Source: a virus
Length of the DNA stretch: 64,000 nucleotides
Direction: 5' to 3' (one strand)
IMG/VR virus record: IMGVR_UViG_3300038424_000251
Span: 248,001-312,000 of that record
The notes under the pieces are model-generated. The model did not search any database and had not been told where the DNA came from. It saw only the letters and a program-made list of their open reading frames with translations. This document shows positions 1 to 64,000 of this stretch, piece after piece (within the stretch, counting starts at the first letter, position 1; every line of letters begins with the position of its first letter). A program made the position numbers and the translations under genes.

Positions 1-36
1 AATTTGACAAGGGATTTTGGCCGTGATGAGTGAAGC

Positions 37-64
37 TTGACATTTCTCAAAACAAATGTAAACT
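37..64 (+). promoter_or_regulatory. early promoter
   Basis: -35 TTGACA, 16-bp spacer, -10 TAAACT; 11 nt then separate the -10 box from the ATG at 76. Confidence 0.75.
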
Positions 65-75
65 GATTTTACAAT

Positions 76-327
76 ATGAAAAAAGTTTACGTTGTAGCAT
101 GGGAAAGCAGGGACGGTAACGGGGTTGAATGGTATCATACACCCGAAGCTGCTGACAAAGCTTTTCACGAAGAAAAGAAAAATTGTGAAATTTTCCGCAG
201 TCGTAATTGGGCAGCTTATCGTTTTGATTTTCCAACAATAATGTCATGTCGCCGGATGATTTCCCATGATGTTGAATGTAACTATCTTAACCATTTGATG
301 TTACCGACAACGATTAAATACCCCTAA
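76..327 (+). CDS. small hypothetical phage protein
   Basis: 83-residue protein of unknown function, first of the row of promoter-linked small genes. It is rich in aromatic and charged residues (MKKVYVVAWESRDGNG at the N-terminus) with no membrane segment or metal ligand set. The start is the ATG 11 nt after a strong -10 box; no Shine-Dalgarno sequence is visible. It ends in TAA seven bases before the next -35 box, one of the few stops here not embedded in the following promoter. Confidence 0.75.
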   Translation: MKKVYVVAWESRDGNGVEWYHTPEAADKAFHEEKKNCEIFRSRNWAAYRFDFPTIMSCRRMISHDVECNYLNHLMLPTTIKYP

Positions 328-333
328 CAAAGC

Positions 334-361
334 TTGACATTTGTTAAAACAATTGTATCAT
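334..361 (+). promoter_or_regulatory. early promoter
   Basis: TTGACA, 16 bp, TATCAT; 11 nt to the ATG at 373. Confidence 0.75.
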
Positions 362-372
362 GTCATCACAAT

Positions 373-810
373 ATGACAAACACAATTGAATTAAACAAAA
401 ATTTCTTCTTCGGTGGTAACGCAACTTTCACTGTTGAATCAGACGTGACTCACGCGTGGCGAACGTATAAAATTCGCCGCTTCAAGAAAACCGAACGGTT
501 TCATAATCCTTCTTATGGTGTCTTTTTGTTGGCCGGTCCTGACAACGAAAATAGTTACGCGTATATCGGAATGGTTGACAAGGCCACCGGTTTCTTCCGC
601 CTGACATCCAAAAGCAAACGAAATGAAAATTCCTCCGATGTCATTATCTTTAAGTGGGTTATGCAAGGTGTATTTAACGGAATGACGTTAAAAAATGGAA
701 CGATTCACCATGAAGGGAAATGTGGCTGCTGTGGCCGCACTCTAACAGTCCCGGAATCAATTCGCCGTGGTATCGGACCAGAATGTTGGTCAAGGATTTA
801 CGGGGCTTGA
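373..810 (+). CDS. DUF6011-like zinc-ribbon protein
   Basis: 145 residues. The C-terminus carries the pattern GKCGCCGRTLTVPESIRRG followed by IGPEC, which I recognise as the DUF6011 signature seen in many phage and actinobacterial proteins (a CxxC plus GIGPxC knuckle, probably zinc-binding). The N-terminal two thirds are beta-rich and unassigned. Start chosen at 373 because the upstream in-frame TTG codon is the -35 box itself. The stop TGA (808-810) lies inside the next TTGACA. Molecular role unknown. Confidence 0.75.
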   Translation: MTNTIELNKNFFFGGNATFTVESDVTHAWRTYKIRRFKKTERFHNPSYGVFLLAGPDNENSYAYIGMVDKATGFFRLTSKSKRNENSSDVIIFKWVMQGVFNGMTLKNGTIHHEGKCGCCGRTLTVPESIRRGIGPECWSRIYGA

Positions 811-834
811 CAGAAACAATTTTTTTGGTAAATT
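807..834 (+). promoter_or_regulatory. early promoter
   Basis: TTGACA overlapping the upstream stop codon, 16 bp, TAAATT; 16 nt to the ATG at 851. Confidence 0.7.
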
Positions 835-850
835 GATATTAAATAAAATT

Positions 851-1249
851 ATGGGTAAAATCATTGTTACAAATCCGTTTAATCAAATTGACGAAATGTT
901 TAAGGATTATGTTCGCCCAGCGGAATATAATCAGCCGTTTGATTACTTAATGGCTGTTTGTGGTCGTATTGATTCACCCGGTCCACGGGATGAACGGTGG
1001 GAATACATTCGTGACGCAGGAATGGGATTGATTGAAAGAGTGTTGAAACGTCAACCGATTGGTGCAGGACCACATTATTTTGTTTTTCCTGACCGTTGGA
1101 TGGTACCCGGAGAAGCAATGGAGTTTGAATGTGCATTGCAGGAAAATCCCGACGCGAAAAAGTTCAAACGTGTTTATGTTGTGACGCATCAACCTTATCT
1201 TGTTAGTGGATGTTTACGAGAACAATGTCGAATTGTTCGGAAGGCTTGA
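851..1249 (+). CDS. hypothetical phage protein
   Basis: 132 residues, unrecognised. Soluble and mixed in composition, with Trp, Tyr and Pro spread throughout; there is no clear motif. The ATG at 851 is chosen over in-frame upstream codons because those lie inside the promoter. The last codons read Lys-Ala-stop, with the TGA (1247-1249) placed in the next -35 box. Confidence 0.7.
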   Translation: MGKIIVTNPFNQIDEMFKDYVRPAEYNQPFDYLMAVCGRIDSPGPRDERWEYIRDAGMGLIERVLKRQPIGAGPHYFVFPDRWMVPGEAMEFECALQENPDAKKFKRVYVVTHQPYLVSGCLREQCRIVRKA

Positions 1250-1273
1250 CATTTCTAAAAAGAAATATAAACT
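1246..1273 (+). promoter_or_regulatory. early promoter
   Basis: TTGACA, 16 bp, TAAACT; 11 nt to the ATG at 1285. Confidence 0.75.
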
Positions 1274-1284
1274 ACCATCACAAT

Positions 1285-1593
1285 ATGATTAACGTCACTC
1301 TTGAAACGCCCGAATTCAAATCATGGATGCAGGGCATCATCGATAAAAACAGGGCCTACATGGCCGCAAGTTTTCCATCATTGGATGTGCCCACAATAAC
1401 GGCTACCGAAGGCAGTCGATATATTCGTGTCATGCGAGACAATTCCGCTCATGCTTTCATTGACCGCACCAACGGCGACGTGCTTAAACCGGCATCATGG
1501 AAAGCACCCGCCAAACACGCAAGAGGCAACATTTTTGATACTTTTAACGGATTGGGCAGCATGGGACCTTATGGACCGGCGTATCTTCGTTGA
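1285..1593 (+). CDS. conserved phage protein (ASWKAPAKHARGNIF family)
   Basis: 102 residues. The C-terminal half has a motif I recognise from many phages: YIRV near residue 50, then AFIDRTNGDVLKPASWKAP and AKHARGNIFD. Family members are small early proteins of unknown function. The conserved block is fully intact and sits at the expected C-terminal position. The start is fixed by the promoter geometry (11 nt after the -10 box), with no Shine-Dalgarno sequence. Confidence 0.8.
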   Translation: MINVTLETPEFKSWMQGIIDKNRAYMAASFPSLDVPTITATEGSRYIRVMRDNSAHAFIDRTNGDVLKPASWKAPAKHARGNIFDTFNGLGSMGPYGPAYLR

Positions 1594-1604
1594 AAGACGA
1601 AGGC

Positions 1605-1632
1605 TTGACATTTCTTAAAACAATGGTAAAAT
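1605..1632 (+). promoter_or_regulatory. orphan early promoter
   Basis: TTGACA, 16 bp, TAAAAT, as strong as its neighbours, but no ATG follows at the usual distance; the position where ATG is expected reads ATA. Confidence 0.65.
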
Positions 1633-1641
1633 TTTCTTACA

Positions 1642-1707
1642 ATAAAGTTTGAGGCCGACTGAAAAGCGCCAAGAGTAAGGGACCAGAGAGTGCGTTGATT
1701 ACTTTAT
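1642..1707 (+). ncRNA. candidate small structured RNA
   Basis: 66 nt between two promoters, with no credible reading frame. The ends ATAAAGT (1642-1648) and ACTTTAT (1701-1707) form a perfect 7-bp closing stem. It follows a strong promoter whose expected start codon is absent. It may be a small RNA or the remains of a deleted gene. No known RNA family recognised. Confidence 0.4.
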
Positions 1708-1723
1708 CGTTAAAAAGTGACGC

Positions 1724-1751
1724 TTGACATTTTCTAAAACTAATATAAATT
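1724..1751 (+). promoter_or_regulatory. early promoter
   Basis: TTGACA, 16 bp, TAAATT; 11 nt to the ATG at 1763. Confidence 0.75.
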
Positions 1752-1762
1752 GTTACTACAAT

Positions 1763-1951
1763 ATGAAAAAACACAAATATTTTGTTCTCGTTGAGGAATC
1801 TGAGTCAATTCCTTCTCCCAAAATTTACGAAATTACAAGCAACGTTCCTCTTATAGAAGAACAAATTGAAAACGTCTTAGTTGATAACAACATTTCTTTT
1901 GTTGACAGCACTTTTCAAATTGTTGACGCCCCAATAAAAATTGAGGCTTGA
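1763..1951 (+). CDS. small hypothetical protein
   Basis: 62 residues, unrecognised, acidic (MKKHKYFVLVEESESIPSP start), with no membrane segment. The true start is the ATG after the promoter. The last residues are Glu-Ala before a TGA embedded in the following -35 box. Confidence 0.7.
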   Translation: MKKHKYFVLVEESESIPSPKIYEITSNVPLIEEQIENVLVDNNISFVDSTFQIVDAPIKIEA

Positions 1952-1975
1952 CATTTCTTAAAAGTAATATAAACT
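1948..1975 (+). promoter_or_regulatory. early promoter
   Basis: TTGACA containing the upstream TGA, 16 bp, TAAACT; 11 nt to the ATG at 1987. Confidence 0.75.
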
Positions 1976-1986
1976 ACCGGCACGAT

Positions 1987-2244
1987 ATGACAAAAACATA
2001 TATTCACGAAAACGTTACCTACGGAGCCGCAGGGCGCCGCTGGAAATTCACCGCACCAAATTACGAATACGTTACGCCGCTTATGCCCGGTGGTCGGGCA
2101 ACGGCTGACAAAGTGGCACGCATCATCAATGGTGCTGTGAAACGGTCTGGCACGATGGATAATCTTGGCCGAGTCAATATGCACAAAGTATTTCACGATG
2201 CTGCCAAAGTTCAATCTCGCATCGTCAATCACCTTGACGATTGA
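1987..2244 (+). CDS. small hypothetical protein
   Basis: 85 residues, unrecognised. Basic and Gly-rich N-terminal part (TYGAAGRRWKFTAP), then a probable helical part; no cysteine pairs. The opposite strand also stays open here, but the promoter and start geometry fit only the + strand gene. Confidence 0.7.
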   Translation: MTKTYIHENVTYGAAGRRWKFTAPNYEYVTPLMPGGRATADKVARIINGAVKRSGTMDNLGRVNMHKVFHDAAKVQSRIVNHLDD

Positions 2245-2247
2245 CGC

Positions 2248-2275
2248 TTGACAAATTCTAAAACAAGTATAAAAT
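2248..2275 (+). promoter_or_regulatory. early promoter
   Basis: TTGACA, 16 bp, TAAAAT; only 6 nt to the ATG at 2282, so transcription should begin at or next to the start codon. Confidence 0.7.
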
Positions 2276-2281
2276 ACCATT

Positions 2282-2482
2282 ATGATTTGCCACTACTGTC
2301 AAACTGAATACGACGAAAACGAACGTTGTTGCCCTATGTGTCACCGCACTCCGAGTGACAAAACCGGCGCCGGTAACGGATTGAAACCGAAACCTGTGAC
2401 TGTCAGAATTTCCGGTTTTCCTTTGAAAACCAATGTTTCGCCTAATCCCCCGAATCCGCAACATCGGTTCCACAAGGCTTGA
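2282..2482 (+). CDS. small zinc-ribbon protein
   Basis: 66 residues. The N-terminal MICHYCQTEYDENERCCPMC has two CxxC-type knuckles (C3/C6 and C17/C20), a short treble-clef or zinc ribbon. The remainder is basic and proline-rich. Such proteins often bind nucleic acid or protein partners, but no specific role can be given. Ends Lys-Ala-stop within the next -35 box. Confidence 0.75.
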   Translation: MICHYCQTEYDENERCCPMCHRTPSDKTGAGNGLKPKPVTVRISGFPLKTNVSPNPPNPQHRFHKA

Positions 2483-2506
2483 CAATTTTTAAAACAAATA
2501 TAAACT
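2479..2506 (+). promoter_or_regulatory. early promoter with leader
   Basis: TTGACA, 16 bp, TAAACT; unlike its neighbours it is followed by a 41-nt gap to the ATG at 2548. Confidence 0.7.
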
Positions 2507-2507
2507 G

Positions 2508-2528
2508 TTTTTGTTGGTTGAAACAAAC
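2508..2528 (+). promoter_or_regulatory. leader hairpin shared with the 6651 gene
   Basis: TTTGTT / AACAAA stem with a 6-nt loop in the 5' leader. Nearly the same sequence precedes the gene at 6651, after an otherwise similar promoter. Confidence 0.45.
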
Positions 2529-2547
2529 ATAAACAAAAACACAAAAT

Positions 2548-3105
2548 ATGACAAACTTAGTCGCAGAAATTACAAAGGCTCTGACGGCCATTAAAGGAAA
2601 CCAGTTTGTTTCCATTACCTACTTGGCAAAGAAAAGTGGGGAATTGGCCCGTCACACTATCAATGTCGGGTTTTCCTACCACCGAGCGGTTGAAAAATCC
2701 GTTACTGAACTGGAAATTCTCACGGCGGAAAACTCCGCAACGTGGAATGAATTAACCAAACAGGCAGCCGCAAATGTCATGGCCAGCCTCAAAAAGACTC
2801 TGGAGGCACACGCCCGCGGGGAACAAAACGAAGATTACACGAAAAGGGGCCAATACATTCCGATTGGTAACGGCGTGAACTTGAACACCGCCGACAATAC
2901 AATTCAACTTTTCGGATTGTCTCACGCAAAAACGGTATTGGTTGAAGGGATTTACCCGACAGTGAACAGCCGGCCGCTGACGATTGAACAAAACAAAATC
3001 CGCAATATGCTAACCGTCAGCAAGTTCCGCGAGTTCGCTCTTGACTCGTCACAAATCGCACAAGTCAAAGTGAACGGCGACACTTTGGAATTGGTAAGTC
3101 GGTAA
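2548..3105 (+). CDS. conserved-looking phage protein, function unknown
   Basis: 185 residues, the largest gene of this early block. An Ala/Lys-rich helical middle (residues about 60-100) is followed by a beta-rich C-terminal half ending KVNGDTLELVSR. It looks like an SH3-like or DNA-associated phage protein, but I cannot name the family. It is one of two early genes with a real 5' leader, which carries a small hairpin. A strong hairpin follows its stop. Confidence 0.7.
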   Translation: MTNLVAEITKALTAIKGNQFVSITYLAKKSGELARHTINVGFSYHRAVEKSVTELEILTAENSATWNELTKQAAANVMASLKKTLEAHARGEQNEDYTKRGQYIPIGNGVNLNTADNTIQLFGLSHAKTVLVEGIYPTVNSRPLTIEQNKIRNMLTVSKFREFALDSSQIAQVKVNGDTLELVSR

Positions 3106-3121
3106 GTTGGTCATATTGTGG

Positions 3122-3151
3122 GAGTTAGGTGGGCTTCGGCTCACCTGACTC
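3122..3151 (+). terminator. hairpin terminator
   Basis: 13-bp GC-rich stem closed by a TTCG tetraloop just after the 2548-3105 gene. The following tract (TTGCGGTTGTTTT) is only partly T-rich. Confidence 0.7.
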
Positions 3152-3289
3152 TTGCGGTTGTTTTCAGATAACGTTAAAGGAATCACCGCAGACTCCAGTC
3201 CCCTACTCTCCGGCATCTTTCAGCCACATCGTTTATTATGAGAAAATAATAACATAACTTTAAAAATTGTCAAGCGTTGACAGTGAGGC

Positions 3290-3317
3290 TTGACAAATTG
3301 AATTTTTCATATAAACT
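3290..3317 (+). promoter_or_regulatory. early promoter
   Basis: TTGACA, 16 bp, TAAACT; 11 nt to the ATG at 3329. A second TTGACA lies 14 nt upstream. Confidence 0.75.
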
Positions 3318-3328
3318 ACAATCACAAT

Positions 3329-3484
3329 ATGAAAATACTTTACAATTACTGGCGACAATCATTTAAACATCCATCCCTTACAAGGGAACAACTCCGAAAC
3401 ATTGCGAGGATTGCTAATGTTTCAAGGGGCCGGAACACCAAGGACACAATCGCAAATCTCAAAGTAGCCAGTATCATTGTGTGA
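3329..3484 (+). CDS. 51-residue basic protein, SAP-like
   Basis: Short gene reading MKILYNYWRQSFKHPSLTRE and then a helix-turn-helix-like stretch LRNIARIANVSRGRNTKDTI. The second half resembles SAP-type or Rho N-terminal-type nucleic-acid-binding helices (a Leu-x-x-Ile-A-R pattern with RGRNTKDTI), but this is a resemblance only. Promoter spacing to the ATG is the invariant 11 nt, and the TGA stop precedes the next promoter. Confidence 0.7.
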   Translation: MKILYNYWRQSFKHPSLTREQLRNIARIANVSRGRNTKDTIANLKVASIIV

Positions 3485-3487
3485 CGC

Positions 3488-3515
3488 TTGACATTTGCTA
3501 AAAGAAATGTAAACT
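3488..3515 (+). promoter_or_regulatory. early promoter
   Basis: TTGACA, 16 bp, TAAACT; 11 nt to the ATG at 3527. Confidence 0.75.
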
Positions 3516-3526
3516 TCCATCACAAT

Positions 3527-3841
3527 ATGAAAAGAAAATCTGTTATTTGTAAATCTGGTTTGATGGGATGGCAAGGGAAACTACAAGACCAGTATAAAGA
3601 CTTTACTGAATTTGAATCCTTTTGTCGCATTTACAATAATCACATACAGCTTGGTTACAAGACGCCGGCTTCGGCTTGGCGTGCCAATCCAACCATTCAA
3701 GGTTCAACAAATCCGTCTGACTATCGGAAAGTCGAAAAGACATATCACTGTCAAAACGAAGAGTGTGGTGAACAAGTTTCAAAAACAACGTGGTATAAAT
3801 ATCAGGGATTATGTCCGGAGTGTTTCAGTTTCACTGACTGA
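3527..3841 (+). CDS. zinc-ribbon protein
   Basis: 104 residues. The C-terminal 30 residues contain CQNEECGEQ and LCPECFSF, a four-cysteine zinc ribbon (CxxxxC...CxxC). The N-terminal part is a Lys/Tyr/Trp-rich helical region. Probably a small nucleic-acid- or protein-binding early protein; no family name recognised. Start set by the promoter. Confidence 0.7.
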   Translation: MKRKSVICKSGLMGWQGKLQDQYKDFTEFESFCRIYNNHIQLGYKTPASAWRANPTIQGSTNPSDYRKVEKTYHCQNEECGEQVSKTTWYKYQGLCPECFSFTD

Positions 3842-3846
3842 CACGC

Positions 3847-3874
3847 TTGACATTTCTTGAATGTTTGATAAATT
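3847..3874 (+). promoter_or_regulatory. early promoter
   Basis: TTGACA, 16 bp, TAAATT; 9 nt to the ATG at 3884. Confidence 0.7.
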
Positions 3875-3883
3875 CAACTCACA

Positions 3884-3958
3884 ATGACAATACGATTTTA
3901 CATTGAACGAAGTACCAACATGGTTCGCATGTCAGTGCGGTTCTACAAACGAAAGTAA
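3884..3958 (+). CDS. 24-residue basic peptide or leader ORF
   Basis: The first ATG after the promoter opens MTIRFYIERSTNMVRMSVRF plus YKRK and stops at TAA, four bases before the next ATG (3963). It could be a real micropeptide or a leader that couples translation into the gene downstream. The alternative is that the downstream frame starts at TTG 3903. Confidence 0.4.
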   Translation: MTIRFYIERSTNMVRMSVRFYKRK

Positions 3959-3962
3959 TGTT

Positions 3963-4205
3963 ATGGAAAACTACACTTTTATTGCTTTGGACCAAGAACC
4001 TGTAAAATGTAACTCCTTCAAGGAAGCTTTTACCGCTATGTTCAATTGGGTTCAAAAACACTTAAACGGTGAAGGTTTATCATATCAAGTGTTGGAAACT
4101 GCTATTTGGATTGAAATAAACGGTCGACCACTTTACTTTTACGATGCCCGTGATAGAGCCATTGACGAGAATATTCTCAAAGATGGAAAACTTATAGAAA
4201 CTTGA
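3963..4205 (+). CDS. small hypothetical protein
   Basis: 80 residues (MENYTFIALDQEPVKCNSFK start), unrecognised. A mixed alpha/beta pattern ends in an acidic C-terminus. It is the only gene in this block separated from its promoter by another open frame. Its TGA stop (4203-4205) sits in the next -35 box. Confidence 0.65.
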   Translation: MENYTFIALDQEPVKCNSFKEAFTAMFNWVQKHLNGEGLSYQVLETAIWIEINGRPLYFYDARDRAIDENILKDGKLIET

Positions 4206-4230
4206 CAACCCTACAAAAGTCAAGTAAATT
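4202..4230 (+). promoter_or_regulatory. early promoter
   Basis: TTGACA, 17 bp, TAAATT; 7 nt to the ATG at 4238. Confidence 0.65.
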
Positions 4231-4237
4231 TGGTCCT

Positions 4238-4456
4238 ATGAAGGTAAAAATCATAGGGCCTAATCAATCGGAATTGGTAATGGGCAATAAAACTGTTCTT
4301 TTTTCTTACTCAATTCCAGTTGCTGCAAAGGTTGGTAACAAATTTTATAGAACTAACAAATTTCACAGCAAAACTATCAATCATCATATCAATCAATGGC
4401 TAAAAGGTTGCGCTGAACACCGTTCTCAATCATGGTTCAATCAGTTAGTGGAATAA
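4238..4456 (+). CDS. conserved small phage protein
   Basis: 72 residues. The pattern VLFSYSIPVAA, then KFYRT, then KTINHHINQWL is one I recognise from many unrelated phages, where the family is an uncharacterised early protein of about 70-90 residues. The length is normal and the motif order intact. The start is set by the 7-nt distance from the promoter. Confidence 0.75.
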   Translation: MKVKIIGPNQSELVMGNKTVLFSYSIPVAAKVGNKFYRTNKFHSKTINHHINQWLKGCAEHRSQSWFNQLVE

Positions 4457-4467
4457 AACAGTGACGC

Positions 4468-4495
4468 TTGACAAAGTTCTATTGTGGTATAAATT
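4468..4495 (+). promoter_or_regulatory. early promoter
   Basis: TTGACA, 16 bp, TAAATT; 9 nt to the ATG at 4505. Confidence 0.7.
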
Positions 4496-4504
4496 ACAAA
4501 TACT

Positions 4505-4717
4505 ATGAATCCTTTTTTAATTGGAGCTACCATTCTTGTTTGGTGTTTATTCTTATTCGCCTATCTGTTGTCGGCGATAACAAATGGAAAAAATAATTAC
4601 ATTTGTGACGCATTCATTTTTCTTGTCATTGGTATTTTTTTGACAATTGCTTGTGGTGCTTCGTGGCAACATTTGCATGACACGCCACAACTACCTGCTA
4701 TTGAACAACATAAGTAA
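4505..4717 (+). CDS. small two-helix membrane protein
   Basis: 70 residues with two hydrophobic segments (about residues 4-25 and 36-55) and a short polar tail. Probably an inner-membrane protein, topology unresolved. There is no holin-specific motif. It belongs to the early promoter block, so a takeover or exclusion role is more likely than lysis; this is inference. Confidence 0.65.
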   Translation: MNPFLIGATILVWCLFLFAYLLSAITNGKNNYICDAFIFLVIGIFLTIACGASWQHLHDTPQLPAIEQHK

Positions 4718-4723
4718 CGAGGC

Positions 4724-4751
4724 TTGACGGATTTTTAATGTGGTGTAAACT
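4724..4751 (+). promoter_or_regulatory. early promoter
   Basis: TTGACG, 16 bp, TAAACT; 12 nt to the ATG at 4764. Confidence 0.65.
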
Positions 4752-4763
4752 TTACGCCACAAT

Positions 4764-5102
4764 ATGAAAGATTTTACTACTGCCATTGACGAATTACTCC
4801 AATTTCTCACTGAAAATCCCACACTTTCACACCAACGGCGTGCTCTCGGGACCAATGGAAAATTGGCCGATGTTGAAACGGTGGATAACTGGATTGGAGA
4901 AAAACTTTCCGAAGCTAGTTCAACTTTACTTGACCAAATTCATCAAGAAATTTTTGAGTCTTTACCACAAGAAAGAAAAGACGCAATCATATCTGAAACC
5001 AAAGAATCAATCCCCGTGGATACAAGTGGCAAACCTGAATTGACGCCTGCTTATCTCCGTTCAATAGGTCGCTTAGACTTACTTGAATGGGGAACAGATT
5101 AA
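4764..5102 (+). CDS. hypothetical acidic protein
   Basis: 112 residues, mostly helical and acidic (many Glu and Asp), with no cysteines. Residues 20-30 read SHQRRALGTNG, the only basic stretch. No family recognised. The ATG is placed 12 nt after the -10 box, and a second open frame inside it is a shadow. Confidence 0.65.
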   Translation: MKDFTTAIDELLQFLTENPTLSHQRRALGTNGKLADVETVDNWIGEKLSEASSTLLDQIHQEIFESLPQERKDAIISETKESIPVDTSGKPELTPAYLRSIGRLDLLEWGTD

Positions 5103-5108
5103 GAACGC

Positions 5109-5136
5109 TTGACATTTCTTAAAATAATGGTAGGTT
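5109..5136 (+). promoter_or_regulatory. early promoter with weak -10
   Basis: TTGACA, then TAGGTT at 16 bp; 6 nt to the ATG at 5143. Confidence 0.5.
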
Positions 5137-5142
5137 AATACC

Positions 5143-5376
5143 ATGAAAAAAATCCGATATATTTATTGGGTATCACTTAGCGAGATACTTTGCCGTGAGT
5201 CGGAAAATCCTAAACTATTCCAGTACTTCAGTGGTTCAGCGTGGTATAATTCAATCGCTAACTATCGAATACATCCTGATAGTTTCACCCGTATTTCCAG
5301 AAAAGAAGCAATGAAAAGATACACTGATGCTTTCTCTGCTATAGTTCGTTCACAACGTCATTTAGAGAACGCTTGA
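5143..5376 (+). CDS. small hypothetical protein
   Basis: 77 residues, Tyr- and Ser-rich, with the basic segment TRISRKEAMKRYTDA near the C-terminus. No family recognised. It ends Asn-Ala-stop with the TGA shared with the next -35 box. Confidence 0.65.
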   Translation: MKKIRYIYWVSLSEILCRESENPKLFQYFSGSAWYNSIANYRIHPDSFTRISRKEAMKRYTDAFSAIVRSQRHLENA

Positions 5377-5400
5377 CTTTCTATAAACATTTGGTAAGTT
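5373..5400 (+). promoter_or_regulatory. early promoter
   Basis: TTGACT, 16 bp, TAAGTT; 6 nt to the ATG at 5407. Confidence 0.6.
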
Positions 5401-5406
5401 AAAGAT

Positions 5407-5694
5407 ATGAAATTTTTCACTATTACCAACGTAGATTTTGCTCAAATTCTTCGAGATTTCCGCAACTACGGAACACCGCATAGCAATCTCCTTCATTCCT
5501 TTGGAAATTTTCATTTGGCCATATCCAATGACCGTGAAGTGTATCATTTGTTTTTCCATTGTGCTGAATTTTATTTCATCATGGAATACATTTACAAAAT
5601 GGAACTGGTACAAGTCGAAGGTGATGTTGAACAATTCAGTTTACAGATGAGCAGACATTTCCCATCGGTTCACATAACACCGTCGAAGGCTTGA
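5407..5694 (+). CDS. hypothetical phage protein
   Basis: 95 residues rich in Phe, His and Tyr (MKFFTITNVDFAQILRDFRN start). No transmembrane helix and no recognised family. Both strands and another frame stay open across it, but only this frame has the promoter/ATG geometry and the stop-in-promoter ending (Lys-Ala-TGA). Confidence 0.6.
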   Translation: MKFFTITNVDFAQILRDFRNYGTPHSNLLHSFGNFHLAISNDREVYHLFFHCAEFYFIMEYIYKMELVQVEGDVEQFSLQMSRHFPSVHITPSKA

Positions 5695-5718
5695 CCTTCA
5701 ATAAAACTTTGGTAAATT
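5691..5718 (+). promoter_or_regulatory. early promoter
   Basis: TTGACC, 16 bp, TAAATT; 6 nt to the ATG at 5725. Confidence 0.6.
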
Positions 5719-5724
5719 GATTAT

Positions 5725-6078
5725 ATGATTATTCCACTCACTTTGAATGAAGAGAAATTCAGTGGAAGGCTATGGTCAAAAGGATTTCTAGCATTTTGTG
5801 ATTCCGTTCTCTCCAAGCTCGGCGCAAGGGGTAGAAGTTGCCGGTTGATAGTTCGCCTCAAAAATCCAAAAAATAAAGGGTTCACCAAAGTTCGTTTACA
5901 GCGTTCCACATCTGGAGATTATTGGAAGTGGTTCATTGACTCCGAACCATTCGCGTCACTTTTTCCATGTCATTCCTGTATTCATTATTTTCATGGCAGA
6001 GTCGTGGACAAACTTATCAATGAAACTTGTCCCAGCGCTATTGAAAATACGGTATGGGTACGAATTGAGAACGCTTGA
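5725..6078 (+). CDS. hypothetical basic protein
   Basis: 117 residues with a strongly basic middle (RLIVRLKNPKNKGFTKVRLQ), which suggests nucleic-acid contact, and a Cys/His pair (CHSCIHYFH, residues about 85-93) that may bind metal. No family recognised. Ends Asn-Ala-TGA in the next -35 box. Confidence 0.6.
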   Translation: MIIPLTLNEEKFSGRLWSKGFLAFCDSVLSKLGARGRSCRLIVRLKNPKNKGFTKVRLQRSTSGDYWKWFIDSEPFASLFPCHSCIHYFHGRVVDKLINETCPSAIENTVWVRIENA

Positions 6079-6102
6079 CATTTCTTAAATAAACGGTAAA
6101 CT
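6075..6102 (+). promoter_or_regulatory. early promoter
   Basis: TTGACA, 16 bp, TAAACT; 6 nt to the ATG at 6109. Confidence 0.7.
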
Positions 6103-6108
6103 ACTTTT

Positions 6109-6267
6109 ATGAACAGATTATTTCCTAACAACGATGATTTTGATAAGTCATTCAACCGCGCCAGAAACTTCATCATCGCCATTTGGATAATCGGTGTCAT
6201 CGGTTCACTGCCTCTTGTTGGTGCTGGTATCTATGTTGCTATTCACTTTCTTAGTAAAGTGTGGTAA
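6109..6267 (+). CDS. conserved small phage membrane protein
   Basis: 52 residues: a charged N-terminus (NDDFDKSFNRARNF), then one hydrophobic helix (about residues 21-47) ending AIHFLSKVW. I recognise this arrangement (FDKxFxRAR, a transmembrane helix, AIHFxxKxW) from many phages; its function is unknown. It is followed within six bases by the gene at 6273 and probably co-transcribed with it. Confidence 0.75.
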   Translation: MNRLFPNNDDFDKSFNRARNFIIAIWIIGVIGSLPLVGAGIYVAIHFLSKVW

Positions 6268-6272
6268 ACCTT

Positions 6273-6593
6273 ATGGCAAGAATAGTTCTGACAGCAAAAT
6301 CCCGTCAAACACTCAAAGAACTTGGATTTGAAGAAGTTCATTCAGGTTCAGCAATGGGTGGATGGTTTGGTGACGTTTACATACTTGTTTGGGAAAACGG
6401 AACATCATACGTTACTATTCGTGGCGGTAAGCAGGTTAAATTTGAGCTAACCGAATATTGGATTCCTTCGGTAAAGTATATGGCTTATCACGCCTTACGT
6501 CAAGAAATTGGCAGAATGCGTGAAGAAATTGACCGTGTTGAAACATTGTCAGACAGGTTTTTCAAGAAAACCATATTAAACTTAAAGGCTTGA
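6273..6593 (+). CDS. hypothetical phage protein
   Basis: 106 residues; residues 1-70 look beta-rich (SAMGGWFGDVYILVWENG), the last 35 are a charged helix with possible coiled-coil character (LRQEIGRMREEIDRVETL). It has no promoter of its own and starts 5 nt after the upstream stop, so it is the second gene of a two-gene unit. Ends Lys-Ala-TGA. Confidence 0.65.
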   Translation: MARIVLTAKSRQTLKELGFEEVHSGSAMGGWFGDVYILVWENGTSYVTIRGGKQVKFELTEYWIPSVKYMAYHALRQEIGRMREEIDRVETLSDRFFKKTILNLKA

Positions 6594-6617
6594 CTTTCTA
6601 TAAATATTCGATAAACT
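6590..6617 (+). promoter_or_regulatory. early promoter with leader
   Basis: TTGACT, 16 bp, TAAACT, followed by a 33-nt gap to the ATG at 6651. Confidence 0.65.
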
Positions 6618-6620
6618 GTC

Positions 6621-6638
6621 TTTGTTAGTTAAAACAAA
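6621..6638 (+). promoter_or_regulatory. leader hairpin shared with the 2548 gene
   Basis: TTTGTT / AACAAA stem, 6-nt loop. The flanking bases also match the 2508-2528 leader (CTGT before the stem, CA after it). Confidence 0.45.
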
Positions 6639-6650
6639 CAATAACACAAT

Positions 6651-6839
6651 ATGGCAAAGACATACACCAGCAAACTTACAGCCGGTAAAGATACCATAAC
6701 GACTACCGTTCGCAAAACCAAGACGTTCATTTATATCCAAAATGAATTGAACGGAAGACGGTTAGGAGAACAAGGTATCCGATTGGAAAACTTTCGTAAA
6801 GAACCTTGGAGATTTGGTTCACCTTCTTCCACCAAGTAA
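6651..6839 (+). CDS. small basic hypothetical protein
   Basis: 62 residues, basic, beta-rich N-terminal half (KLTAGKDTITTTVRKTKTF). Unrecognised. It is the last gene of the early block and one of two with a leader hairpin, so a regulator may act on both; that is inference from sequence similarity only. Confidence 0.6.
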   Translation: MAKTYTSKLTAGKDTITTTVRKTKTFIYIQNELNGRRLGEQGIRLENFRKEPWRFGSPSSTK

Positions 6840-6846
6840 TAACACC

Positions 6847-6877
6847 ATAAGCCCTAGCCTACGCGGGCTGGGCTTAT
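6847..6877 (+). terminator. hairpin at end of early block
   Basis: Perfect ATAAGCCC / GGGCTTAT stem extended by TAGCC / GGGCT. No long T-run follows, so termination efficiency is uncertain. Confidence 0.55.
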
Positions 6878-6894
6878 TAGGTTGACTTAACCAC

Positions 6895-7022
6895 CCCATT
6901 ACCCCACCCTAGCAGGTGTGGGGTGCCCTTCTGATCATGGGGATCAAAAGGGGGCTGCTACCCCGCGCATGTTAGTCTGCGACGGGAACTCCATTTTTTC
7001 TTAAGAAATAAAATACGTATTT
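6895..7022. other. structured intergenic boundary
   Basis: No gene. It holds an ACCCCAC / GTGGGGT hairpin, a TGATC / GATCA hairpin, and two adjacent 12-bp palindromes: TTTCTTAAGAAA (6997-7008) and AAATACGTATTT (7011-7022). The region separates the GC-richer early genes from AT-rich DNA. Function unknown; protein-binding sites or a replication or packaging landmark are possible. Confidence 0.4.
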
Positions 7023-7111
7023 ACATGCGCTTTATATTCTCATGTGCTTTACACACAACAAAACTCTTAACACAATTTTAGCTCTTATAATGTCGGAAAG
7101 CACAAAAGAAC

Positions 7112-7140
7112 TTGACAATTTAAGCATTTTCCTGTATCAT
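7112..7140 (+). promoter_or_regulatory. early promoter
   Basis: TTGACA, 17 bp, TATCAT; 8 nt to the ATG at 7149. Confidence 0.65.
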
Positions 7141-7148
7141 ATAAAAAT

Positions 7149-7385
7149 ATGAACTGTCTTTGTTATATGTTAAAATTGTGTATATTCCTTATAATTGCTT
7201 GTTGCTTAGTTCCTTTAGCATTAGGCATATTCCTCTTCTTTGGTGTTCTGGGAATAATTCTTTGCTTTACTCCATTATTACCACTTGGTATTTTGTCAAT
7301 TTTCTTGGCTTATTCGATGGTAATAGGAATATGGGCTATTTTAGCCAACTTGTTTTTTTACTTATTTAAACTTAACACAACATAA
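7149..7385 (+). CDS. small membrane protein
   Basis: 78 residues, almost entirely hydrophobic, with two or three predicted membrane segments and four cysteines (MNCLCYMLKLCIFLIIACC start). A second frame (7160) is open but lacks the promoter spacing. Probably an inner-membrane protein; no family recognised. Confidence 0.6.
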   Translation: MNCLCYMLKLCIFLIIACCLVPLALGIFLFFGVLGIILCFTPLLPLGILSIFLAYSMVIGIWAILANLFFYLFKLNTT

Positions 7386-7427
<42 letters not shown>

Positions 7428-7433
7428 ACACAA

Positions 7434-7961
7434 ATGGCATTTATAAAAAAAGAATTTTATGATTATGACTTTCCTTTGTGGATTGGCAAAAACCAGAGTT
7501 GTAATAATAAGATAATGGAATGTATATGTCATGCATGGCATAATAAAAATAGGAAAGATGACCTGACAAAAGTTCTTGATGGTTTTGATATATTTTGTAG
7601 GCTTCATTTAAATCATGATGATAAATTTTTTATTAGAGGAAATGATGTGTCTTCACACACATATTATCTTCAATTGATTCATTTTGGTATTTTTCCAAGA
7701 GATGGCGGGCGAATTATAAGTTCTCCGTTACTTGTAAGATTGAAAATTATCTCAACTATTCCAGAGATATACCATCAGATAAACAATGATGGTTTCTTTT
7801 ATGTTACCGGCGATGCAGAGCTTGAGAATGTGTCCAATAATAATACTACTGTTGTATTTTTGGAAAATAATCATATAACTGATTTCAGGGTTGATTCCCT
7901 TTGTTATATAAATGACACAATTGTATCAAATCAGGAACAAGTTCTTTTGTCCAATAAGTAA
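7434..7961 (+). CDS. hypothetical protein
   Basis: 175 residues, AT-rich codon use, unrecognised. First of three consecutive genes (7434, 7967, 8694) with similar C-terminal layouts, each with a beta-rich stretch containing a Phe-Phe or Leu-Phe hydrophobic core followed by Tyr and Asn. It is preceded by a TTA microsatellite rather than a promoter box. Confidence 0.65.
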   Translation: MAFIKKEFYDYDFPLWIGKNQSCNNKIMECICHAWHNKNRKDDLTKVLDGFDIFCRLHLNHDDKFFIRGNDVSSHTYYLQLIHFGIFPRDGGRIISSPLLVRLKIISTIPEIYHQINNDGFFYVTGDAELENVSNNNTTVVFLENNHITDFRVDSLCYINDTIVSNQEQVLLSNK

Positions 7962-7966
7962 ATTTT

Positions 7967-8704
7967 ATGAAAGTATCACCATCCGCAAAATTTTACAAAT
8001 ATTATCAGGTTATGTCACTAAAAAATGATGCAGATAAAGCTTTTTTTGATGATTTTGATGATGATTATAAAGATTTGTCCGTATCTCGTCCTTCAAGTTG
8101 GCCTTACCGTAGTTTGATTTCACAGTCAGTAGCAAAAGCAGCAAAGGATGAAGCAGCAGTTGTCGGGGCAACTCAACCACAACCAAAGGTTCAAAAACCG
8201 AATGTAATTCCTATAATGTTTGATGTAATCATTGGAAGTCCCAAACAAAACAATAACAACAATAAAAATTTTGTTGTCAATTCTTCTGATAAACTCCTTT
8301 ATTTGTCATTTAACCGTTATGTGATTCAAACAGCAATTAAGACATTTAATGATAATATTAAAAAGTATTATAACCAAACACTTCCCCGATTCATTATTAA
8401 GAGTGGTTGTGTTTCTTTGAATACCGGAAAAGATATTGAATTGTTATTTTATGGTTTAATATTTGATGATATTAAAATAACCGCTTCATTTATCTATTAC
8501 GATGATGCCTATGATGAATTTAATACTATAGAAAGTCTTAACATTTTGAATGAAATCAACCGAACTTGTGAATTTTTCATCTTGGGTGAATATGAATTGG
8601 ATGAAACAGAAGAGCACATAACCGACATGAAAATCGAATCTTTTGGTTATGTCAACCGAATTAGGAATATAAGGGAACAATTATATAAACAAAATGAATG
8701 GTAA
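7967..8704 (+). CDS. hypothetical protein
   Basis: 245 residues, unrecognised. An acidic segment near residue 25 (DDFDDDYKDL) and a low-complexity Asn stretch (NNNNN around residue 98) precede a C-terminal domain with FFILGEYELDETEEH, resembling the equivalent segments of the genes on either side. It overlaps the next gene by 11 bp, so the three are probably one operon. Confidence 0.65.
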   Translation: MKVSPSAKFYKYYQVMSLKNDADKAFFDDFDDDYKDLSVSRPSSWPYRSLISQSVAKAAKDEAAVVGATQPQPKVQKPNVIPIMFDVIIGSPKQNNNNNKNFVVNSSDKLLYLSFNRYVIQTAIKTFNDNIKKYYNQTLPRFIIKSGCVSLNTGKDIELLFYGLIFDDIKITASFIYYDDAYDEFNTIESLNILNEINRTCEFFILGEYELDETEEHITDMKIESFGYVNRIRNIREQLYKQNEW

Positions 8705-9218
8705 ATTTTTAACCACTATAACCGAAGTCCGGATTGGTAACAATGGACAACCGAACTTTTACATAACCGGAAAAAATGAAGCAATCGTAAAGCAAGCTTT
8801 AAAAGAGTTTACCGACAAAATGTTTGACACGCCTTGTGTTCATTATTATGTAAAAATTGACCAAACGGATTGTATCTTGGATTCTGTGGAATTGGCAGGA
8901 TGTGTAATATGGGCAAGTCTGCGATATTATACCATTGAAAAAGACAGTGAGGATGACAAATCTCTTGAAGAATCATTATTTGAAGAATCTTTGAGGCGTG
9001 GTGCATTGTTTTTAGGATGTGAATATGAATTTGACAGTGGAGAATATGTCAGTCCTCAATATTTGGGATTACCCAATGAGGATATGGAACGCATGTGTAT
9101 AAGCGATCAGTTAAATTTCATAAAATTCCATATGTTGTATTATTACAGTTATCCCACTTCACTTAATATTTCTGGTTATAGAAAAACAATTTATAGGATT
9201 CCTGAATTCAAGAGTTAA
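8694..9218 (+). CDS. hypothetical protein
   Basis: 174 residues, unrecognised, acidic. The segment LFLGCEYEFDSGEYVSP parallels FFILGEYELDETEEH in the preceding protein, suggesting distant paralogy. Its start codon lies inside the end of the 7967 gene (ATGAATGGTAA overlap). Confidence 0.6.
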   Translation: MNGKFLTTITEVRIGNNGQPNFYITGKNEAIVKQALKEFTDKMFDTPCVHYYVKIDQTDCILDSVELAGCVIWASLRYYTIEKDSEDDKSLEESLFEESLRRGALFLGCEYEFDSGEYVSPQYLGLPNEDMERMCISDQLNFIKFHMLYYYSYPTSLNISGYRKTIYRIPEFKS

Positions 9219-9231
9219 ACTATTTTAATAT

Positions 9232-10068
9232 TTACCTTCTTTTTCCTGCTCTTCTTTCATTACAAATTTGGCAAAGGACTGATATTCTATTATTGTAACG
9301 TTTGATTACATACAAGCCATATGTCATACACTTTGGACATTTACCTGCAAGAATCGCTTTACTTCTTTTTGGTTCGTATCTTGTTTCAATGCAATGCTTG
9401 CAAATGAGAGATTTCATTTTATTTGGATATTCATATGCATCATTTTCATCATGAATACATTTACCTCGATTTATATGGTCTTTTCTAATCAATGAGTTTT
9501 TTATTCTATCTTTTATTCGAGTGGTCATTCTTGCTTGAATTGTGCTCATTTGTTTGACTTTATTAAGACTTTTTGCAAAATCTTCTCTGGATATTTCATC
9601 AATAGATTCCATTTTATCCCAATCAATAATATTTTTTGCTGGAATGGATCCAAAATAAATCAATGAATCTTTTACCCTTGAGTCAACTTTGAATTTTTTT
9701 GGGTCTAATCCTTGTGTGCTTATAGTAATGACAATTACATCTTCCCTGCCACCTATACCAAATGGCATAGCTCTCTTACTTTTTCCACTCTTATCTTCGG
9801 GAGGATAATTTCCAGAGGCACCAAAATACTTTGCTGTGGATGGATTTGTTGTAAGATATATACCTTTTTGTGCCCAAGCATAATTTTTATTATGCATTGG
9901 GTCCAACCCATACTTCCAAGCTCGATTAGCTCTACTTTCAATGGTGCCATGATACATTTTTAGTGGTATTCTTGTTGGAGTGGCAGTTTCCTTAATTATG
10001 TGAGATTGACCTATTGCTTTAGCAATTATATACTCTTTAATTAACTTTTTTACTTTAACCGCATTCAT
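9232..10068 (-). CDS. ADP-ribosyltransferase-like protein with zinc ribbons
   Basis: 278 residues. The N-terminus VKVKKLIKEYIIAKAIGQ is the short amphipathic motif shared by several genes here. Residues about 35-140 look like an ART fold: MYHGTIESRANRAW (H and R position), GIYLTTNPSTAKYFG (Y position), then SLIYFGSIPAKNI. No clear catalytic Glu is seen, so activity is uncertain. The C-terminal 80 residues hold CxxC knuckles (CKHC, CPKC, CQIC). It overlaps the AMMECR1 gene by 4 bp (ATGA), so the two are co-transcribed on the minus strand. It may be a virion-packaged effector; an ART-fold phosphotransferase is an alternative. Confidence 0.6.
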   Translation of the reverse strand: MNAVKVKKLIKEYIIAKAIGQSHIIKETATPTRIPLKMYHGTIESRANRAWKYGLDPMHNKNYAWAQKGIYLTTNPSTAKYFGASGNYPPEDKSGKSKRAMPFGIGGREDVIVITISTQGLDPKKFKVDSRVKDSLIYFGSIPAKNIIDWDKMESIDEISREDFAKSLNKVKQMSTIQARMTTRIKDRIKNSLIRKDHINRGKCIHDENDAYEYPNKMKSLICKHCIETRYEPKRSKAILAGKCPKCMTYGLYVIKRYNNRISVLCQICNERRAGKRR

Positions 10069-10682
10069 GTTTTGATTTCTTCAAATGATTCCACATAATA
10101 AATAGAAACAGAAGTTCCTTTATCTCTCCATACTAACGGGTCAAGACAGGCTTTTTCTGACAACCGATTCAAGAATTCAACTTTATCGGGAAGTTGTTTC
10201 CATACTTGCGGTAAAAATGTAGCATTGTGAGAATCAATTTTTAATATTACGCCATCCTTGTAAGGTTGTAATTTATTTAATAAATCTTCTGGTGAATTGA
10301 AATTTAATGGTTTTGGTTCGGTCAATATGCTGATTTCAATTTTGATTTTATCCAGTTCATTAGATTGGACCGGCAAAAAACGCCAATCACGAATGGCTGC
10401 ATGTTGTGTATTATTTATAACTGATTGATAAAGTGGTTCTCTTGGAATAATATTACCAATACAACCTCTTAAAATGTCATTCTTTGTTAGTGTTACAAAA
10501 CATGCTTTTATATCAGTTAATCTTGGTGGAATATCCTTGAGGTCCATATTTGATATATTGCTATTTATTATATTTATCAATGTCATTCTAGATAAATCCA
10601 GTAAAAATTGCCTTTCTTGTATTGAAAAATTCACCGGTTCATCAATAGAAGGTATGTGGAATTCCTGTTTATTGAAACTCAT
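10065..10682 (-). CDS. AMMECR1-domain protein
   Basis: 205 residues that match the AMMECR1 (COG2078) fold: RGCIGNIIPREPLYQSV, then AAIRDWRFLPVQSNEL, IEISILTEPKPL, DGVILKI, ATFLPQVWKQLPD, FLNRLSEKACLDPLVW. All hallmark segments are in order and the length is normal for a stand-alone domain. In cells AMMECR1 proteins often neighbour Memo and radical-SAM genes; biochemical function is unsettled. A TATTTATA box lies 7 nt upstream of its ATG. Confidence 0.85.
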   Translation of the reverse strand: MSFNKQEFHIPSIDEPVNFSIQERQFLLDLSRMTLINIINSNISNMDLKDIPPRLTDIKACFVTLTKNDILRGCIGNIIPREPLYQSVINNTQHAAIRDWRFLPVQSNELDKIKIEISILTEPKPLNFNSPEDLLNKLQPYKDGVILKIDSHNATFLPQVWKQLPDKVEFLNRLSEKACLDPLVWRDKGTSVSIYYVESFEEIKT

Positions 10683-10689
10683 ATAAGCG

Positions 10690-10697
10690 TATAAATA
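10690..10697 (-). promoter_or_regulatory. candidate late promoter box
   Basis: TATTTATA on the minus strand, 7 nt before the AMMECR1 start at 10682. Confidence 0.5.
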
Positions 10698-10723
10698 GTT
10701 ATGCTTTGGTATAAATTAAACTA

Positions 10724-10731
10724 TATTTATT
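10724..10731 (+). promoter_or_regulatory. candidate late promoter box
   Basis: TATTTATT, 8 nt before the ATG at 10740; divergent from the box at 10690. Confidence 0.5.
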
Positions 10732-10739
10732 TAGCATAT

Positions 10740-11435
10740 ATGAACATATACGAACTCAAAATATTGATTAAAGAAGTCATCCGCGAAACAAAAAAAATAT
10801 TAGCTGAAGCGGTAGAAGAGCAAGAAGAACCCAAAGCTCCTGATATAGGCATGAAACATTCTCTAGGTCATGAAAGGGAATATGGAACATTAAGTGACAC
10901 CATTGTTAGATTAAAACTTGGTGGTGTAAATAAAAATGCTATTCATATAATAAAAGATTTTATTGCACAAGCTGCATATGAAGCTAAAATGAATGATTTG
11001 AAAGTTATCAATGCAGATATACAAAAGCAAGGAAAGTCGGTATTAGCTATCGATGAACCAGAATTAAGAAGAATTACACCAACTGAAGCAGATATAGACA
11101 GAGAATTAGCAGCAGAACCAAAAGACCCAGATGAAATGACACCAGAAGAAAGATTAGCACTAATAAAACCGGGTGAAAAAGCAGCTGAATGGAAAGCAAT
11201 GGAAAAGCAGGAAAGAGAAGAAAATAGAAAAAAAGCTGAATTGAAAAAAGCAAAAATAGCTGCAGGAACTTATGACCCCAATGATACAAGTTTGTGGACA
11301 GATAGGGATTGGGATATTTGGAATAGGGAACATCCGGAAGAAACACCATCAGGTAAAGGATACAGGCCAAGCTATAAAAAGAGTAAAACTGGTCAAGTTA
11401 TGCCAAGATTGGGTCTTGGAACATTGAAGCATTAA
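10740..11435 (+). CDS. charged helical protein with shared N-terminal motif
   Basis: 231 residues. The N-terminus MNIYELKILIKEVIRETKK is the recurrent L-I-K-E-x-V motif. The rest is highly charged and probably coiled-coil or disordered: EQEEPKAP near residue 27 and a Lys/Glu-rich stretch at about 150-180 (KQEREENRKKAELKKAKIA). It resembles internal head or scaffold-type proteins in composition; not identified. The start at 10740 is preferred over an upstream codon because of the box at 10724. Confidence 0.6.
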   Translation: MNIYELKILIKEVIRETKKILAEAVEEQEEPKAPDIGMKHSLGHEREYGTLSDTIVRLKLGGVNKNAIHIIKDFIAQAAYEAKMNDLKVINADIQKQGKSVLAIDEPELRRITPTEADIDRELAAEPKDPDEMTPEERLALIKPGEKAAEWKAMEKQEREENRKKAELKKAKIAAGTYDPNDTSLWTDRDWDIWNREHPEETPSGKGYRPSYKKSKTGQVMPRLGLGTLKH

Positions 11436-11493
11436 ATTTTTTAATTAACTATTATTCTTATCTATAAAATTAGAATACTTATAAATAATAAGG

Positions 11494-12312
11494 TTAAGTT
11501 GATTGACTGATATAAGCATTTGAAGACGTAGCTATAATGTTATATAAACTTTCCGTCACCGCTAATGAAGCTGTATAACTACCTGTGGTATAACTATGAG
11601 TAAACGGATTATTGGTTGTATATGCCGAAGAAGTTGCATCACCAAATGTCCAAAGTCCTGATAGAGTTCCAATACTATTATAAGTTACTGACCCCGTAAA
11701 TGAAGCTGTGAATTTATGAGCTGTATTTGCGGAACTGCTAATAACGGTAAAAGCTGCTGTCAATGTTGGTGCGTTCACAGTAATTGTTTTAGAAATTGAT
11801 GAAGATGCACCTGTTGAACTTGTTTCTTGTAATGCTACTGTATAACTTCCTGTTTGTGTATAAGTAACTGCTGGTGGATTTATAGCTGTACTTGTCAATG
11901 AGCCACTGCCTAAATTCCAGTAGAATGTATCATTTTCTGGTGTAAAGGTTAAATTCAAGAAAGTTACTGTTAAAGGACCTACACCAGATGAAGGTGTTGT
12001 AGAGAATGAAGCCGTTTCTGATTGTTCCTCTTGATAGATAAGTACATCGACAGGTACTACGCCACCAGCACCAGAATTTGCGCCAAATTGCCCATCTTGA
12101 ACTTGTTGTGAAGGTGGTTGAGGTACTTGGGAAAGTAATGCTAAATTTTGACTTTGTTTAAGAGCACTCTGTTCTTTAAGCAACATTTGTTCTCTTGCTA
12201 ATTGGTCTATTGCTATTTGGTGATAAAGTGCCTCTTCTTCAGCAATTTCCATCCAGTGTTTCTTTTTGGGTGGTTTCTGATAAGCATTATATGGTTCTAT
12301 CAAATAATTCAT
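11494..12312 (-). CDS. PKD-domain virion or surface protein
   Basis: 272 residues. A Gln-rich helical N-terminus (residues 1-70) leads into two immunoglobulin-like PKD repeats: first FSTTPSSGVGPLTVTFLNL with FYWNLGSG and TGSYTVALQ, then AAFTVISSSAN with GLWTFGDAT and TGSYTASLAV. PKD domains mediate protein or glycan contacts on surfaces and phage fibres. Start placed at 12312, 3 nt from a TATTTATA box; the longer frame runs back through the tmRNA promoter. There is no signal peptide, in keeping with a virion decoration protein. Confidence 0.75.
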   Translation of the reverse strand: MNYLIEPYNAYQKPPKKKHWMEIAEEEALYHQIAIDQLAREQMLLKEQSALKQSQNLALLSQVPQPPSQQVQDGQFGANSGAGGVVPVDVLIYQEEQSETASFSTTPSSGVGPLTVTFLNLTFTPENDTFYWNLGSGSLTSTAINPPAVTYTQTGSYTVALQETSSTGASSSISKTITVNAPTLTAAFTVISSSANTAHKFTASFTGSVTYNSIGTLSGLWTFGDATSSAYTTNNPFTHSYTTGSYTASLAVTESLYNIIATSSNAYISQST

Positions 12313-12315
12313 GTT

Positions 12316-12323
12316 TATAAATA
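12316..12323 (-). promoter_or_regulatory. candidate late promoter box
   Basis: TATTTATA, 3 nt before the PKD gene start at 12312. Confidence 0.5.
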
Positions 12324-12343
12324 TTTTTATTAAATTCAATCGC

Positions 12344-12371
12344 TTGACATTTTTTGTAAATGTGGTATATT
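12344..12371 (+). promoter_or_regulatory. tmRNA promoter
   Basis: TTGACA, 16 bp, TATATT. The mature tmRNA begins at 12388, about 16 nt after the -10 box. Confidence 0.7.
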
Positions 12372-12387
12372 TATTTTTACTTGATGT

Positions 12388-12791
12388 GGGCGTGTAATGG
12401 TATCGATTTATCATAACAGTCATACAGAGCATGTAGAGGATTGGTCATCTGTGGCCTCTTAAAAAACGAAGACTAAACTAAATGCTAATCTAAATCGATT
12501 GGTAAATGCTGACTTTGCTTTTGAGGTTAATACCTTTGAGGAAGTCGCTGTAGCGGCCTAGTTTCCGCTCCGTCATGTTGAGTGATTCTCACTAATTCAA
12601 TAATGGCGTAAAACCGTGAGAAAACTGCTTGTGGTTAAAATTACAGGACTGGTTAGATTGGGCAGTTCTCAATCTAGGTTTGATAATTTTCTCAAATTTT
12701 GATATTAAACCGAAGTTTAAAGTTGATAAACATGTAGTGCTGGATGGGTGTAATGGTAAAAACACGGGTTCAATTCCCGTCACGTCCACCA
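12388..12791 (+). ncRNA. ssrA: tmRNA (transfer-messenger RNA)
   Basis: The ends GGGCGTG (12388) and CACGTCC plus ACCA (12781-12791) form a tRNA-like acceptor with the G3-U70 alanine identity pair. A T-arm around TTCAATT precedes it. Conserved internal blocks match bacterial tmRNA: GGTATCGATT, GAGCATGTAGAGG, GGCCTCTTAAAAAACG. The resume codon GCT at 12484 opens a 25-codon tag, ANLNRL...EEVAVAA, stopping at TAG (12559-12561); the AVAA end resembles proteolysis tags. CCA is encoded. It would rescue stalled ribosomes and mark the products for degradation. One-piece form. Confidence 0.93.
12484..12561 (+). CDS. tmRNA tag peptide
   Basis: 25 codons plus TAG. It lies 25 nt after the conserved GGCCTC block, close to the E. 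coli spacing. The C-terminal VAVAA is hydrophobic as expected for ClpXP-type recognition. The tag is longer than the common 8-15 residues. Confidence 0.85.
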   Translation, partial: ANLNRLVNADFAFEVNTFEEVAVAA

Positions 12792-12823
12792 TTTTTTGTA
12801 CCTTCTTCTATCATTTCTTTCTC

Positions 12824-12831
12824 TATTTATA
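12824..12831 (+). promoter_or_regulatory. candidate late promoter box
   Basis: TATTTATA, 6 nt before the ATG at 12838. Confidence 0.5.
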
Positions 12832-12837
12832 ATACAC

Positions 12838-13677
12838 ATGGAAGATTATACCAGATTATTATTGGAAGAAACACAAACACAATTAATAGAACTGCACAGT
12901 GTTATTGGTCAGCGGTTGTTGGACGTGCCGAATTATAGCTTTCAAGCGTCGGGGATGAGCCTGCCGGGTGCGGATTATATAATACAAATTGAAGTTGCAG
13001 TTCAATTTGTTTACAAAGCATTGAAAACAGAAGATAGATTGGATATTTTTAAAGCTTTACAAAAAGCTTATGATACCTTGAAACTTAGATTTGGACATGG
13101 GGATGCAGATTATGATTTGTTGGTTGAAAAACTTAAACAAGCTTTGGAGAGATTACAAGAAGAAGTATTTGTAAATAAGTCTGTATTAAAACCACTCATA
13201 AAATTTGTTATTAAAGAGATACAAGAAGAAGTGGAAGAACATTCATCGTTTGTTAATATAAGTGAAGGTCATAAACACTCTCATGAGGTATTAATAGCTA
13301 TGATAAATGATATAAAATTGATGGTAGAGGCATATTTGAAAAAAAATAAATTAGTAGTCAACGGTGCAAGTGATTTATTTTTAAATCATCGTGAATCATT
13401 ACTCCAATTTTTAGATTATTGGGCTCAAAAAATTTATGAAAAAGCGCCTGAAAGAAAAGATGATGTGGAAAGAGTAATGAATGAACTTCGTGGTCATTTT
13501 AAAGAAATTTCTAGGCAAGGAAATAATGCAATTACTAATATTAGAGATTATGAAAATTATATCAATGCTTTAAATGAACTTGAACATTTGAATGAAATTT
13601 TTGATGTAACCAGAGAATCAGTTGATGAATTATTTAAAATAGGTCTTGATTCTGGATTTGGTAAGAAAGAAATATAA
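12838..13677 (+). CDS. helical hypothetical protein
   Basis: 279 residues, predicted almost wholly helical (Leu/Glu/Lys heptad-like stretches at residues 60-130 and 180-260). The N-terminus MEDYTRLLLEETQTQL may be a variant of the amphipathic motif seen in neighbouring late genes. Not recognised. It follows the tmRNA by 46 nt and directly precedes the 13679 gene. Confidence 0.65.
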   Translation: MEDYTRLLLEETQTQLIELHSVIGQRLLDVPNYSFQASGMSLPGADYIIQIEVAVQFVYKALKTEDRLDIFKALQKAYDTLKLRFGHGDADYDLLVEKLKQALERLQEEVFVNKSVLKPLIKFVIKEIQEEVEEHSSFVNISEGHKHSHEVLIAMINDIKLMVEAYLKKNKLVVNGASDLFLNHRESLLQFLDYWAQKIYEKAPERKDDVERVMNELRGHFKEISRQGNNAITNIRDYENYINALNELEHLNEIFDVTRESVDELFKIGLDSGFGKKEI

Positions 13678-13678
13678 T

Positions 13679-14017
13679 ATGAAAAAATTTGAAGTAAAAA
13701 AAATTATAACTGAATCCGTTATTGGATTTTTAAATGGTATTAAACTTGTTGATGATTTTGACATTTCTGATGAAGATAAAAAAAGGATTGAAGAAGTTGT
13801 CAAGAATACTTTGAATAGAAAAGGTTTATTAGCATTTACATATAGAACTGATGCAGAATCAGGAAAAACTTCTGTCGGTGCTAGAATTGACCCTACAGCA
13901 AAAGGTGACTGGGTTCTTTCCAAGGAAGAATTACTTTATGAAATGCCTATCAAATACAATTATAAACTTCATGAATTTGTAAAGAATTTAAGAAAACAAA
14001 TAGAAAATAAAAAATAA
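13679..14017 (+). CDS. small protein with shared N-terminal motif
   Basis: 112 residues starting MKKFEVKKIITESVIGFLNG, a variant of the L-I-K-E-x-V motif. The middle is acidic and helical, the C-terminus basic. Its ATG overlaps the end of the preceding gene region (1 nt gap after the TAA), so the two are probably co-translated. Unknown function; candidate internal virion protein. Confidence 0.65.
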   Translation: MKKFEVKKIITESVIGFLNGIKLVDDFDISDEDKKRIEEVVKNTLNRKGLLAFTYRTDAESGKTSVGARIDPTAKGDWVLSKEELLYEMPIKYNYKLHEFVKNLRKQIENKK

Positions 14018-14043
14018 ACTTTCTCTTTCGTGTTAATATATAT

Positions 14044-14071
14044 TGTTGGAATTCAAAAGAATTCTACAACA
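14044..14071 (+). promoter_or_regulatory. leader hairpin
   Basis: TGTTG-GAATTC / GAATTC-(TA)-CAACA stem with an AAAA loop, 23 nt upstream of the 14095 start. Confidence 0.5.
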
Positions 14072-14094
14072 ACACACACAGAAAGGTTTACGTT

Positions 14095-14721
14095 ATGAAT
14101 AAAAGCGAATCAAACTACAAGGATTCAGATTCAACTCCCATCATCATTCTAAAAAAAGGTAAAGTAGAACTTAAAATTAAAAATGCAGCTGCAATAATTA
14201 AAAAAATAGATGAATGGTATCCGAGTGATGGCTCGGATAGTGGATGGAATATTAATTGGAATAGAAGAAATAGAGAATTAAGTAATATTGAAAAAGATAA
14301 ACAGATACGTTGGATAGAAGCTGCTAAAAATTGGTTTAAACAAGAAATATTTGGAGGATTGGAAGATTTTGAAGTAATTGTGAATGAAAATACATCCACT
14401 GAATCAAAGAATTGTTTTGGTGGTGTCAATAAAGAATCTTCTGATATAAAAAATGGTACAGAAAAGAATATTCTTACTAATGTATTAACTTCTGAGGAAA
14501 TGGAATATTTACCTACCAATACCAAAAAAATTATACCTTCATCGGAAGTAAAATCAGTTAACAAAAATGCTTATGAAATCCGTGCCGATATTCTTGGACA
14601 ATCATTAGCATGGATTCAATATAAACGAAGTTTTGAAAATATTAATTCTCCTGTTCCCACAGAAGAAGATGTTTTGTTAGTTGCTAATAAATTCTACAAG
14701 TTTGTTGAAAATAAAAAATAA
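14095..14721 (+). CDS. hypothetical protein
   Basis: 208 residues, unrecognised, Asn/Lys/Glu-rich with a Trp-rich part (SGWNINWNRRN, residues 47-57). It has a genuine Shine-Dalgarno (GAAAGG, 8 nt before ATG), unusual in this window, and a leader hairpin further upstream. The reverse strand is open but lacks a start signal. Confidence 0.65.
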   Translation: MNKSESNYKDSDSTPIIILKKGKVELKIKNAAAIIKKIDEWYPSDGSDSGWNINWNRRNRELSNIEKDKQIRWIEAAKNWFKQEIFGGLEDFEVIVNENTSTESKNCFGGVNKESSDIKNGTEKNILTNVLTSEEMEYLPTNTKKIIPSSEVKSVNKNAYEIRADILGQSLAWIQYKRSFENINSPVPTEEDVLLVANKFYKFVENKK

Positions 14722-14729
14722 TCATACGC

Positions 14730-14757
14730 TTGACTTTTTCTAAACTTGTGGTATCAT
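14730..14757 (+). promoter_or_regulatory. early promoter
   Basis: TTGACT, 16 bp, TATCAT; 8 nt to the ATG at 14766. Confidence 0.65.
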
Positions 14758-14765
14758 AAAATGAT

Positions 14766-14933
14766 ATGAAAAAAAATGTTCTGAATTGGCCAACATTGGA
14801 AGGTAGGTTAAACAATCCTTTAACAACAGAAAAGGAAGCTTTGTTACAATTACAGAAAACAATGCCTCTGACGAAATATGCTCTTAAGAAATTGGAAAGG
14901 TTGATTAAAAATAACTATGTTAAATCTACCTAG
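14766..14933 (+). CDS. small protein, paralog of 41.9 kb fragment
   Basis: 55 residues: WPTLEGRLNNPLTTEKEALL then a Lys-rich helix. A clearly related but broken copy lies at 41911-42095 (WPTLKGRLSQPLTTEEEALL). Function unknown. It overlaps the next gene by 17 bp. Start fixed by the promoter. Confidence 0.65.
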   Translation: MKKNVLNWPTLEGRLNNPLTTEKEALLQLQKTMPLTKYALKKLERLIKNNYVKST

Positions 14934-15807
14934 TAAAGTAGAGGGTGCTAACGTTCTGCTGTGTGGTATGGGTGGTGGTTTTGATATTTACGGAACATTA
15001 CCTATTTATTACACGTTAACAAGAATGGGCATGAATTGTTTCTTTCATAGTCATCAATTTTCCCATTTAGTTTCTTCAATAGTTGATGAGAATGAACATG
15101 ATAGTTCATCTTTTTTGCCTGAAATTCCACTTGCCAAATTTATAAAGAAACCTATTTATATTGATGGTAGAGTTGGTCCTTCTATTCTCCGAAAAAGTTA
15201 TGAAAAGATAATTGAAAAACATAATATTGACCATGTTATTATGGTTGATTGTGGTGTGGATTCTTTAATGCATGGTGATGAAGAGTTTAAAGGAACTGTA
15301 GGAGAAGATTTTGTGGCTCTTGCAGCTTTTAAAAACATTCCAATAAAAAAGTGGTTGGTTGTTTTTGGATTTGGTTGTGAAGTTGAAGAACAAATTTCTC
15401 ATTATCATGCGTTGGAAAATATGGCAGAATTGATAAAAGATGATGCATTTCTTGGTTCTTGTTCTCTTACTAAAAATATGTCATCATTTCAATTTTACAA
15501 ATCTGCCTATGAAAACATAGCAAATCTTCCAAATTATAGAAAAAGTCATATTCATCCAAGAATAATACCTTCCATAGAAGGATTGGTTGGAGAAAAATGG
15601 TATCAAAATGAGTCATCTATATATCCTGAAGTTTTAGTATTCTTATCCCCATTAATGGGTATCATGTGGTTTTTTGATGGAGATGTTGTTATTAAAAAGA
15701 ATAATATTATTCCTCTATTGGAGAATCATTTTACTTTTGCGGAGTCAATATCGACTATTGAGGAAATGTCAATTCCTACAAGAATGTCTCAATCAATACC
15801 GTATTAA
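14917..15807 (+). CDS. DUF1152 family protein
   Basis: 296 residues. Family hallmarks: LLCGMGGGFDIYGTLPIYY near the N-terminus, DHVIMVDCGVDSLMHGDEE at about 107, GTVGEDFVALAAF, VVFGFGCEVEE. DUF1152 proteins have a nucleotide-binding-like Gly-rich start but no established reaction. It sits directly upstream of two ADP-ribosylglycohydrolase genes on the same strand and is probably co-transcribed, which suggests a role in ADP-ribose or NAD chemistry (inference). Confidence 0.8.
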   Translation: MLNLPSKVEGANVLLCGMGGGFDIYGTLPIYYTLTRMGMNCFFHSHQFSHLVSSIVDENEHDSSSFLPEIPLAKFIKKPIYIDGRVGPSILRKSYEKIIEKHNIDHVIMVDCGVDSLMHGDEEFKGTVGEDFVALAAFKNIPIKKWLVVFGFGCEVEEQISHYHALENMAELIKDDAFLGSCSLTKNMSSFQFYKSAYENIANLPNYRKSHIHPRIIPSIEGLVGEKWYQNESSIYPEVLVFLSPLMGIMWFFDGDVVIKKNNIIPLLENHFTFAESISTIEEMSIPTRMSQSIPY

Positions 15808-15846
15808 ATATGGGAATCAAAATTGTAGCTGGAATATAATGATATT

Positions 15847-17043
15847 ATGAATAATATAGAATTAATGGTAAAATCCCTCAAAGGTTTGTGGGTTGGTGAT
15901 TGTATTGGAAATGTTGGACAGTTTTATTACGCTCAAGACATATTAAAAGCGTTGGATGAAGGAATTGCTAAATTTGGGATAGATAACATAGACCCTATGG
16001 GAAAATCATTCCAATATTCCGATGACACGGAAGAGGCAATCGTTTTGGTAAATCACTTGTTTAACAACAAGAAAATTTTACAAGATAAGTTAGCGATGGA
16101 ATGGGCAACTAGATATTATACCCGTGACCCTGATGGTGAAATTTATGGTTACGGATTGATGACTAGGAAAGTGTTAAAAGATATTTATGAGGGTAAACCT
16201 TGGAGAGAAGCAAATTTAACATTTCAGAGAGGCGAAAGTCCATCAAACATTGATGTGTTAATAGGTGATATTGCGCATGGTAAATCTGTCAAAGATGCTT
16301 TATCGGAATTAAGAAAAGATGGTAGTCAAAAATTTCTTCCACAAAAAGTTGGTTCGTGTGGTAATGGGTCTGCTATGAGAATTCCTCCATTGGGTGCGTA
16401 TTTTTATCTTTCTCCAATTGAAGAAGTTGTTAAACAAGCAACGTTATCAGCAGAACCAACTCATTGTCATCCGGAAGGGATTGCTGGTGCTATTGCTATT
16501 GCATCATTAGCAAAGTGTATTTCGTTGTCTGAATGGGTATATAAATCGGAAAAGGTGTTGAATACAAATTATGTCACAGATATGGATACCAAGAAAATCT
16601 ATGATTACATCTTGGAATTTATTCCTGATAGCCAAGTAAAAAAAGGTATTCTTAAAGCAAAGGAACTTCCATTGGACATACCTTTGATGAAACTGATTGA
16701 AATTTTAGGAAATGGAACATATGTTACTTGTCAAGATACAGTTCCATTATGTGTATTTTTAACAATACAGGCATTATCCTTATATCCATTAGATGAAATG
16801 TATGAAAAGGTTTTAATTGATACTTGTAAATGTTTTGGTGATGTTGATACAAATTGTGCTATTGTTGGTGGTATGATTGGAATTATCAGTTCTCCACCTG
16901 AAAAATGGATAAGATATTGTCAACCAATGGAAGGAGTAATGGGTGACCCGTTGCCTGAAATTACAACACAAAGAAAAAGAACAGAATACAATGTTAATAA
17001 AGATGCTATAAAAGACATACTGAACAATATAAAAGAAAAATAA
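15847..17043 (+). CDS. ADP-ribosylglycohydrolase family protein
   Basis: 398 residues, PF03747-type. Metal-binding and active-site motifs are present in order: GLWVGDCIGN (residues 13-22), QYSDDTEEAI (normally TDDT), GSCGNGSAMRIPPLG, PTHCHPEGIAGAIAIA, and GDVDTNCAIVGGMIG (normally GDTDT). The overall order supports an active hydrolase that removes ADP-ribose from arginine-type or other acceptors. It differs enough from the next gene that the two are not a recent duplication. Confidence 0.88.
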   Translation: MNNIELMVKSLKGLWVGDCIGNVGQFYYAQDILKALDEGIAKFGIDNIDPMGKSFQYSDDTEEAIVLVNHLFNNKKILQDKLAMEWATRYYTRDPDGEIYGYGLMTRKVLKDIYEGKPWREANLTFQRGESPSNIDVLIGDIAHGKSVKDALSELRKDGSQKFLPQKVGSCGNGSAMRIPPLGAYFYLSPIEEVVKQATLSAEPTHCHPEGIAGAIAIASLAKCISLSEWVYKSEKVLNTNYVTDMDTKKIYDYILEFIPDSQVKKGILKAKELPLDIPLMKLIEILGNGTYVTCQDTVPLCVFLTIQALSLYPLDEMYEKVLIDTCKCFGDVDTNCAIVGGMIGIISSPPEKWIRYCQPMEGVMGDPLPEITTQRKRTEYNVNKDAIKDILNNIKEK

Positions 17044-17046
17044 TTT

Positions 17047-17895
17047 ATGATTGGAGCAATTATAGGAGATATAGTCGGTTCACCCTACGAAGGTGCTGGT
17101 CTTAATTTTGTAGATGATAGAAATTTTTCTTTGTTTGATGGAAGAAATTCACGTTTTACGGATGATACCGTTCTTACTTGCGCTACTGCTGATGCAATTT
17201 TACAAACATTTACTATTAATGATTCGCCTATAGGTTATCCTCCATTTGCAGAATTATACAAAAAGTGGGCGTCAAAATATCCAAATAAAGGATATGGAAG
17301 TGGATTTTATGAATGGGTTAGTGAAGGCGGAATTACAGTAAAGAATAGTTATGCAAATGGATGTATGATGCGTTGTAGTCCTATTGGTTTATACTATGAC
17401 GATTTTAATATAGCAAAATCTGTAGCATTAGAAAGTATCAGAATGACACATAATTCTCCAGAATCGGCTCGTGGAATTCAATCAATTGTTTCTGCCATTT
17501 ATATGGCATTGCATGGAAAGTCAAAATTACAAATTAAATCATATGTGGAAAAGAGTTTTGGTCATATGTTGAATATGACTGTTGAAGAACTACGATTGTT
17601 ACCAAAAACTACTATCAGATGTGATGTAACCGCTCCTCAAGCATTAATATGCTTTATGGAATCCACGGATTATGAGTCAGCCATTCGTAATGCAGTTTAT
17701 ACCAAGGGTGATACTGATACTATTGCAGCCATTGCAGGTTCCATTGCCGAAGCATTTTATGGTGTTCGTTCTATTCCTCAATCCACAATTGATAAAGCAA
17801 AACAAAGGTTGACGCCTGAAATAATTGAGTTAATAAACAAATTTTATTATACTATTGGAGAATATCATGAATCTTATAAGGATTTTATAATCTGA
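17047..17895 (+). CDS. ADP-ribosylglycohydrolase (DraG-like)
   Basis: 282 residues, compact member of the same family: IIGDIVGSPYEG at the N-terminus, RFTDDTVLTCATADA (residues 36-50), NGCMMRCSPIG, TKGDTDTIAAIAGSIAEA near residue 220. All metal ligands of the dinuclear Mg site expected for DraG-type enzymes are visible. It starts 4 nt after the preceding hydrolase. Possible role: reversing host- or phage-made ADP-ribosylation, including DarT-type defence (inference). Confidence 0.9.
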   Translation: MIGAIIGDIVGSPYEGAGLNFVDDRNFSLFDGRNSRFTDDTVLTCATADAILQTFTINDSPIGYPPFAELYKKWASKYPNKGYGSGFYEWVSEGGITVKNSYANGCMMRCSPIGLYYDDFNIAKSVALESIRMTHNSPESARGIQSIVSAIYMALHGKSKLQIKSYVEKSFGHMLNMTVEELRLLPKTTIRCDVTAPQALICFMESTDYESAIRNAVYTKGDTDTIAAIAGSIAEAFYGVRSIPQSTIDKAKQRLTPEIIELINKFYYTIGEYHESYKDFII

Positions 17896-17906
17896 AAAGA
17901 AATTCG

Positions 17907-17934
17907 TTGACTTTTTTGATAGATTTGTTATAGT
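17907..17934 (+). promoter_or_regulatory. promoter of outer-membrane protein gene
   Basis: TTGACT, 16 bp, TATAGT; a leader of over 100 nt follows. Confidence 0.6.
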
Positions 17935-18054
17935 ATAATCTAATGTTAGAAAATAATTATAGAAATTTTATTGATTGAAAATAGCTTTTGAAGAATAGTT
18001 ATTAATCATTAAAACGGTTATAATGAAAATGTAAAAAATAAAAAAGGAAAAATC

Positions 18055-18606
18055 ATGAAATATATTAAAACATTAGTTGGTGCGTTATTTGCTATAGCAT
18101 TATTGTTATCAGTAACCGCAGTTTCTGCTGTTGACTTATCAACCAACGCAGCTGCTGTAGGTCCGTGGACATTTGCTCTAAGCGGTGGTGGTTCATCGGC
18201 AATTAATAACGATAAATTAAATAATTCTACTGTCGGTCTTAATCTTGAACTTGGTCATACTGGTAAGTTGCTTCTCCCTATTGAGGGCGGTATTCGCCAA
18301 GGTATAAGTTATTCAGATGTTACCGATAGTAGTTGGGCATTATCTACAAAAGCATACTTGGATCCAAGATTGTTTAGAATAGGTAATTTGCAATCTGATG
18401 CAGGTGTTAACATTGGTGCTGCTTATGGTGATCAACCGTTAAAATGGACTGCTGCTCCTGAGGCTGACCTTAGATTTTATTTGAAGAAAGATGTCAACCT
18501 TTTTGGTCGTATTGAAGCTCCATTTGACCTTAATGCTGCTAATGATACATTTGGTAGATTTGAAAATAAACTTAGCTATACAATTGGTCTTCAAGTTCTG
18601 TTCTAA
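18055..18606 (+). CDS. outer-membrane beta-barrel-like protein
   Basis: 183 residues. A clear signal peptide (MKYIKTLVGALFAIALLLSV, cleavage near SAVSA-VD or AVSA) precedes alternating beta strands and a C-terminal ...YTIGLQVLF, the terminal Phe signature for outer-membrane insertion. Good Shine-Dalgarno (AAAGGAAAAATC-ATG) and its own promoter and terminator. It implies a Gram-negative host and could alter the cell surface, for instance to block other phages; that role is inference. Confidence 0.78.
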   Translation: MKYIKTLVGALFAIALLLSVTAVSAVDLSTNAAAVGPWTFALSGGGSSAINNDKLNNSTVGLNLELGHTGKLLLPIEGGIRQGISYSDVTDSSWALSTKAYLDPRLFRIGNLQSDAGVNIGAAYGDQPLKWTAAPEADLRFYLKKDVNLFGRIEAPFDLNAANDTFGRFENKLSYTIGLQVLF

Positions 18607-18646
18607 GAGTTACTTAAAAACTCAGGTTACAAGTTATAGAAAAAAT

Positions 18647-18676
18647 CCGCTGAATTAAAACTCCAGCGGGTTTTTT
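18647..18676 (+). terminator. intrinsic terminator
   Basis: CCGCTG / CAGCGG stem followed by six Ts, downstream of the beta-barrel gene. Confidence 0.85.
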
Positions 18677-18694
18677 ATGCGAAAATAAAAAGGC

Positions 18695-18722
18695 TTGACA
18701 CTTTCCAAAAGTTTGATATACT
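18695..18722 (+). promoter_or_regulatory. promoter of tRNA cluster
   Basis: TTGACA, 16 bp, TATACT, upstream of the first tRNA-like genes. Confidence 0.75.
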
Positions 18723-18729
18723 TATAACC

Positions 18730-18791
18730 AGAATGAAGAACATCTTTACATAGATTTCGGAAAATGACAAAATCATTAATTCATTCATTCT
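18730..18791 (+). ncRNA. stem-closed RNA element
   Basis: AGAATGA (18730) pairs with TCATTCT (18785), enclosing about 48 nt between the promoter and the first tRNA. No reading frame. Possibly a leader RNA. Confidence 0.35.
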
Positions 18792-18813
18792 ATCTTCAAA
18801 TATTCACATTTTC

Positions 18814-18888
18814 GCTTCATTAGTTCAATGGCAAGAACAGGCGCCCCTAAACCGCCTTATAAGGGTTCAAGTCCCTTATGAAGCGCCA
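18814..18888 (+). tRNA. tRNA, anticodon CTA (amber-reading?)
   Basis: GCTTCAT / ATGAAGC acceptor, T-arm AAGGG-TTCAAGT-CCCTT, encoded CCA. Anticodon loop CCCTAAA gives CTA, which would read UAG; position 33 is C, not U, and the 31-39 pair is C-C. It may be a suppressor tRNA or a decayed gene. Confidence 0.55.
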
Positions 18889-18892
18889 TTTT

Positions 18893-18962
18893 GGTCAAGT
18901 AATTTAAAAGCAGAACATCCTTTACGGGAAAGTAGTGCGTTCAAACCCACTCTTGACCACCA
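18893..18962 (+). tRNA. atypical tRNA-like gene
   Basis: Perfect GGTCAAG / CTTGACC acceptor with ACCA end and a TTCAAAC T-loop, but the T-stem is bulged and no 5-bp anticodon stem forms. Isotype cannot be assigned. Confidence 0.4.
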
Positions 18963-18963
18963 C

Positions 18964-19018
18964 GGGCGGGATGGCGGTTTTGCCGTCTCACAACGTTCAA
19001 GTCGTTGCCCGCCCGCCA
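18964..19018 (+). ncRNA. 55-nt tRNA-like RNA lacking one arm
   Basis: GGGCGGG / CCCGCCC acceptor, perfect T-arm CAACG-TTCAAGT-CGTTG and a GCCA end, but only one 5-bp hairpin (GGCGG-TTTTG-CCGTC) replaces both D and anticodon arms. Not a standard tRNA. Confidence 0.5.
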
Positions 19019-19041
19019 TTTACGCAAAATATTAAAGAGGC

Positions 19042-19069
19042 TTGACGTTTTCCAAAAATCTGATATAGT
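19042..19069 (+). promoter_or_regulatory. promoter of tRNA-Val
   Basis: TTGACG, 16 bp, TATAGT. Confidence 0.65.
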
Positions 19070-19082
19070 TATTGCTGATTAT

Positions 19083-19156
19083 GGGCAGTTAGTTTATCGG
19101 CAGAATAATACCTCGACACGGTATAGAGATAAGTTCAATTCTTATATTGCCCACCA
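19083..19156 (+). tRNA. tRNA-Val (GAC)
   Basis: GGGCAGT / ATTGCCC acceptor, ATACC / GGTAT anticodon stem, loop TCGACAC (C at position 33), encoded CCA. Confidence 0.85.
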
Positions 19157-19160
19157 ATTT

Positions 19161-19243
19161 AAGATACACACAGCAATAAAAAATTGTCTAGTTGTAGGAA
19201 ACAACATAAAAAGGTCCCTCAGAAAAGAGTAAATCGGTATCTT
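19161..19243 (+). ncRNA. CAGCAA-type stem-closed RNA, copy 1
   Basis: AAGATAC / GTATCTT closing stem with CAGCAAT just inside the 5' strand. It lies between two tRNAs, starting 4 nt after the CCA of one and ending 5 nt before the next. Its 3' half matches the copy at 44228 almost base for base. Confidence 0.6.
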
Positions 19244-19248
19244 GAAAT

Positions 19249-19325
19249 CAGAATGTAGCTTAGTTTGGGAAAGCGCAAGCTTCGGGAGCTTGAGAGCGTG
19301 AGTTCGAATCTCACCATTCTGACCA
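19249..19325 (+). tRNA. tRNA-Pro (CGG)
   Basis: CAGAATG / CATTCTG acceptor, CAAGC-TTCGGGA-GCTTG anticodon arm, encoded CCA. Confidence 0.92.
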
Positions 19326-19374
19326 ATTTAGTCAAGGCTATCTTCAACAAGATGCCGAAACATCGGAGAGAGGC

Positions 19375-19402
19375 TTGACAAAAAGTGTGGATATGATAAA
19401 AT
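19375..19402 (+). promoter_or_regulatory. promoter of giant noncoding RNA
   Basis: TTGACA, 16 bp, TAAAAT. The structured RNA begins about 5-7 nt downstream. Confidence 0.7.
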
Positions 19403-19406
19403 GTAT

Positions 19407-20576
19407 TCACGATTGAATTCGGAACGCTTTCGAATGAAATCATAATGGTTTGTGTTCATACGGTACGAAACGCCGAAAGGTAGTAGTTGTTCAGTCAACC
19501 GTATCATGTGTGCCGATGTAATGACGGCGTAAGTAAACAACACTATAGTTGTTCACACTATGAATATTTGTTCTTTGTCAGTAGATTTAACGGGGAGTAT
19601 CGTCTCCGTTGGAGTTGCCGCAAGGTGACTTCATAAAGATAAACCGTAGCAATACGGCCAAAGGGATGGCCCCTAACGGCCACTCACCAATCGCAAGGTT
19701 GGACACCGATACAACGAGCGAAATCTGTAAATATCATCCAAAAGATGGTGTTACACTTAAAGCTGGGATGGAAAATGGTATCTGAGGGTAACACTGTAAG
19801 ATATCTACTAACGATGCCGTCGAGCACTACCATCTGCCAAGCGCAACAGTGAGAGTTAAGATTTAAGCAAAGTAGTGAGGTTTGAGGCCAGCAACCAAAA
19901 GCTTCACTACAATCTGATAGAAACCGGCCAAGGCTCATACTGAGGACGGAATCTTGAAAGATGAATGAGTATCCGCAAGAGAAAGTTAGGACTTGTGTGG
20001 CATTTTGTATCTCCAAAAGGTATGAATCCACAGGCACCGCACAAGTTTGTTAGGTTGATATAGCTCAAAGTAGAGCAACTGTATTCAGCACAGTAGGCTG
20101 CCGGAGTCAAATCTGGCTATCTATTAAAAAACGCAAAGCCGGTGCCCGCGATGACTGAAAAAGTCTTAATTCTGGAGCCGCAAGGTAATTCAGACAACCG
20201 TAGCTCGCAAGGTGAAAGTTGTTCGTGTTGAAGGTAACGGAGAGGTTAGCCCCTCTTACTGCCCGCAAGGCAGACGTTAAATGAGACGCGGAATAGGTTG
20301 TCGTCAGGTTGGAAATGCCACCAACTAAATCAGGCAGACTTACCGGATAAACCATACGTTGTCCCGCAACGGTGGATTTGGATGAAGAGGAAGACTATCC
20401 GCAAGGTAGTGATAATCTTAGAAGGCCGGTACACAATGAGGTATTCTCACTCAAAGTAAATCACAAAATTGTCGAGATAGACCTTCGGGGAACGTTTCGT
20501 GATAATCCTTGACATTTTTTGTGAACTTTAATGATAATTTATAAAATATGCCTAAATGTTTAGGCGTATTTTTTTT
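19407..20576 (+). ncRNA. giant structured noncoding RNA (GOLLD/ROOL-like in type)
   Basis: About 1.1 kb with its own promoter and a terminator, no credible protein frame on either strand, and visibly higher GC than the flanking DNA. It is packed with hairpins: ATACGGT/ACCGTAT, GCCG/CGGC, AACGGGGA/TCTCCGTT, CCGTA-GCAA-TACGG. At least eight loops read CGCAAG or GCAA, the GNRA type that docks in large RNAs. TCACGA (19407) can pair with TCGTGA (20497), closing the whole molecule. It sits in a tRNA array, as the large phage RNAs GOLLD and ROOL do. I cannot confirm membership of either; it may be a new class. Confidence 0.7.
20545..20576 (+). terminator. intrinsic terminator of giant RNA
   Basis: AATATGCCTAA / TTTAGGCGTATT stem followed by eight Ts. 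Confidence 0.85.
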
Positions 20577-20611
20577 CGAAATGTTGACTAAAAATTGCAA
20601 TATGATATAAA

Positions 20612-20639
20612 TTGACAATTAGTATTTATACTATATAAT
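20612..20639 (+). promoter_or_regulatory. consensus promoter
   Basis: TTGACA, 16 bp, TATAAT; 6 nt to the methyltransferase ATG at 20646, so the mRNA should be leaderless. Confidence 0.75.
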
Positions 20640-20645
20640 ATTACT

Positions 20646-21392
20646 ATGGTAGAAAAAACTATTACAATTTATGAAGGTGATTGTCTTAAAATTATGCCGG
20701 AAAAAGTATTTGATGAATCTGTGAATATGATTTTAGTTGATTTACCCTATGGGATTACACAGAATAAGTGGGATATTATAATACCATTCGATAAATTGTG
20801 GGAACAATATCATAGAATTATTAAACCCAATGGTGCCATGGTATTTACAGCAACTCAGCCATTTGCTAGCCGACTTGTTATGAGTAATCTTAAATTTTTT
20901 AGATATGATATAGTTTGGGAAAAAACTATTTCATCGGGACAAATGAATATAAATAATCAACCACTTCGAAGCCATGAATTGATTTTGGTCTTCTATAAAA
21001 AACTTCCAACTTATAACGAACAACGGACAAAGGGTACTCCTTATGAAATTAATCGTACAGGAAAATATAAAGCGGGAAGTTATAATCCTCAAAGACCGTC
21101 ATCTAAAAAAAATGACGGGTTTAGGCATGCTCGAAGTGTGATTAAGATTCCAAATCCAAGAATGAAAGATGGACATCCGACTCAAAAGCCAATAAAATTA
21201 TTGGAGTATTTGATAAAAACTTATACAAACGTAGGAGATGTTGTGATGGACAATTGTATGGGTGCAGGAACAACAGGTATAGCATGTCGAAATCTAAATC
21301 GAAAATTCATTGGAATTGAGATTGATAAGACATATTTTCAGAAAGCCAAGAAAGCATTAGACGAAGAAATATATAACCGTTTTTTTTCTTGA
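20646..21392 (+). CDS. DNA methyltransferase (N4/N6 type)
   Basis: 248 residues. Catalytic motif IV DLPYG (residues 32-36), then the AdoMet-binding FxGxG-equivalent near the C-terminus, NCMGAGTTGIACRNLNRKFI then GIEID. The catalytic motif before the AdoMet motif indicates the beta arrangement. HPTQKPIKLLEYLI is also typical. It transfers methyl to adenine N6 or cytosine N4 in DNA. The next gene looks like its restriction partner, so this may be a type II system rather than an orphan methylase. Confidence 0.9.
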   Translation: MVEKTITIYEGDCLKIMPEKVFDESVNMILVDLPYGITQNKWDIIIPFDKLWEQYHRIIKPNGAMVFTATQPFASRLVMSNLKFFRYDIVWEKTISSGQMNINNQPLRSHELILVFYKKLPTYNEQRTKGTPYEINRTGKYKAGSYNPQRPSSKKNDGFRHARSVIKIPNPRMKDGHPTQKPIKLLEYLIKTYTNVGDVVMDNCMGAGTTGIACRNLNRKFIGIEIDKTYFQKAKKALDEEIYNRFFS

Positions 21393-21456
21393 CCTTTTAT
21401 ATTTAATTTACGATAATAATTATTATTGATGTAAATTAAAATATACTAAATATGAA

Positions 21457-22125
21457 ATGAAACATACAAGAACATCAGCAGATCCAATAAAGGTGATAGA
21501 ATTACTAAATGAACTAAGTACCCCCGACCCCCGCTATATAGAACTGCGTGATATTATATATAATAGAAGAAATGAGAAGATGTTATTAGAACTTCCAATA
21601 ATTAGTTTTTTTCAATCTTTGTACTTTATGACTTCGCAGAAATATGGTTTTCTAATTCAAAAGAGAATAATAAAAGATATGGGTTATGGTCCCCCAAGAA
21701 ACAAGGATGCTGGGGATGCTTTTGGAAATGATAAGGATCAGGAAATAAAAGTTTCATTAATTACTTTGACTAACCCAAGTATTAATATAAGGCAGGTTCG
21801 TATGTGGCAAGGATGTGACTACAATATTTTAGGTGTAGATATGAGAGTTGCGGCTAATCCAACTATCTATTTTTTTAAACTTACACATTCTGATATGGAA
21901 CGTGAATTGGTTCTTTGTAAGGCAGGAAAAAGCCACACCCACGGAGAAGAAATGTCCCTTACTATTAACGTTGATAAAAGTGATGAACATTTTAATCGTT
22001 GGTGTAAAGATTACAGAATACCGTCTCCTTGGGATGATGAGTTAAATAAAAGATTTGTTCATTTTGCAAAAACGTTGCCCACGGTAACTGAGAATACCTT
22101 AATTCTAGAACCGCAAAATATATGA
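21457..22125 (+). CDS. putative type II restriction endonuclease
   Basis: 222 residues, 64 bp downstream of the methyltransferase on the same strand. Residues about 86-110 show a PD-(D/E)xK-like site: DAGDAFGNDKDQEIKVSLIT (Asp ... Glu-x-Lys), followed by NIRQVRMWQGCDYNILGVDM. The fold, length and gene pairing suggest the restriction partner. Specificity cannot be read. An alternative is a nicking or accessory nuclease. Confidence 0.65.
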   Translation: MKHTRTSADPIKVIELLNELSTPDPRYIELRDIIYNRRNEKMLLELPIISFFQSLYFMTSQKYGFLIQKRIIKDMGYGPPRNKDAGDAFGNDKDQEIKVSLITLTNPSINIRQVRMWQGCDYNILGVDMRVAANPTIYFFKLTHSDMERELVLCKAGKSHTHGEEMSLTINVDKSDEHFNRWCKDYRIPSPWDDELNKRFVHFAKTLPTVTENTLILEPQNI

Positions 22126-22162
22126 AAGCCGATATTAAAATTAGGATCGAGAAGTAAAAGGC

Positions 22163-22190
22163 TTGACTTTTTTTCAAAGTTGTGTATAGT
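22163..22190 (+). promoter_or_regulatory. tRNA promoter
   Basis: TTGACT, 16 bp, TATAGT, upstream of tRNA-Leu. Confidence 0.7.
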
Positions 22191-22203
22191 TATAGTCGAT
22201 ATT

Positions 22204-22289
22204 GCTGGTGTGGCGGAACTAGGCAGACGCGCAAGACTTAGGATCTTGTGGAGTAATCCGTGAAGGTTCGATTCCTTTTACCAGCACCA
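22204..22289 (+). tRNA. tRNA-Leu (TAG)
   Basis: GCTGGTG acceptor, CAAGA-CTTAGGA-TCTTG anticodon arm, long variable arm as expected for Leu, encoded CCA. Confidence 0.93.
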
Positions 22290-22294
22290 ATTTT

Positions 22295-22363
22295 ATTTGT
22301 TCGTGGTTGGGTTCGGGTAACCATATTCCACCAACGTATTTTTAAGTGGTAACATGAACAAAT
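22295..22363 (+). ncRNA. stem-closed RNA between tRNAs
   Basis: ATTTGTTC / GAACAAAT 8-bp closing stem, with an inner GTGG / CCAC. It fills the gap between tRNA-Leu and tRNA-Ala. Unknown class. Confidence 0.45.
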
Positions 22364-22368
22364 TATAT

Positions 22369-22444
22369 GGGGTCTTAGCTCATTTGGGAGAGCGGCTGAT
22401 TTGCACTCAGCAGGTGACGGGTTCGAATCCCGTAGGCTCCACCA
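22369..22444 (+). tRNA. tRNA-Ala (TGC)
   Basis: GGGGTCT / AGGCTCC acceptor with G3-U70, GCTGA-TTTGCAC-TCAGC anticodon arm, CCA. Confidence 0.93.
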
Positions 22445-22448
22445 ATTT

Positions 22449-22532
22449 ATGATAACTGGAATAATCATCGGCCTTGTGGTCGGAATAATTATAGCAACTC
22501 TTTTTTGGAAAAAAAATAAGAATTTGCTATAA
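22449..22532 (+). CDS. 27-residue single-helix membrane peptide
   Basis: MITGIIIGLVVGIIIATLFW followed by KKNKNLL: one transmembrane helix with a positive tail. It begins 5 nt after the tRNA-Ala CCA, so translation would depend on tRNA processing. Plausible small membrane peptide, function unknown. Confidence 0.45.
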   Translation: MITGIIIGLVVGIIIATLFWKKNKNLL

Positions 22533-22560
22533 TAAATTTTGTTAGTTTGTTAAAATTAAC

Positions 22561-22680
22561 TGGCACCCACAACTATTGGGGCCGTTTCTTAATTCGTAAA
22601 ATTAAGTGGTGGAGGCGTCGGCTCGAAAGAAATTTTCTTTAAGCTACTCAGCCCTAGTTTGCCGGTGTCAAATAACCGGC
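22561..22680 (+). ncRNA. candidate regulatory leader RNA
   Basis: TGGCACC (22561) can pair with GGTGTCA (22664-22670), while GCCGGT (22661) can instead pair with ACCGGC (22675) to make a terminator. Inner hairpins: CTTAATT/AATTAAG and AAAGAAA/TTTCTTT. The mutually exclusive pairings resemble a switch upstream of a tRNA gene. Confidence 0.45.
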
Positions 22681-22687
22681 ATTTTTT
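22661..22687 (+). terminator. intrinsic terminator
   Basis: GCCGGT / ACCGGC stem plus six Ts, directly before tRNA-Leu (CAG). Confidence 0.7.
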
Positions 22688-22765
22688 GCTACTCTGATGC
22701 AATTGGAAGTCATCCAAAGCTCAGAACTTTGGTTTTTACAGGTTCGAGTCCTGTGAGTAGCACCA
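22688..22765 (+). tRNA. tRNA (CAG), Leu by anticodon
   Basis: GCTACTC / GAGTAGC acceptor, CAAAG-CTCAGAA-CTTTG anticodon arm, CCA. The variable loop is short, unlike normal bacterial tRNA-Leu, so charging identity is uncertain. Confidence 0.75.
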
Positions 22766-22782
22766 ATTTGGAGTAAGTGAAT

Positions 22783-23234
22783 ATGACAATGCTAAACGCC
22801 AGCAAATCAGACATCGTAGAATAATAAAGCATTATATAGGCTTTATTGATAGACGATGGTATCCTGATTTTCAGTCAACCGAAGAAGTTGAAAAAATATT
22901 CAGAGATTACCAATCTTACGGTAAAAAAAATCTTACATCCGAACAACTTAAAAAAATTGAACCGTTGCTAAATGGTCAAATAAATTATGAACTTACTATT
23001 CGCATGATTGTTGAAGAAATGTGTGATTGGTGGTCTAATAATTGGGGTTGGTATTATCCTTTACAATCTACTATAGATAGTATTAAAAATGATAGAATAT
23101 TTAAATTATCATTGCTTAAAATAAAGAAAAGATGTATGGAAGAACACGGATTGAGATTTGTTGATTTCATAAACTCTTTTACAGGCATATCACAAGAACA
23201 AAAGGATAAATACTTTATACGCAAATTTGGTTGA
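22783..23234 (+). pseudogene. frameshifted gene; intact part from 22965
   Basis: The ATG at 22783 has the best Shine-Dalgarno of the area (GGAG) but stops after 13 codons. One base out of phase, a protein-like frame runs from about 22782 (KHYIGFIDRRWYPDFQSTEE) through a TTG at 22965 (MLNGQINYELTIRM) to the stop at 23234, with a Trp-rich centre (CDWWSNNWGWYYP). Either a single-base indel disrupted the gene, or the protein starts at 22965 (89 residues). No family recognised. Confidence 0.45.
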
Positions 23235-23242
23235 TATTTATA
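23235..23242 (+). promoter_or_regulatory. candidate late promoter box
   Basis: TATTTATA, 6 nt before the ATG at 23249. Confidence 0.45.
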
Positions 23243-23248
23243 GTAGAT

Positions 23249-23632
23249 ATGGAAGATAAGAAAAAAGTATTGGTAAAAATTTGTAGTTATTGTGAAGTAG
23301 AATTTCATGAAGTTGGTGCTGCTATGAGACATGTTATGAGACAACATGGTATAGAAGGGAAAGTTACATTTTCTCACGGATTTTGTCCTCGTCATTATAT
23401 AAAAATGATGAAAGAATATGGTTATAATAATGAAGAGATTAGAATTAAATTTAATTCTGCAAAAATGAATAATAATCTTGCTCCTGATTTGGAAAAACAT
23501 CCTGAATTGGTTGACATCTATTCCAAAGGAATTTTTACTCAAGAACAATATCAGCAATATATTCTGTCCTTACAACAAGAAAATCAACAAGTTACCGAAA
23601 GATTTAAAACTCTTGCCGGAATTCATTCTTGA
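23249..23632 (+). CDS. zinc-finger protein, paralog of 45086 gene
   Basis: 127 residues. An N-terminal knuckle (ICSYCEVEFHE, then RHVMRQHG) and SHGFCPRHYIKMM suggest metal binding. The second half is helical and Gln-rich. The gene at 45086 shares the GxCxRHYxK core and the PxLxxxYxxGIF segment, so the two are paralogs separated by 22 kb. Role unknown. Confidence 0.7.
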   Translation: MEDKKKVLVKICSYCEVEFHEVGAAMRHVMRQHGIEGKVTFSHGFCPRHYIKMMKEYGYNNEEIRIKFNSAKMNNNLAPDLEKHPELVDIYSKGIFTQEQYQQYILSLQQENQQVTERFKTLAGIHS

Positions 23633-23657
23633 CTTTTCTAATTAGTTATTGTATTAT
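23629..23657 (+). promoter_or_regulatory. early promoter
   Basis: TTGACT, 17 bp, TATTAT; 9 nt to the ATG at 23667. Confidence 0.6.
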
Positions 23658-23666
23658 TTGCCAATT

Positions 23667-23963
23667 ATGGCAGCAGAAATGAACAAATGTGAATTTTGTG
23701 GATTACCATCTTTAACCCGTGGTCATCATGTAATTCCAAAAAGTAAAGGTGGTGATACTATTGTTCTTACCTGCGAGACATGTGAATCATTTATTCATAA
23801 AACTTGGACTCATAATGAACTCCGTGATGTATATAACACAATAGAATCCATTCTTCAAACAGAACAATTTCAAAGATTTTTAAAATGGAGATTGAAACAA
23901 CCACCGACAGTTTTGTTTAAATCTGAACGTGGTAAGTTTAGAGATAAAAATAAATATCATTAA
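23667..23963 (+). CDS. HNH-like endonuclease
   Basis: 98 residues. CEFCGLPSLTRGHHVIPKSK then GGDT and CETCESFIHK form a compact HNH module: two CxxC zinc knuckles and a GHHVIPK catalytic His pair. The C-terminus is basic. Probably a free-standing nuclease that cuts or nicks DNA. It belongs to a small operon with 23965 and the GIY-YIG gene at 24234. Confidence 0.78.
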   Translation: MAAEMNKCEFCGLPSLTRGHHVIPKSKGGDTIVLTCETCESFIHKTWTHNELRDVYNTIESILQTEQFQRFLKWRLKQPPTVLFKSERGKFRDKNKYH

Positions 23964-23964
23964 T

Positions 23965-24231
23965 ATGAAATATGTAGTAGAAAGAAAAAGTAGATTACTT
24001 AGCATAGAAAACGGAAAGCCTCTTGGTAATGTAAAAGTATATTTAGAAGATAAACGTTCCAAAAATATTCCAAAGTTGACACCTATACTGAAAAATGCAG
24101 AAATTTTAACGGAAAATGAGGCATATGAATGGTTTGGAAGATTGAAGTCTCAATTTCCAGAAGATAATTCAATAACAATAGTTAAAATAAATCCTAAAAC
24201 TATGAAGTTAGATTATACAGAATTATATTAA
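23965..24231 (+). CDS. hypothetical protein
   Basis: 88 residues, basic, alpha/beta in pattern, unrecognised. It begins 1 nt after the HNH gene stop and ends 2 nt before the GIY-YIG gene, so it is translated in the same operon. The ATG at 23965 is chosen over an upstream in-frame codon lying inside the HNH gene. Confidence 0.6.
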   Translation: MKYVVERKSRLLSIENGKPLGNVKVYLEDKRSKNIPKLTPILKNAEILTENEAYEWFGRLKSQFPEDNSITIVKINPKTMKLDYTELY

Positions 24232-24233
24232 AC

Positions 24234-24503
24234 ATGGAAAAATCATACACATATATTGTTCAATGTAATGATAGTACATTTTATACAGGTTGGACGTTAG
24301 ATTTAGAGAGAAGAATACAAGAACATAATGATGGTAGTAGTAAAACAAGATACACTAGAACTCGCAGACCTGTGAAGCTGGTATATGTTGAAGAATTTGA
24401 TACACGGGCAAAAGCTGCTCAAAAAGAATCTCAAATAAAAAGAATGGGTCGTAAAGAGAAAATAAAACTCATTCAATCTATTCATCCAAATTTTAAGGCT
24501 TGA
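24234..24503 (+). CDS. GIY-YIG endonuclease (UPF0213/YhbQ-like)
   Basis: 89 residues. YTYIVQCNDSTFYTGWT (GIY-YIG equivalent), the catalytic Arg in LERRIQEHNDG, KTRYTRTRRPVKLVY, and Glu in AAQKESQIKRMGR. This is the minimal single-domain form of the URI family, about 90 residues, which nicks DNA or acts in repair or mobility. Ends Lys-Ala-TGA in the next -35 box. Confidence 0.88.
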   Translation: MEKSYTYIVQCNDSTFYTGWTLDLERRIQEHNDGSSKTRYTRTRRPVKLVYVEEFDTRAKAAQKESQIKRMGRKEKIKLIQSIHPNFKA

Positions 24504-24527
24504 CTTTTTATATTTCTATGGTAATAT
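24500..24527 (+). promoter_or_regulatory. early promoter
   Basis: TTGACT overlapping the upstream stop, 16 bp, TAATAT; 9 nt to the ATG at 24537. Confidence 0.6.
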
Positions 24528-24536
24528 TACCATATT

Positions 24537-24848
24537 ATGAAAGTTACATTCACACAAAGAGAATTTGATAAATTTCGAACCTTTCAAGATAGAATGGCAA
24601 AGGAGTTTGGTAAAACTGCATATATTGGAACTAATTATGCAACAGTATTAGTAGAATATTCTCCACAATTGGTTGAAATGTTAAGACCTTTTGCTAAGGT
24701 AAATCAGTTTGAATATGAATTGTCTCAATTGACTTGTGAAGATTGTAAGGAAAACAGAATGTTTTTTTGTGTTCCCGGAGAAACTAAATTTCTTTGTGAA
24801 GATTGTGCTTATGAGAGACAATTAAAGAGTCGACAATTATCTAAATAA
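24537..24848 (+). CDS. zinc-ribbon protein
   Basis: 103 residues. The C-terminal third has CEDCKENRMFFCVPG and FLCEDCAYERQ (CxxC...CxxC), a four-Cys ribbon. The N-terminal part is helical (FTQREFDKFRTFQDRMAKEF). Unknown role; possibly a nucleic-acid-binding regulator. Confidence 0.65.
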   Translation: MKVTFTQREFDKFRTFQDRMAKEFGKTAYIGTNYATVLVEYSPQLVEMLRPFAKVNQFEYELSQLTCEDCKENRMFFCVPGETKFLCEDCAYERQLKSRQLSK

Positions 24849-24876
24849 AATCTGATATTCTTTTGTGATTGGCATA

Positions 24877-24884
24877 TATTTATT
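24877..24884 (+). promoter_or_regulatory. candidate late promoter box
   Basis: TATTTATT, 11 nt before the ATG at 24896. Confidence 0.4.
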
Positions 24885-24895
24885 ATGCGAAACAT

Positions 24896-25375
24896 ATGCC
24901 AATTAATATACCTAATCCAATACAAAACGTAGGAAGTACTGACATTGCTGATTATCCGCCAATTCCATATGGTACTCTTAATGGTGCGGTTATACAACAG
25001 CAAGGATTTGGATTTATAACTACGCTTATCAATCCATTTTTTATATCATTTTCTTATCCCGTAACAAGTTCGGTTGGTTCTTTTCTTTATTATGGAACTA
25101 CAACGACTACAACATCGTCAGTAGATGTATCTGATTATAATAATCATACATTTCAAGCGTTTGTAACAGCATCAGTAGGTGGTACGGGTAGTATTTATGT
25201 GTCTTCTTCAATTGATGGTTTAAATTTTGTTGGAGAATTTTCGTTTGTTTCAACATCATCGGTAAGTTCAAGTTTAATGAGAATAACAGGTTCAAGTAGG
25301 AGAAGATATTTTGTGGCATCTTATTCGGGGTCAAAAGGTTCAACCGGAAGCCTTTATCTTCTTAGTGGGCAATAA
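24896..25375 (+). CDS. probable virion surface protein
   Basis: 159 residues, Ser/Thr/Gly-rich and beta-sheet in character (TTTTTTSSVDVSDYNN, SIYVSSSIDGLNFVG, RRRYFVASYSGSKG). The composition matches the tail-fibre proteins at 51-55 kb, and it carries a late-type box, so it is likely a structural or receptor-contact protein. No family recognised. Start preferred at 24896 over an upstream TTG. Confidence 0.55.
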   Translation: MPINIPNPIQNVGSTDIADYPPIPYGTLNGAVIQQQGFGFITTLINPFFISFSYPVTSSVGSFLYYGTTTTTTSSVDVSDYNNHTFQAFVTASVGGTGSIYVSSSIDGLNFVGEFSFVSTSSVSSSLMRITGSSRRRYFVASYSGSKGSTGSLYLLSGQ

Positions 25376-25388
25376 TTTGTAGTTACGC

Positions 25389-25416
25389 TTGACATTTTTA
25401 TTTTTTCTGATATAGT
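25389..25416 (+). promoter_or_regulatory. tRNA promoter
   Basis: TTGACA, 16 bp, TATAGT. Confidence 0.72.
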
Positions 25417-25430
25417 TATTTAGTATTAAT

Positions 25431-25504
25431 GGCAGTATCGTCTAACGGTAAGACAGGACTCTCATAAGGTCTTGATAGTGGTTCGACCCCGCTTATTGCC
25501 ACCA
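25431..25504 (+). tRNA. tRNA-Met (CAT)
   Basis: GGCAGTA / TATTGCC acceptor, GGACT-CTCATAA-GGTCT anticodon arm, CCA. It could be elongator Met or a lysidine-type Ile tRNA. Confidence 0.88.
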
Positions 25505-25507
25505 AAT

Positions 25508-25582
25508 GCTCTGCTAGTGAAATGGATATCACGTCGCTCTACGGAAGCGAAAGTCGGGGTTCGACTCCCCGGTGGAGTACCA
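25508..25582 (+). tRNA. tRNA-Arg (ACG)
   Basis: TCGCT-CTACGGA-AGCGA anticodon arm, T-arm around TTCGACT, CCA; acceptor GCTCTGC / GTGGAGT with several G-U pairs. Confidence 0.85.
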
Positions 25583-25588
25583 GATTTT

Positions 25589-25765
25589 ATGAAATATTGC
25601 ACAAATTGTGGAAGTCCAATTCCTGATGGACAAAAAGTTTGTTCCATGTGTTACGGTGATATGGATTACGGTAAAGATGGTTATTATCGTCAATGGGCAG
25701 AAGAGCAAGAACGTTTAGCAGAAGAAAAACGACAAGAAGAACAACAATTTAGCGATGATTTTTGA
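25589..25765 (+). CDS. small zinc-ribbon protein
   Basis: 58 residues lying between two tRNA genes. YCTNCGSPIPDGQKVCSMCY is a classic CxxC...CxxC ribbon, followed by a charged Glu/Gln-rich helix. The ATG is 6 nt after the tRNA-Arg CCA. Function unknown. Confidence 0.7.
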   Translation: MKYCTNCGSPIPDGQKVCSMCYGDMDYGKDGYYRQWAEEQERLAEEKRQEEQQFSDDF

Positions 25766-25768
25766 AAT

Positions 25769-25845
25769 GCACCCGTGGTGATAATGGAATCATTCTACGC
25801 TTCGAACGTAGAGAACAGCAGGTTCGATTCCTGCCGGGTGTACCA
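25769..25845 (+). tRNA. tRNA-Arg (TCG)
   Basis: CTACG-CTTCGAA-CGTAG anticodon arm, GCACCCG / CGGGTGT acceptor, CCA. Confidence 0.9.
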
Positions 25846-25910
25846 ATTTACGGGACTTATTTCCATAGCCCGTTAAATGGAAGGTTAAGGAAAATAAATC
25901 CTTCCATAAT

Positions 25911-25985
25911 GCCTCTGTAATGATAACGGCAGCATACGTCTTTGGTAAAGACGAAGAGATGGTTCGACTCCATCCTGAGGCTCCA
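25911..25985 (+). tRNA. tRNA-Thr (GGT)
   Basis: CGTCT-TTGGTAA-AGACG anticodon arm, T-arm GATGG-TTCGACT-CCATC, CCA; one T-T mismatch in the acceptor. Confidence 0.88.
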
Positions 25986-26059
25986 ATTTTGGTTTGGGAT
26001 TCGTTTCAATCCCATTTGGGTGTGGAGATGGGGAATGACCTTGATACGCACCACGATTT

Positions 26060-26134
26060 GCCTGTTTGGTGATAATGGCAGCACGATGCTTTCGTAAAGC
26101 AAAGGCGTCAGTTCGATTCTGACAACAGGCTCCA
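26060..26134 (+). tRNA. tRNA-Thr (CGT)
   Basis: GCCTGTT / AACAGGC acceptor, loop TTCGTAA, CCA. The preceding gap holds a TGGGATT / AATCCCA hairpin. Confidence 0.88.
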
Positions 26135-26154
26135 TCTTATGATTAAGATGAATA

Positions 26155-26162
26155 TATTTATT
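26155..26162 (+). promoter_or_regulatory. candidate late promoter box
   Basis: TATTTATT, 5 nt before the ATG at 26168. Confidence 0.5.
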
Positions 26163-26167
26163 CTATT

Positions 26168-26488
26168 ATGGCAAATATCCGTCTTAAATCATTAATAAAT
26201 GAAATTTCTTTTGCTGGCCAAATCATCGGTCCAATATGGATACATTCTGATGGTAAAGTAATTTCAGTAAAACCCAAAAACGGAAAAGATTTTTCTTTGG
26301 AAGAATTATATGAATTCACAAATGGTGGGCCAATTGAAATTGTTTATCTTAGAGATGGTAGATTAATGATACTTAATGAAGAAGGTAAATTAAAAAGATT
26401 GCCTGTGAATTTAAGAGCAACGCAATTGTATGGTAATGATACTATTGTCGGTGATGTTTTAGTTTGTAGTAAAGAATATATACAGTAA
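26168..26488 (+). CDS. DUF3846-like protein with shared N-terminal motif
   Basis: 106 residues. It starts MANIRLKSLINEISFAGQ, a variant of the L-I-K-E motif. The C-terminal part IEIVYLRDGRLMILNEEGKL then LPVNLRATQLYGNDTIVGDV resembles DUF3846 (NEegk...LPxN..AT.L...D.IVGD). Late-type box upstream. Role unknown; the N-terminal motif hints at packaging into the virion. Confidence 0.65.
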   Translation: MANIRLKSLINEISFAGQIIGPIWIHSDGKVISVKPKNGKDFSLEELYEFTNGGPIEIVYLRDGRLMILNEEGKLKRLPVNLRATQLYGNDTIVGDVLVCSKEYIQ

Positions 26489-26496
26489 ATTATTTG

Positions 26497-26524
26497 TTGC
26501 CATTTCTTGTTTTTATGATATATT
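26497..26524 (+). promoter_or_regulatory. tRNA promoter
   Basis: TTGCCA, 16 bp, TATATT; the same TTGCCA-type promoter precedes tRNA-Ser at 43.0 kb. Confidence 0.55.
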
Positions 26525-26531
26525 ATATTTA

Positions 26532-26598
26532 GAGATTCAGTAGTTTAGTGGTAGAACAGTCAAATGACAAACGCTGGCTCTAATCCAGTCTGAATCTT
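26532..26598 (+). pseudogene. degenerate tRNA-like gene
   Basis: AGATTCA / TGAATCT acceptor and a GCTGG / CCAGT T-stem remain, but the T-loop is CTCTAAT, no normal anticodon arm forms, and CCA is absent (TTA). Confidence 0.45.
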
Positions 26599-26601
26599 AA
26601 T

Positions 26602-26676
26602 GGCGTGGTGGTAGAATGGCTCATACGTTCGTCTGCAAAACGAAAGAACAGGGTTCGATTCCCTGACATGCCTCCA
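26602..26676 (+). tRNA. tRNA-Cys (GCA)
   Basis: TTCGT-CTGCAAA-ACGAA anticodon arm, T-arm around TTCGATT, CCA. Confidence 0.9.
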
Positions 26677-26708
26677 TAATAATTGAATTATAAACACAAA
26701 ACAAGAAT

Positions 26709-27395
26709 ATGAATGAAACAATAGTTACAATGTTTGACGATGAACTTAAAAATACAGTTGCTGAAATAAGCGATTTAATAACTATATCAGACGAAATTAT
26801 ACCAGATGAAATTAATGGAGAAAAATATTTTGAGAATCCAAATGGTGTAGAATTTGGACATTGGGTTGCCAATGAATATGTAGAAAAAGTTTTTGAAGGT
26901 ATTGTGTGTGGCGAAAATCCACATTATGACAAGAAGTGTGATGATAACAAACTTGAAATTAAAGTTATTCGAGCATCATCAAAAAAGGTAAGACCAACGA
27001 ATTGTGTAATAAGCTCTCCTACAAAGAACACATTCAATAGTCGTGCATTGAGGTCAATAGATGATGATTTTAGTCATGGACTTGATAAAAATGGTAAATG
27101 TCAATCTTTAAGTAATACGTCATTTCAGCAAACGAACCCATCGGAATTTGATATTTTTATAGGGTTTGTATTTTTCTTGGACAAAGTCAGAGTGTATGTT
27201 ATTCCATCTGAGAATATTGCACATACCATTGGTGAAGTTAGTGATAGGATAAATCTTGTGCCGCAACATAGGAATCCGAAGGAAGGACACCTTTTGTTAA
27301 GAAATATTCACGCTAAGCCAGAAAAATTTATTATGTTCGAATTAATTCATAATAATAATATCTCTCTTAGAAATTTGGGAGATTATTTACAATGA
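26709..27395 (+). CDS. putative type II restriction endonuclease
   Basis: 228 residues, overlapping the following methyltransferase by 4 bp (ATGA). Residues about 75-90 give CDDNKLEIKVIRASSKK, a D...ExK catalytic pattern. TNPSEFDIFIGFVFFL and VRVYVIPSENI form a typical core strand-helix set. The tight coupling to an N6-adenine methylase argues for a restriction enzyme. Recognition site unknown. Confidence 0.72.
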   Translation: MNETIVTMFDDELKNTVAEISDLITISDEIIPDEINGEKYFENPNGVEFGHWVANEYVEKVFEGIVCGENPHYDKKCDDNKLEIKVIRASSKKVRPTNCVISSPTKNTFNSRALRSIDDDFSHGLDKNGKCQSLSNTSFQQTNPSEFDIFIGFVFFLDKVRVYVIPSENIAHTIGEVSDRINLVPQHRNPKEGHLLLRNIHAKPEKFIMFELIHNNNISLRNLGDYLQ

Positions 27396-28840
27396 ATGTA
27401 GTTGATAAAGACATATCTTCTAAAAAGAAAAGATTAGGACAATTCTTAACACCACCCAATTTAGTAAATTTTTGTTTGGACAAAATTCAAATAAATACCA
27501 ACTTAATAATAGAACCTAGTTGTGGAAATGGTGCATTTTTAAATGCTATAAGATGTGCAACGTCTGATAATCATCAAATTATAGGGATAGAATTAGACGC
27601 AGAATTAGCAAAACAATATACAGGTAAAGAAACAATTTTAGTAAAAAATTTTTATGATTATGATTATGAGTATGATTTTTCCACACCAAGAGATGTTACG
27701 TTTATTGGAAATCCCCCGTTTAGAAGTCCTGCCGCCTCTCTAAAAACACATCGCTCACGCATTCAACAATTGATGGAAATATATTCTATCAAAGGTATAA
27801 AAGAAGAATCTGTGTTTTTTCTAATAAACACGATTCATTTAATTCTTACACATAGGGTTAAAGGATTTATTCATTATATTTTGCCAAAATCCATATTTCA
27901 GAATAATTCTACAAGGTGTGAATCTTTTATATTATTTTTGAAAAAATATGTCAAGTTATTACAGGTTTGGGATATAAATAAATTTCCAGATGTGAATCAA
28001 AAACTTGTTTTCGTATCAATGGAAATTGACAATAACCGTTCTAATAATAATTCATTTAAATATAATGGAGAAATCAAATTGGTTGATGAGTTTTATGGTA
28101 ATAATACACAGTATATAACTTTTCAAAATATATTCAAGAAAACATATTTGGGGTCGGTACCATGTGAAAGTCTATTTTTGTCTATTTCAGATGAATCAAA
28201 AATACAATTTAAAAATAGACTGATCAAAATATTTCATCCAGATACAGTTATTACTTGCGAAACATTGAAAGATTTGCTCACATTTGATGGAAATCAACAT
28301 ATTAGAAGTGTAAAAAGGGGTAGCGCAAACAAAATAAAAAAATTGATTGAATATATACATGAAATAAAAAAATTAAACGGATTCGATTATCATTTATTTG
28401 AAGATTTAGAAAATTATAAACCAATTCAACATAGAAATGAAAAAAGATTTTATTTTAGACATGAATTTTTGAAAAAGTCTTCTTTCGTTTACATATTGAA
28501 TAGTAATCCATGCCCTTCTTTTTATTTTCCGGGTAATCCCAGTTCCAATTCAACGGATTATTTTGGATTTTGTGATTATGATGTAAATAGAAATAGTGGT
28601 CCGGGAGCCAACAGATGTGTGCCAGTAGTTGGAATTGAGGATAATTTGTGTGATGACTTTAAGAAGTATTGGGATAAGAATACAAACGGGCTTCCATATG
28701 GTAAGGTTTTTTCATATATCATATTTATTTCAAAATCGGAATGGTATAAAAATTTAAAAAATATATATCATAGATTTTACTTTGGAATTCCAGAAGTGTT
28801 TGATACATCATTTTTAAAAAATGTTGACATATCTTCTTAA
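27392..28840 (+). CDS. N6-adenine DNA methyltransferase
   Basis: 482 residues. KKRLGQFLTPPNLVNF, AdoMet motif I IIEPSCGNGAFLNAI (residues about 35-50), IGIELDAELA, and catalytic motif IV IGNPPFRSP (about 108). This is the gamma arrangement of HsdM/Eco57I-like type II methylases. The large C-terminal half is probably the target-recognition domain. It would methylate adenine within the site cut by the preceding enzyme. Confidence 0.9.
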   Translation: MNVVDKDISSKKKRLGQFLTPPNLVNFCLDKIQINTNLIIEPSCGNGAFLNAIRCATSDNHQIIGIELDAELAKQYTGKETILVKNFYDYDYEYDFSTPRDVTFIGNPPFRSPAASLKTHRSRIQQLMEIYSIKGIKEESVFFLINTIHLILTHRVKGFIHYILPKSIFQNNSTRCESFILFLKKYVKLLQVWDINKFPDVNQKLVFVSMEIDNNRSNNNSFKYNGEIKLVDEFYGNNTQYITFQNIFKKTYLGSVPCESLFLSISDESKIQFKNRLIKIFHPDTVITCETLKDLLTFDGNQHIRSVKRGSANKIKKLIEYIHEIKKLNGFDYHLFEDLENYKPIQHRNEKRFYFRHEFLKKSSFVYILNSNPCPSFYFPGNPSSNSTDYFGFCDYDVNRNSGPGANRCVPVVGIEDNLCDDFKKYWDKNTNGLPYGKVFSYIIFISKSEWYKNLKNIYHRFYFGIPEVFDTSFLKNVDISS

Positions 28841-28851
28841 TGGTGTATAAT
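28824..28851 (+). promoter_or_regulatory. consensus promoter
   Basis: TTGACA, 16 bp, TATAAT, inside the end of the methyltransferase gene; 21 nt to the ATG at 28873. Confidence 0.7.
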
Positions 28852-28872
28852 TATAGTTGTATTTATAAAAAC

Positions 28873-29049
28873 ATGAATGAACATCATTGTTTTAAGTGCG
28901 GTAAAATCATTAAAGAATGTATGGGGTTTGTTTTAGCTAGGGATTTTTTAAATGACAGTAAAAATCCTAGAGAGCTTTGTGGAAAATGTATTTTATTAAT
29001 TATCGATGATAGTTCTGTGATAAATTTGTTAAAAAATTCATATGAATGA
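28873..29049 (+). CDS. small zinc-ribbon protein
   Basis: 58 residues: HCFKCGKIIKECMG and ELCGKCILLI give a CxxC...CxxC ribbon. The upstream in-frame ATG at 28840 lies in the promoter, so 28873 is preferred. First gene of a four-gene overlapping unit ending with the MoaD/ThiS-like gene. Confidence 0.65.
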   Translation: MNEHHCFKCGKIIKECMGFVLARDFLNDSKNPRELCGKCILLIIDDSSVINLLKNSYE

Positions 29050-29335
29050 TATAATCAAACAAGATGATGAAAAATTGTGTGAGATGATAGTAAAACAATA
29101 TCCTGATGGATATCCTATTTTCGAAACTGACAATGCTATAGAAAATGACGATTTAAAAATCGAAGAATTATTAGACCTTCAATCGGTATCTGAATTGCCA
29201 CCAGAACCTTCTTCTATAGAAGATAAATATGAGGAAGAGCTTTTATTTAAACAAATTGCTGAGGATATAGTTAGAAGGTTGAATGAAGAACCTATGATTA
29301 TAGAATATGATGATGAAGGAGATATGGAAGGATAA
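29042..29335 (+). CDS. small acidic protein
   Basis: 97 residues, very acidic, overlapping the preceding gene by 8 bp. It contains SSIEDKYEEELLFKQIAEDI, which reappears as NIEDKYEKELFRVHEENL in the next protein, so the two share a segment and may be paralogs. Function unknown; in an operon with the ubiquitin-like gene. Confidence 0.6.
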   Translation: MNDIIKQDDEKLCEMIVKQYPDGYPIFETDNAIENDDLKIEELLDLQSVSELPPEPSSIEDKYEEELLFKQIAEDIVRRLNEEPMIIEYDDEGDMEG

Positions 29336-29342
29336 AATATCT

Positions 29343-29561
29343 ATGTTAAATAAAGATGATATATATTTTTATGAATTGCTTTGTAAACAAGTAATTCATA
29401 AGAAAAGAAAAAATGCTGTTGCTAAAATGCCCGAAAGAATATATGATAATTTTGATAAAAAGAAAAAATTGCCTGAAAATATAGAAGATAAGTATGAGAA
29501 GGAATTATTTAGGGTGCATGAAGAAAATTTAATGGAAGAAGCTTTTAGGTCAGATGAATAA
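29343..29561 (+). CDS. small charged protein
   Basis: 72 residues. The ATG at 29343 is preferred to 29307 because it avoids overlap with the preceding gene. It shares an IEDKYExEL segment with that gene. It overlaps the MoaD/ThiS-like gene by 8 bp, indicating coupled translation. Confidence 0.55.
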   Translation: MLNKDDIYFYELLCKQVIHKKRKNAVAKMPERIYDNFDKKKKLPENIEDKYEKELFRVHEENLMEEAFRSDE

Positions 29562-29826
29562 CATATTAATACCTGAACAATTGAAGAAAGTTGTTGGTGG
29601 ACAAAAAGTTTTAACATTGGAATTGACAAGCATATCTGATTTGATTGAACAGCTTTCATCCTTATATCCACAGGCAAAAGAGCGTTTAATCAATGAAAAA
29701 GGAGAATTTAACAGGTTTATCAATGTGTATGTGAATGGTGAGGATATACGGTTTCTAAATTCAATAAACACGAAGATTAATAATGGGGATGAAATTAGCA
29801 TAATTCCAGCTATTGCTGGCGGATAA
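29554..29826 (+). CDS. MoaD/ThiS-like ubiquitin-fold protein with C-terminal Gly-Gly
   Basis: 90 residues. TLELTSISDLIEQLSSLYPQ, then RFINVYVNGEDIRFLNS, then NNGDEISIIPAIAGG: the beta-grasp layout and the terminal IIPAIAGG match MoaD/ThiS sulfur carriers, whose exposed Gly-Gly is adenylated by an E1-like partner. No E1 or JAMM gene is visible nearby, so it may use host enzymes. It could carry sulfur (for example for tRNA thiolation or cysteine synthesis) or modify proteins. Confidence 0.85.
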   Translation: MNNILIPEQLKKVVGGQKVLTLELTSISDLIEQLSSLYPQAKERLINEKGEFNRFINVYVNGEDIRFLNSINTKINNGDEISIIPAIAGG

Positions 29827-29869
29827 AACCCTTGTAAAATCAACAAAATAAAGAAAAATCGATGAACGC

Positions 29870-29897
29870 TTGACAGTTTTTAAAAGTCTGATATACT
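29870..29897 (+). promoter_or_regulatory. early promoter
   Basis: TTGACA, 16 bp, TATACT; 6 nt to the ATG at 29904. Confidence 0.72.
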
Positions 29898-29903
29898 TAT
29901 AAC

Positions 29904-30044
29904 ATGATGAGAACAGTATCAACATCGAAAAAAGAGATTTGCCCATTGGCAATTAAAGGACAATGTGTCCTTTCTGTAAAGCCCGTGTGGTATGAATCAT
30001 ATAATCATCAATTTGATAGCATTAATGAAAGGAGCGGCGGATAA
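29904..30044 (+). CDS. 46-residue hypothetical protein
   Basis: MMRTVSTSKKEICPLAIKGQ, then CVLSVKPVWYESYN and ending SINERSGG. Monocistronic between its own promoter and a terminator, which is good evidence for a real gene despite its length. Unrecognised; mildly basic. Confidence 0.6.
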   Translation: MMRTVSTSKKEICPLAIKGQCVLSVKPVWYESYNHQFDSINERSGG

Positions 30045-30073
30045 GCTCAAGCTAACAAAAAAGATACTTTGAA

Positions 30074-30103
30074 AACCGCCGCTAAATAAAACGGCGGTTT
30101 TTT
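30074..30103 (+). terminator. intrinsic terminator
   Basis: AACCGCCG / CGGCGGTT stem with six Ts. Confidence 0.88.
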
Positions 30104-30114
30104 ATTGTTAAAAT

Positions 30115-30579
30115 ATGAGCAATGAAGTATGGAAAGACATAAAGGGATATGATGGAACATTTCAAATTTCATCGTTGGGTAATGTCAAGCGTGTAAAATC
30201 GCCATCTGGAAAATATTTGGTTTGCAAATTATTGAAAGTTTGTAAACATAAAAATGGATATTCAGGAATATCATTGTGGAAAAATGGAGTTAGAACAAGA
30301 TGTAGGATTAATAGGTTAGTAGCAGAAACGTTTATCGAGAAATCGGATGATAACAAAAAAATAGTTCATCATAAAAATTATAATAGGTCTGATAATAGAG
30401 TAGAAAATTTAGAATGGGTTACACACCTTTATAATTTACAAAATAAAATGCCTAAATATGTCAAAAAGAAAAAGTTACTAATGGATTTATTAAAAATCTT
30501 GAATGAAATGGGGTTATTAAAAGAAAATATTGATGAAACAGAGATATTAAAAAAGATTGAAAGAAGTTGTCGGTTTTAG
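30115..30579 (+). CDS. HNH homing endonuclease (NUMOD4 + HNH)
   Basis: 154 residues. The N-terminal WKDIKGYDGTFQISSLGNVK is the NUMOD4 motif. The HNH part reads VHHKNYNRSDNRVENLEWVT (residues about 83-102), then a Lys-rich helix. Length and order are typical of free-standing phage homing endonucleases. No intron is apparent around it. Confidence 0.88.
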   Translation: MSNEVWKDIKGYDGTFQISSLGNVKRVKSPSGKYLVCKLLKVCKHKNGYSGISLWKNGVRTRCRINRLVAETFIEKSDDNKKIVHHKNYNRSDNRVENLEWVTHLYNLQNKMPKYVKKKKLLMDLLKILNEMGLLKENIDETEILKKIERSCRF

Positions 30580-30582
30580 TTT

Positions 30583-30741
30583 ATGAAAACATTGGAAGAA
30601 AAGAAAAAAGAGAAATTACAAAAACGAGCTCTTACAAAAGAGTTGGAAGAACATTTGAATTCCAAAGAAATGCAAGACTTGTTAAAAGAATTGGAGAAAA
30701 TGGAAAAATATGTGAAAAAGACACAAAAGGTGTCGGTATAA
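30583..30741 (+). CDS. 52-residue coiled-coil peptide
   Basis: MKTLEEKKKEKLQKRALTKE, then LEEHLNSKEMQDLLKELEKM. Almost wholly Lys/Glu/Leu, a probable single coiled-coil helix. It begins 3 nt after the HNH stop and is followed by the 30751 gene. Other open frames here lack such coherent composition. Confidence 0.5.
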   Translation: MKTLEEKKKEKLQKRALTKELEEHLNSKEMQDLLKELEKMEKYVKKTQKVSV

Positions 30742-30750
30742 AATGGTGTT

Positions 30751-30921
30751 ATGAAAAACGATTTGATTGAATTGGTAGGTATAATAGTTAAAATAAATGG
30801 TAAAAAAAGAATTTTTAAAACAGATAACTTTGGATTGCAGGGATGGGCATGGGAAGATGAAACCATAATGGAAAGTGATAGTGGAATAACATTAAATCTT
30901 AAAGATGGAAAAAAGGTATAG
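30751..30921 (+). CDS. 56-residue hypothetical protein
   Basis: MKNDLIELVGIIVKINGKKR, then IFKTDNFGLQGWAWEDET. A small beta-rich fold is likely (Gly and Asp turns between hydrophobic strands). The ATG is 9 nt after the previous stop. Unrecognised. Confidence 0.5.
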   Translation: MKNDLIELVGIIVKINGKKRIFKTDNFGLQGWAWEDETIMESDSGITLNLKDGKKV

Positions 30922-31123
30922 AAAACGGAAATTGGTGATAGTTGGATATAAAATTTTTGAATAGGCTTAGAACTCAAACAGTGAGCCTCCGTAAATCGGT
31001 GTCAAATAGTTGAAAAGCTAGAAAAAATCACTTATCGGTCATGGGGTGTTATGAGTAAAATCAGAACCCGGTCTCTGAGATAGATGCAGAGATAATATGG
31101 CGAATGGAATGGTTTTAATTTTT
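30922..31123. other. noncoding spacer
   Basis: No gene. A GGCT.../...GAGCC imperfect hairpin near 30963-30987 is the only structure I see. It leads into tRNA-Trp, so part may be a leader RNA. Confidence 0.35.
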
Positions 31124-31197
31124 AGGCGTCTGGTGTAATGGTAGCCTGATTCTCTCCAAAAGAATTGGTGTGGGTTCGATTCCTACGGCGCCTGCCA
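31124..31197 (+). tRNA. tRNA-Trp (CCA)
   Basis: AGGCGTC / GGCGCCT acceptor, ATTCT-CTCCAAA-AGAAT anticodon arm, CCA. Confidence 0.92.
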
Positions 31198-31212
31198 ATT
31201 TTAATAGTTAAT

Positions 31213-31290
31213 GCTTCGGAAGCTTAAGTCTGGATAAGCATCAGACTTTTAATCTGATGACAGTGGGTTCGAATCCCACCCGGAGCACCA
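31213..31290 (+). tRNA. tRNA-Lys (TTT), copy 1
   Basis: GCTTCGG / CCGGAGC acceptor, TCAGA-CTTTTAA-TCTGA anticodon arm, CCA. Confidence 0.93.
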
Positions 31291-31390
31291 TTCTTCTAGG
31301 AGAAGTCCTATGATATAAATCAGTGATGGTTTAATCACAAACCACTAATCCTATTGGAAGTAATTAATCCGATAGGTAACAATTTTTTAC

Positions 31391-31465
31391 CGTCACGTAG
31401 CTTAAAGGCAAAGCAATCGCTCGATAAGCGATAGAGTGGGATTTCGAGATTCTCCGTGACGACCA
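31391..31465 (+). tRNA. tRNA-Ile (GAT), C33 form
   Basis: CGTCACG / CGTGACG acceptor, ATCGC-TCGATAA-GCGAT anticodon arm with C at position 33, CCA; T-stem one mismatch. The 31291-31390 gap holds two hairpins (GTGaTGGTTT/AAACCAC and CCTATTGG/CCGATAGG). Confidence 0.8.
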
Positions 31466-31471
31466 ATTTTT

Positions 31472-31546
31472 GGGTTCGAAACTTTGATGGTGAAGCTCAC
31501 TCTCTTAAAGTGCTGGAACTGAGTTCAAGTCTCAGCGAACCCACCA
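31472..31546 (+). tRNA. tRNA-Lys (CTT)
   Basis: GGGTTCG / CGAACCC acceptor, CACT-CTCTTAA-AGTG anticodon arm, CCA. Confidence 0.87.
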
Positions 31547-31632
31547 ATTTTGTTAACAAAGAAAACTCTATCAATAAATGTTATGCGTTGATATGATTAA
31601 AGAAAGGGGTAAGAGTCCCAAGTATGATATAT

Positions 31633-31725
31633 GGTAGGGTGGTCCGAACGGTTGATGGCGTAAGTCTGTAAAACTTATACCCTTGTTGGTAAACATTGTG
31701 AGTTCAAATCTCACCCCTACCACCA
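31633..31725 (+). tRNA. tRNA-Tyr (GTA)
   Basis: GGTAGGG / CCCTACC acceptor, TAAGT-CTGTAAA-ACTTA anticodon arm, long variable arm as in bacterial Tyr, CCA. Confidence 0.93.
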
Positions 31726-31735
31726 AAATTTTAAT

Positions 31736-31809
31736 TGGAGTGTCGATCAATGGTAGGTCCTTCGGTTGTTACCCGAATGATGAGGGTTCAATTCCTTCTG
31801 CTCCAGCCA
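31736..31809 (+). tRNA. tRNA-Asn (GTT), copy 1
   Basis: TGGAGTG / TGCTCCA acceptor, TTCGG-TTGTTAC-CCGAA anticodon arm, CCA. Confidence 0.9.
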
Positions 31810-31850
31810 ATTTTGGGTAAGATTGATACAATGTATTTACCAACTTTTTA

Positions 31851-31858
31851 TATTTATA
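31851..31858 (+). promoter_or_regulatory. candidate late promoter box
   Basis: TATTTATA, 4 nt before the ATG at 31863. Confidence 0.5.
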
Positions 31859-31862
31859 TTAT

Positions 31863-32600
31863 ATGAAAAGAAAAATTAAAAATACAACGATGATATCAGG
31901 TATAGTTTTACTATTCTTGATAGGAATTTCTACATCATTTATTATTGGTAGTAGTAGAAGCCATAAAGTAATAATAAATCCATCATCAAATTCAACATAT
32001 ATTGTGGTTTCAAACAATGTAGTAATACCCTCAAATGTAGTACCTTCAACTAATGTAGTGATATGTTATTCAAATAATATTTTGAGTGATAGTGATATGA
32101 TTGAGATTATGGATACTGGAGCAATACCCAATTTTGACAGAGTGACCAATAATATTTACCGAGGAAGTCAACCAACCGAAGTAGGATGGCGATATTTACA
32201 TAATGTTCTTGGTGTGACTAACGTTGTAAAACTTAATACCGAAAAAGAAGGTTCTGATGAATATGCTATATCATTGGGAATGAAGGTTAATTATTTTCCA
32301 ATTTCATTTGAGGAACAAATGATGGGTCCATCAAGTCAAAAAATAAATTCTATTTTAGCATCAATTACGGATAAAACATTTATTCATTGTGGTAGTGATT
32401 TAAGAACAAAATCAGGAATAGATAAAACATTAGACCGTCAAGGGGGACAAGATAGGACTGGTTTGGTTGTTGCTGAATATCGTTATCTTGTGGATGGTTG
32501 GTCAAAGCAAGATGCAAGACAAGAAATGTTACAGCATGGATTTCACACAAGTCTTGTTGGACTTGATTGGTATTGGAGAGAAAAAACAATAAGACAATAA
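31863..32600 (+). CDS. membrane-anchored dual-specificity phosphatase-like protein
   Basis: 245 residues. N-terminal membrane segment (residues about 9-30), a Ser/Asn/Val-rich linker, then a DSP fold: NFDRVTNNIYRGSQPTEVGW, NVVKLNTEKEGSDEY, FIHC, and GGQDRTGLVVAEYRYLVDGW. The catalytic P-loop, normally HCxxGxDR, is interrupted: after HC come about 17 extra residues (GSDLRTKSGIDKTLDRQ) before GGQDRTG. This may inactivate it or be a lineage-specific insertion. The catalytic domain would lie outside the cytoplasm if the N-terminus acts as a signal anchor. Confidence 0.72.
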   Translation: MKRKIKNTTMISGIVLLFLIGISTSFIIGSSRSHKVIINPSSNSTYIVVSNNVVIPSNVVPSTNVVICYSNNILSDSDMIEIMDTGAIPNFDRVTNNIYRGSQPTEVGWRYLHNVLGVTNVVKLNTEKEGSDEYAISLGMKVNYFPISFEEQMMGPSSQKINSILASITDKTFIHCGSDLRTKSGIDKTLDRQGGQDRTGLVVAEYRYLVDGWSKQDARQEMLQHGFHTSLVGLDWYWREKTIRQ

Positions 32601-32608
32601 AATAATTT

Positions 32609-32663
32609 GAGATACGAACAGCAACTAAAAAAATTCATATGCTAAATGAAAAATAAGTATCTC
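32609..32663 (+). ncRNA. CAGCAA-type stem-closed RNA, copy 2
   Basis: GAGATAC / GTATCTC closing stem with CAGCAAC near the 5' side; 55 nt, the shortest member. Confidence 0.55.
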
Positions 32664-32679
32664 GTAATTTAAGCGCTAG

Positions 32680-32765
32680 TAGGAAAGTAAATACCTCTAT
32701 TGTAGGTATGTCTAGGAGATAACCTCTGCTCAGACCATCAGTAAAATGAATGGGCGGCTTTCTAC
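32680..32765 (+). ncRNA. stem-closed RNA element
   Basis: GTAGGAA / TTTCTAC closing pairing, inner ATACCT / AGGTAT hairpin; ends 9 nt before tRNA-Asp. Confidence 0.35.
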
Positions 32766-32774
32766 AGTATTCGT

Positions 32775-32849
32775 GGTCGTATGTTGTAGTGGTAGCAGTG
32801 GTTGTTTGTCAAACAACGGGCAGGAGTTCGATTCTCCTTATGACCGCCA
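32775..32849 (+). tRNA. tRNA-Asp (GTC), copy 1
   Basis: GGTCGTA / TATGACC acceptor, GTTGT-TTGTCAA-ACAAC anticodon arm, CCA. Confidence 0.93.
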
Positions 32850-32857
32850 ATTTTAAC

Positions 32858-32932
32858 GGGGAGTTAGCCAAGAGGAAAGGCAGGAATCTGCAAAATTCTT
32901 ATTCGTTGGTTCGAGTCCAACACTTCCCTCCA
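32858..32932 (+). tRNA. tRNA-Cys (GCA), copy 2
   Basis: GGGGAGT / ACTTCCC acceptor, GGAAT-CTGCAAA-ATTCT anticodon arm, CCA. Confidence 0.9.
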
Positions 32933-32939
32933 ATTTTTG

Positions 32940-33030
32940 TCAGAGTGTAGGAAGGTAACTTGGAAGCCACCCTCGCTTGGAACGAGGCGTCTTTATGACC
33001 CTGTGAGTTCGAATCTCACCACTCTGACCA
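32940..33030 (+). tRNA. tRNA-Pro (TGG), enlarged
   Basis: TCAGAGT / ACTCTGA acceptor, CCTCG-CTTGGAA-CGAGG anticodon arm, CCA. D and variable regions are both longer than usual for Pro (91 nt in all). Confidence 0.85.
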
Positions 33031-33036
33031 ATTTAT

Positions 33037-33119
33037 GCCAGAGTAATATATCTAGTTTCTTTCAGATATTTACAGCAAACCATTAGGAAATATTGGTTCA
33101 AATCCGATCTCTGGCGCCA
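33037..33119 (+). ncRNA. tRNA-like RNA without standard anticodon arm
   Basis: GCCAGAG / CTCTGGC acceptor, T-arm ATTGG-TTCAAAT-CCGAT, GCCA end; the middle folds as ATATCT / AGATAT with a 10-nt loop and then ACAGCAAAC. No assignable anticodon. Confidence 0.4.
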
Positions 33120-33123
33120 ATTT

Positions 33124-33416
33124 CTAGTTCCTTCTGTGGCGGAATGTATCGTAGATGTTACAACGCACGCTATCAGACGCCTTGGGCGGTCTTGTGACAC
33201 AGGAAGGGTAAAGCAAAGTCAGCGAGCCCCGGTTTCGGAAAGGTGGCGCACCGAGACAGACTCGTTTGAGGGCTGGCTACCAATCTATCCCTCATTATAG
33301 GTAAAATCCTATTGCGGTGTTGAGAGTAAGTAGCTCTTACTTGAGCCGTATGGCTGAAATAACCACAACACTTGTGAAGCAACTATACACTTGGTATGTG
33401 TATCAGTTGGGACTAG
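33124..33416 (+). ncRNA. 293-nt stem-closed structured RNA
   Basis: CTAGTTCC (33124) pairs with GGGACTAG (33409), enclosing a GC-rich, hairpin-rich segment without a coding frame. It lies between a tRNA-like gene and a CAGCAA element. No known family recognised; the second largest unexplained RNA of the array. Confidence 0.5.
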
Positions 33417-33425
33417 AAAATTTTT

Positions 33426-33524
33426 AGATGCCCACAGCAACACCCAAAAGGTAAAATCAATGCACTATAAAGCAATGACAAGATGGTTCAAACCCATCAA
33501 AACGCCGAAAGGCGTCTGGCATCT
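33426..33524 (+). ncRNA. CAGCAA-type stem-closed RNA, copy 3
   Basis: AGATGCC / GGCATCT closing stem with CAGCAAC; an inner CGCCGAAAGGCG hairpin near the 3' end. It ends 6 nt before tRNA-Phe. Confidence 0.55.
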
Positions 33525-33530
33525 AGCTTT

Positions 33531-33606
33531 CCCCGTTTAGCAAATCTGGTGATTGCCTTCGGCTGAAGACCGAATGAGCTCGGTTCGAATCCGGGTACGG
33601 GGACCA
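33531..33606 (+). tRNA. tRNA-Phe (GAA)
   Basis: TTCGG-CTGAAGA-CCGAA anticodon arm, CCCCGT / ACGGGG acceptor, CCA. Confidence 0.9.
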
Positions 33607-33657
33607 TTTTAATAGTAGAGCGCTAAAATAAAATTAAGCGCTTTACTAATTTCATCA

Positions 33658-33665
33658 TATTTATT
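33658..33665 (+). promoter_or_regulatory. candidate late promoter box
   Basis: TATTTATT, 4 nt before the ATG at 33670. Confidence 0.45.
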
Positions 33666-33669
33666 TAAT

Positions 33670-34137
33670 ATGAGAGAAATTACTACAAACGAAGAATTGT
33701 CAGAAATAGTTAAAAATTCTATTTCTTGGAGTGACGTAATTAGAGCATGTGGTGCTCCTATAGGTGGGGCAGCATATCAACATTACCAATCAAGAGTAAA
33801 AAAGTTAAATTTTAATACAAGTCATTTTCTAGGAAAAGCAGCGCATGCAGGTCCAAGAGGAACTGGTAAGGCCAAAAGAAAACACTGGTCTGAAATTCTA
33901 ATTTTTAGAAAAACTAACGATAGAGAAAGGTCAAATAAATTCAGAAGAGCATATAAAGAATATTGTGAAGAAAAAAATATTCCTATACAATGTGTTGACT
34001 GTAAAAATGGTGGTGAATGGTATGGAAAGAAACTTAAACTTGAAATCAATCATAAAGATGATTGTAGATGGAATAATATTCCAGAAAATTTGGAATGGCT
34101 GTGCCCAAACTGTCATTCAATTAAAACAATTTATTAA
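33670..34137 (+). CDS. HNH endonuclease
   Basis: 155 residues. CVDCKNGGEWYGKKLKLEIN then HKDDCRWNNIPENLEWLCPN and CHSIKT form an HNH module with zinc ligands CxxC...CxxC. The N-terminal half (WSDVIRACGAPIGGAAYQHY) is probably a DNA-reading helical region. Free-standing homing-type nuclease. Confidence 0.85.
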   Translation: MREITTNEELSEIVKNSISWSDVIRACGAPIGGAAYQHYQSRVKKLNFNTSHFLGKAAHAGPRGTGKAKRKHWSEILIFRKTNDRERSNKFRRAYKEYCEEKNIPIQCVDCKNGGEWYGKKLKLEINHKDDCRWNNIPENLEWLCPNCHSIKTIY

Positions 34138-34168
34138 ATTCAATAAATATCAGAGACATGCTTTAGAA

Positions 34169-34603
34169 TTGATTAAGAAACATGGATTAGAATTAAAGCC
34201 ATCTCTTGGGACGGTGAAATGGATAACTGATTGGAATTTATCATCAAATTATAATGGTAATTGTGTTGTGGTCCCAATTGTTAATTATCACAATATTATT
34301 TGCCCTAATATTTTAAATTATAGAGAGTATTCTATTTTTCTACATGAATCTAGTCATAGATTAAATGGTGATGATAATAGTAAAGCATATTTTGACCCGC
34401 CTTTTAATACTCAACTTACTCCGATTGGATGGATTTATGAAAAGAGTGCTTGGAAAGAAGCAAAATCAATAGCTAAGTGGTGGGTACCACAAATGACACG
34501 GTTTTGTAAGGAAGCATTAGTTTCTTATCAAAAAGGAAAAGCAAAACGCCTTAATATTTCTGATAAAGAAATAGAAGACTTTATAAATGACAATTTTGGG
34601 TAA
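34169..34603 (+). CDS. hypothetical protein with HESSH motif
   Basis: 144 residues if started at TTG 34169; no ATG is available and the frame extends back into the HNH gene, so the start is uncertain. SIFLHESSHRLNGDD resembles the HExxH zinc site of metallopeptidases but reads HESSH with a short spacing to possible third ligands. Unrecognised otherwise. Confidence 0.5.
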   Translation: MIKKHGLELKPSLGTVKWITDWNLSSNYNGNCVVVPIVNYHNIICPNILNYREYSIFLHESSHRLNGDDNSKAYFDPPFNTQLTPIGWIYEKSAWKEAKSIAKWWVPQMTRFCKEALVSYQKGKAKRLNISDKEIEDFINDNFG

Positions 34604-34719
34604 GATTGATACAGTGAAGGTTGGCCCGTCATTTTCTTTTAATATTAAATGACAAGTTCAGTGAATGCTGATAACAAACAGGTTAGCCTGTATGGGTTTG
34701 ATTCCCATATTATCCACCA
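34601..34719 (+). ncRNA. enlarged tRNA-like RNA
   Basis: 119 nt with TGGGTAA / TTATCCA acceptor, T-arm TATGGG-TTTGATT-CCCATA and CCA. Inside is a long hairpin GTCATTT / AAATGAC with a 12-nt loop and a second ACAGG / CCTGT arm. The first 20 nt recur at 31813 without the rest. Confidence 0.4.
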
Positions 34720-34720
34720 A

Positions 34721-34813
34721 TTTAGAGGGACTGAAATGATTTGTAATCATTAAGCGGGACGCAACAACGTCTGAACAGTCTGAACGGCATCCGCCGTGGT
34801 AAGACCCTCTAAA
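34721..34813 (+). ncRNA. stem-closed RNA element
   Basis: TTTAGAGGG / CCCTCTAAA 9-bp closing stem, inner AATGATT / AATCATT hairpin and a GGGACG / CGTC arm; it begins 2 nt after a CCA end. Confidence 0.5.
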
Positions 34814-34843
34814 ATTAATTTAGACACTAACATTATAATATTG

Positions 34844-34872
34844 TTGACAAAAACTGAATGATTGTTTATAAT
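34844..34872 (+). promoter_or_regulatory. consensus promoter
   Basis: TTGACA, 17 bp, TATAAT, upstream of the exported protein gene at 34889. Confidence 0.75.
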
Positions 34873-34888
34873 TATTGATGGATAGTTT

Positions 34889-35311
34889 ATGAAAAAGATT
34901 TTAATTTCCTGTTATGTGTTTTTTTTGATGTTATTCATGTCTTATTCGGCTATGGTGAGTATTTATTTCAACTTACCTAATGGAGTTGGTGTCCCATATA
35001 TCTCCTATGTCCATGTGTATTATGGACCGCAATTTCAAACATATACAAATCAATTTTTATGGCCGGTTGGCTCATCCACTAATCTTGCAGTGGCATTTGA
35101 TGCGGAAAACTGTCGGATTATGTCTATAGGAAATGCCATTAAGGTTCCAGTATATGGATTACAATTAGGCCAACAATTTTATTGCAAATATAATTTTGTG
35201 TATTCTGATGGTTCAGAATCTTTACCTATTTTTGAATCACAATGCGGATTTACTGTAACAAATTCCGCAGATTTACTTCTTCCTCCAATTGATTTGAGGG
35301 TAGTAGAATAA
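34889..35311 (+). CDS. exported small protein, family member 1
   Basis: 140 residues. Signal peptide MKKILISCYVFFLMLFMSYS, then a beta-sandwich-like domain with VHVYYGPQFQTYTNQF, VPVYGLQLGQQFYCKYNF, CGFTVTNSADLLLPPIDLRV. It resembles fibronectin type III-like folds. Closest relative is the next gene; two more lie at 42165 and 42598. Likely in the periplasm or on the surface; function unknown. Confidence 0.68.
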   Translation: MKKILISCYVFFLMLFMSYSAMVSIYFNLPNGVGVPYISYVHVYYGPQFQTYTNQFLWPVGSSTNLAVAFDAENCRIMSIGNAIKVPVYGLQLGQQFYCKYNFVYSDGSESLPIFESQCGFTVTNSADLLLPPIDLRVVE

Positions 35312-35346
35312 ATTATTTTAATTTAGATACTAACATCATAATATTG

Positions 35347-35374
35347 TTGACAAAATTGAATGATGGTTCATAAT
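35347..35374 (+). promoter_or_regulatory. promoter, duplicated with its gene
   Basis: TTGACA, 16 bp, CATAAT. The region 35325-35390 repeats the 34823-34888 region, so promoter and gene were duplicated together. Confidence 0.65.
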
Positions 35375-35390
35375 TATTGGTAGATAATTT

Positions 35391-35858
35391 ATGAAAAAGA
35401 TTTTAATGTTCTGTTGTATATTTTTTTTAACGTTATCCATGTCAACAGGTATTCCAACTACTTCTATTAATGAATCTAGTCAAGTTGGTGCAGCTATGGT
35501 AAATATCTACCTTAGTCAGCCTAATGGATTCGGCATCCCGCACATTTCTTATGTTCATCTGTATTATGGTTCTCAATTAAAGACTTATACAAATCAATTT
35601 TTATGGCCGGTTGGTCCTTCCACCAATTATCCGGGGGTGGCATTTGATGCATACAACTGCCAGATTGAAGCCATAGGAAATGCTATTAATATTCCAGTAT
35701 ATGGATTACAATTAGGTCAACAATTTTATTATGCTTATGATATGGTATATGATGATGGTTCAGAATCTTTATTCTATTTTGAATCGCAATGTGGATTTAT
35801 TGTAACAAATTCCGTAAATTTACTTCTTCCTCCAATTGATTTGAGGGTAGTAGAATAA
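35391..35858 (+). CDS. exported small protein, family member 2
   Basis: 155 residues, tandem copy of the preceding gene with a short insertion after the signal peptide (TGIPTTSINESSQ). Core segments IPVYGLQLGQQFYYAYDMVY and LLLPPIDLRVVE are nearly identical to member 1. Divergence elsewhere suggests selection for diversity or relaxed constraint. Confidence 0.68.
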   Translation: MKKILMFCCIFFLTLSMSTGIPTTSINESSQVGAAMVNIYLSQPNGFGIPHISYVHLYYGSQLKTYTNQFLWPVGPSTNYPGVAFDAYNCQIEAIGNAINIPVYGLQLGQQFYYAYDMVYDDGSESLFYFESQCGFIVTNSVNLLLPPIDLRVVE

Positions 35859-35888
35859 ATTATTTTAACTTTTATATTACATTTTAAT

Positions 35889-35966
35889 GGCGCTGTAGTT
35901 TAATTGGCTTAGAACAACTCGTTTTCAGCGAGTACGATGAGGGTTCGACTCCCTTCGGCGCTGCCA
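35889..35966 (+). tRNA. tRNA-Glu (TTC)
   Basis: ACTCG-TTTTCAG-CGAGT anticodon arm, GGCGCTG / CGGCGCT acceptor, CCA. Confidence 0.9.
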
Positions 35967-35972
35967 ATTTTT

Positions 35973-36049
<77 letters not shown>

Positions 36050-36053
36050 ATTT

Positions 36054-36129
36054 GGCCCTATCGTCTAATAGGAAAGGATTCTGGCTTCTCAAGTCGGGGA
36101 ACTCAGTTCGACTCTGAGTAGGGCTACCA
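36054..36129 (+). tRNA. tRNA-Glu (CTC)
   Basis: GGCCCTA / TAGGGCT acceptor, CTGGC-TTCTCAA-GTCGG anticodon arm, CCA. Confidence 0.88.
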
Positions 36130-36150
36130 ATTTTATTAAAATCTATTTCA

Positions 36151-36158
36151 TATTTATT
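36151..36158 (+). promoter_or_regulatory. candidate late promoter box
   Basis: TATTTATT, 3 nt before the ATG at 36162. Confidence 0.5.
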
Positions 36159-36161
36159 TAT

Positions 36162-37112
36162 ATGAAGAAATCTCAATTGAAATGGCTAATCAAGGAAATT
36201 GTTAAAGAGGTTTTATCCAAAGAAGATAAAAATGATAAAACAATAATTATAGTCCACGGATGGTCGGGGTCTCCTGAAGATAATTGGATACCCTATACTA
36301 AATCATCACTTAAAAAGTTAGGATATAATGTTATTTGTCCAACTATGCCTCACTCTGATAATCCAACCATAAAAGATTGGATACCTTTTCTATCAAATAT
36401 TGTAGGCGAACCCAATAAAAATACTTATTTCATAGGACATAGTATAGGATGCCAAACTATAATGAGATATTTAGAAACTATTGATACAAAAGTTGGTGGT
36501 GTTGTTTTTGTTGCTGGTTTTTTTGACCTTAAGAATTTGGGTGATGAAGAAAAAAAGATTGCTAAACAATGGATTGAGACACCAATAGACATAGAGAAAG
36601 TTAAAAATAATATAGGATTTTCTATTGTTTTTCTAAGTAATGACGACACTGATGTTCCATATCAAAAAACTAAAGAAAAATTTGAAAAACTCTTTGGGTC
36701 AACAATTATTACAGTTGATGATGCTGGTCATTTTACTACTGATGATGGTTACGATTCTTTTCCAAAATTAGTCTCAGTAATTGATAAAAAAATATCAAAT
36801 AAAAAAATTGTTAATGAAGTTTTATCAGGTCAAGATAAAAATGCTAAAACCGAACATTTTTGGGTAAAATTTGGAGAACCTGATATAGTAAAGGGCGCAG
36901 GTAAGATATTTTTAGGAAATGAATGGTTTGCCAATGCTGTTCAAATGGCTGCAGATTGGAATCCAAAATATGCTGGAAAGTGGGTTGTAAATCGCCATAC
37001 TGGAGCATTTAGATTAAAACTTCCCCCATCTAAAGGGGGATATTATTCCACGATTCAAGAATTACTTAATGATTTAGAAACGTGGTATATTAAAAATCAT
37101 TTAAATAAATAA
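36162..37112 (+). CDS. RBBP9/YdeN-like serine hydrolase with shared N-terminal motif
   Basis: 316 residues. Residues 1-20 (MKKSQLKWLIKEIVKEVLS) carry the recurrent motif. Residues 25-205 are an alpha/beta-hydrolase: TIIIVHGWSGSPEDNW, nucleophile FIGHSIGC, acid in SNDDTDVPY, His in DDAGHFTTDDG. The triad is complete. The C-terminal 100 residues begin with a second motif-like helix (KIVNEVLSGQDKN) and form a Trp-rich domain of unknown type. Substrate unknown. Confidence 0.8.
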   Translation: MKKSQLKWLIKEIVKEVLSKEDKNDKTIIIVHGWSGSPEDNWIPYTKSSLKKLGYNVICPTMPHSDNPTIKDWIPFLSNIVGEPNKNTYFIGHSIGCQTIMRYLETIDTKVGGVVFVAGFFDLKNLGDEEKKIAKQWIETPIDIEKVKNNIGFSIVFLSNDDTDVPYQKTKEKFEKLFGSTIITVDDAGHFTTDDGYDSFPKLVSVIDKKISNKKIVNEVLSGQDKNAKTEHFWVKFGEPDIVKGAGKIFLGNEWFANAVQMAADWNPKYAGKWVVNRHTGAFRLKLPPSKGGYYSTIQELLNDLETWYIKNHLNK

Positions 37113-37121
37113 TTTCATAAT

Positions 37122-37195
37122 GCGAGTATAGTTTAATGGTAGAACGTTGGTTTGTGGAACCAAATATACAGGTTCGATTCCTGTCACTCGTACCA
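37122..37195 (+). tRNA. tRNA-His (GTG), copy 1
   Basis: TTGGT-TTGTGGA-ACCAA anticodon arm, acceptor around GCGAGT / ACTCGT, CCA. Confidence 0.9.
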
Positions 37196-37203
37196 ATTTA
37201 AAA

Positions 37204-37231
37204 TTGACAATCCAAAGGATTGTGTTATAAT
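37204..37231 (+). promoter_or_regulatory. perfect consensus promoter
   Basis: TTGACA, 16 bp, TATAAT, driving a stretch with no gene but two stem-closed RNA elements and then a tRNA. Confidence 0.75.
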
Positions 37232-37244
37232 AAAGGAAAGATTT

Positions 37245-37357
37245 CCCGTAGGTGGGTGCAATGCCCATGACGGTAGGTAAAGAAATTGATTCCAATCTTT
37301 TTCTTAATAATCTACAGTCTCACTGGTCACCCTTTCGGGTGTTCGCTTGGCTACGGG
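37245..37357 (+). ncRNA. stem-closed RNA element
   Basis: CCCGTAG / CTACGGG closing stem, inner hairpin CACCC-TTTCG-GGTG, starting about 14 nt after a consensus promoter. Confidence 0.5.
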
Positions 37358-37368
37358 ATTTAATTTTT

Positions 37369-37519
37369 ATGAGATTGAAAAGAGTAAAACCGTGCTCGTG
37401 ATATAGACAGACTAGGCCGGCCAAATAAAATTTGGTTGAACACATGAGAAACAAGGGTAAGGAGTCTTAGCGGGAGCCTTTACGAAAGTAAAATCACAGA
37501 ACTATCACATAAATCTCAT
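37369..37519 (+). ncRNA. stem-closed RNA element
   Basis: ATGAGATT / AATCTCAT 8-bp closing stem enclosing about 135 nt, directly after the previous element and ending 3 nt before tRNA-Ile. Confidence 0.5.
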
Positions 37520-37522
37520 TAT

Positions 37523-37596
37523 GCTCAGGTACGATAATGGTAGTCCCTTCGCTTGATGAGCGGATTGTGTCGGTTCAACTCCGGCTCTGAGCACCA
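37523..37596 (+). tRNA. tRNA-Ile (GAT), U33 form
   Basis: GCTCAGG / TCTGAGC acceptor, TTCGC-TTGATGA-GCGGA anticodon arm, CCA. Confidence 0.9.
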
Positions 37597-37609
37597 TTTA
37601 AGAAAAATT

Positions 37610-38002
37610 ATGAATGAAGACAGATTGTTAAAAGAAGTTTTTGGTGGTAAAAAGTGGAAAGACAAATATTTTGTTGAGTGGTGTGATCTTTGTGATACAG
37701 CAATTATTATTTGTCTGGACCCTAATTGTGGTGGTAGTTCCTGTAATGGTCATAGTTGTGAAAAGTGTCATGATGATATTACTGAATTTGACTTATGTAA
37801 GACTAAAGTACAAGATTACCTCTCCAAAGATGAAATTAGAATTTATGAAAAGTCTTTGAGAATAAAGAAACATATTCTTGAAACTCTTGCTAAGGGAGAA
37901 AAAGAAATTAATTGGAAAAAATTACAATCTAATGGTGAATTATCAGCTTGGGAAGAACAACTTTTTAAAGAAGAATTAACAAAAGGAAAACAAAATGAAT
38001 GA
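37610..38002 (+). CDS. cysteine-rich zinc-binding protein
   Basis: 130 residues. The N-terminal half has many Cys and His ligands (WCDLCDTAIIIC, NCGGSSCNGHSCEKCH), enough for two zinc sites; the C-terminal half is a charged helix. Start at 37610, 13 nt after the tRNA-Ile CCA. Unknown function; overlaps the next small gene by 8 bp. Confidence 0.65.
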   Translation: MNEDRLLKEVFGGKKWKDKYFVEWCDLCDTAIIICLDPNCGGSSCNGHSCEKCHDDITEFDLCKTKVQDYLSKDEIRIYEKSLRIKKHILETLAKGEKEINWKKLQSNGELSAWEEQLFKEELTKGKQNE

Positions 38003-38141
38003 GTCACACAAACTTGGTAAATTGAAAAATCGTTTGAATCGTTGTAAGAAACGATTGACGGTAAAAGAATTAACATCAGAGCAAAGACTCAGAATCTCTC
38101 AAAGATTAGCTGAATTGGAAGCTCAATTAAACAAAAAATAA
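37995..38141 (+). CDS. 48-residue basic helical protein
   Basis: MNESHKLGKLKNRLNRCKKR then LTVKELTSEQRLRISQRLAE and LEAQLNKK. Two basic amphipathic helices; overlaps the preceding stop. Could bind RNA or DNA. Unrecognised. Confidence 0.55.
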   Translation: MNESHKLGKLKNRLNRCKKRLTVKELTSEQRLRISQRLAELEAQLNKK

Positions 38142-38150
38142 CAACAGTAT

Positions 38151-38501
38151 ATGAAAAAAGTAAAATTACAATTCATGGTGGTCCCGGAATTACTTGCCTC
38201 AATGGCATATGTTCCTAAAGCTGTGCGGTGTAAAGTCATAGACCCGGAAGCTATATTTCTGACCGGTATCCTTGGTGAATCTGGTCGAAAATTAGTTAAA
38301 GCTGGAATTGAATTTTACTTCACTGATATTCCAGAACCGGGAGAAAAACTATCATTAGCACAGAAGTTAATTGAGAAAAAAATTGCTGTAGAGGTCAATG
38401 GTTGTAAATGCTCTGATGTTCTAAAAGAACATTTACTGAAAACATTGAATGATTTAAGCAAACAGCAAACAAAAAGGCTTAAAAAAGCCAAGTTAATTTA
38501 A
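38151..38501 (+). CDS. hypothetical protein
   Basis: 116 residues; a hydrophobic N-terminal beta region (KLQFMVVPELLASMAYVPKA) and a basic C-terminal helix (KQQTKRLKKAKLI). Unrecognised. Third gene in a short operon with 37610 and 37995. Confidence 0.6.
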   Translation: MKKVKLQFMVVPELLASMAYVPKAVRCKVIDPEAIFLTGILGESGRKLVKAGIEFYFTDIPEPGEKLSLAQKLIEKKIAVEVNGCKCSDVLKEHLLKTLNDLSKQQTKRLKKAKLI

Positions 38502-38646
38502 GATACAATAATATGATATCAATTGCCTAATAAACATTCTTGGTGATTGACTCTTTTTAGATGACCACATTCCGAAAGGAATTCCCGAAAGGGATTGCTA
38601 AAAAGACTTTGAAAGATGAATGTGAATTTTCAGAGGTTATTGTATC
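38502..38646 (+). ncRNA. stem-closed RNA element with GAAA tetraloops
   Basis: GATACAATAA / TTATTGTATC 10-bp closing stem. Inside, CTTTTTAG / CTAAAAAG holds two adjacent hairpins capped by GAAA (ATTCC-GAAA-GGAAT and TCCC-GAAA-GGGA). Strong, unambiguous fold. Confidence 0.6.
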
Positions 38647-38656
38647 ATGATTTAAT

Positions 38657-38733
38657 TCCAGAGTAGCTCAATCGGTAGATGCGTGCGGCTGTTAACCGCA
38701 AGGTTGTAGGTTCGATGCCTACCTCTGGAGCCA
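38657..38733 (+). tRNA. tRNA-Asn (GTT), copy 2
   Basis: TCCAGAG / CTCTGGA acceptor, TGCGG-CTGTTAA-CCGCA anticodon arm, CCA. Confidence 0.93.
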
Positions 38734-38741
38734 ATTTTTAT

Positions 38742-38860
38742 GGGCAGGTAACAGAGCGGTTTCATGTCATGAGTTAATGGCGTTGTTGGTTTATTTTTAG
38801 TTACATACTCTAACAACAAAACTCTAAGTTACGTTGGTTCGAATCCAACCCTGCCTGCCA
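38742..38860 (+). ncRNA. enlarged tRNA-like RNA, possible intron
   Basis: 119 nt: GGGCAGG / CCTGCCT acceptor, T-arm GTTGG-TTCGAAT-CCAAC, CCA. A TTGTT / AACAA stem carries a 24-nt loop where a 7-nt anticodon loop would be expected, so an insertion is possible. Confidence 0.45.
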
Positions 38861-38865
38861 AATTT

Positions 38866-38997
38866 ATAAAGTAATATGTTTCCGTAAAAACGGAATGAAG
38901 CGATAACGTCAGACGGCCCATGAGTCCCATGAAATCGAAAGAAAGTAAGCAAAAAGTGGGCAACGGTTCGCTAGTAAACTTGACCGTGTTACTTTAT
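38866..38997 (+). ncRNA. stem-closed RNA element
   Basis: ATAAAGTAA / TTACTTTAT 9-bp closing stem, inner TTCCGT-AAAA-ACGGAA hairpin. It abuts the first base of tRNA-His. Confidence 0.55.
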
Positions 38998-39074
38998 CAG
39001 GTGCGTGGTGTATTCGAATAGCATCACAGACTGTGAATCTGTCGGAAAGAGTTCGAACCTCTTCCACCTGACCA
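38998..39074 (+). tRNA. tRNA-His (GTG), copy 2
   Basis: ACAGA-CTGTGAA-TCTGT anticodon arm, acceptor CAGGTG / CACCTG, CCA. Confidence 0.9.
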
Positions 39075-39078
39075 ATTT

Positions 39079-39140
39079 AAGATACCAACAGCAATTCTAA
39101 TACAATCCGCTAATCAAGCAGACTAAAAAGATGGTATCTT
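39079..39140 (+). ncRNA. CAGCAA-type stem-closed RNA, copy 4
   Basis: AAGATACC / GGTATCTT closing stem with CAGCAAT inside; begins 5 nt after a CCA and ends 4 nt before tRNA-Lys. Confidence 0.6.
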
Positions 39141-39144
39141 GTTT

Positions 39145-39220
39145 GCATCCGTAAGTCAACTGGATAGACTGCTAGCCTTTTAAGCTAGCGGTCTCGGTTC
39201 GAGTCCGAGCGGATGCACCA
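39145..39220 (+). tRNA. tRNA-Lys (TTT), copy 2
   Basis: GCATCCG / CGGATGC acceptor, CTAGC-CTTTTAA-GCTAG anticodon arm, CCA. Confidence 0.93.
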
Positions 39221-39239
39221 ATTTTCAAGTTTATTCATA

Positions 39240-39247
39240 TATTTATT
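39240..39247 (+). promoter_or_regulatory. candidate late promoter box
   Basis: TATTTATT, 4 nt before the GTG start at 39252. Confidence 0.5.
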
Positions 39248-39251
39248 AAAT

Positions 39252-40121
39252 GTGATTAAATTAGTCAATATATTGAAAGAAATAGAAAGTAAAGAGCAAC
39301 TTAAAAAACTTGCATATTCTTGGCAAAAACCTGATGGAACTTTTATTCCTGTAAAACGCGAACATGGTTTGGATGCTTTAAAACATGTTGGTGGTGACCC
39401 GAAAGATGATAATGTTGTTATATTGTGGAAAAGAGGATGGCAAAGAATATTTTATTATGGTACTGACCTTAATGTTCATAATGAATTTTATCAACCAAAT
39501 GATAAACAGAAAGTTAGATTAATTGAATTAGCAATACAACTTGGTTTTGAGAAAGTGGAATGGGATGGTGGTGATAAAGGTGATAAAATTCTTTGGTCGG
39601 TTCATGATGTTTTGGAAGAATCTATTCAAAATTTATCCAGAACAAAGCGTTTAATTCCTTTAATAAAACTTGCCAGACAATATAATACATTTGAGAATTT
39701 TTATAACGATTATCAATTTAAAAATTATCATGGAATTTATTGGCATTTAACCAATAATCCAAATTTTCGAATAGACCCCAAGCATTCTCCATCAGACCTT
39801 TCTTCATTGGCTATTGGTGGTTCTGGAGAACCCGGATTAACGCTGAGTACAGATTTGGGCAATTGGTATTCTATTTTTAAGAAATCCAGAAAATATGCTG
39901 CTCAAATAGATTTATCAGATTTAAAACCGAATGTGGATTATAGGGATACTACACGGCAATTCGGTCACGAAATATATGTTTTTAAACCAGAAAAAGTAAG
40001 AGTGGTAAAAGTATATCCTATAAAGAATGCCATGGCCATAAATTTAAGAGACTACAAAAAAGTTTTACCACAATCTATAGATGAATTAAAAAAGTTGTAT
40101 TATTTAGCTAAACAGGGATAG
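39252..40121 (+). CDS. ART-fold-like protein with shared N-terminal motif
   Basis: 289 residues from a GTG start; the longer frame begins inside the preceding tRNA. The N-terminus (MIKLVNILKEIESKEQ) is a variant of the recurrent motif. Residues about 155-275 resemble an ADP-ribosyltransferase fold: HGIYWHLTNNPNFRIDP, GEPGLTLSTDLGNWY, RKYAAQIDLSDLKPNVDY, FGHEIYVFKPEKVRVVKVY, where the Glu could be catalytic. This is a structural guess. Second ART-like gene of the window. Confidence 0.55.
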   Translation: MIKLVNILKEIESKEQLKKLAYSWQKPDGTFIPVKREHGLDALKHVGGDPKDDNVVILWKRGWQRIFYYGTDLNVHNEFYQPNDKQKVRLIELAIQLGFEKVEWDGGDKGDKILWSVHDVLEESIQNLSRTKRLIPLIKLARQYNTFENFYNDYQFKNYHGIYWHLTNNPNFRIDPKHSPSDLSSLAIGGSGEPGLTLSTDLGNWYSIFKKSRKYAAQIDLSDLKPNVDYRDTTRQFGHEIYVFKPEKVRVVKVYPIKNAMAINLRDYKKVLPQSIDELKKLYYLAKQG

Positions 40122-40124
40122 ACA

Positions 40125-40370
40125 TTCCTTGGTTATGTTGGTGTAATCCGGTAGCACGCCCGTTTAGGGAGGTTACGTTCAAATCGTAAGTGTTATGATG
40201 AGCTCTTGCTCGAATGGAATCGGCTCGACGGAGCATTAGTGAAATCCCCTGATAGAAATAGAGAGATAGACGAAAATCCGAAGATGGAGGTTCAATTCCT
40301 CCCTGCCCCTCTGGGGCGGTGGTGCAAATGGTTAGCATGTTGGACGCCCGGAACGACTGTGAAATCCTCT
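40125..40370 (+). ncRNA. rearranged tRNA-like region
   Basis: A D-arm-like GTG...CAC, a T-arm TTACG-TTCAAAT-CGTAA (40175-40191) without acceptor, then a second T-arm GGAGG-TTCAATT-CCTCC followed by CTGCCCC (about 40284-40308). Only TCT follows before GGGGCGG (40312), which pairs with CTGCCCC and leads into a D-arm and an ACGCCCG loop. The 3' half lies upstream of the 5' half, as in permuted tRNA genes, but decay is equally possible. Confidence 0.35.
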
Positions 40371-40382
40371 TTAATTTCTTAA

Positions 40383-40411
40383 TTGACATAAATGCTTTAA
40401 TGGTGTATAAT
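40383..40411 (+). promoter_or_regulatory. consensus promoter
   Basis: TTGACA, 17 bp, TATAAT; 6 nt to the ATG at 40418. Confidence 0.72.
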
Positions 40412-40417
40412 ATCAAT

Positions 40418-40699
40418 ATGAAAGTTATATTGCCGGTTAAAGAAATACCTGTTGGTTCTGTTGTAACAAAATTGAATGGGCAAAAGAAATATCAAGTAAG
40501 AGATAGAATTACTATTTATGATGAAGTGAAAAATTCATCAAGAGATATAACATTGGAAATGAATACAAGAGTTTTATGGTCTGTGGATTTGCCTATGTCG
40601 GTCAATATAATTTCAGGAGATACTGAAATGATATGGGATGCAGATTATAATGCTCTTCAATCATATCTTTATGAAAAATATGAATTAGACCAAAAATAA
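40418..40699 (+). CDS. hypothetical protein
   Basis: 93 residues, beta-rich N-terminal part (VKEIPVGSVVTKLNGQKKYQ) and an acidic C-terminus. Unrecognised. The start is fixed by the adjacent consensus promoter and should give a leaderless mRNA. Confidence 0.65.
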   Translation: MKVILPVKEIPVGSVVTKLNGQKKYQVRDRITIYDEVKNSSRDITLEMNTRVLWSVDLPMSVNIISGDTEMIWDADYNALQSYLYEKYELDQK

Positions 40700-40705
40700 T
40701 ATTAG

Positions 40706-40782
40706 GGGGTGGTAGCTTAGCCGGATAAAGCGTCTGCCTGTCACGCAGAAGACCGGGGGTTCGAGTCCCCTTCATCCCGCCA
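40706..40782 (+). tRNA. tRNA-Asp (GTC), copy 2
   Basis: GGGGTGG / TCATCCC acceptor, TCTGC-CTGTCAC-GCAGA anticodon arm, CCA. Confidence 0.92.
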
Positions 40783-40789
40783 ATTTAAT

Positions 40790-40864
40790 TCCCGCATGGT
40801 GTAGTGGTTTGCACGGTGGTCTTTGGAACCATAAGTGACGGCTCGAAACCGTAGGCGGGAGCCA
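40790..40864 (+). tRNA. tRNA-Gln (TTG), U33 form
   Basis: TCCCGCA / GGCGGGA acceptor (one mismatch), GTGGT-CTTTGGA-ACCAT anticodon arm, CCA. Confidence 0.88.
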
Positions 40865-40868
40865 TTTT

Positions 40869-41051
40869 ATGATAAGAATATTAAAAGTAAAATTGTTTTT
40901 GGGTTCGACCTTGGAAGAAATAGAAACAAAAATTTCTGATTGGTTATCCAAAGAAAAAATTTGTGTTGGAAATTATATGGATATTAAATTATCTAAATTG
41001 AGTGATGTTTATCAATTAATTCTTGTTTATGCTGAATTAATACAGGAGTAA
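40869..41051 (+). CDS. small hypothetical protein
   Basis: 60 residues starting 4 nt after the tRNA-Gln CCA (MIRILKVKLFLGSTLEEIET). Alpha/beta pattern; unrecognised. It is followed by a Shine-Dalgarno-led gene at 41056. Confidence 0.55.
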   Translation: MIRILKVKLFLGSTLEEIETKISDWLSKEKICVGNYMDIKLSKLSDVYQLILVYAELIQE

Positions 41052-41055
41052 AGTT

Positions 41056-41304
41056 ATGATGCAAGTAATAAGATGTGAAACTTGTGGTGGCGATACAATA
41101 CCTTTGGGCGGTATTAGTGTTGATTTAACCCTAAATAAAAGTGAGTTTTGTAATCACTGTTACCGAACTAAAACAGACAAACAAGAACATTTCTTTTGTT
41201 CATTGCTTTGTTTTCATGAATATATGTTGAAGCTTGTTAATGGTGAAACAGAATTGAAATGGAAAGAGAGATTTCCACCCATTGCTATAGAAGTTAAAAC
41301 TTAA
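41056..41304 (+). CDS. zinc-binding protein
   Basis: 82 residues. CETCGGDTIPLGG, EFCNHCYRTKTDKQEHFFCS and LLCFHEYM provide at least six Cys/His ligands, suggesting a double zinc finger. Shine-Dalgarno AGGAG lies 7-8 nt upstream. Function unknown. Confidence 0.65.
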   Translation: MMQVIRCETCGGDTIPLGGISVDLTLNKSEFCNHCYRTKTDKQEHFFCSLLCFHEYMLKLVNGETELKWKERFPPIAIEVKT

Positions 41305-41309
41305 TTTAT

Positions 41310-41383
41310 TGATGCGTGGTGTAATGTAGCGCCCCTGCCCTTGAAGCAGAAAGGTGTAAGTTCAAGTCTTACCGCATCAGCCA
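41310..41383 (+). tRNA. tRNA-Gln (TTG), C33 form
   Basis: TGATGCG / CGCATCA acceptor, CTGC-CCTTGAA-GCAG anticodon arm with C at position 33, CCA. Confidence 0.78.
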
Positions 41384-41389
41384 ATCTAC

Positions 41390-41563
41390 ATGAAATACGA
41401 AATACATACAAATATATTGTGGTTAGATGGAGTTCCAGCATTTCTTTTTTTACCTAATGGAGAAAAAGACCCAATGACGCCGACAGGATGGAATTGGTAT
41501 TGTAGTCATAAAGAAGAAATTGATAAATGGATTGAAAAACATTTCAAAAAATTGCCAAAATAA
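41390..41563 (+). CDS. 57-residue hypothetical protein
   Basis: MKYEIHTNILWLDGVPAFLF, then LPNGEKDPMTPTGWNWYC and a basic helix. Trp-rich, soluble. It begins 7 nt after a tRNA CCA and ends next to the 41568 gene. Unrecognised. Confidence 0.55.
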   Translation: MKYEIHTNILWLDGVPAFLFLPNGEKDPMTPTGWNWYCSHKEEIDKWIEKHFKKLPK

Positions 41564-41567
41564 TGAT

Positions 41568-41747
41568 ATGTGTGAACAAATTAAAGATAATTTTAACAAA
41601 TTAAAATCACAATTTGTAAAATATCATCCATTTATGGAAATTGTTTCTGCTGAAGATATGATTGGACTAATTGGAAAATCTGAACAATTTGTGATAGAAC
41701 AAATGAATAGATGGAAAATGACATATTATGGATGCTATGAAATTTAA
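41568..41747 (+). CDS. 59-residue hypothetical protein
   Basis: MCEQIKDNFNKLKSQFVKYH, then an acidic helix (VSAEDMIGLIGKSEQFVIEQ). Mostly helical. Overlaps the next gene by 20 bp. Unrecognised. Confidence 0.55.
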   Translation: MCEQIKDNFNKLKSQFVKYHPFMEIVSAEDMIGLIGKSEQFVIEQMNRWKMTYYGCYEI

Positions 41748-41910
41748 GTGTAAATGTCCAAATTGTGGAACATTACGTGACCTTGAAGATTATTTGGTGA
41801 AACTTATACAAAGAAAGTATGTTAAAGGACCAACCAGAATTGGATTAGATTGTTGGTATTGCAATTTTTCATTTTGGGTAGCAGAGAAAGATTTAATAAA
41901 ATCAGTATGA
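41728..41910 (+). CDS. small zinc-ribbon protein
   Basis: 60 residues: CKCPNCGTLRDLEDYL and GLDCWYCNFSFWVAEKDL give CxxC...CxxC. A second ATG at 41737 (MKFKCKCPNC) is the other likely start. Function unknown. Confidence 0.6.
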   Translation: MDAMKFKCKCPNCGTLRDLEDYLVKLIQRKYVKGPTRIGLDCWYCNFSFWVAEKDLIKSV

Positions 41911-42095
41911 TATGAAGTAAAAACCACATGGCCAACATTAAAAGGTAGATTAAGTCAACCATTAACAACGGAAGAAGAAGCATTACTTCAGTTAGAACAA
42001 ATCGGTGGAGTAACTTTTTCAGAAAAGGCCATTAAGAAATTAAAGAAAATTAAAGAACGTCGATGTGATAAATTAAGAAATGCCAGCATGATGTA
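41911..42095 (+). pseudogene. broken paralog of the 14766 gene
   Basis: The frame TWPTLKGRLSQPLTTEEEAL and a Lys-rich helix match the 55-residue protein at 14766, but no start codon exists in frame: the ATG at the homologous position is out of phase and stops after two codons. The 3' end runs into tRNA-Thr. Confidence 0.55.
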
Positions 42096-42155
42096 ACGGT
42101 AGCCTGCCAAGCCTGTACCTTGGACGTGAGGGTTCGATTCCTTCTGCTGGCTCCA
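42082..42155 (+). tRNA. tRNA-Thr (TGT)
   Basis: GCCAGCA / TGCTGGC acceptor, CCAAG-CCTGTAC-CTTGG anticodon arm with C at position 33, CCA. Confidence 0.82.
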
Positions 42156-42164
42156 AAAAAATTT

Positions 42165-42590
42165 ATGAAAAATATTTTAGTTTTTTGTTTAATGTTTTTA
42201 ACAGCTATATCAATAGCTTGTTCATCTACTCTTACTATATACTATGGTGGTATGCCATCAACCAATATGATAGATAGTATTAAAGTTTATTATGGCTCAC
42301 AATTAAAGTCTTATACAAATTCTATTTCATTTCCAGTAAATACTTTAATATACATTACTAATGCTCCATTTAATGGATATAATCCAATATACTGCCGGGG
42401 TGAATATATGCCTTTTTATACTAAATTGCCAATCTCTGGCTTGATAAGTGGACAACCATTTTATTATAAAATGAGTTATATATGGAAAGGTGGAAGTGAA
42501 GTATTAATGTGGGAATCGATGTGTGCATCTACAGTCCCAACTAATGATGTAGTACTTTTTCCACCAACCAATTTGCGAATAGTTGATTAA
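42165..42590 (+). CDS. exported small protein, family member 3
   Basis: 141 residues; signal peptide MKNILVFCLMFLTAISIACS. The Cys after ISIA could make it a lipoprotein. The core shares IKVYYGSQLKSYTN, LPISGLISGQPFYYKMSY and LFPPTNLRIV with members 1 and 2. It starts 9 nt after the tRNA-Thr CCA and pairs with member 4 downstream. Confidence 0.65.
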   Translation: MKNILVFCLMFLTAISIACSSTLTIYYGGMPSTNMIDSIKVYYGSQLKSYTNSISFPVNTLIYITNAPFNGYNPIYCRGEYMPFYTKLPISGLISGQPFYYKMSYIWKGGSEVLMWESMCASTVPTNDVVLFPPTNLRIVD

Positions 42591-42597
42591 ATAGTTT

Positions 42598-43020
42598 ATG
42601 AAAAAAATATTGATTACTTGTCTAATATGTCTATCAACATTGTTGGTTAATTCAGCAATGGTAACTATTCATTTTATGACGGGATATAGTTTATCGCCCG
42701 TTAACCTTAAAATTTATTATGGTTCACAATTACAGACATATACAAATTATATTATAGCATCTTTAAGTGCTAATAATATTGTTACTACAACTTATGCAGC
42801 CTATGATCAGGTGCAATGCAAAAGCGGAATCTGGAGTGCTCCTCATGTGGATATTCCTATAGATGGTTTGATTTTAGGTCAACAATTTTTTGATGGCATT
42901 ACTTTAATAAATTCTAATAGCGTTGAGTCTCCATTTTTATCTCAAGCGGTTTGCGGATTTACTGTTACTAATAATATAGACCAACCTCTTTCTCCAAATG
43001 GTTTGCGAATATCAAATTAG
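42598..43020 (+). CDS. exported small protein, family member 4
   Basis: 140 residues; signal peptide MKKILITCLICLSTLLVNS. Shared core LKIYYGSQLQTYTNYI, IPIDGLILGQQFFDGI, CGFTVTNNIDQPLSPNGLRI. Located 7 nt after member 3, stop TAG. Together the four genes are two tandem pairs about 7 kb apart. Confidence 0.65.
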   Translation: MKKILITCLICLSTLLVNSAMVTIHFMTGYSLSPVNLKIYYGSQLQTYTNYIIASLSANNIVTTTYAAYDQVQCKSGIWSAPHVDIPIDGLILGQQFFDGITLINSNSVESPFLSQAVCGFTVTNNIDQPLSPNGLRISN

Positions 43021-43024
43021 TTTG

Positions 43025-43052
43025 TTGCCATTTTAACTGTTTTTGATATATT
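43025..43052 (+). promoter_or_regulatory. tRNA promoter
   Basis: TTGCCA, 16 bp, TATATT, overlapping a TATTTATA box (43049-43056). Confidence 0.55.
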
Positions 43053-43066
43053 TATAGATAGTTTAT

Positions 43067-43158
43067 GGAAGTCAGGTAGATGTTGGTTTGCTGCGCCAGT
43101 CTTGAAAACTGGACCGGAATAAAATCCGGCAGGGGTTCGATTCCCTTGGCTTCCGCCA
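43067..43158 (+). tRNA. tRNA-Ser (TGA)
   Basis: GGAAGTC / GGCTTCC acceptor, CCAGT-CTTGAAA-ACTGG anticodon arm, long variable arm, CCA. Confidence 0.93.
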
Positions 43159-43162
43159 TTTT

Positions 43163-43254
43163 GGAAGTGTGGCCGAGAGGCTGATGGCGCAAGTTTGCTA
43201 AACTTGTGACCCTCTAACGGGGGTCCGTGGGTTCGAATCCCACCGCTTCCGCCA
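43163..43254 (+). tRNA. tRNA-Ser (GCT)
   Basis: CAAGT-TTGCTAA-ACTTG anticodon arm, long variable arm, CCA. Confidence 0.93.
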
Positions 43255-43258
43255 ATTT

Positions 43259-43387
43259 ATGAAAAATAAAAAGAAGCAAAAAAAACAGAAGCCGGTGGTA
43301 AAAGAACTTACAGTAAAAGGAACATTAGCTGCTTTTAAAGTGATTGTGGATAATTTTACGCCAGCAGGTTATACGAGGATTTCTTGA
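43259..43387 (+). CDS. 42-residue basic protein
   Basis: MKNKKKQKKQKPVVKELTVK then GTLAAFKVIVDNFTPAGYTR. A poly-basic N-terminus suggests nucleic-acid contact. It begins 5 nt after the tRNA-Ser CCA and is followed by 43390. Confidence 0.45.
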   Translation: MKNKKKQKKQKPVVKELTVKGTLAAFKVIVDNFTPAGYTRIS

Positions 43388-43389
43388 TT

Positions 43390-43563
43390 ATGAAAAATAT
43401 AAAAAAATTATGGATTGAAAATATCAAAAAAGTGGCTCGTAAAAAATATAAGTTTTTAGAATCGGGTATTAATAATACCGATTGGGATATTTTTTGGGAA
43501 AGTTATGGTATTGATGGACTTTCACCGGAAGAAGCATTGAAAGAAGATTTTTCTAATACTTAA
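43390..43563 (+). CDS. 57-residue hypothetical protein
   Basis: MKNIKKLWIENIKKVARKKY, then acidic FLESGINNTDWDIFWESYGI. Basic N-terminal and acidic C-terminal halves. Starts 2 nt after the preceding stop. Unrecognised. Confidence 0.45.
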   Translation: MKNIKKLWIENIKKVARKKYKFLESGINNTDWDIFWESYGIDGLSPEEALKEDFSNT

Positions 43564-43567
43564 TATA

Positions 43568-43600
43568 CGATAGCTTAATTTATTGGAAAAAGAAAGATGG
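43568..43600 (+). pseudogene. remnant of tRNA-Val-like 5' half
   Basis: GATAGCTTAATTTATTGG and AAAAAG resemble the 5' half at 43746 and of the intact tRNA-Val at 43935. Confidence 0.35.
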
Positions 43601-43636
43601 TAAAATAAATTATCATTAAAAAATGAAAGAAAAATT

Positions 43637-43741
43637 ATGAATATGATATTGACACCAATACTTGGTAGTACTATCTATATAGGAAGTGGAGTAGGTTTGG
43701 TTCTTTTGATAGTGGTTTTAATTTTAGTATTTAGACGTTAA
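43637..43741 (+). CDS. 34-residue single-helix membrane peptide
   Basis: MNMILTPILGSTIYIGSGVG, then a hydrophobic helix ending VFRR. Typical phage small membrane peptide with a positive cytoplasmic end. Function unknown. Confidence 0.45.
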   Translation: MNMILTPILGSTIYIGSGVGLVLLIVVLILVFRR

Positions 43742-43745
43742 GATA

Positions 43746-43782
43746 TGGTCGCTTAGTTTATTGGTGGAAAAAGTTGCCATCA
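43746..43782 (+). pseudogene. truncated tRNA-Val copy
   Basis: GGTCGCTTAGTTTATTGGT equals the first 19 nt of tRNA-Val at 43935, then the sequence collapses to GCCATCAATTTT, retaining a tRNA-like trailer. Confidence 0.45.
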
Positions 43783-43787
43783 ATTTT

Positions 43788-43934
43788 ATGAATGATAAAA
43801 CAAAAAAATTATCTGAAGATGTAAATGTTGTAAAAAATAATATTTCATTGGATTATTTTGAAAAACTTAGTAAAATTAAAAATTTATTACTAACATATTT
43901 TTACGGAGATATATCCATTTTTGAAGAAAAATAA
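43788..43934 (+). CDS. 48-residue helical protein
   Basis: MNDKTKKLSEDVNVVKNNIS, then LDYFEKLSKIKNLLLTYFYG. Helical, Lys-rich. The stop abuts the first base of tRNA-Val. Unrecognised. Confidence 0.45.
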   Translation: MNDKTKKLSEDVNVVKNNISLDYFEKLSKIKNLLLTYFYGDISIFEEK

Positions 43935-44008
43935 GGTCGCTTAGTTTATTGGTAGAATAAAATCCTCACACGATTAAGAGATAGGTTCGATTCCTGTAGT
44001 GACCACCA
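43935..44008 (+). tRNA. tRNA-Val (CAC)
   Basis: GGTCGCT / AGTGACC acceptor, AATC-CTCACAC-GATT anticodon arm (4 bp), CCA. Confidence 0.8.
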
Positions 44009-44013
44009 ATTTA

Positions 44014-44067
44014 TGCCAGATAGCCCTGCAGGCAAATTCGTTTCATGAGCGAATTGTTCTGGCACCA
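44014..44067 (+). ncRNA. 54-nt tRNA-like RNA with CAT loop and no T-arm
   Basis: TGCCAGA / TCTGGCA acceptor plus CCA, a short GCC / GGC arm, and an anticodon-like arm TTCGT-TTCATGA-GCGAA with CAT at the anticodon position. The T-arm is missing entirely. It resembles an armless tRNA-Met. Confidence 0.5.
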
Positions 44068-44074
44068 GTTTAAG

Positions 44075-44218
44075 TTTGTTAGAAAGTAGTGTACAGATAC
44101 GATAAATAAATTGCACAGTTTAGTAGTAGCAACTATAAGGGTCTAATATGTTAAAGTTTTAGACACGAATTAAAACAAGAGATGGTGGAGAATCGGGATT
44201 CCGTCAGTTTCTAACAAA
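44075..44218 (+). ncRNA. stem-closed RNA element
   Basis: TTTGTTAGAAA / TTTCTAACAAA, a perfect 11-bp closing stem around about 122 nt; no gene. Confidence 0.55.
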
Positions 44219-44227
44219 TAATGATTT

Positions 44228-44326
44228 GAGATACACGCAGCAATAAAACTTTGTCGGGCAACCGACTCCACGTTGTAGAGAACAACATTAAAAGGTTCCT
44301 CAGAAAAGAGTGTAAATCGGTATCTC
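44228..44326 (+). ncRNA. CAGCAA-type stem-closed RNA, copy 5
   Basis: GAGATAC / GTATCTC closing stem with CAGCAAT; the 3' part (CTCAGAAAAGAGT...AAATCG) matches copy 1 at 19161, 25 kb away. Confidence 0.6.
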
Positions 44327-44337
44327 GTTAATTTAAT

Positions 44338-44413
44338 CGGAGTGTCGCCTAGTGGCTATGGCGCTTGCTTTGGGAGCAAGATATCGGGCGTTCGAGTCGC
44401 CCCACTCCGACCA
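44338..44413 (+). tRNA. tRNA-Pro (TGG), copy 2
   Basis: CGGAGTG / CACTCCG acceptor, CTTGC-TTTGGGA-GCAAG anticodon arm, CCA. Confidence 0.92.
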
Positions 44414-44455
44414 TTTATTGTATTTAATATGGATGGAGAATAAAACAATTTTAAT

Positions 44456-44535
44456 GTGAGTATGGCACCAGCGGCAACGGCGCTTCCCTTACACGGAAGT
44501 TTTTATCGCAGGTTCGAGTCCTGCTACTCACACCA
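44456..44535 (+). tRNA. tRNA-Val (TAC)
   Basis: GTGAGTA / TACTCAC acceptor, CTTCC-CTTACAC-GGAAG anticodon arm, CCA. Confidence 0.92.
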
Positions 44536-44540
44536 ATTTT

Positions 44541-44723
44541 ATGAAAAATAGGATGTTAACATTATATAATTTTATTGATGAATTATCAAAAAAGGTTGAA
44601 AATAAAATCAAGAAAAATAAAATGTTAGGAGAAATATTATATTACAAATATGATAATAAACTTCTCATTTATATTTTGATTAGTAGTATAGTGATTTCTG
44701 TTATTTTAACATTTTTGTCATGA
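44541..44723 (+). CDS. small membrane protein
   Basis: 60 residues: a basic helical N-terminal half (LSKKVENKIKKNKMLGE) and a C-terminal transmembrane helix (LLIYILISSIVISVILTFLS). Tail-anchored topology is likely. Starts 6 nt after the tRNA-Val CCA. Confidence 0.55.
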   Translation: MKNRMLTLYNFIDELSKKVENKIKKNKMLGEILYYKYDNKLLIYILISSIVISVILTFLS

Positions 44724-44887
44724 TTACTAAGTTTGAATGTAAAGATAAAAAACGCTTTTCTACAAAGGAACAGGCAAATGAACATATTTATACATTAGTG
44801 ATGGAATCTCTTGGTGGTGTAATTGAACTAAGGCCATATAAATGCAAGCATTGCAAGGGGTACCACTTAACCAGTAAAGTAAAATGA
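44720..44887 (+). CDS. conserved small phage protein (CKHCKGYHLTS)
   Basis: 55 residues. The C-terminal PYKCKHCKGYHLTSK is a motif I recognise from small phage proteins (CxxC followed by WHLTS or YHLTS). Overlaps both neighbours by 4 bp (ATGA), so 44541-45084 is one translational unit. Probably zinc-binding; function unknown. Confidence 0.65.
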   Translation: MITKFECKDKKRFSTKEQANEHIYTLVMESLGGVIELRPYKCKHCKGYHLTSKVK

Positions 44888-45084
44888 ATACTGAAACAGG
44901 ACAATTAATAAATTTTGACGATCTTAAAAAATTACCACTTGAAGAACAAGTAAAATACACCGAAATTAAACGTGATTTGACCAAATTGGAAGAATTTAAC
45001 AAACAAATCAGAATGTATTCCCCGTGCGGTTGTGGAAGTGGTAAAAAATTCAAATTTTGTTGTTACAAAAAACCAGTAAGATAA
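44884..45084 (+). CDS. SEC-C motif protein
   Basis: 66 residues ending with a SEC-C zinc motif, PCGCGSGKKFKFCC, as found at the SecA C-terminus and in many small proteins. The preceding helix is charged. May bind zinc and SecB-like or nucleic-acid partners; role here unknown. Confidence 0.78.
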   Translation: MNTETGQLINFDDLKKLPLEEQVKYTEIKRDLTKLEEFNKQIRMYSPCGCGSGKKFKFCCYKKPVR

Positions 45085-45085
45085 A

Positions 45086-45355
45086 ATGATTTATATTTGT
45101 TCACAATGCATAGAACAGCAAAAATTAGGACCTTATACTATTAAGGCTCAAGCAGCAGGTGTTCAATTTAAACAAGGATTGTGTTTGCGTCATTATGTGA
45201 AAGCTGCACTTGATAGAGGTAGAAGTAAAAAGCAAATTGAAATAGGTATAAGGGCAAATGCCTCAACCGGGTTTAAACCACCTGTAGATTTGAAAAAATA
45301 TCCAAGTTTGATTAAACAATATAAACAAGGAATATTTAAAGAACCAGAAGTGTAA
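45086..45355 (+). CDS. zinc-finger protein, paralog of 23249 gene
   Basis: 89 residues: CSQCIEQQKLG, then QGLCLRHYVKAALDRG and a C-terminal KYPSLIKQYKQGIFKEPEV. It matches the 23249 protein at the CxRHYxK core and the final YxxGIF segment. It starts 1 nt after the SEC-C gene. Stops just before tRNA-Leu. Confidence 0.65.
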   Translation: MIYICSQCIEQQKLGPYTIKAQAAGVQFKQGLCLRHYVKAALDRGRSKKQIEIGIRANASTGFKPPVDLKKYPSLIKQYKQGIFKEPEV

Positions 45356-45358
45356 TTT

Positions 45359-45447
45359 GCTACCATGCTGGAATTGGCATACAGACCAGCCTGAGAAGTT
45401 GGGGTCCGTAATTGGACTTGTGGGTTCGAATCCCTCTGGTAGCACCA
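45359..45447 (+). tRNA. tRNA-Leu (GAG)
   Basis: GCTACCA / TGGTAGC acceptor, CCAGC-CTGAGAA-GTTGG anticodon arm, long variable arm, CCA. Confidence 0.92.
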
Positions 45448-45464
45448 ATTTTATATAGTGAATT

Positions 45465-45502
45465 GTGTCAATAAAATTTTGTTATTGACACGATTTTTGT
45501 TT
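45465..45502 (+). terminator. intrinsic terminator
   Basis: GTGTCAATAA / TTATTGACAC stem followed by a T-rich tract. Confidence 0.75.
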
Positions 45503-45508
45503 TAAGGC

Positions 45509-45541
45509 TTGACATTTTTATGTATTTGATTTATATTTATA
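45509..45541 (+). promoter_or_regulatory. RNase P RNA promoter region
   Basis: TTGACA at 45509 with TTATAT at 16 bp, and a TATTTATA box at 45534-45541; both promoter types may serve the RNA downstream. Confidence 0.5.
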
Positions 45542-45565
45542 GATAAAGAGTTCTTTGAAATTTTT

Positions 45566-45847
45566 TTGTGACATAAGTGACCTTACGCTAACCTAAATGT
45601 GTTAGAGGAAGTTCGCGGCATCACAGCAGATGATTGGGAGAATCAGTAAATGTTGCAACCGAGCCGTAGCCAGAGAAAAACTGGTAGTGAGCCTTGAAAG
45701 GGGTTAATCGGTATGATTCGTTAATACCACAAATTAGATGCAAGTGCAAATAGGGACAAGAGTAGTGCTGCTCGTTATAAAGTCTGGGTAATAGCACGCT
45801 TAGAGAAATGTAAGGATAAAACAGAACCGCGGCTATGTCTGTGTCAT
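45566..45847 (+). ncRNA. rnpB: RNase P RNA
   Basis: About 280 nt with the universally conserved blocks in order: GAGGAAGTTCGCGGC near the 5' end (CR I), TTGAAAGGGG and its hairpin, GATGCAAGTGCAAATAGGG (cf. GAGCAAGxxCAAATAGGG), and at the 3' end TTAGAGAAATGTAAG then ATAAAACAGAACCGCGGCTA (CR V, cf. ACAGAACCCGGCTTA). GACATA (45570) pairs with TATGTC (45834) as P1. It is shorter than typical bacterial forms. It would mature the 5' ends of the tRNAs around it. No rnpA gene is visible in this window. Confidence 0.92.
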
Positions 45848-45857
45848 AAATTTTATT

Positions 45858-45933
45858 GGGGTCTTAGCTCAATTGGTAGAGCGTCTCAATGGCATTGAGA
45901 AGGTCAGGGGTTCGAATCCCCTAGGCTCCACCA
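45858..45933 (+). tRNA. tRNA-Ala (GGC)
   Basis: GGGGTCT / AGGCTCC acceptor with G3-U70, TCTCA-ATGGCAT-TGAGA anticodon arm, CCA; 11 nt after the RNase P RNA. Confidence 0.92.
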
Positions 45934-45938
45934 GTTTT

Positions 45939-46091
45939 AGATGTGGTAACAGCAATTAAATATTGTTAAAACAAAAAACCCCAAAAGGGAATAAATCCTG
46001 CGAAACAGGTCGTAGCGGTGGCTACGCTAAAAACGCTCAACAGGGGTAAGTTGTAAAAAGAGCTTCGGAGATAACCGTAAATTCCGCATCT
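45939..46091 (+). ncRNA. CAGCAA-type stem-closed RNA, copy 6
   Basis: AGATGTGG / CCGCATCT closing stem with CAGCAAT; the largest member (153 nt), with inner hairpins CCCC/GGGG and GTAGC-GGTG-GCTAC. Confidence 0.55.
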
Positions 46092-46100
46092 AGTATATTC

Positions 46101-46149
46101 TTTCTCTTCGTGAGAAAGATGAAGTTTTCCTCTCGGAAGGGAAACTTTA
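46101..46149 (+). ncRNA. two tandem hairpins before tRNA-Ala
   Basis: TCTTTCTC-TTCG-GAGAAAGA and AAGTTTTCC / GGGAAACTT hairpins back to back; probably processed spacer. Confidence 0.4.
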
Positions 46150-46150
46150 T

Positions 46151-46224
46151 GGGGTCATCGTTCAACGGGAGGACATCTCATTCGCAATGAGAAAATCCGG
46201 GTTCGATTCCCAGTGGCTCCACCA
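46151..46224 (+). tRNA. tRNA-Ala (CGC)
   Basis: GGGGTCA / TGGCTCC acceptor with G3-U70, TCTCA-TTCGCAA-TGAGA anticodon arm, CCA. Confidence 0.92.
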
Positions 46225-46245
46225 ATTTAGAGTATTACAAAATAT

Positions 46246-46319
46246 TGATTACTGATGTAATGGTAGCATGACGCTCTCTGAAAGCGTTCGTCCATGTTCG
46301 AGTCATGGGTAATCAGCCA
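46246..46319 (+). tRNA. tRNA-Gln (CTG)
   Basis: TGATTAC / GTAATCA acceptor, ACGCT-CTCTGAA-AGCGT anticodon arm, CCA. Confidence 0.92.
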
Positions 46320-46324
46320 ATTTT

Positions 46325-46489
46325 AACAACGGATACCTACAGTTAAATCCTGACGTATTTGATACTCAGGACAATCACGGGTAATAAGTAGGTAATTAAA
46401 GTTTACCGAAGACCGTGTTAGGAGGCCACAATCGAAAGCAGTGGCTTTGCCGTTGGACGAGATTCCAACAGGTTATTAAATCCGTTGTT
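46325..46489 (+). ncRNA. stem-closed RNA element
   Basis: AACAACGGA / TCCGTTGTT 9-bp closing stem. ACAGTTAAAT follows the 5' strand, a possible variant of the CAGCAA signature. Inner GCCAC / GTGGC hairpin with GAAAGC. Confidence 0.5.
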
Positions 46490-46492
46490 TTA

Positions 46493-46584
46493 GGATGTGT
46501 GGCAGAGTGGCTTATAGCGCTTGCTTGGAGAGCAAGAGGTCGGTGAAAATCGGCCCGGAGGTTCAAATCCTTCCACATCCGCCA
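46493..46584 (+). tRNA. tRNA-Ser (GGA)
   Basis: GGATGTG / CACATCC acceptor, CTTGC-TTGGAGA-GCAAG anticodon arm, long variable arm, CCA. Confidence 0.93.
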
Positions 46585-46607
46585 ATTTATTTGAAATTAT
46601 AAATAAA

Positions 46608-46838
46608 ATGTTTTTAAAATGGGTAAAATTTTTATTTGCTAAAAAATCAAAAAACCCTGAAAAGGTAGTAATTGGTTTTGTATTACCAGATGGCAAAAAA
46701 TTTAATATCGAAGCAATAAAACCATCAACAAATCCATTTGCTTGTAAAATTCATCCAGATTATATTCCTGTAAGTCCGCCAACAAATAATTGTAATAGTT
46801 GTTGGGAATATTATAGTAAAGGCCGTAGTAAATGGTAA
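46608..46838 (+). CDS. hypothetical cysteine-containing protein
   Basis: 76 residues: basic hydrophobic N-terminus (MFLKWVKFLFAKKSKNPEK), then ACKIHPDYIPVSPPTNNCNS CW, a C-H...C-x-x-C set that could bind zinc. Unrecognised. Starts 23 nt after the tRNA-Ser CCA. Confidence 0.55.
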   Translation: MFLKWVKFLFAKKSKNPEKVVIGFVLPDGKKFNIEAIKPSTNPFACKIHPDYIPVSPPTNNCNSCWEYYSKGRSKW

Positions 46839-46839
46839 T

Positions 46840-47007
46840 ATGAATCAGAGTTATTATGACGATGATTACCCTGAAACAAATAGGGATAAGACTTTAGTGC
46901 CACGAAAAGTTTCTCTTTGGTGTGGTTGTGATAGAGTCTTAATAAGACCGTGGAAAAAGTGCCCCATTTGTGGCAGACGAAATGGCAGAAAACGATTTAA
47001 ACGGTAA
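46840..47007 (+). CDS. 55-residue zinc-ribbon protein
   Basis: WCGCDRVLIRPWKKCPICGR gives CxC...CxxC, followed by a very basic tail (RNGRKRFKR). Acidic N-terminus. Its TAA stop lies inside the first bases of tRNA-Ser (47003). Possibly RNA-binding. Confidence 0.6.
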   Translation: MNQSYYDDDYPETNRDKTLVPRKVSLWCGCDRVLIRPWKKCPICGRRNGRKRFKR

Positions 47008-47096
47008 GTTGGCCGAGTGGACTAAGGCGCCAGTTTCGAAAACTGGAGGTCGGCAAAAATGCTGACCCGTAGGTTCAAATCCTACACTTACCGCCA
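47003..47096 (+). tRNA. tRNA-Ser (CGA)
   Basis: GGTAAGT / ACTTACC acceptor, CCAGT-TTCGAAA-ACTGG anticodon arm, long variable arm, CCA; last tRNA of the array. Confidence 0.93.
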
Positions 47097-47110
47097 ATTT
47101 TATATTCTTC

Positions 47111-47139
47111 TTGACTTTTCTTTCTTTTTTTGATATCTT
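47111..47139 (+). promoter_or_regulatory. early promoter
   Basis: TTGACT, 17 bp, TATCTT; 7 nt to the ATG at 47147. Confidence 0.6.
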
Positions 47140-47146
47140 TATCTTT

Positions 47147-47356
47147 ATGAATTTTCAACCACCAATCATATATGGAATTTATAATCTAACTTTGAATAAA
47201 TGGGTTCAAGATGCAGATTCAGATGTTGGTGCAGATGTTAAATGTTATAGTCTATCTAAAGCAGAAAAATTATTGGAAAGAGTAAATGATTTGAAAATGC
47301 TTAATCCAAATAATAGAAACATGCAATTTGAAATAAGGCCTTATAAGGATTTATGA
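47147..47356 (+). CDS. small hypothetical protein
   Basis: 69 residues (MNFQPPIIYGIYNLTLNKWV start), alpha/beta pattern with YSLSKAEKLLERVNDL as a helix. Unrecognised. It overlaps the prephenate dehydrogenase-like gene by 4 bp (ATGA). Confidence 0.6.
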   Translation: MNFQPPIIYGIYNLTLNKWVQDADSDVGADVKCYSLSKAEKLLERVNDLKMLNPNNRNMQFEIRPYKDL

Positions 47357-47964
47357 AACTTAAAATTATAGGTGATGGGGCGTTTGGTTCTTTTCTTAAA
47401 GAATTACTTGCTCCTCATTTTGAAATTTGTGATGATGCAGAAAGTGTTATTCTTGCTATTCCTATATCTGCATACCCATCTTGGGGAGCACAATTGTCTG
47501 ATAAACATCTAATAAATGTATGTTCGGTTCAAAAACCATCAACTGATATACTTCTTTCGTCAACAGACAGAGTTACAAGTATTCATCCTTTATTTGGAAG
47601 GCGAACACCCGAAGATAAACGGAATTCAATTTTGACATATATAGGAACAAACAATGATACATGGGATTCAGGATTAGATTGTCAATTTGAATTCATAAAA
47701 ATATTTGGAAAAGTTTCTAAAATAATAGATACTGATCAAGAGGGTAAAAAGTTTACACCTGAATCGCATGACCAGCTTATGGCTAAAACCCATGTAGCTG
47801 CCGTTATGGCAGCTAAACAATTAAAGGTATTTGTTGACAGAGTTAAAGATGTTCCTGATGAATTGATTCCTCATAGTTTTCGTATGATGCGAGAGTTTGT
47901 AAAAACTCTTGATGATATGCCGAAAGGAACTATTGAAAGTATTATGGCAAATCCATATTTTTAA
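47353..47964 (+). CDS. prephenate dehydrogenase-like NAD(P)-binding protein
   Basis: 203 residues. Rossmann start LKIIGDGAFGSFLKELL (GxGxxG), VILAIPISAYPSW, INVCSVQKPS (cf. the GSVK motif), IHPLFGRRTPEDK (cf. HPMfGP) and ESHDQLMAKTHVAAV, which carries the catalytic-region His-Asp order of TyrA enzymes. It is about 70 residues shorter than most bacterial TyrA. Predicted to oxidise prephenate or a related substrate toward tyrosine synthesis; the substrate is not certain. Confidence 0.75.
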   Translation: MKLKIIGDGAFGSFLKELLAPHFEICDDAESVILAIPISAYPSWGAQLSDKHLINVCSVQKPSTDILLSSTDRVTSIHPLFGRRTPEDKRNSILTYIGTNNDTWDSGLDCQFEFIKIFGKVSKIIDTDQEGKKFTPESHDQLMAKTHVAAVMAAKQLKVFVDRVKDVPDELIPHSFRMMREFVKTLDDMPKGTIESIMANPYF

Positions 47965-47986
47965 TAAAACCATTAAATAAAATAAG

Positions 47987-48015
47987 TTGATTATAAAAAC
48001 CCATTGTTGTATCAT
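47987..48015 (+). promoter_or_regulatory. early promoter
   Basis: TTGATT, 17 bp, TATCAT; 6 nt to the ATG at 48022. Confidence 0.55.
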
Positions 48016-48021
48016 TTAGAT

Positions 48022-48342
48022 ATGACAATGGGTGTTTTTATTTTAGTTGTTATAGCAATGACATTTTATGGATTTGGTGAATATTTTTCAAAATTATTTG
48101 CTAATATAGGTGGTTCAAAATTTGCTCTTCTAGCTCTTCTTTTCTATATTTTAACTTCTATCTGTTTTTTACCAGCCTTAAAAAAGCTTAATTCACTTTC
48201 TATTTTAGGAACTATTTGGAATGTAGGCTATATGATAATTACATTGGGAATAGGTATTTTAATATTTCATGAAACTCTTACCATACTTCAAATTATAGGT
48301 ATAATATTTGGTTTTATTGCTATAATTTTATTGTCAATATAA
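48022..48342 (+). CDS. SMR/EamA-like four-helix transporter
   Basis: 106 residues with four hydrophobic helices. The second half (LSILGTIWNVGYMIITLGIG and HETLTILQIIGIIFGFIAII) follows the small multidrug resistance pattern, and a Glu (GFGEYFSKLF) lies in helix 1 near where EmrE has its essential Glu14. Such proteins export small cations as dimers. Substrate unknown; unusual cargo for a phage. Confidence 0.68.
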   Translation: MTMGVFILVVIAMTFYGFGEYFSKLFANIGGSKFALLALLFYILTSICFLPALKKLNSLSILGTIWNVGYMIITLGIGILIFHETLTILQIIGIIFGFIAIILLSI

Positions 48343-48346
48343 TAAA

Positions 48347-48374
48347 TTGATTTTCTCTTAATCTGTGTTAGTAT
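48347..48374 (+). promoter_or_regulatory. promoter
   Basis: TTGATT, 16 bp, TAGTAT; leader of about 21 nt with a Shine-Dalgarno before 48396. Confidence 0.5.
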
Positions 48375-48395
48375 GCTTCACAGAAGGAAAAATAT

Positions 48396-49079
48396 ATGAT
48401 TGACAAAACTAATTTGACTGATGCTGAAATTCAAGAAAATTACCAAGAATTTTTGAAATTTGTTGGTGATACTTTCATTGGTAAAAGAAAAGATAAACTT
48501 CTAAAAATGTATTCTGATGAAGAAGATTCGTTGGGATTACCTTTAGCAACTGCACCTGCATCAATGTGTGAACATTTTCATCTGTGTTATCCGGGTGGAT
48601 ATTTGCAACATGTTATGCATGTAATCAGATTATCTTTTGCAGGAAAGAAATTATTTGAAATTGCTGGAGCAAATATTGATTTTACAGATGAACAAATGGT
48701 ATTTGCAGCTATGCATCACGATTTAGGAAAACTTGGTGACCCTGAATTTGGTGAATATTATGCTCCACAAGACCAAGATTGGAAGTATAAGAAGGGTGAA
48801 TTTTACAAAATGAATCCTAATCTTCCTTACATGGAAGTTACTGATAGAGCTATATTTCTACTTCAAAAGTATGGTGTAGTTTATGATTGGAAGGAATACC
48901 TTGGTATTAAATTATCAGATGGTTTGTTCAATGATTCCAATGAAAAATATCTAAAACAATATAATCCTGAAATGTATTTATCAACTAATTTACCACGCAT
49001 AATTCATACTGCTGATTATACAGCATGTAGGTCAGAATATGACAGGTGGCATTATGTTAAAGCTGAAGAAAAGCTCTAA
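48396..49079 (+). CDS. HD-domain phosphohydrolase
   Basis: 227 residues. GGYLQHVMHVIRLS supplies the first His, FAAMHHDLGKLGDPE the HD pair (residues about 107-115) and IIHTADYTACRS the final Asp, the H...HD...D metal set of HD hydrolases. Shine-Dalgarno AGAAGG upstream. Substrate may be a nucleotide or cyclic nucleotide; phages use such enzymes in nucleotide pools or against signalling. It ends before a terminator. Confidence 0.82.
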   Translation: MIDKTNLTDAEIQENYQEFLKFVGDTFIGKRKDKLLKMYSDEEDSLGLPLATAPASMCEHFHLCYPGGYLQHVMHVIRLSFAGKKLFEIAGANIDFTDEQMVFAAMHHDLGKLGDPEFGEYYAPQDQDWKYKKGEFYKMNPNLPYMEVTDRAIFLLQKYGVVYDWKEYLGIKLSDGLFNDSNEKYLKQYNPEMYLSTNLPRIIHTADYTACRSEYDRWHYVKAEEKL

Positions 49080-49099
49080 TAATTCCATGAATAAAAAAC

Positions 49100-49137
49100 A
49101 TTCCCCGTCTGAAATATTCAGATGGGAGAATTTTTTT
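49100..49137 (+). terminator. intrinsic terminator
   Basis: ATTC-CCGTCTGAA / TTCAGATGGG-GAAT stem with seven Ts after the HD gene. Confidence 0.85.
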
Positions 49138-49258
49138 GTGCAATAGAAGACTGCTAACGCGGATTAAACATCCGACATGAAATTTCATATTGTCGAAACA
49201 AGTATATCCACTATTATTTTTCACTATTATAAGTATCATTGCTACAAATGAAATAGTG

Positions 49259-49286
49259 TTGACTTTTAACAGACCTGTGATATGAT
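49259..49286 (+). promoter_or_regulatory. early promoter
   Basis: TTGACT, 16 bp, TATGAT; 6 nt to the ATG at 49293. Confidence 0.62.
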
Positions 49287-49292
49287 ATAATT

Positions 49293-49616
49293 ATGCCTGT
49301 AATAAAGGATGATAAAATATTGCTGATTCGTTGTAAATGCCATGGGCATATTCTGGAAATTACTTACGATGATTATTGGATTGAAGAAGGTGTAGAACCT
49401 GATTTTTATGTTTCCGTATGGAATCAATCTCCATGTCCACTTTCTTTTTCTTACCGCCTTAAACTTGTTTGGGACTTAATTCGTGGAAAAGACCTTAGTG
49501 GTGATGATGTAATAATAGAAAAAGCAGATGCACAATCGATTGTAAATTTCTTAAACAAACAAATAAGAGCAAATTATGTCAAACAAAAAAAGAACAAAGG
49601 AAATGCAATCAGATGA
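49293..49616 (+). CDS. hypothetical protein
   Basis: 107 residues; LIRCKCHGHILEITYDDYWI at the N-terminus has a CxCxGH cluster often seen in small phage proteins that may bind metal. The C-terminus is helical and basic. Unrecognised. Overlaps the next gene by 41 bp in another frame. Confidence 0.6.
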   Translation: MPVIKDDKILLIRCKCHGHILEITYDDYWIEEGVEPDFYVSVWNQSPCPLSFSYRLKLVWDLIRGKDLSGDDVIIEKADAQSIVNFLNKQIRANYVKQKKNKGNAIR

Positions 49617-49869
49617 AATCCTTACTTTAGAAGTACCCATAGCCGAAATAATGAAACAAGAGGAAATTATTTGGTCGCCGGGAGATACAGCGCCACGTTA
49701 TGTTATTGTTCGTGGTGGATTAAGAGTATCTGACAAAGATTATCCAGAACGGGATGACCCAAGGGCAATTTCTGAAATGAATTTTTGGAACAGAGTAATC
49801 AGTCGTTGGCCTGATGGAACGAAAATTGAAATCGTTCAATATGATAAAAAGAAGCATCGCATTTGGTAA
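49576..49869 (+). CDS. hypothetical protein
   Basis: 97 residues; basic start, then TLEVPIAEIMKQEEIIWSPG and RYVIVRGGLRVSDKDY. Unrecognised. It is followed by a strong terminator, so it closes the 49293-49869 operon. Confidence 0.6.
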   Translation: MSNKKRTKEMQSDEILTLEVPIAEIMKQEEIIWSPGDTAPRYVIVRGGLRVSDKDYPERDDPRAISEMNFWNRVISRWPDGTKIEIVQYDKKKHRIW

Positions 49870-49901
49870 AAAAATAAAAATATTTATCTAAATTTATACG
49901 T

Positions 49902-49932
49902 AACGTGGTAGAGAAATCTACCACGTTTTTTC
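49902..49932 (+). terminator. intrinsic terminator
   Basis: AACGTGGTAGA / TCTACCACGTT perfect 11-bp stem with a T-run. Confidence 0.9.
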
Positions 49933-49952
49933 TTTTTGTACGTCTTTGCCGA

Positions 49953-49960
49953 TATTTATT
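49953..49960 (+). promoter_or_regulatory. candidate late promoter box
   Basis: TATTTATT, 10 nt before the ATG at 49971. Confidence 0.4.
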
Positions 49961-49970
49961 CAATGAAGAT

Positions 49971-50324
49971 ATGGTAGAAAAAAATAATAAAAATATACCA
50001 ACTCTATATGTTATACCATCTGATAATAAGGAATTGCAATTTTTTTCCAAAAAGTTTAAGTTTGACATGATGGAGCAAGTCATAAACATGATTGCGTTTG
50101 CTATTGAACATAATTTACCTCTTGTTGAAGTATTTCAGTTTAAAAATTCTGACTTTGTTATAACATTATCAGAGAGAGATTATTTGACTAACCTTAACAA
50201 TATTTATTCTTACTATGTAGAAAAAGAAGCTTACGAATATTGTCCAAAGGTAGTCAAGTTACAGAAAATTCTAAAGGAAAAGTCCGTAATAAATACTGAT
50301 GAAAACCAAACGAATCGACACTAA
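49971..50324 (+). CDS. hypothetical protein upstream of PhoH
   Basis: 117 residues (MVEKNNKNIPTLYVIPSDNK start), mixed alpha/beta, with no recognised motif. Start placed after the terminator stem, which the longer frame would read through. Overlaps the PhoH gene by 26 bp, suggesting coupled expression. Confidence 0.6.
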   Translation: MVEKNNKNIPTLYVIPSDNKELQFFSKKFKFDMMEQVINMIAFAIEHNLPLVEVFQFKNSDFVITLSERDYLTNLNNIYSYYVEKEAYEYCPKVVKLQKILKEKSVINTDENQTNRH

Positions 50325-51030
50325 TGAAGTTAAGGACATAAGCCCTATTATCCCACAACGAAATAAGATTAAAAATCTTCTATCAATTTATCAAAGAAAT
50401 CTTAATGAAAAGCAAAAAAATTTTTTGGAAATTGCCATGGACAAGAATACAAAAATTGTATTCGTATATGGGCCTGCTGGCACGTCCAAAACGTATATGG
50501 CAATATATGCTGCACTTACACTGGTCAATCAAAGAAAAGTAAGTGATTTAATCTACATTCGTTCAGCAGTAGAATCATCAGAAGCTAAACTTGGATTCTT
50601 ACCCGGAGAAGCTGACGAAAAAATGGCACCATATTTAGCTCCTTTAACGGATAAATTAGTAGAATTATTACCAAAAAATGATATAGATATTTTAAAAAAA
50701 GAAAATAGAATTTCATCTATCCCAGTTGGATTTCTTAGAGGGTTAAATTGGAATGCTAGAGTAATAATTTCTGATGAAGCGCAGAACATGACTTTTAAAG
50801 AATTATTTACATTGATTACTAGGGTAGGAGAATTTAGTAAAATGTTTATTTTGGGTGACCCTGAACAATCGGACCTCAACGGTAAAACCGGATTTCTTAA
50901 AATGATATCTTATTTTGATGATGAAGAATCGAGAGCTAATGGAATTCAAGTGTTTAGATTTACCGATAATGATATTGTAAGAAGTGGATTGGTTCAATTC
51001 ATTGTCAAAAAAGTTAAAAAAACGATTTGA
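50299..51030 (+). CDS. phoH: PhoH-like ATPase
   Basis: 243 residues. Walker A FVYGPAGTSKTYMA (residues about 53-66), RSAVESSEAKLGFLPGEADE, Walker B RVIISDEAQNMTFKE and sensor ILGDPEQSDL. Complete PhoH core of typical phage length. PhoH-type proteins are NTPases linked to RNA metabolism and common in T4-like phages. The next gene starts 23 bp downstream with a late-type box. Confidence 0.92.
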   Translation: MKTKRIDTNEVKDISPIIPQRNKIKNLLSIYQRNLNEKQKNFLEIAMDKNTKIVFVYGPAGTSKTYMAIYAALTLVNQRKVSDLIYIRSAVESSEAKLGFLPGEADEKMAPYLAPLTDKLVELLPKNDIDILKKENRISSIPVGFLRGLNWNARVIISDEAQNMTFKELFTLITRVGEFSKMFILGDPEQSDLNGKTGFLKMISYFDDEESRANGIQVFRFTDNDIVRSGLVQFIVKKVKKTI

Positions 51031-51035
51031 GAGTC

Positions 51036-51043
51036 TATTTATA
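51036..51043 (+). promoter_or_regulatory. candidate late promoter box
   Basis: TATTTATA, 9 nt before the fibre gene ATG at 51053. Confidence 0.5.
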
Positions 51044-51052
51044 GGTTATATT

Positions 51053-52045
51053 ATGTCTGATAATGAAAAAGTATCTTCCTTACTGGAATTAGATGCACCA
51101 GAAATACAACCAAATGATGTTTTTCTAGTCACAGATATGAGTCAACGGGAGTCTAAACAACTTCCAGTAGGACAATTATTACTATTTATTGAAAGTAGTG
51201 GAAGTTTTTTGGCTTATGATTCTGCTCATGCAGATACGGCCTCTTATATTTTGGCTAGTGGTATTGATGGTATTATACCTCTTGCTACTAATGCGTCACA
51301 ATCTATATCATCAAGTTGGGCGAGTCTTGCTGATACAAGTTCTTATGCTATTACAGCATCATCTTCTTCATATTCTGCATTTTGTTCAATTACATCAGAT
51401 ATTGCTAATACTGCTTCATTTTTGTCATATACTGGAACACCTAATGGTACAGCTTCGTATGCTATAACTTCCCTTACATCAAATACTGCTCAAAATGCCG
51501 CGTTTTTAATTTATTCCAGTGGAAGTAATAATGGAACATCATCGTATTCTGTAACGTCGCTCACTACTATTTCAGCATCGTATTCCAATACATCATCATA
51601 TTCCAATACGTCATTATATTCTGATACTTCAAGTATAGCAATATCATGTAATACCGCACAGACAGCAAGTTTTTACAATGGCCCAAGATTTGCTCCTACT
51701 TTTATAGCACCCGTTACTATTTTTTCTGGTACAGGACAATCTGCATTTACAACATTTGATTGTAGTCCTTATATTCCGGTTGGAACCAGCGTGGTTATTT
51801 TAGATGCATGGTCTGTAAATGGTAATACAAATACTACCGGATTTGTTTATATAAGACCAGATTCCTTTTTTACTGCTTCAAATTATGTATTGATAGCATT
51901 TCGTTCAGCAGGCAGTGGTGATAATGTAGCAGTTGGTGCACAAGGAAGTTTTCCTCTTTCTTCAATTAGTCCTTTAACATTTCAATTCAGTGTGACACAA
52001 ACAGCAGATGGTGGAACAACGATTCGTTTAATAGGATATTACTAA
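51053..52045 (+). CDS. tail fibre-like protein
   Basis: 330 residues. N-terminal domain LLELDAPEIQPNDVFLVTDM then QRESKQLPVGQLLLFI is shared with the next two genes and is probably the virion attachment module. Then come repeated S/T/A-rich units of the type TASYAI or SSYS (residues about 60-210) typical of long beta-helical fibres, and a compact C-terminal domain likely to bind the receptor. Confidence 0.75.
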   Translation: MSDNEKVSSLLELDAPEIQPNDVFLVTDMSQRESKQLPVGQLLLFIESSGSFLAYDSAHADTASYILASGIDGIIPLATNASQSISSSWASLADTSSYAITASSSSYSAFCSITSDIANTASFLSYTGTPNGTASYAITSLTSNTAQNAAFLIYSSGSNNGTSSYSVTSLTTISASYSNTSSYSNTSLYSDTSSIAISCNTAQTASFYNGPRFAPTFIAPVTIFSGTGQSAFTTFDCSPYIPVGTSVVILDAWSVNGNTNTTGFVYIRPDSFFTASNYVLIAFRSAGSGDNVAVGAQGSFPLSSISPLTFQFSVTQTADGGTTIRLIGYY

Positions 52046-52058
52046 TAATAACAATTTT

Positions 52059-54077
52059 ATGCCAAATATAGGAAATCAATTATTAACACAGTTAGTGGAA
52101 CTTACAGCACCTGAAGTTCAACCAAATGATATATTTCTTATTGTAGATATAAGTGCTAATGAATCAAAAAAAATTCAAGCATATGATTTGGCATTGTGGT
52201 TGAATGCAAGTGGAAGTCTTTATGCAATTTATGCAGTAAATGCTGATACAGCTTCATATATTTTGGGGAGTGAAGTACATGGAACGGTAATTTCATCAAG
52301 TTATTCAAATAAATCTTCATTATCAGATACCGCTTCTTTTGCTCTGCTTGCAAATAGTTCTTCATATGCTTTGACTGCTTCATTTGCTATGAGTGGGTCA
52401 GGAGGAGCAACTTCCATTACTGCTTCGTATTTACTTTATTCAGGTGTGCCCAATGGAACGGCATCATATGCTATAACTTCTTTCACATCAAATACTGCTC
52501 AAAATGCTATCTTTTTACTTTATAATAGTGGAAGTAATAATGGAACGGCATCGTATGCTATAACCACTCAAAATGTACAGCATTCGACTACATCTGATAC
52601 TGCGTCTTATGTTGCTGGAGGACCAACAGCTACAGCTTCATATGCTCTTTATGCTCAACAATCGGCTCCGGGGTCGTCTAGTTATTTGATATTTTCTTCA
52701 ACTAATGGAACATCATCTTATGCTATGGCTGCACAAGTCATAGCTAATATAATGGCTAATTATGGTATCTTTTTAGCATATACTCAATCAGTTAATATGG
52801 CACAACTTGATGATGTAGATATATTGTGGTCCACAGCAGCAGAGGCCATAACACCCATTGAAGCTATGGGAACTGTAATTGTTCCTTTTACATCATCAGT
52901 TCCTACAAATGGAATTGTATATCTTTCCGCAATGGATAGAAATACAGGATTCCAGACTTTGTTGGATTCAACTCCAATATCAGTGAATGTCCCTATTATA
53001 TATACTTGGGATAATCAATATGCTAGTGGAACTATAGAAACTCCGTTTTCCTTAATGGGGCAATCAAGTTTTTATGGTTCTTATATGTTATTTGTGAGTT
53101 CATCAAATAATATTAAAATTGAACCAACGAGAACTGTTCGATTTAAAATTTCCAGTCAAAGTGACACGGTAAATTCTTATGTAAATGTTCCATTAAGTTT
53201 AAGTGTGTTTCCATCTAGTTCTGTTGTATTCACATTTACATCCACAGATGGTGGTCCTTTTACGGATTATATTACAGGTTTATTTTACACAATGTCTTTT
53301 AATAAACAAATATTTACATTAGATGCCATTAACCAAGGTTTGACATCAATGTATTATTATTGGACATTGAATAGCGTCACAGAATCAAATTTTTCAAATA
53401 ATCCATTATCAATATTGAGTGGTGTACCTAATTCTTTAACTTCTCTATCATGTTCAAATTGCTCTTTGGCATCGTTTTACACATTCCAATCTTCATCGTT
53501 AAGTACTCTAAGTTGTGATGGTAATTTCTTAACATCATTACCAAATTTTCCAACATCCATGTCGTATATAAATTGCTCAAATAACAATTTGACATCTTTA
53601 AATTTACCATTAACATTATCATATTTGAATTGTTCTTTAAATCAACTGACTTCACTACCAAGTGTTCTTCCATCAGGGTCATATACATTTTTGGCTGATA
53701 ATAATCAGATACAAGTTTTACCATCTGCCCTTCCAGATACCATAGTTACTATGTCAATGAATAATAATACTTCATTATTAAACTTTTCACTAACACCTTT
53801 ACCTGCTCAATTGGGTTATCTTTCTTTCAATAATTGTCCAAATATAGGTAGTTTACCGAGCATACCGACAGGAGTTTTATATTTATCTTTACAAAGTTGT
53901 AGTCTTAATTCGACAGTTTTGGAGAATATTACAGCTAATTTAGCATCTAGTAGCTTATCTGCTAGTATGATTAGCGGAACAGTTGATATAAGAGGAAATG
54001 GCGCACCCGATAGTACAGCATTAAACAATTTACAGACGTTAATAAATAATGGATGGGTGGCATTATACGATATGTAA
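52059..54077 (+). CDS. tail fibre-like protein with leucine-rich repeats
   Basis: 672 residues. Same attachment module (LVELTAPEVQPNDIFLIVDI), TASYA-type repeats to about residue 240, a beta-rich middle, then leucine-rich repeats from about residue 455 (SCDGNFLTSLPNFPTSMSYI, INCSNNNLTSLNLPLTLSYL, LNCSLNQLTSLPSVLPSGSY). Bacterial-type LRRs here suggest a protein- or glycan-binding tip. Located 13 bp after the preceding fibre gene. Confidence 0.78.
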   Translation: MPNIGNQLLTQLVELTAPEVQPNDIFLIVDISANESKKIQAYDLALWLNASGSLYAIYAVNADTASYILGSEVHGTVISSSYSNKSSLSDTASFALLANSSSYALTASFAMSGSGGATSITASYLLYSGVPNGTASYAITSFTSNTAQNAIFLLYNSGSNNGTASYAITTQNVQHSTTSDTASYVAGGPTATASYALYAQQSAPGSSSYLIFSSTNGTSSYAMAAQVIANIMANYGIFLAYTQSVNMAQLDDVDILWSTAAEAITPIEAMGTVIVPFTSSVPTNGIVYLSAMDRNTGFQTLLDSTPISVNVPIIYTWDNQYASGTIETPFSLMGQSSFYGSYMLFVSSSNNIKIEPTRTVRFKISSQSDTVNSYVNVPLSLSVFPSSSVVFTFTSTDGGPFTDYITGLFYTMSFNKQIFTLDAINQGLTSMYYYWTLNSVTESNFSNNPLSILSGVPNSLTSLSCSNCSLASFYTFQSSSLSTLSCDGNFLTSLPNFPTSMSYINCSNNNLTSLNLPLTLSYLNCSLNQLTSLPSVLPSGSYTFLADNNQIQVLPSALPDTIVTMSMNNNTSLLNFSLTPLPAQLGYLSFNNCPNIGSLPSIPTGVLYLSLQSCSLNSTVLENITANLASSSLSASMISGTVDIRGNGAPDSTALNNLQTLINNGWVALYDM

Positions 54078-54105
54078 TACTTATACTTAAAAGGAATATA
54101 AAAAT

Positions 54106-55053
54106 ATGTCATTACAAAGCATACCAATCAGTGGTTTAAATCCGGATAGTGTAGTTGTATCAAGTGATTTTATACCAATAGTTCAAAGTTCTTCTTTAAC
54201 AACTTTTAGAGTACCATTGTCAGTGTTAGCGAATTGGATATCTTCGTCTGTTGATGCTAGTTCTTCATTTTCATCTGTATCAGCATCATATGCCTACTCA
54301 GGCAGTTGGGCTTTTATGAGTATTAGCTCCAGTTATTTAATTTATCCTAATTTATCTACTGCTTCATATGCAATAAGTTCAAGTTATGCAATAAGTTCAA
54401 GTTATACAATAAGTGCTTCGTGGGCATCATCGCCTGCTAGTTCTTCGTGGGCTTCTCGGTCTATTTGGTCGTTATCATCATCGTTTGCTTCTCGGTCTAT
54501 TTGGTCGTTATCATCATCGTGGGCTTCACAGTCAATAAGTTCATCGTGGAGTCCATTTATTCCATCAGTTAGTGCCTCATATGCTTTTAACTCATTGAGT
54601 TCAAGTTATTCAGCAACAGCAAGTTATACACCACCATCTGCTAATATGATACGTGCTTTTGGTACGATATTAATGGCGCAAGCAAACAAATATGATACTA
54701 TACTTATTTCATCAGCTTCATATAACATAAAATCTGCTGTATATTTAGGTAATAATAATGCAAGTAATATTCTACCAGATAATAATTGGTCTTCACCATT
54801 AGGTGTAAATACATTACACACTCATTTACCCGGAAATGCCATTTGTATTACGTTTAATAATCCTATGCCAACAAAATATTATACGGTTGTAAATACCTAT
54901 AATGGATACGAACCTTATGGGTATGAGGGTATTAATACATATATCAGTCCAGTAGGTCAAACTATTAATGGATATACTATGTCATTTTCTGGTGGTGATA
55001 ATAGTAGTACTGAAGGAAAATTCTTAACTAATTTCATGGTTTTACATCCGTAA
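54106..55053 (+). CDS. tail fibre-like protein
   Basis: 315 residues with Shine-Dalgarno AAAGGA. A diverged attachment module (IPISGLNPDSVVVSSDFIPI), then near-perfect internal repeats (ISSSYAISSSY; ASRSIWSLSSS twice at about 115-150), and a C-terminal domain (residues about 180-315). The nucleotide repeats could recombine and change fibre length. Confidence 0.72.
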   Translation: MSLQSIPISGLNPDSVVVSSDFIPIVQSSSLTTFRVPLSVLANWISSSVDASSSFSSVSASYAYSGSWAFMSISSSYLIYPNLSTASYAISSSYAISSSYTISASWASSPASSSWASRSIWSLSSSFASRSIWSLSSSWASQSISSSWSPFIPSVSASYAFNSLSSSYSATASYTPPSANMIRAFGTILMAQANKYDTILISSASYNIKSAVYLGNNNASNILPDNNWSSPLGVNTLHTHLPGNAICITFNNPMPTKYYTVVNTYNGYEPYGYEGINTYISPVGQTINGYTMSFSGGDNSSTEGKFLTNFMVLHP

Positions 55054-55088
55054 AATAGTTATAATATATTACTACTGATGAATTCATA

Positions 55089-56090
55089 ATGAAAGACAAA
55101 AACTTACTAAAGTCTAAATTTTCATGGATATTAGGATGTTCAGCACTTTTTATAGCATTGTGTGCAGCATTTTTTAGTGTTTATGGTATTTCAACCCTTT
55201 TTGCAGGAGCATTTATTTCCGCTGTAATTATGGCGTCATCTCTTGAAATAGGTAAATTGGTTGGAGTTACATTTCTATATCGTTATTGGACAAAATGTAG
55301 GGGATTTTTAAAAGCATATTTAATAAGTGCTATTTTGGTATTAATGCTTATAACGTCATTAGGTATTTTTGGTTATTTATCGGCTGCTTATCAAAAATCT
55401 TCCTCAGAATTTAATGTGGCACAAGAAAAGATATCAAATGTACAGGACCAAAAAACCTATTACAAAGATAAAATAGATGTGGCTAAAAAGCGTATTGATG
55501 ACCTTACTAAACTTCGGGCTTCTCAAGAAACTACAATAAATAACGTGATAGAAAAGAAAGGTCTTTTTTCTTCAAAGTGGAATCAATCATCACAACAACA
55601 AACGGTGGATTTAATCTCTGATACTGATAAGAGTATAAAAGAAGAAAATCAAAAAATACAAGAATCTATTGATACTATTCGTGGTATTGACAATCAAATT
55701 AATCAGTTAAAATCAACAATAGTAGCAAGAAAAGATATTCAGACTTTTAAATTTGTTGCCGATGCATTAAAATTACCATTGGATACTGTAGCTAGATGGT
55801 TTATTTTATGTTTAATTTTTGTATTTGACCCATTGGCAATTTCTTTAGTTTTAGCATACAATGTAGCTGTTTATAGAAAAGAAGATGAATCCGTATATGA
55901 TAGAAATACAAATAATATTCCAGTATTGTTGAAAAGCGAACCAGAACCTTTGCCACCACCCATATCTCAACCAAAAATTGATTCAGAACCTTTGCCTACT
56001 GTCAAAGAGGAACCAAAAGTAGAGAAAATAGAAGAAAAGAAACCTAAATATAATATGCCATTGTGGTATAAACAAATGTTTAAACTTTAA
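55089..56090 (+). CDS. polytopic membrane protein with coiled coil
   Basis: 333 residues. Three N-terminal membrane helices (about residues 12-34, 38-60, 74-97), a long coiled coil (105-215, rich in Lys/Glu/Gln), a fourth helix (232-258) and a Pro/Glu-rich tail. The layout resembles DUF4407-type proteins and membrane proteins found beside structural genes in T4-like phages. Role unknown; perhaps infection-cell envelope contact. Confidence 0.65.
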   Translation: MKDKNLLKSKFSWILGCSALFIALCAAFFSVYGISTLFAGAFISAVIMASSLEIGKLVGVTFLYRYWTKCRGFLKAYLISAILVLMLITSLGIFGYLSAAYQKSSSEFNVAQEKISNVQDQKTYYKDKIDVAKKRIDDLTKLRASQETTINNVIEKKGLFSSKWNQSSQQQTVDLISDTDKSIKEENQKIQESIDTIRGIDNQINQLKSTIVARKDIQTFKFVADALKLPLDTVARWFILCLIFVFDPLAISLVLAYNVAVYRKEDESVYDRNTNNIPVLLKSEPEPLPPPISQPKIDSEPLPTVKEEPKVEKIEEKKPKYNMPLWYKQMFKL

Positions 56091-56195
56091 TACTTGCCAA
56101 AATGAATAACATATATTAAACTCAATTATATTAAAAATTTTGATATTTAATTAGTTATTCAACTATATATGACGCTGATAATCCTTATGTAATTA

Positions 56196-56333
56196 ATGAT
56201 GAATCAATCTGATATAAATTGTATAGTAGAACTATTAAGTAAAGCCATAAAACAAAATGATTGGGATGCCGTGGCAGAAGCTCTTGAATATATTCAAGAA
56301 TTTCAAGATGACCCCCAATATGAAGAAGAATAA
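56196..56333 (+). CDS. 45-residue acidic protein
   Basis: MMNQSDINCIVELLSKAIKQ, then NDWDAVAEALEYIQEFQDDP and QYEEE. A helical, acidic small protein. Stop TAA is 3 nt before the next ATG, so translation is probably coupled. Unrecognised. Confidence 0.55.
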   Translation: MMNQSDINCIVELLSKAIKQNDWDAVAEALEYIQEFQDDPQYEEE

Positions 56334-56336
56334 CAT

Positions 56337-56630
56337 ATGTTAATTTCTTTAGTTATATTGTTGTTAATATTATTAATAGTATCTGTTGTTTTCAACTTTC
56401 TCCTTTTAAAAGCAGGTGAACGACAACTTGTAATAAATGAATTGTATATAAGCTGGATATCTGAATGGAGAATACAAGTTCTAAAGACTTGGGCACATAT
56501 GAAAATGCTTGATGATAAGCAAATGTTTGAAAAAGACGATGAAGTTGGCATTGTATTTCAAGATATGAAAGACCTTATACAGAATCTTAATAATAGAACT
56601 GAAGAAACCATAGAAGAAGAAGGAGAATAA
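56337..56630 (+). CDS. single-span membrane protein
   Basis: 97 residues: an N-terminal transmembrane helix (LISLVILLLILLIVSVVFNF) and a cytoplasmic acidic helical tail (KMLDDKQMFEKDDEVG). Directly upstream of the late sigma gene. Unknown role. Confidence 0.6.
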   Translation: MLISLVILLLILLIVSVVFNFLLLKAGERQLVINELYISWISEWRIQVLKTWAHMKMLDDKQMFEKDDEVGIVFQDMKDLIQNLNNRTEETIEEEGE

Positions 56631-56638
56631 AATTTTCT

Positions 56639-57568
56639 ATGAAGAAGAAAAAAACCCTGAAGCATAGTCATGTCCATAAATTCAATAAGAAGAATAGAAA
56701 ACTAAGAAAAAAAACTATTCATCGAAAAAAAAGAGTTGTTCGTCATTATAGAAGAAAGGTGATGCGCCGATATCATAAGAAAAGAGTTATAAAAAATCCT
56801 ATAATATCATCTGTATCTCCCATTGTAGTAATTACACCACCAAAACGAGGTAAAAGAAGTAGTAACACCTCCATTAGTAAGATGTATTTTACTAAAGATA
56901 CTGAGGATTCTATTATTAAATATAATAACACAACTGATTCTCAAATTAGAGAAGATATTTACAATACTAAAATTAAACATCCGTTTGAAAAATTAGTTGA
57001 GAATATTTTTAATACATTTAAATTTAGTTATTTTGAAATTGGTCCTTTGGATGTTCAAAAAGAAACTGTCGCTCATTTAGTATCAAACATACATAAATTT
57101 GAAGCTGGAAAGGGTAAAGCTTTTTCTTATTTTTCAATTATAGCAAAACATTATTTAATTGCGTTAAATAACTCAACTTATAAAAGACGTAACCAACATG
57201 TCGAAATAAGTGAAGAGCATGATGAAAATACAGTTCAGCTTCAAACCGAAGATAAACATTATAAAGATGCAGAAATGCATGAATTCATGGAGTTGATGAT
57301 AAAATTTTGGGAAAATAATGTAGGAAAAATTTTTACCAAACAAAGGGATTTAGATATAGCTAATGCGGTTATTGAATTGTTTAGAAGTTCTGACCGAATA
57401 GATGCATTCAATAAAAAAGCTTTATATCTCTATATCCGAGAAATTTCGTCTTGTAAAACCCAGCAAATTACTAAAGTAATCAACAAGATGAAACAATATC
57501 AAAATAACATATCCCGTTCTTATCTTAACCAAGGTTCTATAAATACCGAAAATTACATAAAGGTTTAA
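56639..57568 (+). CDS. 55: gp55-like late sigma factor
   Basis: 309 residues. Residues about 95-180 match the T4 gp55 core: IREDIYNTKIKHPFEKLVEN, IFNTFKFSYFEIG, HKFEAGKGKAFSYFSIIAKH. This diverged sigma-2-like protein directs host RNA polymerase to late promoters. Unusually the first 70 residues are an extra His/Lys/Arg-rich extension (KKKKTLKHSHVHKFNKK, then RRKVMRRYHKKRVIK). It precedes the baseplate operon, and TATTTATA boxes in the window are candidate targets. Confidence 0.82.
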   Translation: MKKKKTLKHSHVHKFNKKNRKLRKKTIHRKKRVVRHYRRKVMRRYHKKRVIKNPIISSVSPIVVITPPKRGKRSSNTSISKMYFTKDTEDSIIKYNNTTDSQIREDIYNTKIKHPFEKLVENIFNTFKFSYFEIGPLDVQKETVAHLVSNIHKFEAGKGKAFSYFSIIAKHYLIALNNSTYKRRNQHVEISEEHDENTVQLQTEDKHYKDAEMHEFMELMIKFWENNVGKIFTKQRDLDIANAVIELFRSSDRIDAFNKKALYLYIREISSCKTQQITKVINKMKQYQNNISRSYLNQGSINTENYIKV

Positions 57569-57586
57569 TAAAATACCATACGCCTC

Positions 57587-57594
57587 TATTTATA
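57587..57594 (+). promoter_or_regulatory. candidate late promoter box
   Basis: TATTTATA, 4 nt before the ATG at 57599, heading the baseplate genes. Confidence 0.55.
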
Positions 57595-57598
57595 GGGT

Positions 57599-57976
57599 AT
57601 GGAAACTGATTTTGAATTATTTGAAGGAAAATCCTTCAGGGATTTATGTAGAGATATTGTTACTAATCAAACTCATCGCAAAGAACAAATCGAAATTTTT
57701 ATTGGAGATTTGCGTCCAATGATTAAAACGGTTAACGATGCTATGCAAGTTGTTCCTCTTATAAAACAATATATTGATGCAGGCATTTCTAATGACGAAC
57801 ATCTTGTAAAATTGGCTCAAATTTGCCAAAGAATTATGGCTATTCAAGCTAATGTTGAAGCCGGTGGTGGTTCTTTTGGTCTTAGTGAAGAAGAAAAAAA
57901 AGAATTGATGACTACTATTGATGAGATTAAGAAATCAGATTCGGTTATTGTTAAAACTATTTCTCAAAAGGAATAA
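57599..57976 (+). CDS. hypothetical protein of baseplate operon
   Basis: 125 residues, helical, with a Gly-rich loop (EAGGGSFGLSEEEKKEL, about residues 88-104). First gene of the 57599-62588 structural block, 3 bp before the hub-like gene. In T4-like phages small proteins at this place are tail assembly or baseplate factors; identity not established. Confidence 0.6.
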   Translation: METDFELFEGKSFRDLCRDIVTNQTHRKEQIEIFIGDLRPMIKTVNDAMQVVPLIKQYIDAGISNDEHLVKLAQICQRIMAIQANVEAGGGSFGLSEEEKKELMTTIDEIKKSDSVIVKTISQKE

Positions 57977-57979
57977 GTT

Positions 57980-59596
57980 ATGTCATATTGGAATAGACCT
58001 TTTAGTAACTTTGCTCCTTCGTTAGATACAGTATCTCTTTCTGCTGGTATGCGAAAGGGTAAGACTACTGCTGATGAATTTTATGAAATAGAACCTGCTA
58101 TAGTCTTAGATATAATATTAGACATAAATCATCCTTATTTTAAAGAAAAAAATTATAAATTGATTCCTGACCAATGGCCTGTCTGTATAAATGGAAAACC
58201 GCCTCTAAATACCGACCAAGATTATACTTGGGTAGGTAGAGCGCAAGTCAGGCTTCTTTATAGTCAACGTAATGTAGCTAAAGAAGATTTGATATGGGCA
58301 ATACCTTTGGAATCCAATATATCAGAATATCCTGTATTAAATGAAATTGTTGGTGTAGTATTTTATTTGGGTCAATATTATTATACAAGAAAAATTAACA
58401 TCTTTAATACTCCTAACGCTGATGCTAATTTTAATATGGAATTAGCGTATGGTGGATTTAGAGATAATCCTCAATCTATAATTCAAGGAAATAGAGAATT
58501 ATTGGTTAATTCTACAGACCCAAAAATTCCGTATATTGGACCACCCTCTAAGTTAAACTCTTTAGGTAGTGTTGGATATGTAGGTGCATTAGGAAGATAT
58601 TTTTTTTATAATAATAGAATACGATGCCTTAAGAGAAGAGAAGGAGATTTGATTTTTGAAAGTCGTTTTGGGCAGTCTATTCGATTTGCTTCTTATGATG
58701 ACAACAGAAATAATGATAAAGGTTATAATTCTGATTTCAGTGGATATGCTGATTATAAAGGTAGTGGTATAACCAATCCATATTCTAAAACAGAAGCAGG
58801 TGGCGGCAATCCTATGCTTCTTATTCGCAATCGTCAACGACCATTAAATTCAACAAGTGATGATGAGAAAAATGTTGGTGGTTACATGCTAGAAGATATT
58901 AATAATGATGGTTCTTCTATACATCTTACATCAGGTGTTACTTTAAGTGCATTTCAAACAACATGCTTAAAGAAAATGTGGGGAATGGGAGAAGAACAAT
59001 CTAAATTTAACGGTAATACTTTATTTGTATTTCCTAAATTATTAGGTGACCAGATAGTAATAAACAGTGATAGAATTGTTATTTCAGCTAAAAGAAACGA
59101 AATGTTTCAATATTCAAAAAAACGAATGGCATTTGTTACGGATGATGAATTTACAGTTGATGCTCAAAATCAAATAGTTATTAACACAAACAATAAAACG
59201 GTATTAAATTCCCCGGCTATTTATTTAGGAGAATATAATCAGACTAATGAACCTGTTTTGCTTGGGCAAACATCGGTCAATTGGCTGTATAATTTGTGTA
59301 ATTGGTTATTGGAACATACCCATTGGTATAAACACAATCATCCGGATGCACAGGGTGGAACAGTGGGTGGCCCAAATCCGGTTCAAACACAAGCATCGGT
59401 TCAGATAGCATCTTTGATTGTATTAAGAGATACTTTAAATTTATTAATGAGTAGAAGAGTATTTGTAGTGGGTGGCGGGCTAGCACCGGGTGTGAATGGT
59501 GGGACTATTCCAAACGGTGCATCACCTGTAACAATAACCACACCTTCTGGGACTGGAGTTCCGGGCGGATGGGGCGGGTCTAATTATAAAACATAA
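57980..59596 (+). CDS. gp5-like baseplate hub / spike protein
   Basis: 538 residues. The N-terminal half includes an OB-type region (EFYEIEPAIVLDIILDINHP, WVGRAQVRLLYS). The middle (KLLGDQIVINSDRIVISAKR, then NQIVINTNNKTVLNSPAIYL) has repetitive short strands suggestive of a triple beta-helix spike. HTHWYKHNHPDAQGG provides metal ligands, and the tail is Gly/Pro-rich. Resembles hub proteins of cyanophage-type myoviruses that lack the T4 lysozyme domain. Function as central spike is inferred. Confidence 0.7.
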   Translation: MSYWNRPFSNFAPSLDTVSLSAGMRKGKTTADEFYEIEPAIVLDIILDINHPYFKEKNYKLIPDQWPVCINGKPPLNTDQDYTWVGRAQVRLLYSQRNVAKEDLIWAIPLESNISEYPVLNEIVGVVFYLGQYYYTRKINIFNTPNADANFNMELAYGGFRDNPQSIIQGNRELLVNSTDPKIPYIGPPSKLNSLGSVGYVGALGRYFFYNNRIRCLKRREGDLIFESRFGQSIRFASYDDNRNNDKGYNSDFSGYADYKGSGITNPYSKTEAGGGNPMLLIRNRQRPLNSTSDDEKNVGGYMLEDINNDGSSIHLTSGVTLSAFQTTCLKKMWGMGEEQSKFNGNTLFVFPKLLGDQIVINSDRIVISAKRNEMFQYSKKRMAFVTDDEFTVDAQNQIVINTNNKTVLNSPAIYLGEYNQTNEPVLLGQTSVNWLYNLCNWLLEHTHWYKHNHPDAQGGTVGGPNPVQTQASVQIASLIVLRDTLNLLMSRRVFVVGGGLAPGVNGGTIPNGASPVTITTPSGTGVPGGWGGSNYKT

Positions 59597-59604
59597 TACA
59601 TAAT

Positions 59605-60159
59605 ATGAAAATAGATGAATTAAGAAAAGCTATTCGACACTTGGTAAGACAAGAAGTTAAAAAAACGGTAGCAGAAGAGGTCAGTAAAGCTATGGGTAAG
59701 GTGTTGGTGGAAATGGTAAAGGAAATTAAATCCAATAATCCTTCTAAGATAATTGAAGATGTTGAAGAAGTGCCAGAATCTACTGCTGCTATCATACAAA
59801 CAAAAAATCCAAAACTTAATTCTGTTTTGGCTGAAACTGCTCGTAATTTCAAACCATTACAGAAAACAACTGATGCATCTTTGATAGAATTGATTGGTGG
59901 CGGAATGGCAAAAATAGGTCAAGAGGAAAATATGGAATCAGAACAACCTGCTACTAAAATAGATTTCCTGAAACAAATAGTAGGACAGCCATCAGAAGTA
60001 AGTCAACCATCTGCTTTAGATGGCGGAGCTGAAGTTCCTGCTGCTTTAAAGAAGGTTTTCAAAAAGGACTTTAGAGCTATTATGAAAAGGATAGATGAAC
60101 AGAAAAAGGGAACAGCTAGTGGAGGATATATTGATACTACAAAACTTTTATCTGGATAA
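59605..60159 (+). CDS. baseplate-region protein, function unknown
   Basis: 184 residues. The N-terminal amphipathic helix MKIDELRKAIRHLVRQEVKK resembles the recurrent motif loosely. The middle is low-complexity Ser/Pro/Glu-rich, the end basic (KKVFKKDFRAIMKRIDEQKK). Position between hub-like and gp25-like genes suggests a baseplate assembly or tail-length accessory protein. Confidence 0.55.
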   Translation: MKIDELRKAIRHLVRQEVKKTVAEEVSKAMGKVLVEMVKEIKSNNPSKIIEDVEEVPESTAAIIQTKNPKLNSVLAETARNFKPLQKTTDASLIELIGGGMAKIGQEENMESEQPATKIDFLKQIVGQPSEVSQPSALDGGAEVPAALKKVFKKDFRAIMKRIDEQKKGTASGGYIDTTKLLSG

Positions 60160-60161
60160 TT

Positions 60162-60596
60162 ATGGCAACTATAGTCACAAATCCTATATCAGCAGTTCCA
60201 ATTGGATTAACTTTACCAATTCAAGATGGTAATAGTGGATATTTTGCACAATCGTTTGATACTTTAACACAAGTTAAAACCAATATTACTAATCTTTTAA
60301 ATACTCGTCAGGGAGAAAAAAGATTTCAACCAACATTTGGAACAAGATTATGGAATTTGGTTTTTGAACAAAACGTAGATACGTTGAAAGACCAAGCAAT
60401 TAATATAGTGAGTGAAGATATATCATCATGGATACCAAATGTGACGGTTACTAATGTAACTGCTAATTTATTAACAAGTAATCAAATAATAGCAGAAACA
60501 GATATTTATATGTTGGAAATTGCTGTGACTTTCATGGTAAATTTAACAAAACAAATTGACACGGTAATAGTAACAATTAATAATGCCTTACAGTAA
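60162..60596 (+). CDS. 25: baseplate wedge protein gp25
   Basis: 144 residues of the GPW/gp25 family: SFDTLTQVKTNITNLLNTRQ, GEKRFQPTFGTRLWNLVFEQ (cf. the EPR motif region), then DQAINIVSEDISSWIPNVTV. The fold is lysozyme-inhibitor-like and forms the sheath-initiating ring with gp53 in T4. Length matches T4 gp25 (132) closely. It precedes the gp6-like gene by 3 bp, the conserved order. Confidence 0.9.
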   Translation: MATIVTNPISAVPIGLTLPIQDGNSGYFAQSFDTLTQVKTNITNLLNTRQGEKRFQPTFGTRLWNLVFEQNVDTLKDQAINIVSEDISSWIPNVTVTNVTANLLTSNQIIAETDIYMLEIAVTFMVNLTKQIDTVIVTINNALQ

Positions 60597-60599
60597 TTT

Positions 60600-62588
60600 A
60601 TGGCAACAACAACACAAAAAAGCTTTCAGCCAAATAGTAAAGAAGTAAGATATCTCAATAAGGATTTTTCTCAATTTCGCCAAAATCTTATTAATTTTGC
60701 CAAGTATTATTTTCCAAACACTTATGCTGATTTTAATGATGCAGCTCCGGGTATGATGTTTATTGAAATGGCATCTTATGTTGGAGATGTTTTATCTTAT
60801 TATACTGACTATGCTTTCAAAGAGGGTCTTCTTTATAATACAACAGAGAGAAAAAATATTATCGCTCTAGCAAAATATCTTGGTTATACAACTTCGCCGG
60901 CAAAAGGTGCCACCGGACAGATAAATGTATCTCAAATTTGTCCTACTACAGTTGATGAGAATGGAAATTATGTTCCTGATAATAATTATGCATTAAGTAT
61001 TCAGGAAAATATGCAAGTGTCTAATAATGCTGGTGCATATTTTTTGACTTCTGAAACCATAGATTTCACAGTTAATACCAACTTATCTCCGTTGACTTCA
61101 TCAGTTTATCAAAGAGATAATACAGGAGTTCCCACATTTTTCTTATTGCAAAAAACTTCTAATATTCGTTCAGGACAAATTGTAACTAAAACTTTTACAA
61201 TTAGTGCAATGCAACCATTTATAAATCTTTATCTTGATGAGGATAATGTTTTGGAAATCATAAGCGTGGTTGATTCTGATAATAATCAATGGCATCAAGT
61301 TGATTTCTTAGCTCAAGAAATGGTTCTTACTGATGTTCCAAATAATGAAGCATTTGAAGGAACGCTTTCCACTTATCAAGGTACTGTTCCTTATATTCTT
61401 GATTACTTGAAAACATCACGAAGATTTACAGTTAATGTAGATGAAAATAATAAAACATATTTGCAATTTGGAGCTGGAACGAGTGGATTTGCTGATGAAA
61501 TTATTAATTTAAGTTCACAACAAATTGGAGTTGGATTATCTAACATAAGTAATCTTAATTTACCAATAGACCCTTCTAATTTTCTTAATAATGACACTTA
61601 CGGATTAGCACCACAAAATACTACATTGACTGTAACATATACAATTGGTGGTGGTTTTGAGTCAAATTCACCATCAAATTCCATTATCAATGTCGATTCA
61701 GTTACTATAAACAATTCAACAGATGGACTTACACCTGAACAAACGTCACTTCTCAATACCGTTCAAAGTTCTTTAAAAGTTAACAACCCAGATGCTACCG
61801 TGGGCGGTGCTGGACCTGAAAGTAATGACAATATTCGGCAAAATGCTATTGCTGCTTTTGCAGCTCAGAATAGAGTAGTTACACAAAATGATTATTTGGC
61901 AAGAGTATATGCATTACCCCCAAAATATGGTTCAATTGCTAAAGCGCAGGTTATAACTTATAATAGTTTGGATGTATATCAAAATCAAATTTTAACAGGA
62001 ACAGTTAGTCAAGACAATATTGCTATTGTTAATAATGCCAATACCCAAACTTATTTTAGGAATGTTGCTTTTGATAGAAGCAATCCTTTTGCTGTTAACC
62101 TTTATATTTTGTCATTTGATGAAAATGGAAATCTTACTCAATCAAATGAAGCGTTGGTAACTAATTTGTTGACTTATTTGAGACGTTATAGAATGTTGAC
62201 TGATGGCATTAATGTTATTGATGGTTATATAATCAATATAGGAGTCCAATTTACAATCAGTGTTTTCAAAGGTTATAATAAGAAAGATGTATTAACAAAT
62301 GCTATTGCTGCTGTTCAAGCTTTTTTTGATATAGATAAATGGGAATTCTCACAACCTATTAATTTAAGTAGCTTAAGATTGGAAATTGCTAAAGTTGAAG
62401 GTGTTCAGACGGTTGTATCGTTAAATATTATCAATCTTACACCATTAACAACCAATGGTGGAAATTATTCTCCCGTAGCATACGATATTTCAGCTGCTAC
62501 TAAAAATGACATAATTTATCCTTCTTTGGACCCATCCATTTTTGAAGTAAAATATCCAAACAGTGATATACAAGGAACCACAATGTAA
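60600..62588 (+). CDS. 6: baseplate wedge protein gp6 (baseplate J family)
   Basis: 662 residues, same size as T4 gp6 (660). N-terminus RYLNKDFSQFRQNLINFAKY, FNDAAPGMMFIEMASYVGDV, LSYYTDYAFKEGLLYNTTER and NIIALAKYLGYTTSPAKGAT is the conserved wedge core. The C-terminal half has NRVVTQNDYLARVYALPPKY, typical for baseplate J. It forms the dimeric wedge ring that triggers sheath contraction. Confidence 0.92.
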   Translation: MATTTQKSFQPNSKEVRYLNKDFSQFRQNLINFAKYYFPNTYADFNDAAPGMMFIEMASYVGDVLSYYTDYAFKEGLLYNTTERKNIIALAKYLGYTTSPAKGATGQINVSQICPTTVDENGNYVPDNNYALSIQENMQVSNNAGAYFLTSETIDFTVNTNLSPLTSSVYQRDNTGVPTFFLLQKTSNIRSGQIVTKTFTISAMQPFINLYLDEDNVLEIISVVDSDNNQWHQVDFLAQEMVLTDVPNNEAFEGTLSTYQGTVPYILDYLKTSRRFTVNVDENNKTYLQFGAGTSGFADEIINLSSQQIGVGLSNISNLNLPIDPSNFLNNDTYGLAPQNTTLTVTYTIGGGFESNSPSNSIINVDSVTINNSTDGLTPEQTSLLNTVQSSLKVNNPDATVGGAGPESNDNIRQNAIAAFAAQNRVVTQNDYLARVYALPPKYGSIAKAQVITYNSLDVYQNQILTGTVSQDNIAIVNNANTQTYFRNVAFDRSNPFAVNLYILSFDENGNLTQSNEALVTNLLTYLRRYRMLTDGINVIDGYIINIGVQFTISVFKGYNKKDVLTNAIAAVQAFFDIDKWEFSQPINLSSLRLEIAKVEGVQTVVSLNIINLTPLTTNGGNYSPVAYDISAATKNDIIYPSLDPSIFEVKYPNSDIQGTTM

Positions 62589-62608
62589 ATTAGGTAAGAT
62601 TAAACAAT

Positions 62609-64000
62609 ATGCATCATTTCATTTATCCATCACAAGACACATTCATAACCAACACTGTAGGACTTGAAGACCTAAATTTTGGATTGGATGAAATTTTGCG
62701 TGTAGGTACTGAAACGATTACTGTTAAAAGCACATCACCAACTACAACTATTCCTATCTTTGGAACGGTATTAAATTTATGTGTGTCAGGATTTTCAGGT
62801 TCTATTGTTAATTCTTCCATTTATGGGACAGCATCATTTGCATCGGGAGTGATTACAAGTAGTATTGATGCAAATGTAACTGCTTCTAATTTTAATGGAA
62901 TATTGACAGGTAGTTATCTTTCATCTTCTTTATTGAGTGGTTCAGCTTTTACAGGTTCATTGACAAATTTCAGTGGTAGTTTTACAGGTATTTTTAGTGG
63001 AAGTGTTTCTGGTTATCTTTGGACTGATTATTTACAGTACTTTAACGGTAATGTGATTGGGTTTACTGGTCAAATTATTTCAGGAAGTGTTAATGGAGCT
63101 GACATTTTACCACAACAAAATACAACCATTTCTGATATAATTTATGATAATAGAGCATTAGTTCAATTTGACATAACTGCTATTTCTCAGTCCATTGCTA
63201 GTAGGGATATTGTTAATCCAGAATTTAGACTAAAATTAAAGGTAGCAAGGGAATTTGAATTACCTATACAATATCATATTTATGCTTTTCCAATTTCTGA
63301 AAGTTGGGTAATGGGTAATGGATATGTATCTGATAACGGTTCATCACAGGGGGCTAACTGGATATATAGAGATTATGATGGAGGCACACCTTGGGCTACT
63401 ACAGGTTCATCTTATATTTCATCTTTATCTGTTACTCAGTCTTTTAATTATCAGGTTGGTGACATCAATGTGGATGTTACACCCATTGTCAATGCATGGG
63501 TAAGTGGAACAGTTCCTAATAATGGAATTGTTTTAATCAGCGGTGATGAATTTGCACCAACAAGTTCAGGTATGAGTTTGTATTTCTTTAGTAAGGATAC
63601 TAACACTATTTATGAACCTATTTTGGATGTTGGATGGAGTGATTTTTCTTGGTCAACGGGTAGTATAATCACTTCTAGTGCGAATATTTCTACAATTCCT
63701 GCAGGTATTTCTGGAAGTGTTAGTGATAGTGGTTCTATAAGTGGTTTCCTATTTGGTTGTTTCACAGGATTTGGTAATATGTCCTTTTCTTCTAGTATTG
63801 ACCCTATTAGTGGCTCTAGTGGTTCTTTTATCACAAATTCTTATGCGAGTGGGATAATTCAAGCAACTGGACTTTCTGGGTTGATAACAAGTATGTCTAT
63901 CAATGGGGATTTTGTTGGTATGGTTAGTAGTTCTACAGTTTGTTTAATTTCTACTTGTAGTTCATGCATACCAAACTTTTATTCCAGAACTGGTGATAGT
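62609..64000 (+). CDS. baseplate/fibre-associated protein with CBM96/DNRLRE-like domain (partial)
   Basis: 464 codons, open at the window end. SQDTFITNTVGLEDLNFGLD at the N-terminus and, after a Ser/Gly/Thr-rich repeat region, RALVQFDITAISQSI, FRLKLKVAREFELPIQYHIY, ISESWVMGNGY, GANWIYRDYDGGTPWAT, DVTPIVNAWVSGTVPNNG follow the DNRLRE/CBM96 pattern used in carbohydrate-binding and adhesive proteins. Probably a fibre or baseplate protein that binds surface glycans. Confidence 0.72.
   Translation, partial: MHHFIYPSQDTFITNTVGLEDLNFGLDEILRVGTETITVKSTSPTTTIPIFGTVLNLCVSGFSGSIVNSSIYGTASFASGVITSSIDANVTASNFNGILTGSYLSSSLLSGSAFTGSLTNFSGSFTGIFSGSVSGYLWTDYLQYFNGNVIGFTGQIISGSVNGADILPQQNTTISDIIYDNRALVQFDITAISQSIASRDIVNPEFRLKLKVAREFELPIQYHIYAFPISESWVMGNGYVSDNGSSQGANWIYRDYDGGTPWATTGSSYISSLSVTQSFNYQVGDINVDVTPIVNAWVSGTVPNNGIVLISGDEFAPTSSGMSLYFFSKDTNTIYEPILDVGWSDFSWSTGSIITSSANISTIPAGISGSVSDSGSISGFLFGCFTGFGNMSFSSSIDPISGSSGSFITNSYASGIIQATGLSGLITSMSINGDFVGMVSSSTVCLISTCSSCIPNFYSRTGDS

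Follow-up and report, generated by a model that had tools for sequence, protein, structure and literature searches.

Bacterial proteins of the CysO type are mainly known as sulfur carriers. One of them is CysO of Mycobacterium tuberculosis (3dwg, 3dwm), which carries the sulfur when cysteine is made by way of a protein thiocarboxylate and which belongs to a system of four components, CysO, MoeZ, CysM and Mec+. It shares its beta-grasp fold with a CysO-type ThiS/MoaD protein of Amycolatopsis (4n6e). One activating enzyme can serve more than one carrier: mycobacterial MoeZR is described as acting on both MoaD and CysO (PMC3227635). The modifiers SAMP1, of archaea, and Urm1 belong to the same superfamily and have the same kind of C-terminal tail. 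In phages, the tail assembly protein I of lambda contains a ubiquitin-like domain with a conserved glycine and has a JAB partner (PMC1779556).

Sulfur-relay genes have already been reported in viral contigs. The auxiliary gene lists of virome surveys contain moaD (PMC12092443), cysO (PMC12090736), and mec, moeB and thiF (PMC10134843). In the lists concerned, these surveys give annotations, and none of the lists covers the phage family studied here, the orphan state of the gene or the conservation of its tail. The literature searched yielded no study of jumbo phages that deals with an orphan carrier of the CysO type. The carrier described below is a further case of such a viral gene.

The stretch of DNA analysed, the window, comprises 64,000 nucleotides and runs from base 248001 to base 312000 of a linear virus record of 365,299 bases (G000). 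Coordinates are given in window numbering unless preceded by the label of another locus. The virus is a jumbo phage, and its replication genes are T4-like. The gene for the carrier is the last in a run of overlapping frames:

26709..27395, + strand: overlaps the methyltransferase; product without assigned family, by its position a candidate restriction endonuclease; listed as a neighbour only
27392..28840, + strand: N6 adenine DNA methyltransferase-like protein (PF02384, 21.7 bits, cut-off 20.4); listed as a neighbour only
28840..29049, + strand: probable zinc ribbon of small size, two CxxC pairs, internal ATG at 28873 (FYVE below cut-off); listed as a neighbour only
29042..29335, + strand: small, strongly acidic protein of 97 aa, pI 4.05, without family; listed as a neighbour only
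29307..29561, + strand: small protein of 84 aa (72 aa if the start is at 29343), pI 6.75, without family; listed as a neighbour only
29554..29826, + strand: CysO/MoaD-type beta-grasp sulfur-carrier protein of 90 aa (assigned from families, PDB sequences, fold, GG conservation and purifying selection)

Family, fold and tail of the carrier

The product of 29554-29826 certainly belongs to the MoaD/ThiS superfamily. The superfamily profile is matched above its curated cut-off over the whole protein, with 58.2 bits (E 1.2e-15, cut-off 22.5) for Pfam ThiS (PF02597) and 57.7 bits (cut-off 49.5) for NCBIfam TIGR01687. The equivalog models of narrower function are not reached: the protein scores 18.2 against a cut-off of 66.15 for the MoaD of molybdopterin synthesis (TIGR01682), 16.3 against 37.45 for the ThiS of thiamine synthesis (TIGR01683), and 53.9 bits against 60 for SAMP1 (NF041918).

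The best solved relatives by sequence are the CysO-type chains 4n6e_B and 3dwg_C (E ~3e-15), which are about 37% identical to the phage protein and have in common with it an N-terminal IPxxL, a VNxEDxRF motif and a P-A-x-A-G-G tail. The fold predicted by AlphaFold2 (mean pLDDT 88.7) is a ubiquitin-like beta-grasp that matches 3dwg_C, the CysO of the CysO-CysM complex, with a TM-score of 0.87 at 37% identity. It also matches SAMP1 and Urm1. Judged by sequence comparison and modelled fold, CysO is the closest solved relative of the carrier. The 90-residue frame ends in IIPAIAGG and the stop codon follows directly after the second glycine. A MoaD/ThiS-like ubiquitin fold and an exposed C-terminal Gly-Gly had both been claimed in an earlier, sequence-only reading of the window, and both are borne out by these matches and by the frame itself.

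A weak match to PHROG 32, 'tail assembly protein' (E = 0.036), could point to a structural or assembly role like that of the ubiquitin-like domain of the lambda tail protein I (TAPI), which is already known in phages and in which a glycine is conserved (PMC1779556). The profile similarity is marginal, however, and the carrier is much nearer to CysO than to TAPI. It differs from TAPI in position, size and partners, as it is a standalone protein of 90 aa encoded outside any tail cluster, in the tRNA/restriction-modification region, with no JAB partner. A role of this kind is therefore highly improbable.

Relatives in bacteria and in viruses

The best 80 bacterial relatives come mostly from Chloroflexota and Verrucomicrobiota and are 44-54% identical to the phage protein. 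In 49 of the 80, the carrier gene lies at most 400 nt behind a gene for a PALP-family PLP enzyme (PALP 1.7e-70), which is a threonine synthase by NCBIfam, and at 27 loci a NIL-domain protein is encoded nearby. The closest cellular relatives are MoaD-like proteins beside a threonine-synthase-like enzyme, which points to amino-acid sulfur metabolism. The phage gene differs from them in having neither a PALP nor a NIL neighbour, and many of the bacterial forms extend past the GG: about 43 of the best 80 end at it and about 37 have at least one residue after it, counts that were read onward from the end of the match, a few of them being approximate. The exact GG of the phage carriers means that a processing peptidase is not needed. 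Of 20 sampled genomes of bacteria with close relatives, 18 encode a ThiF/MoeB-type E1.

The combination of a threonine-synthase-like PALP enzyme, a NIL-domain protein and a CysO-type carrier forms a widespread bacterial cluster (L026-L105, for example L101, L034 and L072), in which the carrier often has one to several residues behind the GG. A description of this cluster was not found in the literature searched.

Among 50,697 records of cultured phages, tblastn detected no relative of the carrier at E <= 1e-5; relaxing the threshold to E <= 10 added nothing but noise. Relatives were found in 16 uncultivated viral contigs. IMG/VR was scanned three times, with 17 rows as the outcome. The proteins of L001 and L002 are identical to that of the window, and L108 and L109 encode the same protein; when near-duplicates are left out, 14 further proteins remain. 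Conservation of the tail was the test set beforehand, and the exact GG-stop ending is present in every viral relative. The signature VNxEDIRF...DEISIxPAxAGG is also kept among the relatives. Synonymous sites are saturated in most pairs of viral carriers, with dN of 0.2-0.4 within the clade, and the only close pair, L006/L007, has a dN of 0.05 against a dS of 0.25. Saturation at synonymous sites, together with the small number of protein changes, shows that selection acts on the GG tail and the fold.

One viral relative, L110, exceeds the SAMP1 cut-off of 60 with 63.3 bits, and the window protein comes near it. The carrier might therefore be a protein modifier that a host E1 charges for attachment to lysines in proteins of the host or the phage, in the manner of archaeal SAMP1 or Urm1. 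The match of the fold to SAMP1 and Urm1 and a GG tail that is ready for use speak for such a modifier. Against it, bacterial CysO-type proteins are mainly known for sulfur carriage, the linkage seen in the bacterial relatives is with PLP enzymes and not with JAMM or E2, the window protein itself stays under the curated cut-off, and no conjugation machinery, neither E1 nor JAMM, was found in the phage records searched. Conjugation is thus an unlikely alternative.

In the phylogenetic tree, a supported branch (96/94) sets the carriers of the window, L003, L004, L005 and L112 apart from the rest, and the placement of L112 is less sure because of its long branch. The phage carriers have no firm place inside any bacterial group whose function is known. 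A single origin for all of them is not rejected (p-AU 0.31) in a phylogeny which, with 90 residues, is weakly resolved.

The positions of the gene differ among the members of this branch. L003 and L005 are syntenic with the phage of the window over the replication block, and in both the carrier gene follows the gene for a 5'-3' exonuclease, with a start that coincides with the final base of the exonuclease frame. In the phage of the window this slot is occupied by a DNA methylase gene instead of the carrier gene. In L112 the carrier gene is found among late genes; several late proteins of L112 are 83-91% identical to those of the window's phage, and its carrier is only 40% identical to that of the window. 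The position in L004 has little in common with the window's genome, and in a second set of viral contigs the carrier gene again has other surroundings. Because the 96/94 branch holds despite the differing positions, the carrier gene has probably been inherited within the phage family and then relocated, as the tree and the gene maps suggest. Within this one phage family the tail has been conserved through relocations, which argues that the phage needs the carrier itself.

Several features of these contigs may be recorded here. The methylase in the slot where relatives have the sulfur carrier gene (L010:8040-8771) is paralogous and 42% identical. In L112, a gene for a NifU/IscU-type Fe-S scaffold (10848-11270; NifU_N E 1.5e-49) lies two kilobases from the carrier gene. 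Such a scaffold is absent from the record of the window, although L112 is a close relative, and none of the 13 records searched besides L112 has one; a link of the carrier to Fe-S assembly was dropped for that reason. In L024, an S-adenosylmethionine decarboxylase gene (8294-8749) lies nine bases behind the carrier gene. Its product starts with MNxDxHLLxEAY, a start common to many proteins, among them neighbours in L006, L007 and L025, which is possibly another packaging signal.

Neighbouring genes and partner genes

The genes at 26709-27395 and 27392-28840 likely form a restriction-modification pair. A similar arrangement, a methyltransferase gene next to one for a candidate restriction endonuclease without assigned family, occurs twice in the window, at 20646-22125 and at 26709-28840. 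The stop of the methyltransferase frame overlaps the start at 28840 by 1 nt, and the following overlaps are 8 nt (28840/29042), 29 nt (29042/29307) and 8 nt (29307/29554). The translational coupling proposed earlier is borne out as far as the frames overlap, except that the overlap between the frames at 29042 and 29307 vanishes if the latter starts at the equally possible ATG at 29343, which stands behind GGAAGGA.

The small proteins had been read as two acidic proteins that share an IEDKYExEL segment, and as a zinc ribbon. The shared segment is present in both and occurs nowhere else in the six frames of the 365-kb record; it is short, with 13 residues in common (E = 4e-4 for that single comparison). 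Only the product of 29042-29335 is acidic (pI 4.05), that of 29307 being near neutral (pI 6.75). The two CxxC pairs make a zinc ribbon plausible, although the FYVE match stays at 19.6 bits, under its cut-off of 27.8. The neighbours are not conserved alongside the carrier gene in related phages, so the overlap is no evidence that the carrier works jointly with the small proteins. A functional operon of the small proteins, the zinc ribbon and the restriction-modification genes was accordingly given up, as none of them accompanies the carrier in related phages.

The partner genes of the CysO system, cysM (PALP), mec+ (JAMM) and an E1, are all lacking in the phage record. The 365-kb record, the ends of which may be missing, contains no match to PF00899 (E1). 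It also contains none to PF14464 (Prok-JAB), PF00291 (PALP, the cysteine-synthase-type PLP enzyme), PF00581 (rhodanese) or PF01171 (the PP-loop tRNA thiolase). An E1 is likewise absent from the 16 related viral records, and a JAB from the records of the first set. The absence weighs most for the 365-kb record, because all the viral records are either fragments or records whose completeness is not known. The earlier statement that no E1 is visible thus extends from the window to all these records, and the search it had suggested for ThiF/MoeB, JAMM and tRNA thiolases yields none in the 365-kb record. Profile searches and inspection of the open reading frames recognised no other sulfur-assimilation gene in this phage.

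The candidates that came up were rejected. An Aminotran_5 match in G000, considered as a cysteine desulfurase, is a DegT/DnrJ-type sugar aminotransferase. Two sub-cut-off PALP matches in relatives (10.9 and 11.1 bits) apparently lie within a phosphoribosyltransferase-like frame. The only PP-loop protein of the SGGxDS type in G000 is an NAD synthetase, and one relative has QueC.

In contrast to CysO, the phage carrier is encoded without a mec/JAMM, cysM or E1 gene linked to it. As the host could supply these partners, the protein is filed as CysO-type and not as part of a CysO system.

The partnerless state of the carrier in the phage, the selection acting on it and its position next to restriction-modification-type genes in the window would also suit a decoy or inhibitor, which occupies a host E1 or a deconjugase of an antiviral ubiquitin-like system (CBASS with Cap2, or Bil) or of host sulfur metabolism. 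Bacterial ubiquitin-like conjugation is reported to act against viruses (PMC10097602). A decoy would, however, hardly need the full VNxEDIRF...DEISIxPAxAGG signature, and the whole fold and all residues of the tail are retained, which makes this role quite unlikely. Taken more broadly, it is conceivable, if doubtful, that jumbo phages retain a ubiquitin-like protein, mobile and without partners, either as a host-E1-charged modifier of host or phage proteins or as a jammer of antiviral conjugation. If conjugation or decoy activity were true, phages would tap prokaryotic ubiquitin-like chemistry.

Proposed function

With no enzymes of its own, an intact tail for charging, selection on the protein and no fixed neighbour, the simplest reading is that the carrier acts through host enzymes. 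We propose, with a probability of roughly 0.55, that it is a phage-encoded sulfur carrier which is activated by a host E1 of the MoeB/ThiF type and feeds a host sulfur-transfer enzyme. The gene for the orphan CysO (TIGR01687 MoaD-family) carrier would then serve a T4-like jumbo phage as an auxiliary metabolic gene. In the infected cell, a MoeB/MoeZ/ThiF-type E1 of the host would adenylate the C-terminal glycine, and a host sulfur source, a rhodanese or a cysteine desulfurase, would turn the adenylated tail into a thiocarboxylate. The thiocarboxylate tail would hand the sulfur to a host enzyme, for which a PLP enzyme producing cysteine or homocysteine is the likeliest candidate and tRNA thiolation a less likely one. 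The extra carrier may raise the sulfur flux for the synthesis of phage proteins or cofactors. Borrowing of a host MoeB or ThiF, as suggested earlier, agrees with the lack of a phage E1 and with the E1 genes in 18 of the 20 genomes sampled; the host E1 itself is something that we infer. The phage offers a testable case in which a virus contributes nothing but the consumable carrier to a sulfur or ubiquitin-like pathway of its host and leaves charging and use to host enzymes.

ThiS/MoaD-like carriers take part in tRNA thiolation in eukaryotes and in Thermus. A similar role has been proposed for archaeal ones (PMC2948915), and as the window contains 43 tRNA genes besides a tmRNA, the main use of the carrier might be as sulfur donor for the thiolation of phage or host tRNAs. 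The earlier suggestion of such a link to the tRNA array is weakened by the lack of a PP-loop thiolase in the 365-kb record, and a thiolation module in the phage was rejected on this ground. Moreover, the carrier gene of the relatives, inspected by eye, was not seen in a tRNA array, and the nearest families are CysO types. Thiolation as the main use is thus very unlikely, and sulfur transfer to a host enzyme of amino-acid metabolism is preferred.

The tRNA array itself includes, at 18814-18888, a tRNA with a CTA anticodon (ARAGORN, label Pyl), which is likely an amber suppressor tRNA. Three radical SAM proteins are encoded in G000 at a distance from the carrier gene, and no link to the carrier emerged. 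The genome also contains a large NAD/ADP-ribose gene set, with L016:3237-5463, L016:10730-14104, L015:15323-17413, window 15847-17895 and L012:18973-19548 as examples. Its members are a nicotinate phosphoribosyltransferase, the NAD synthetase, a probable NMN adenylyltransferase, a nicotinamidase and a PRPP synthetase, identified by eye, together with two ADP-ribosylglycohydrolases and a macro domain. Lastly, an N-terminal helix, MKKSQLKxLIKEIVxE, is common to at least eight proteins (window 10701 and 36162; L008:11288 and 12466; L009:9694 and 10191; L012:7067; L023:6613). It resembles the capsid-targeting sequences of T4, and the proteins that bear it are possibly packaged internal proteins.
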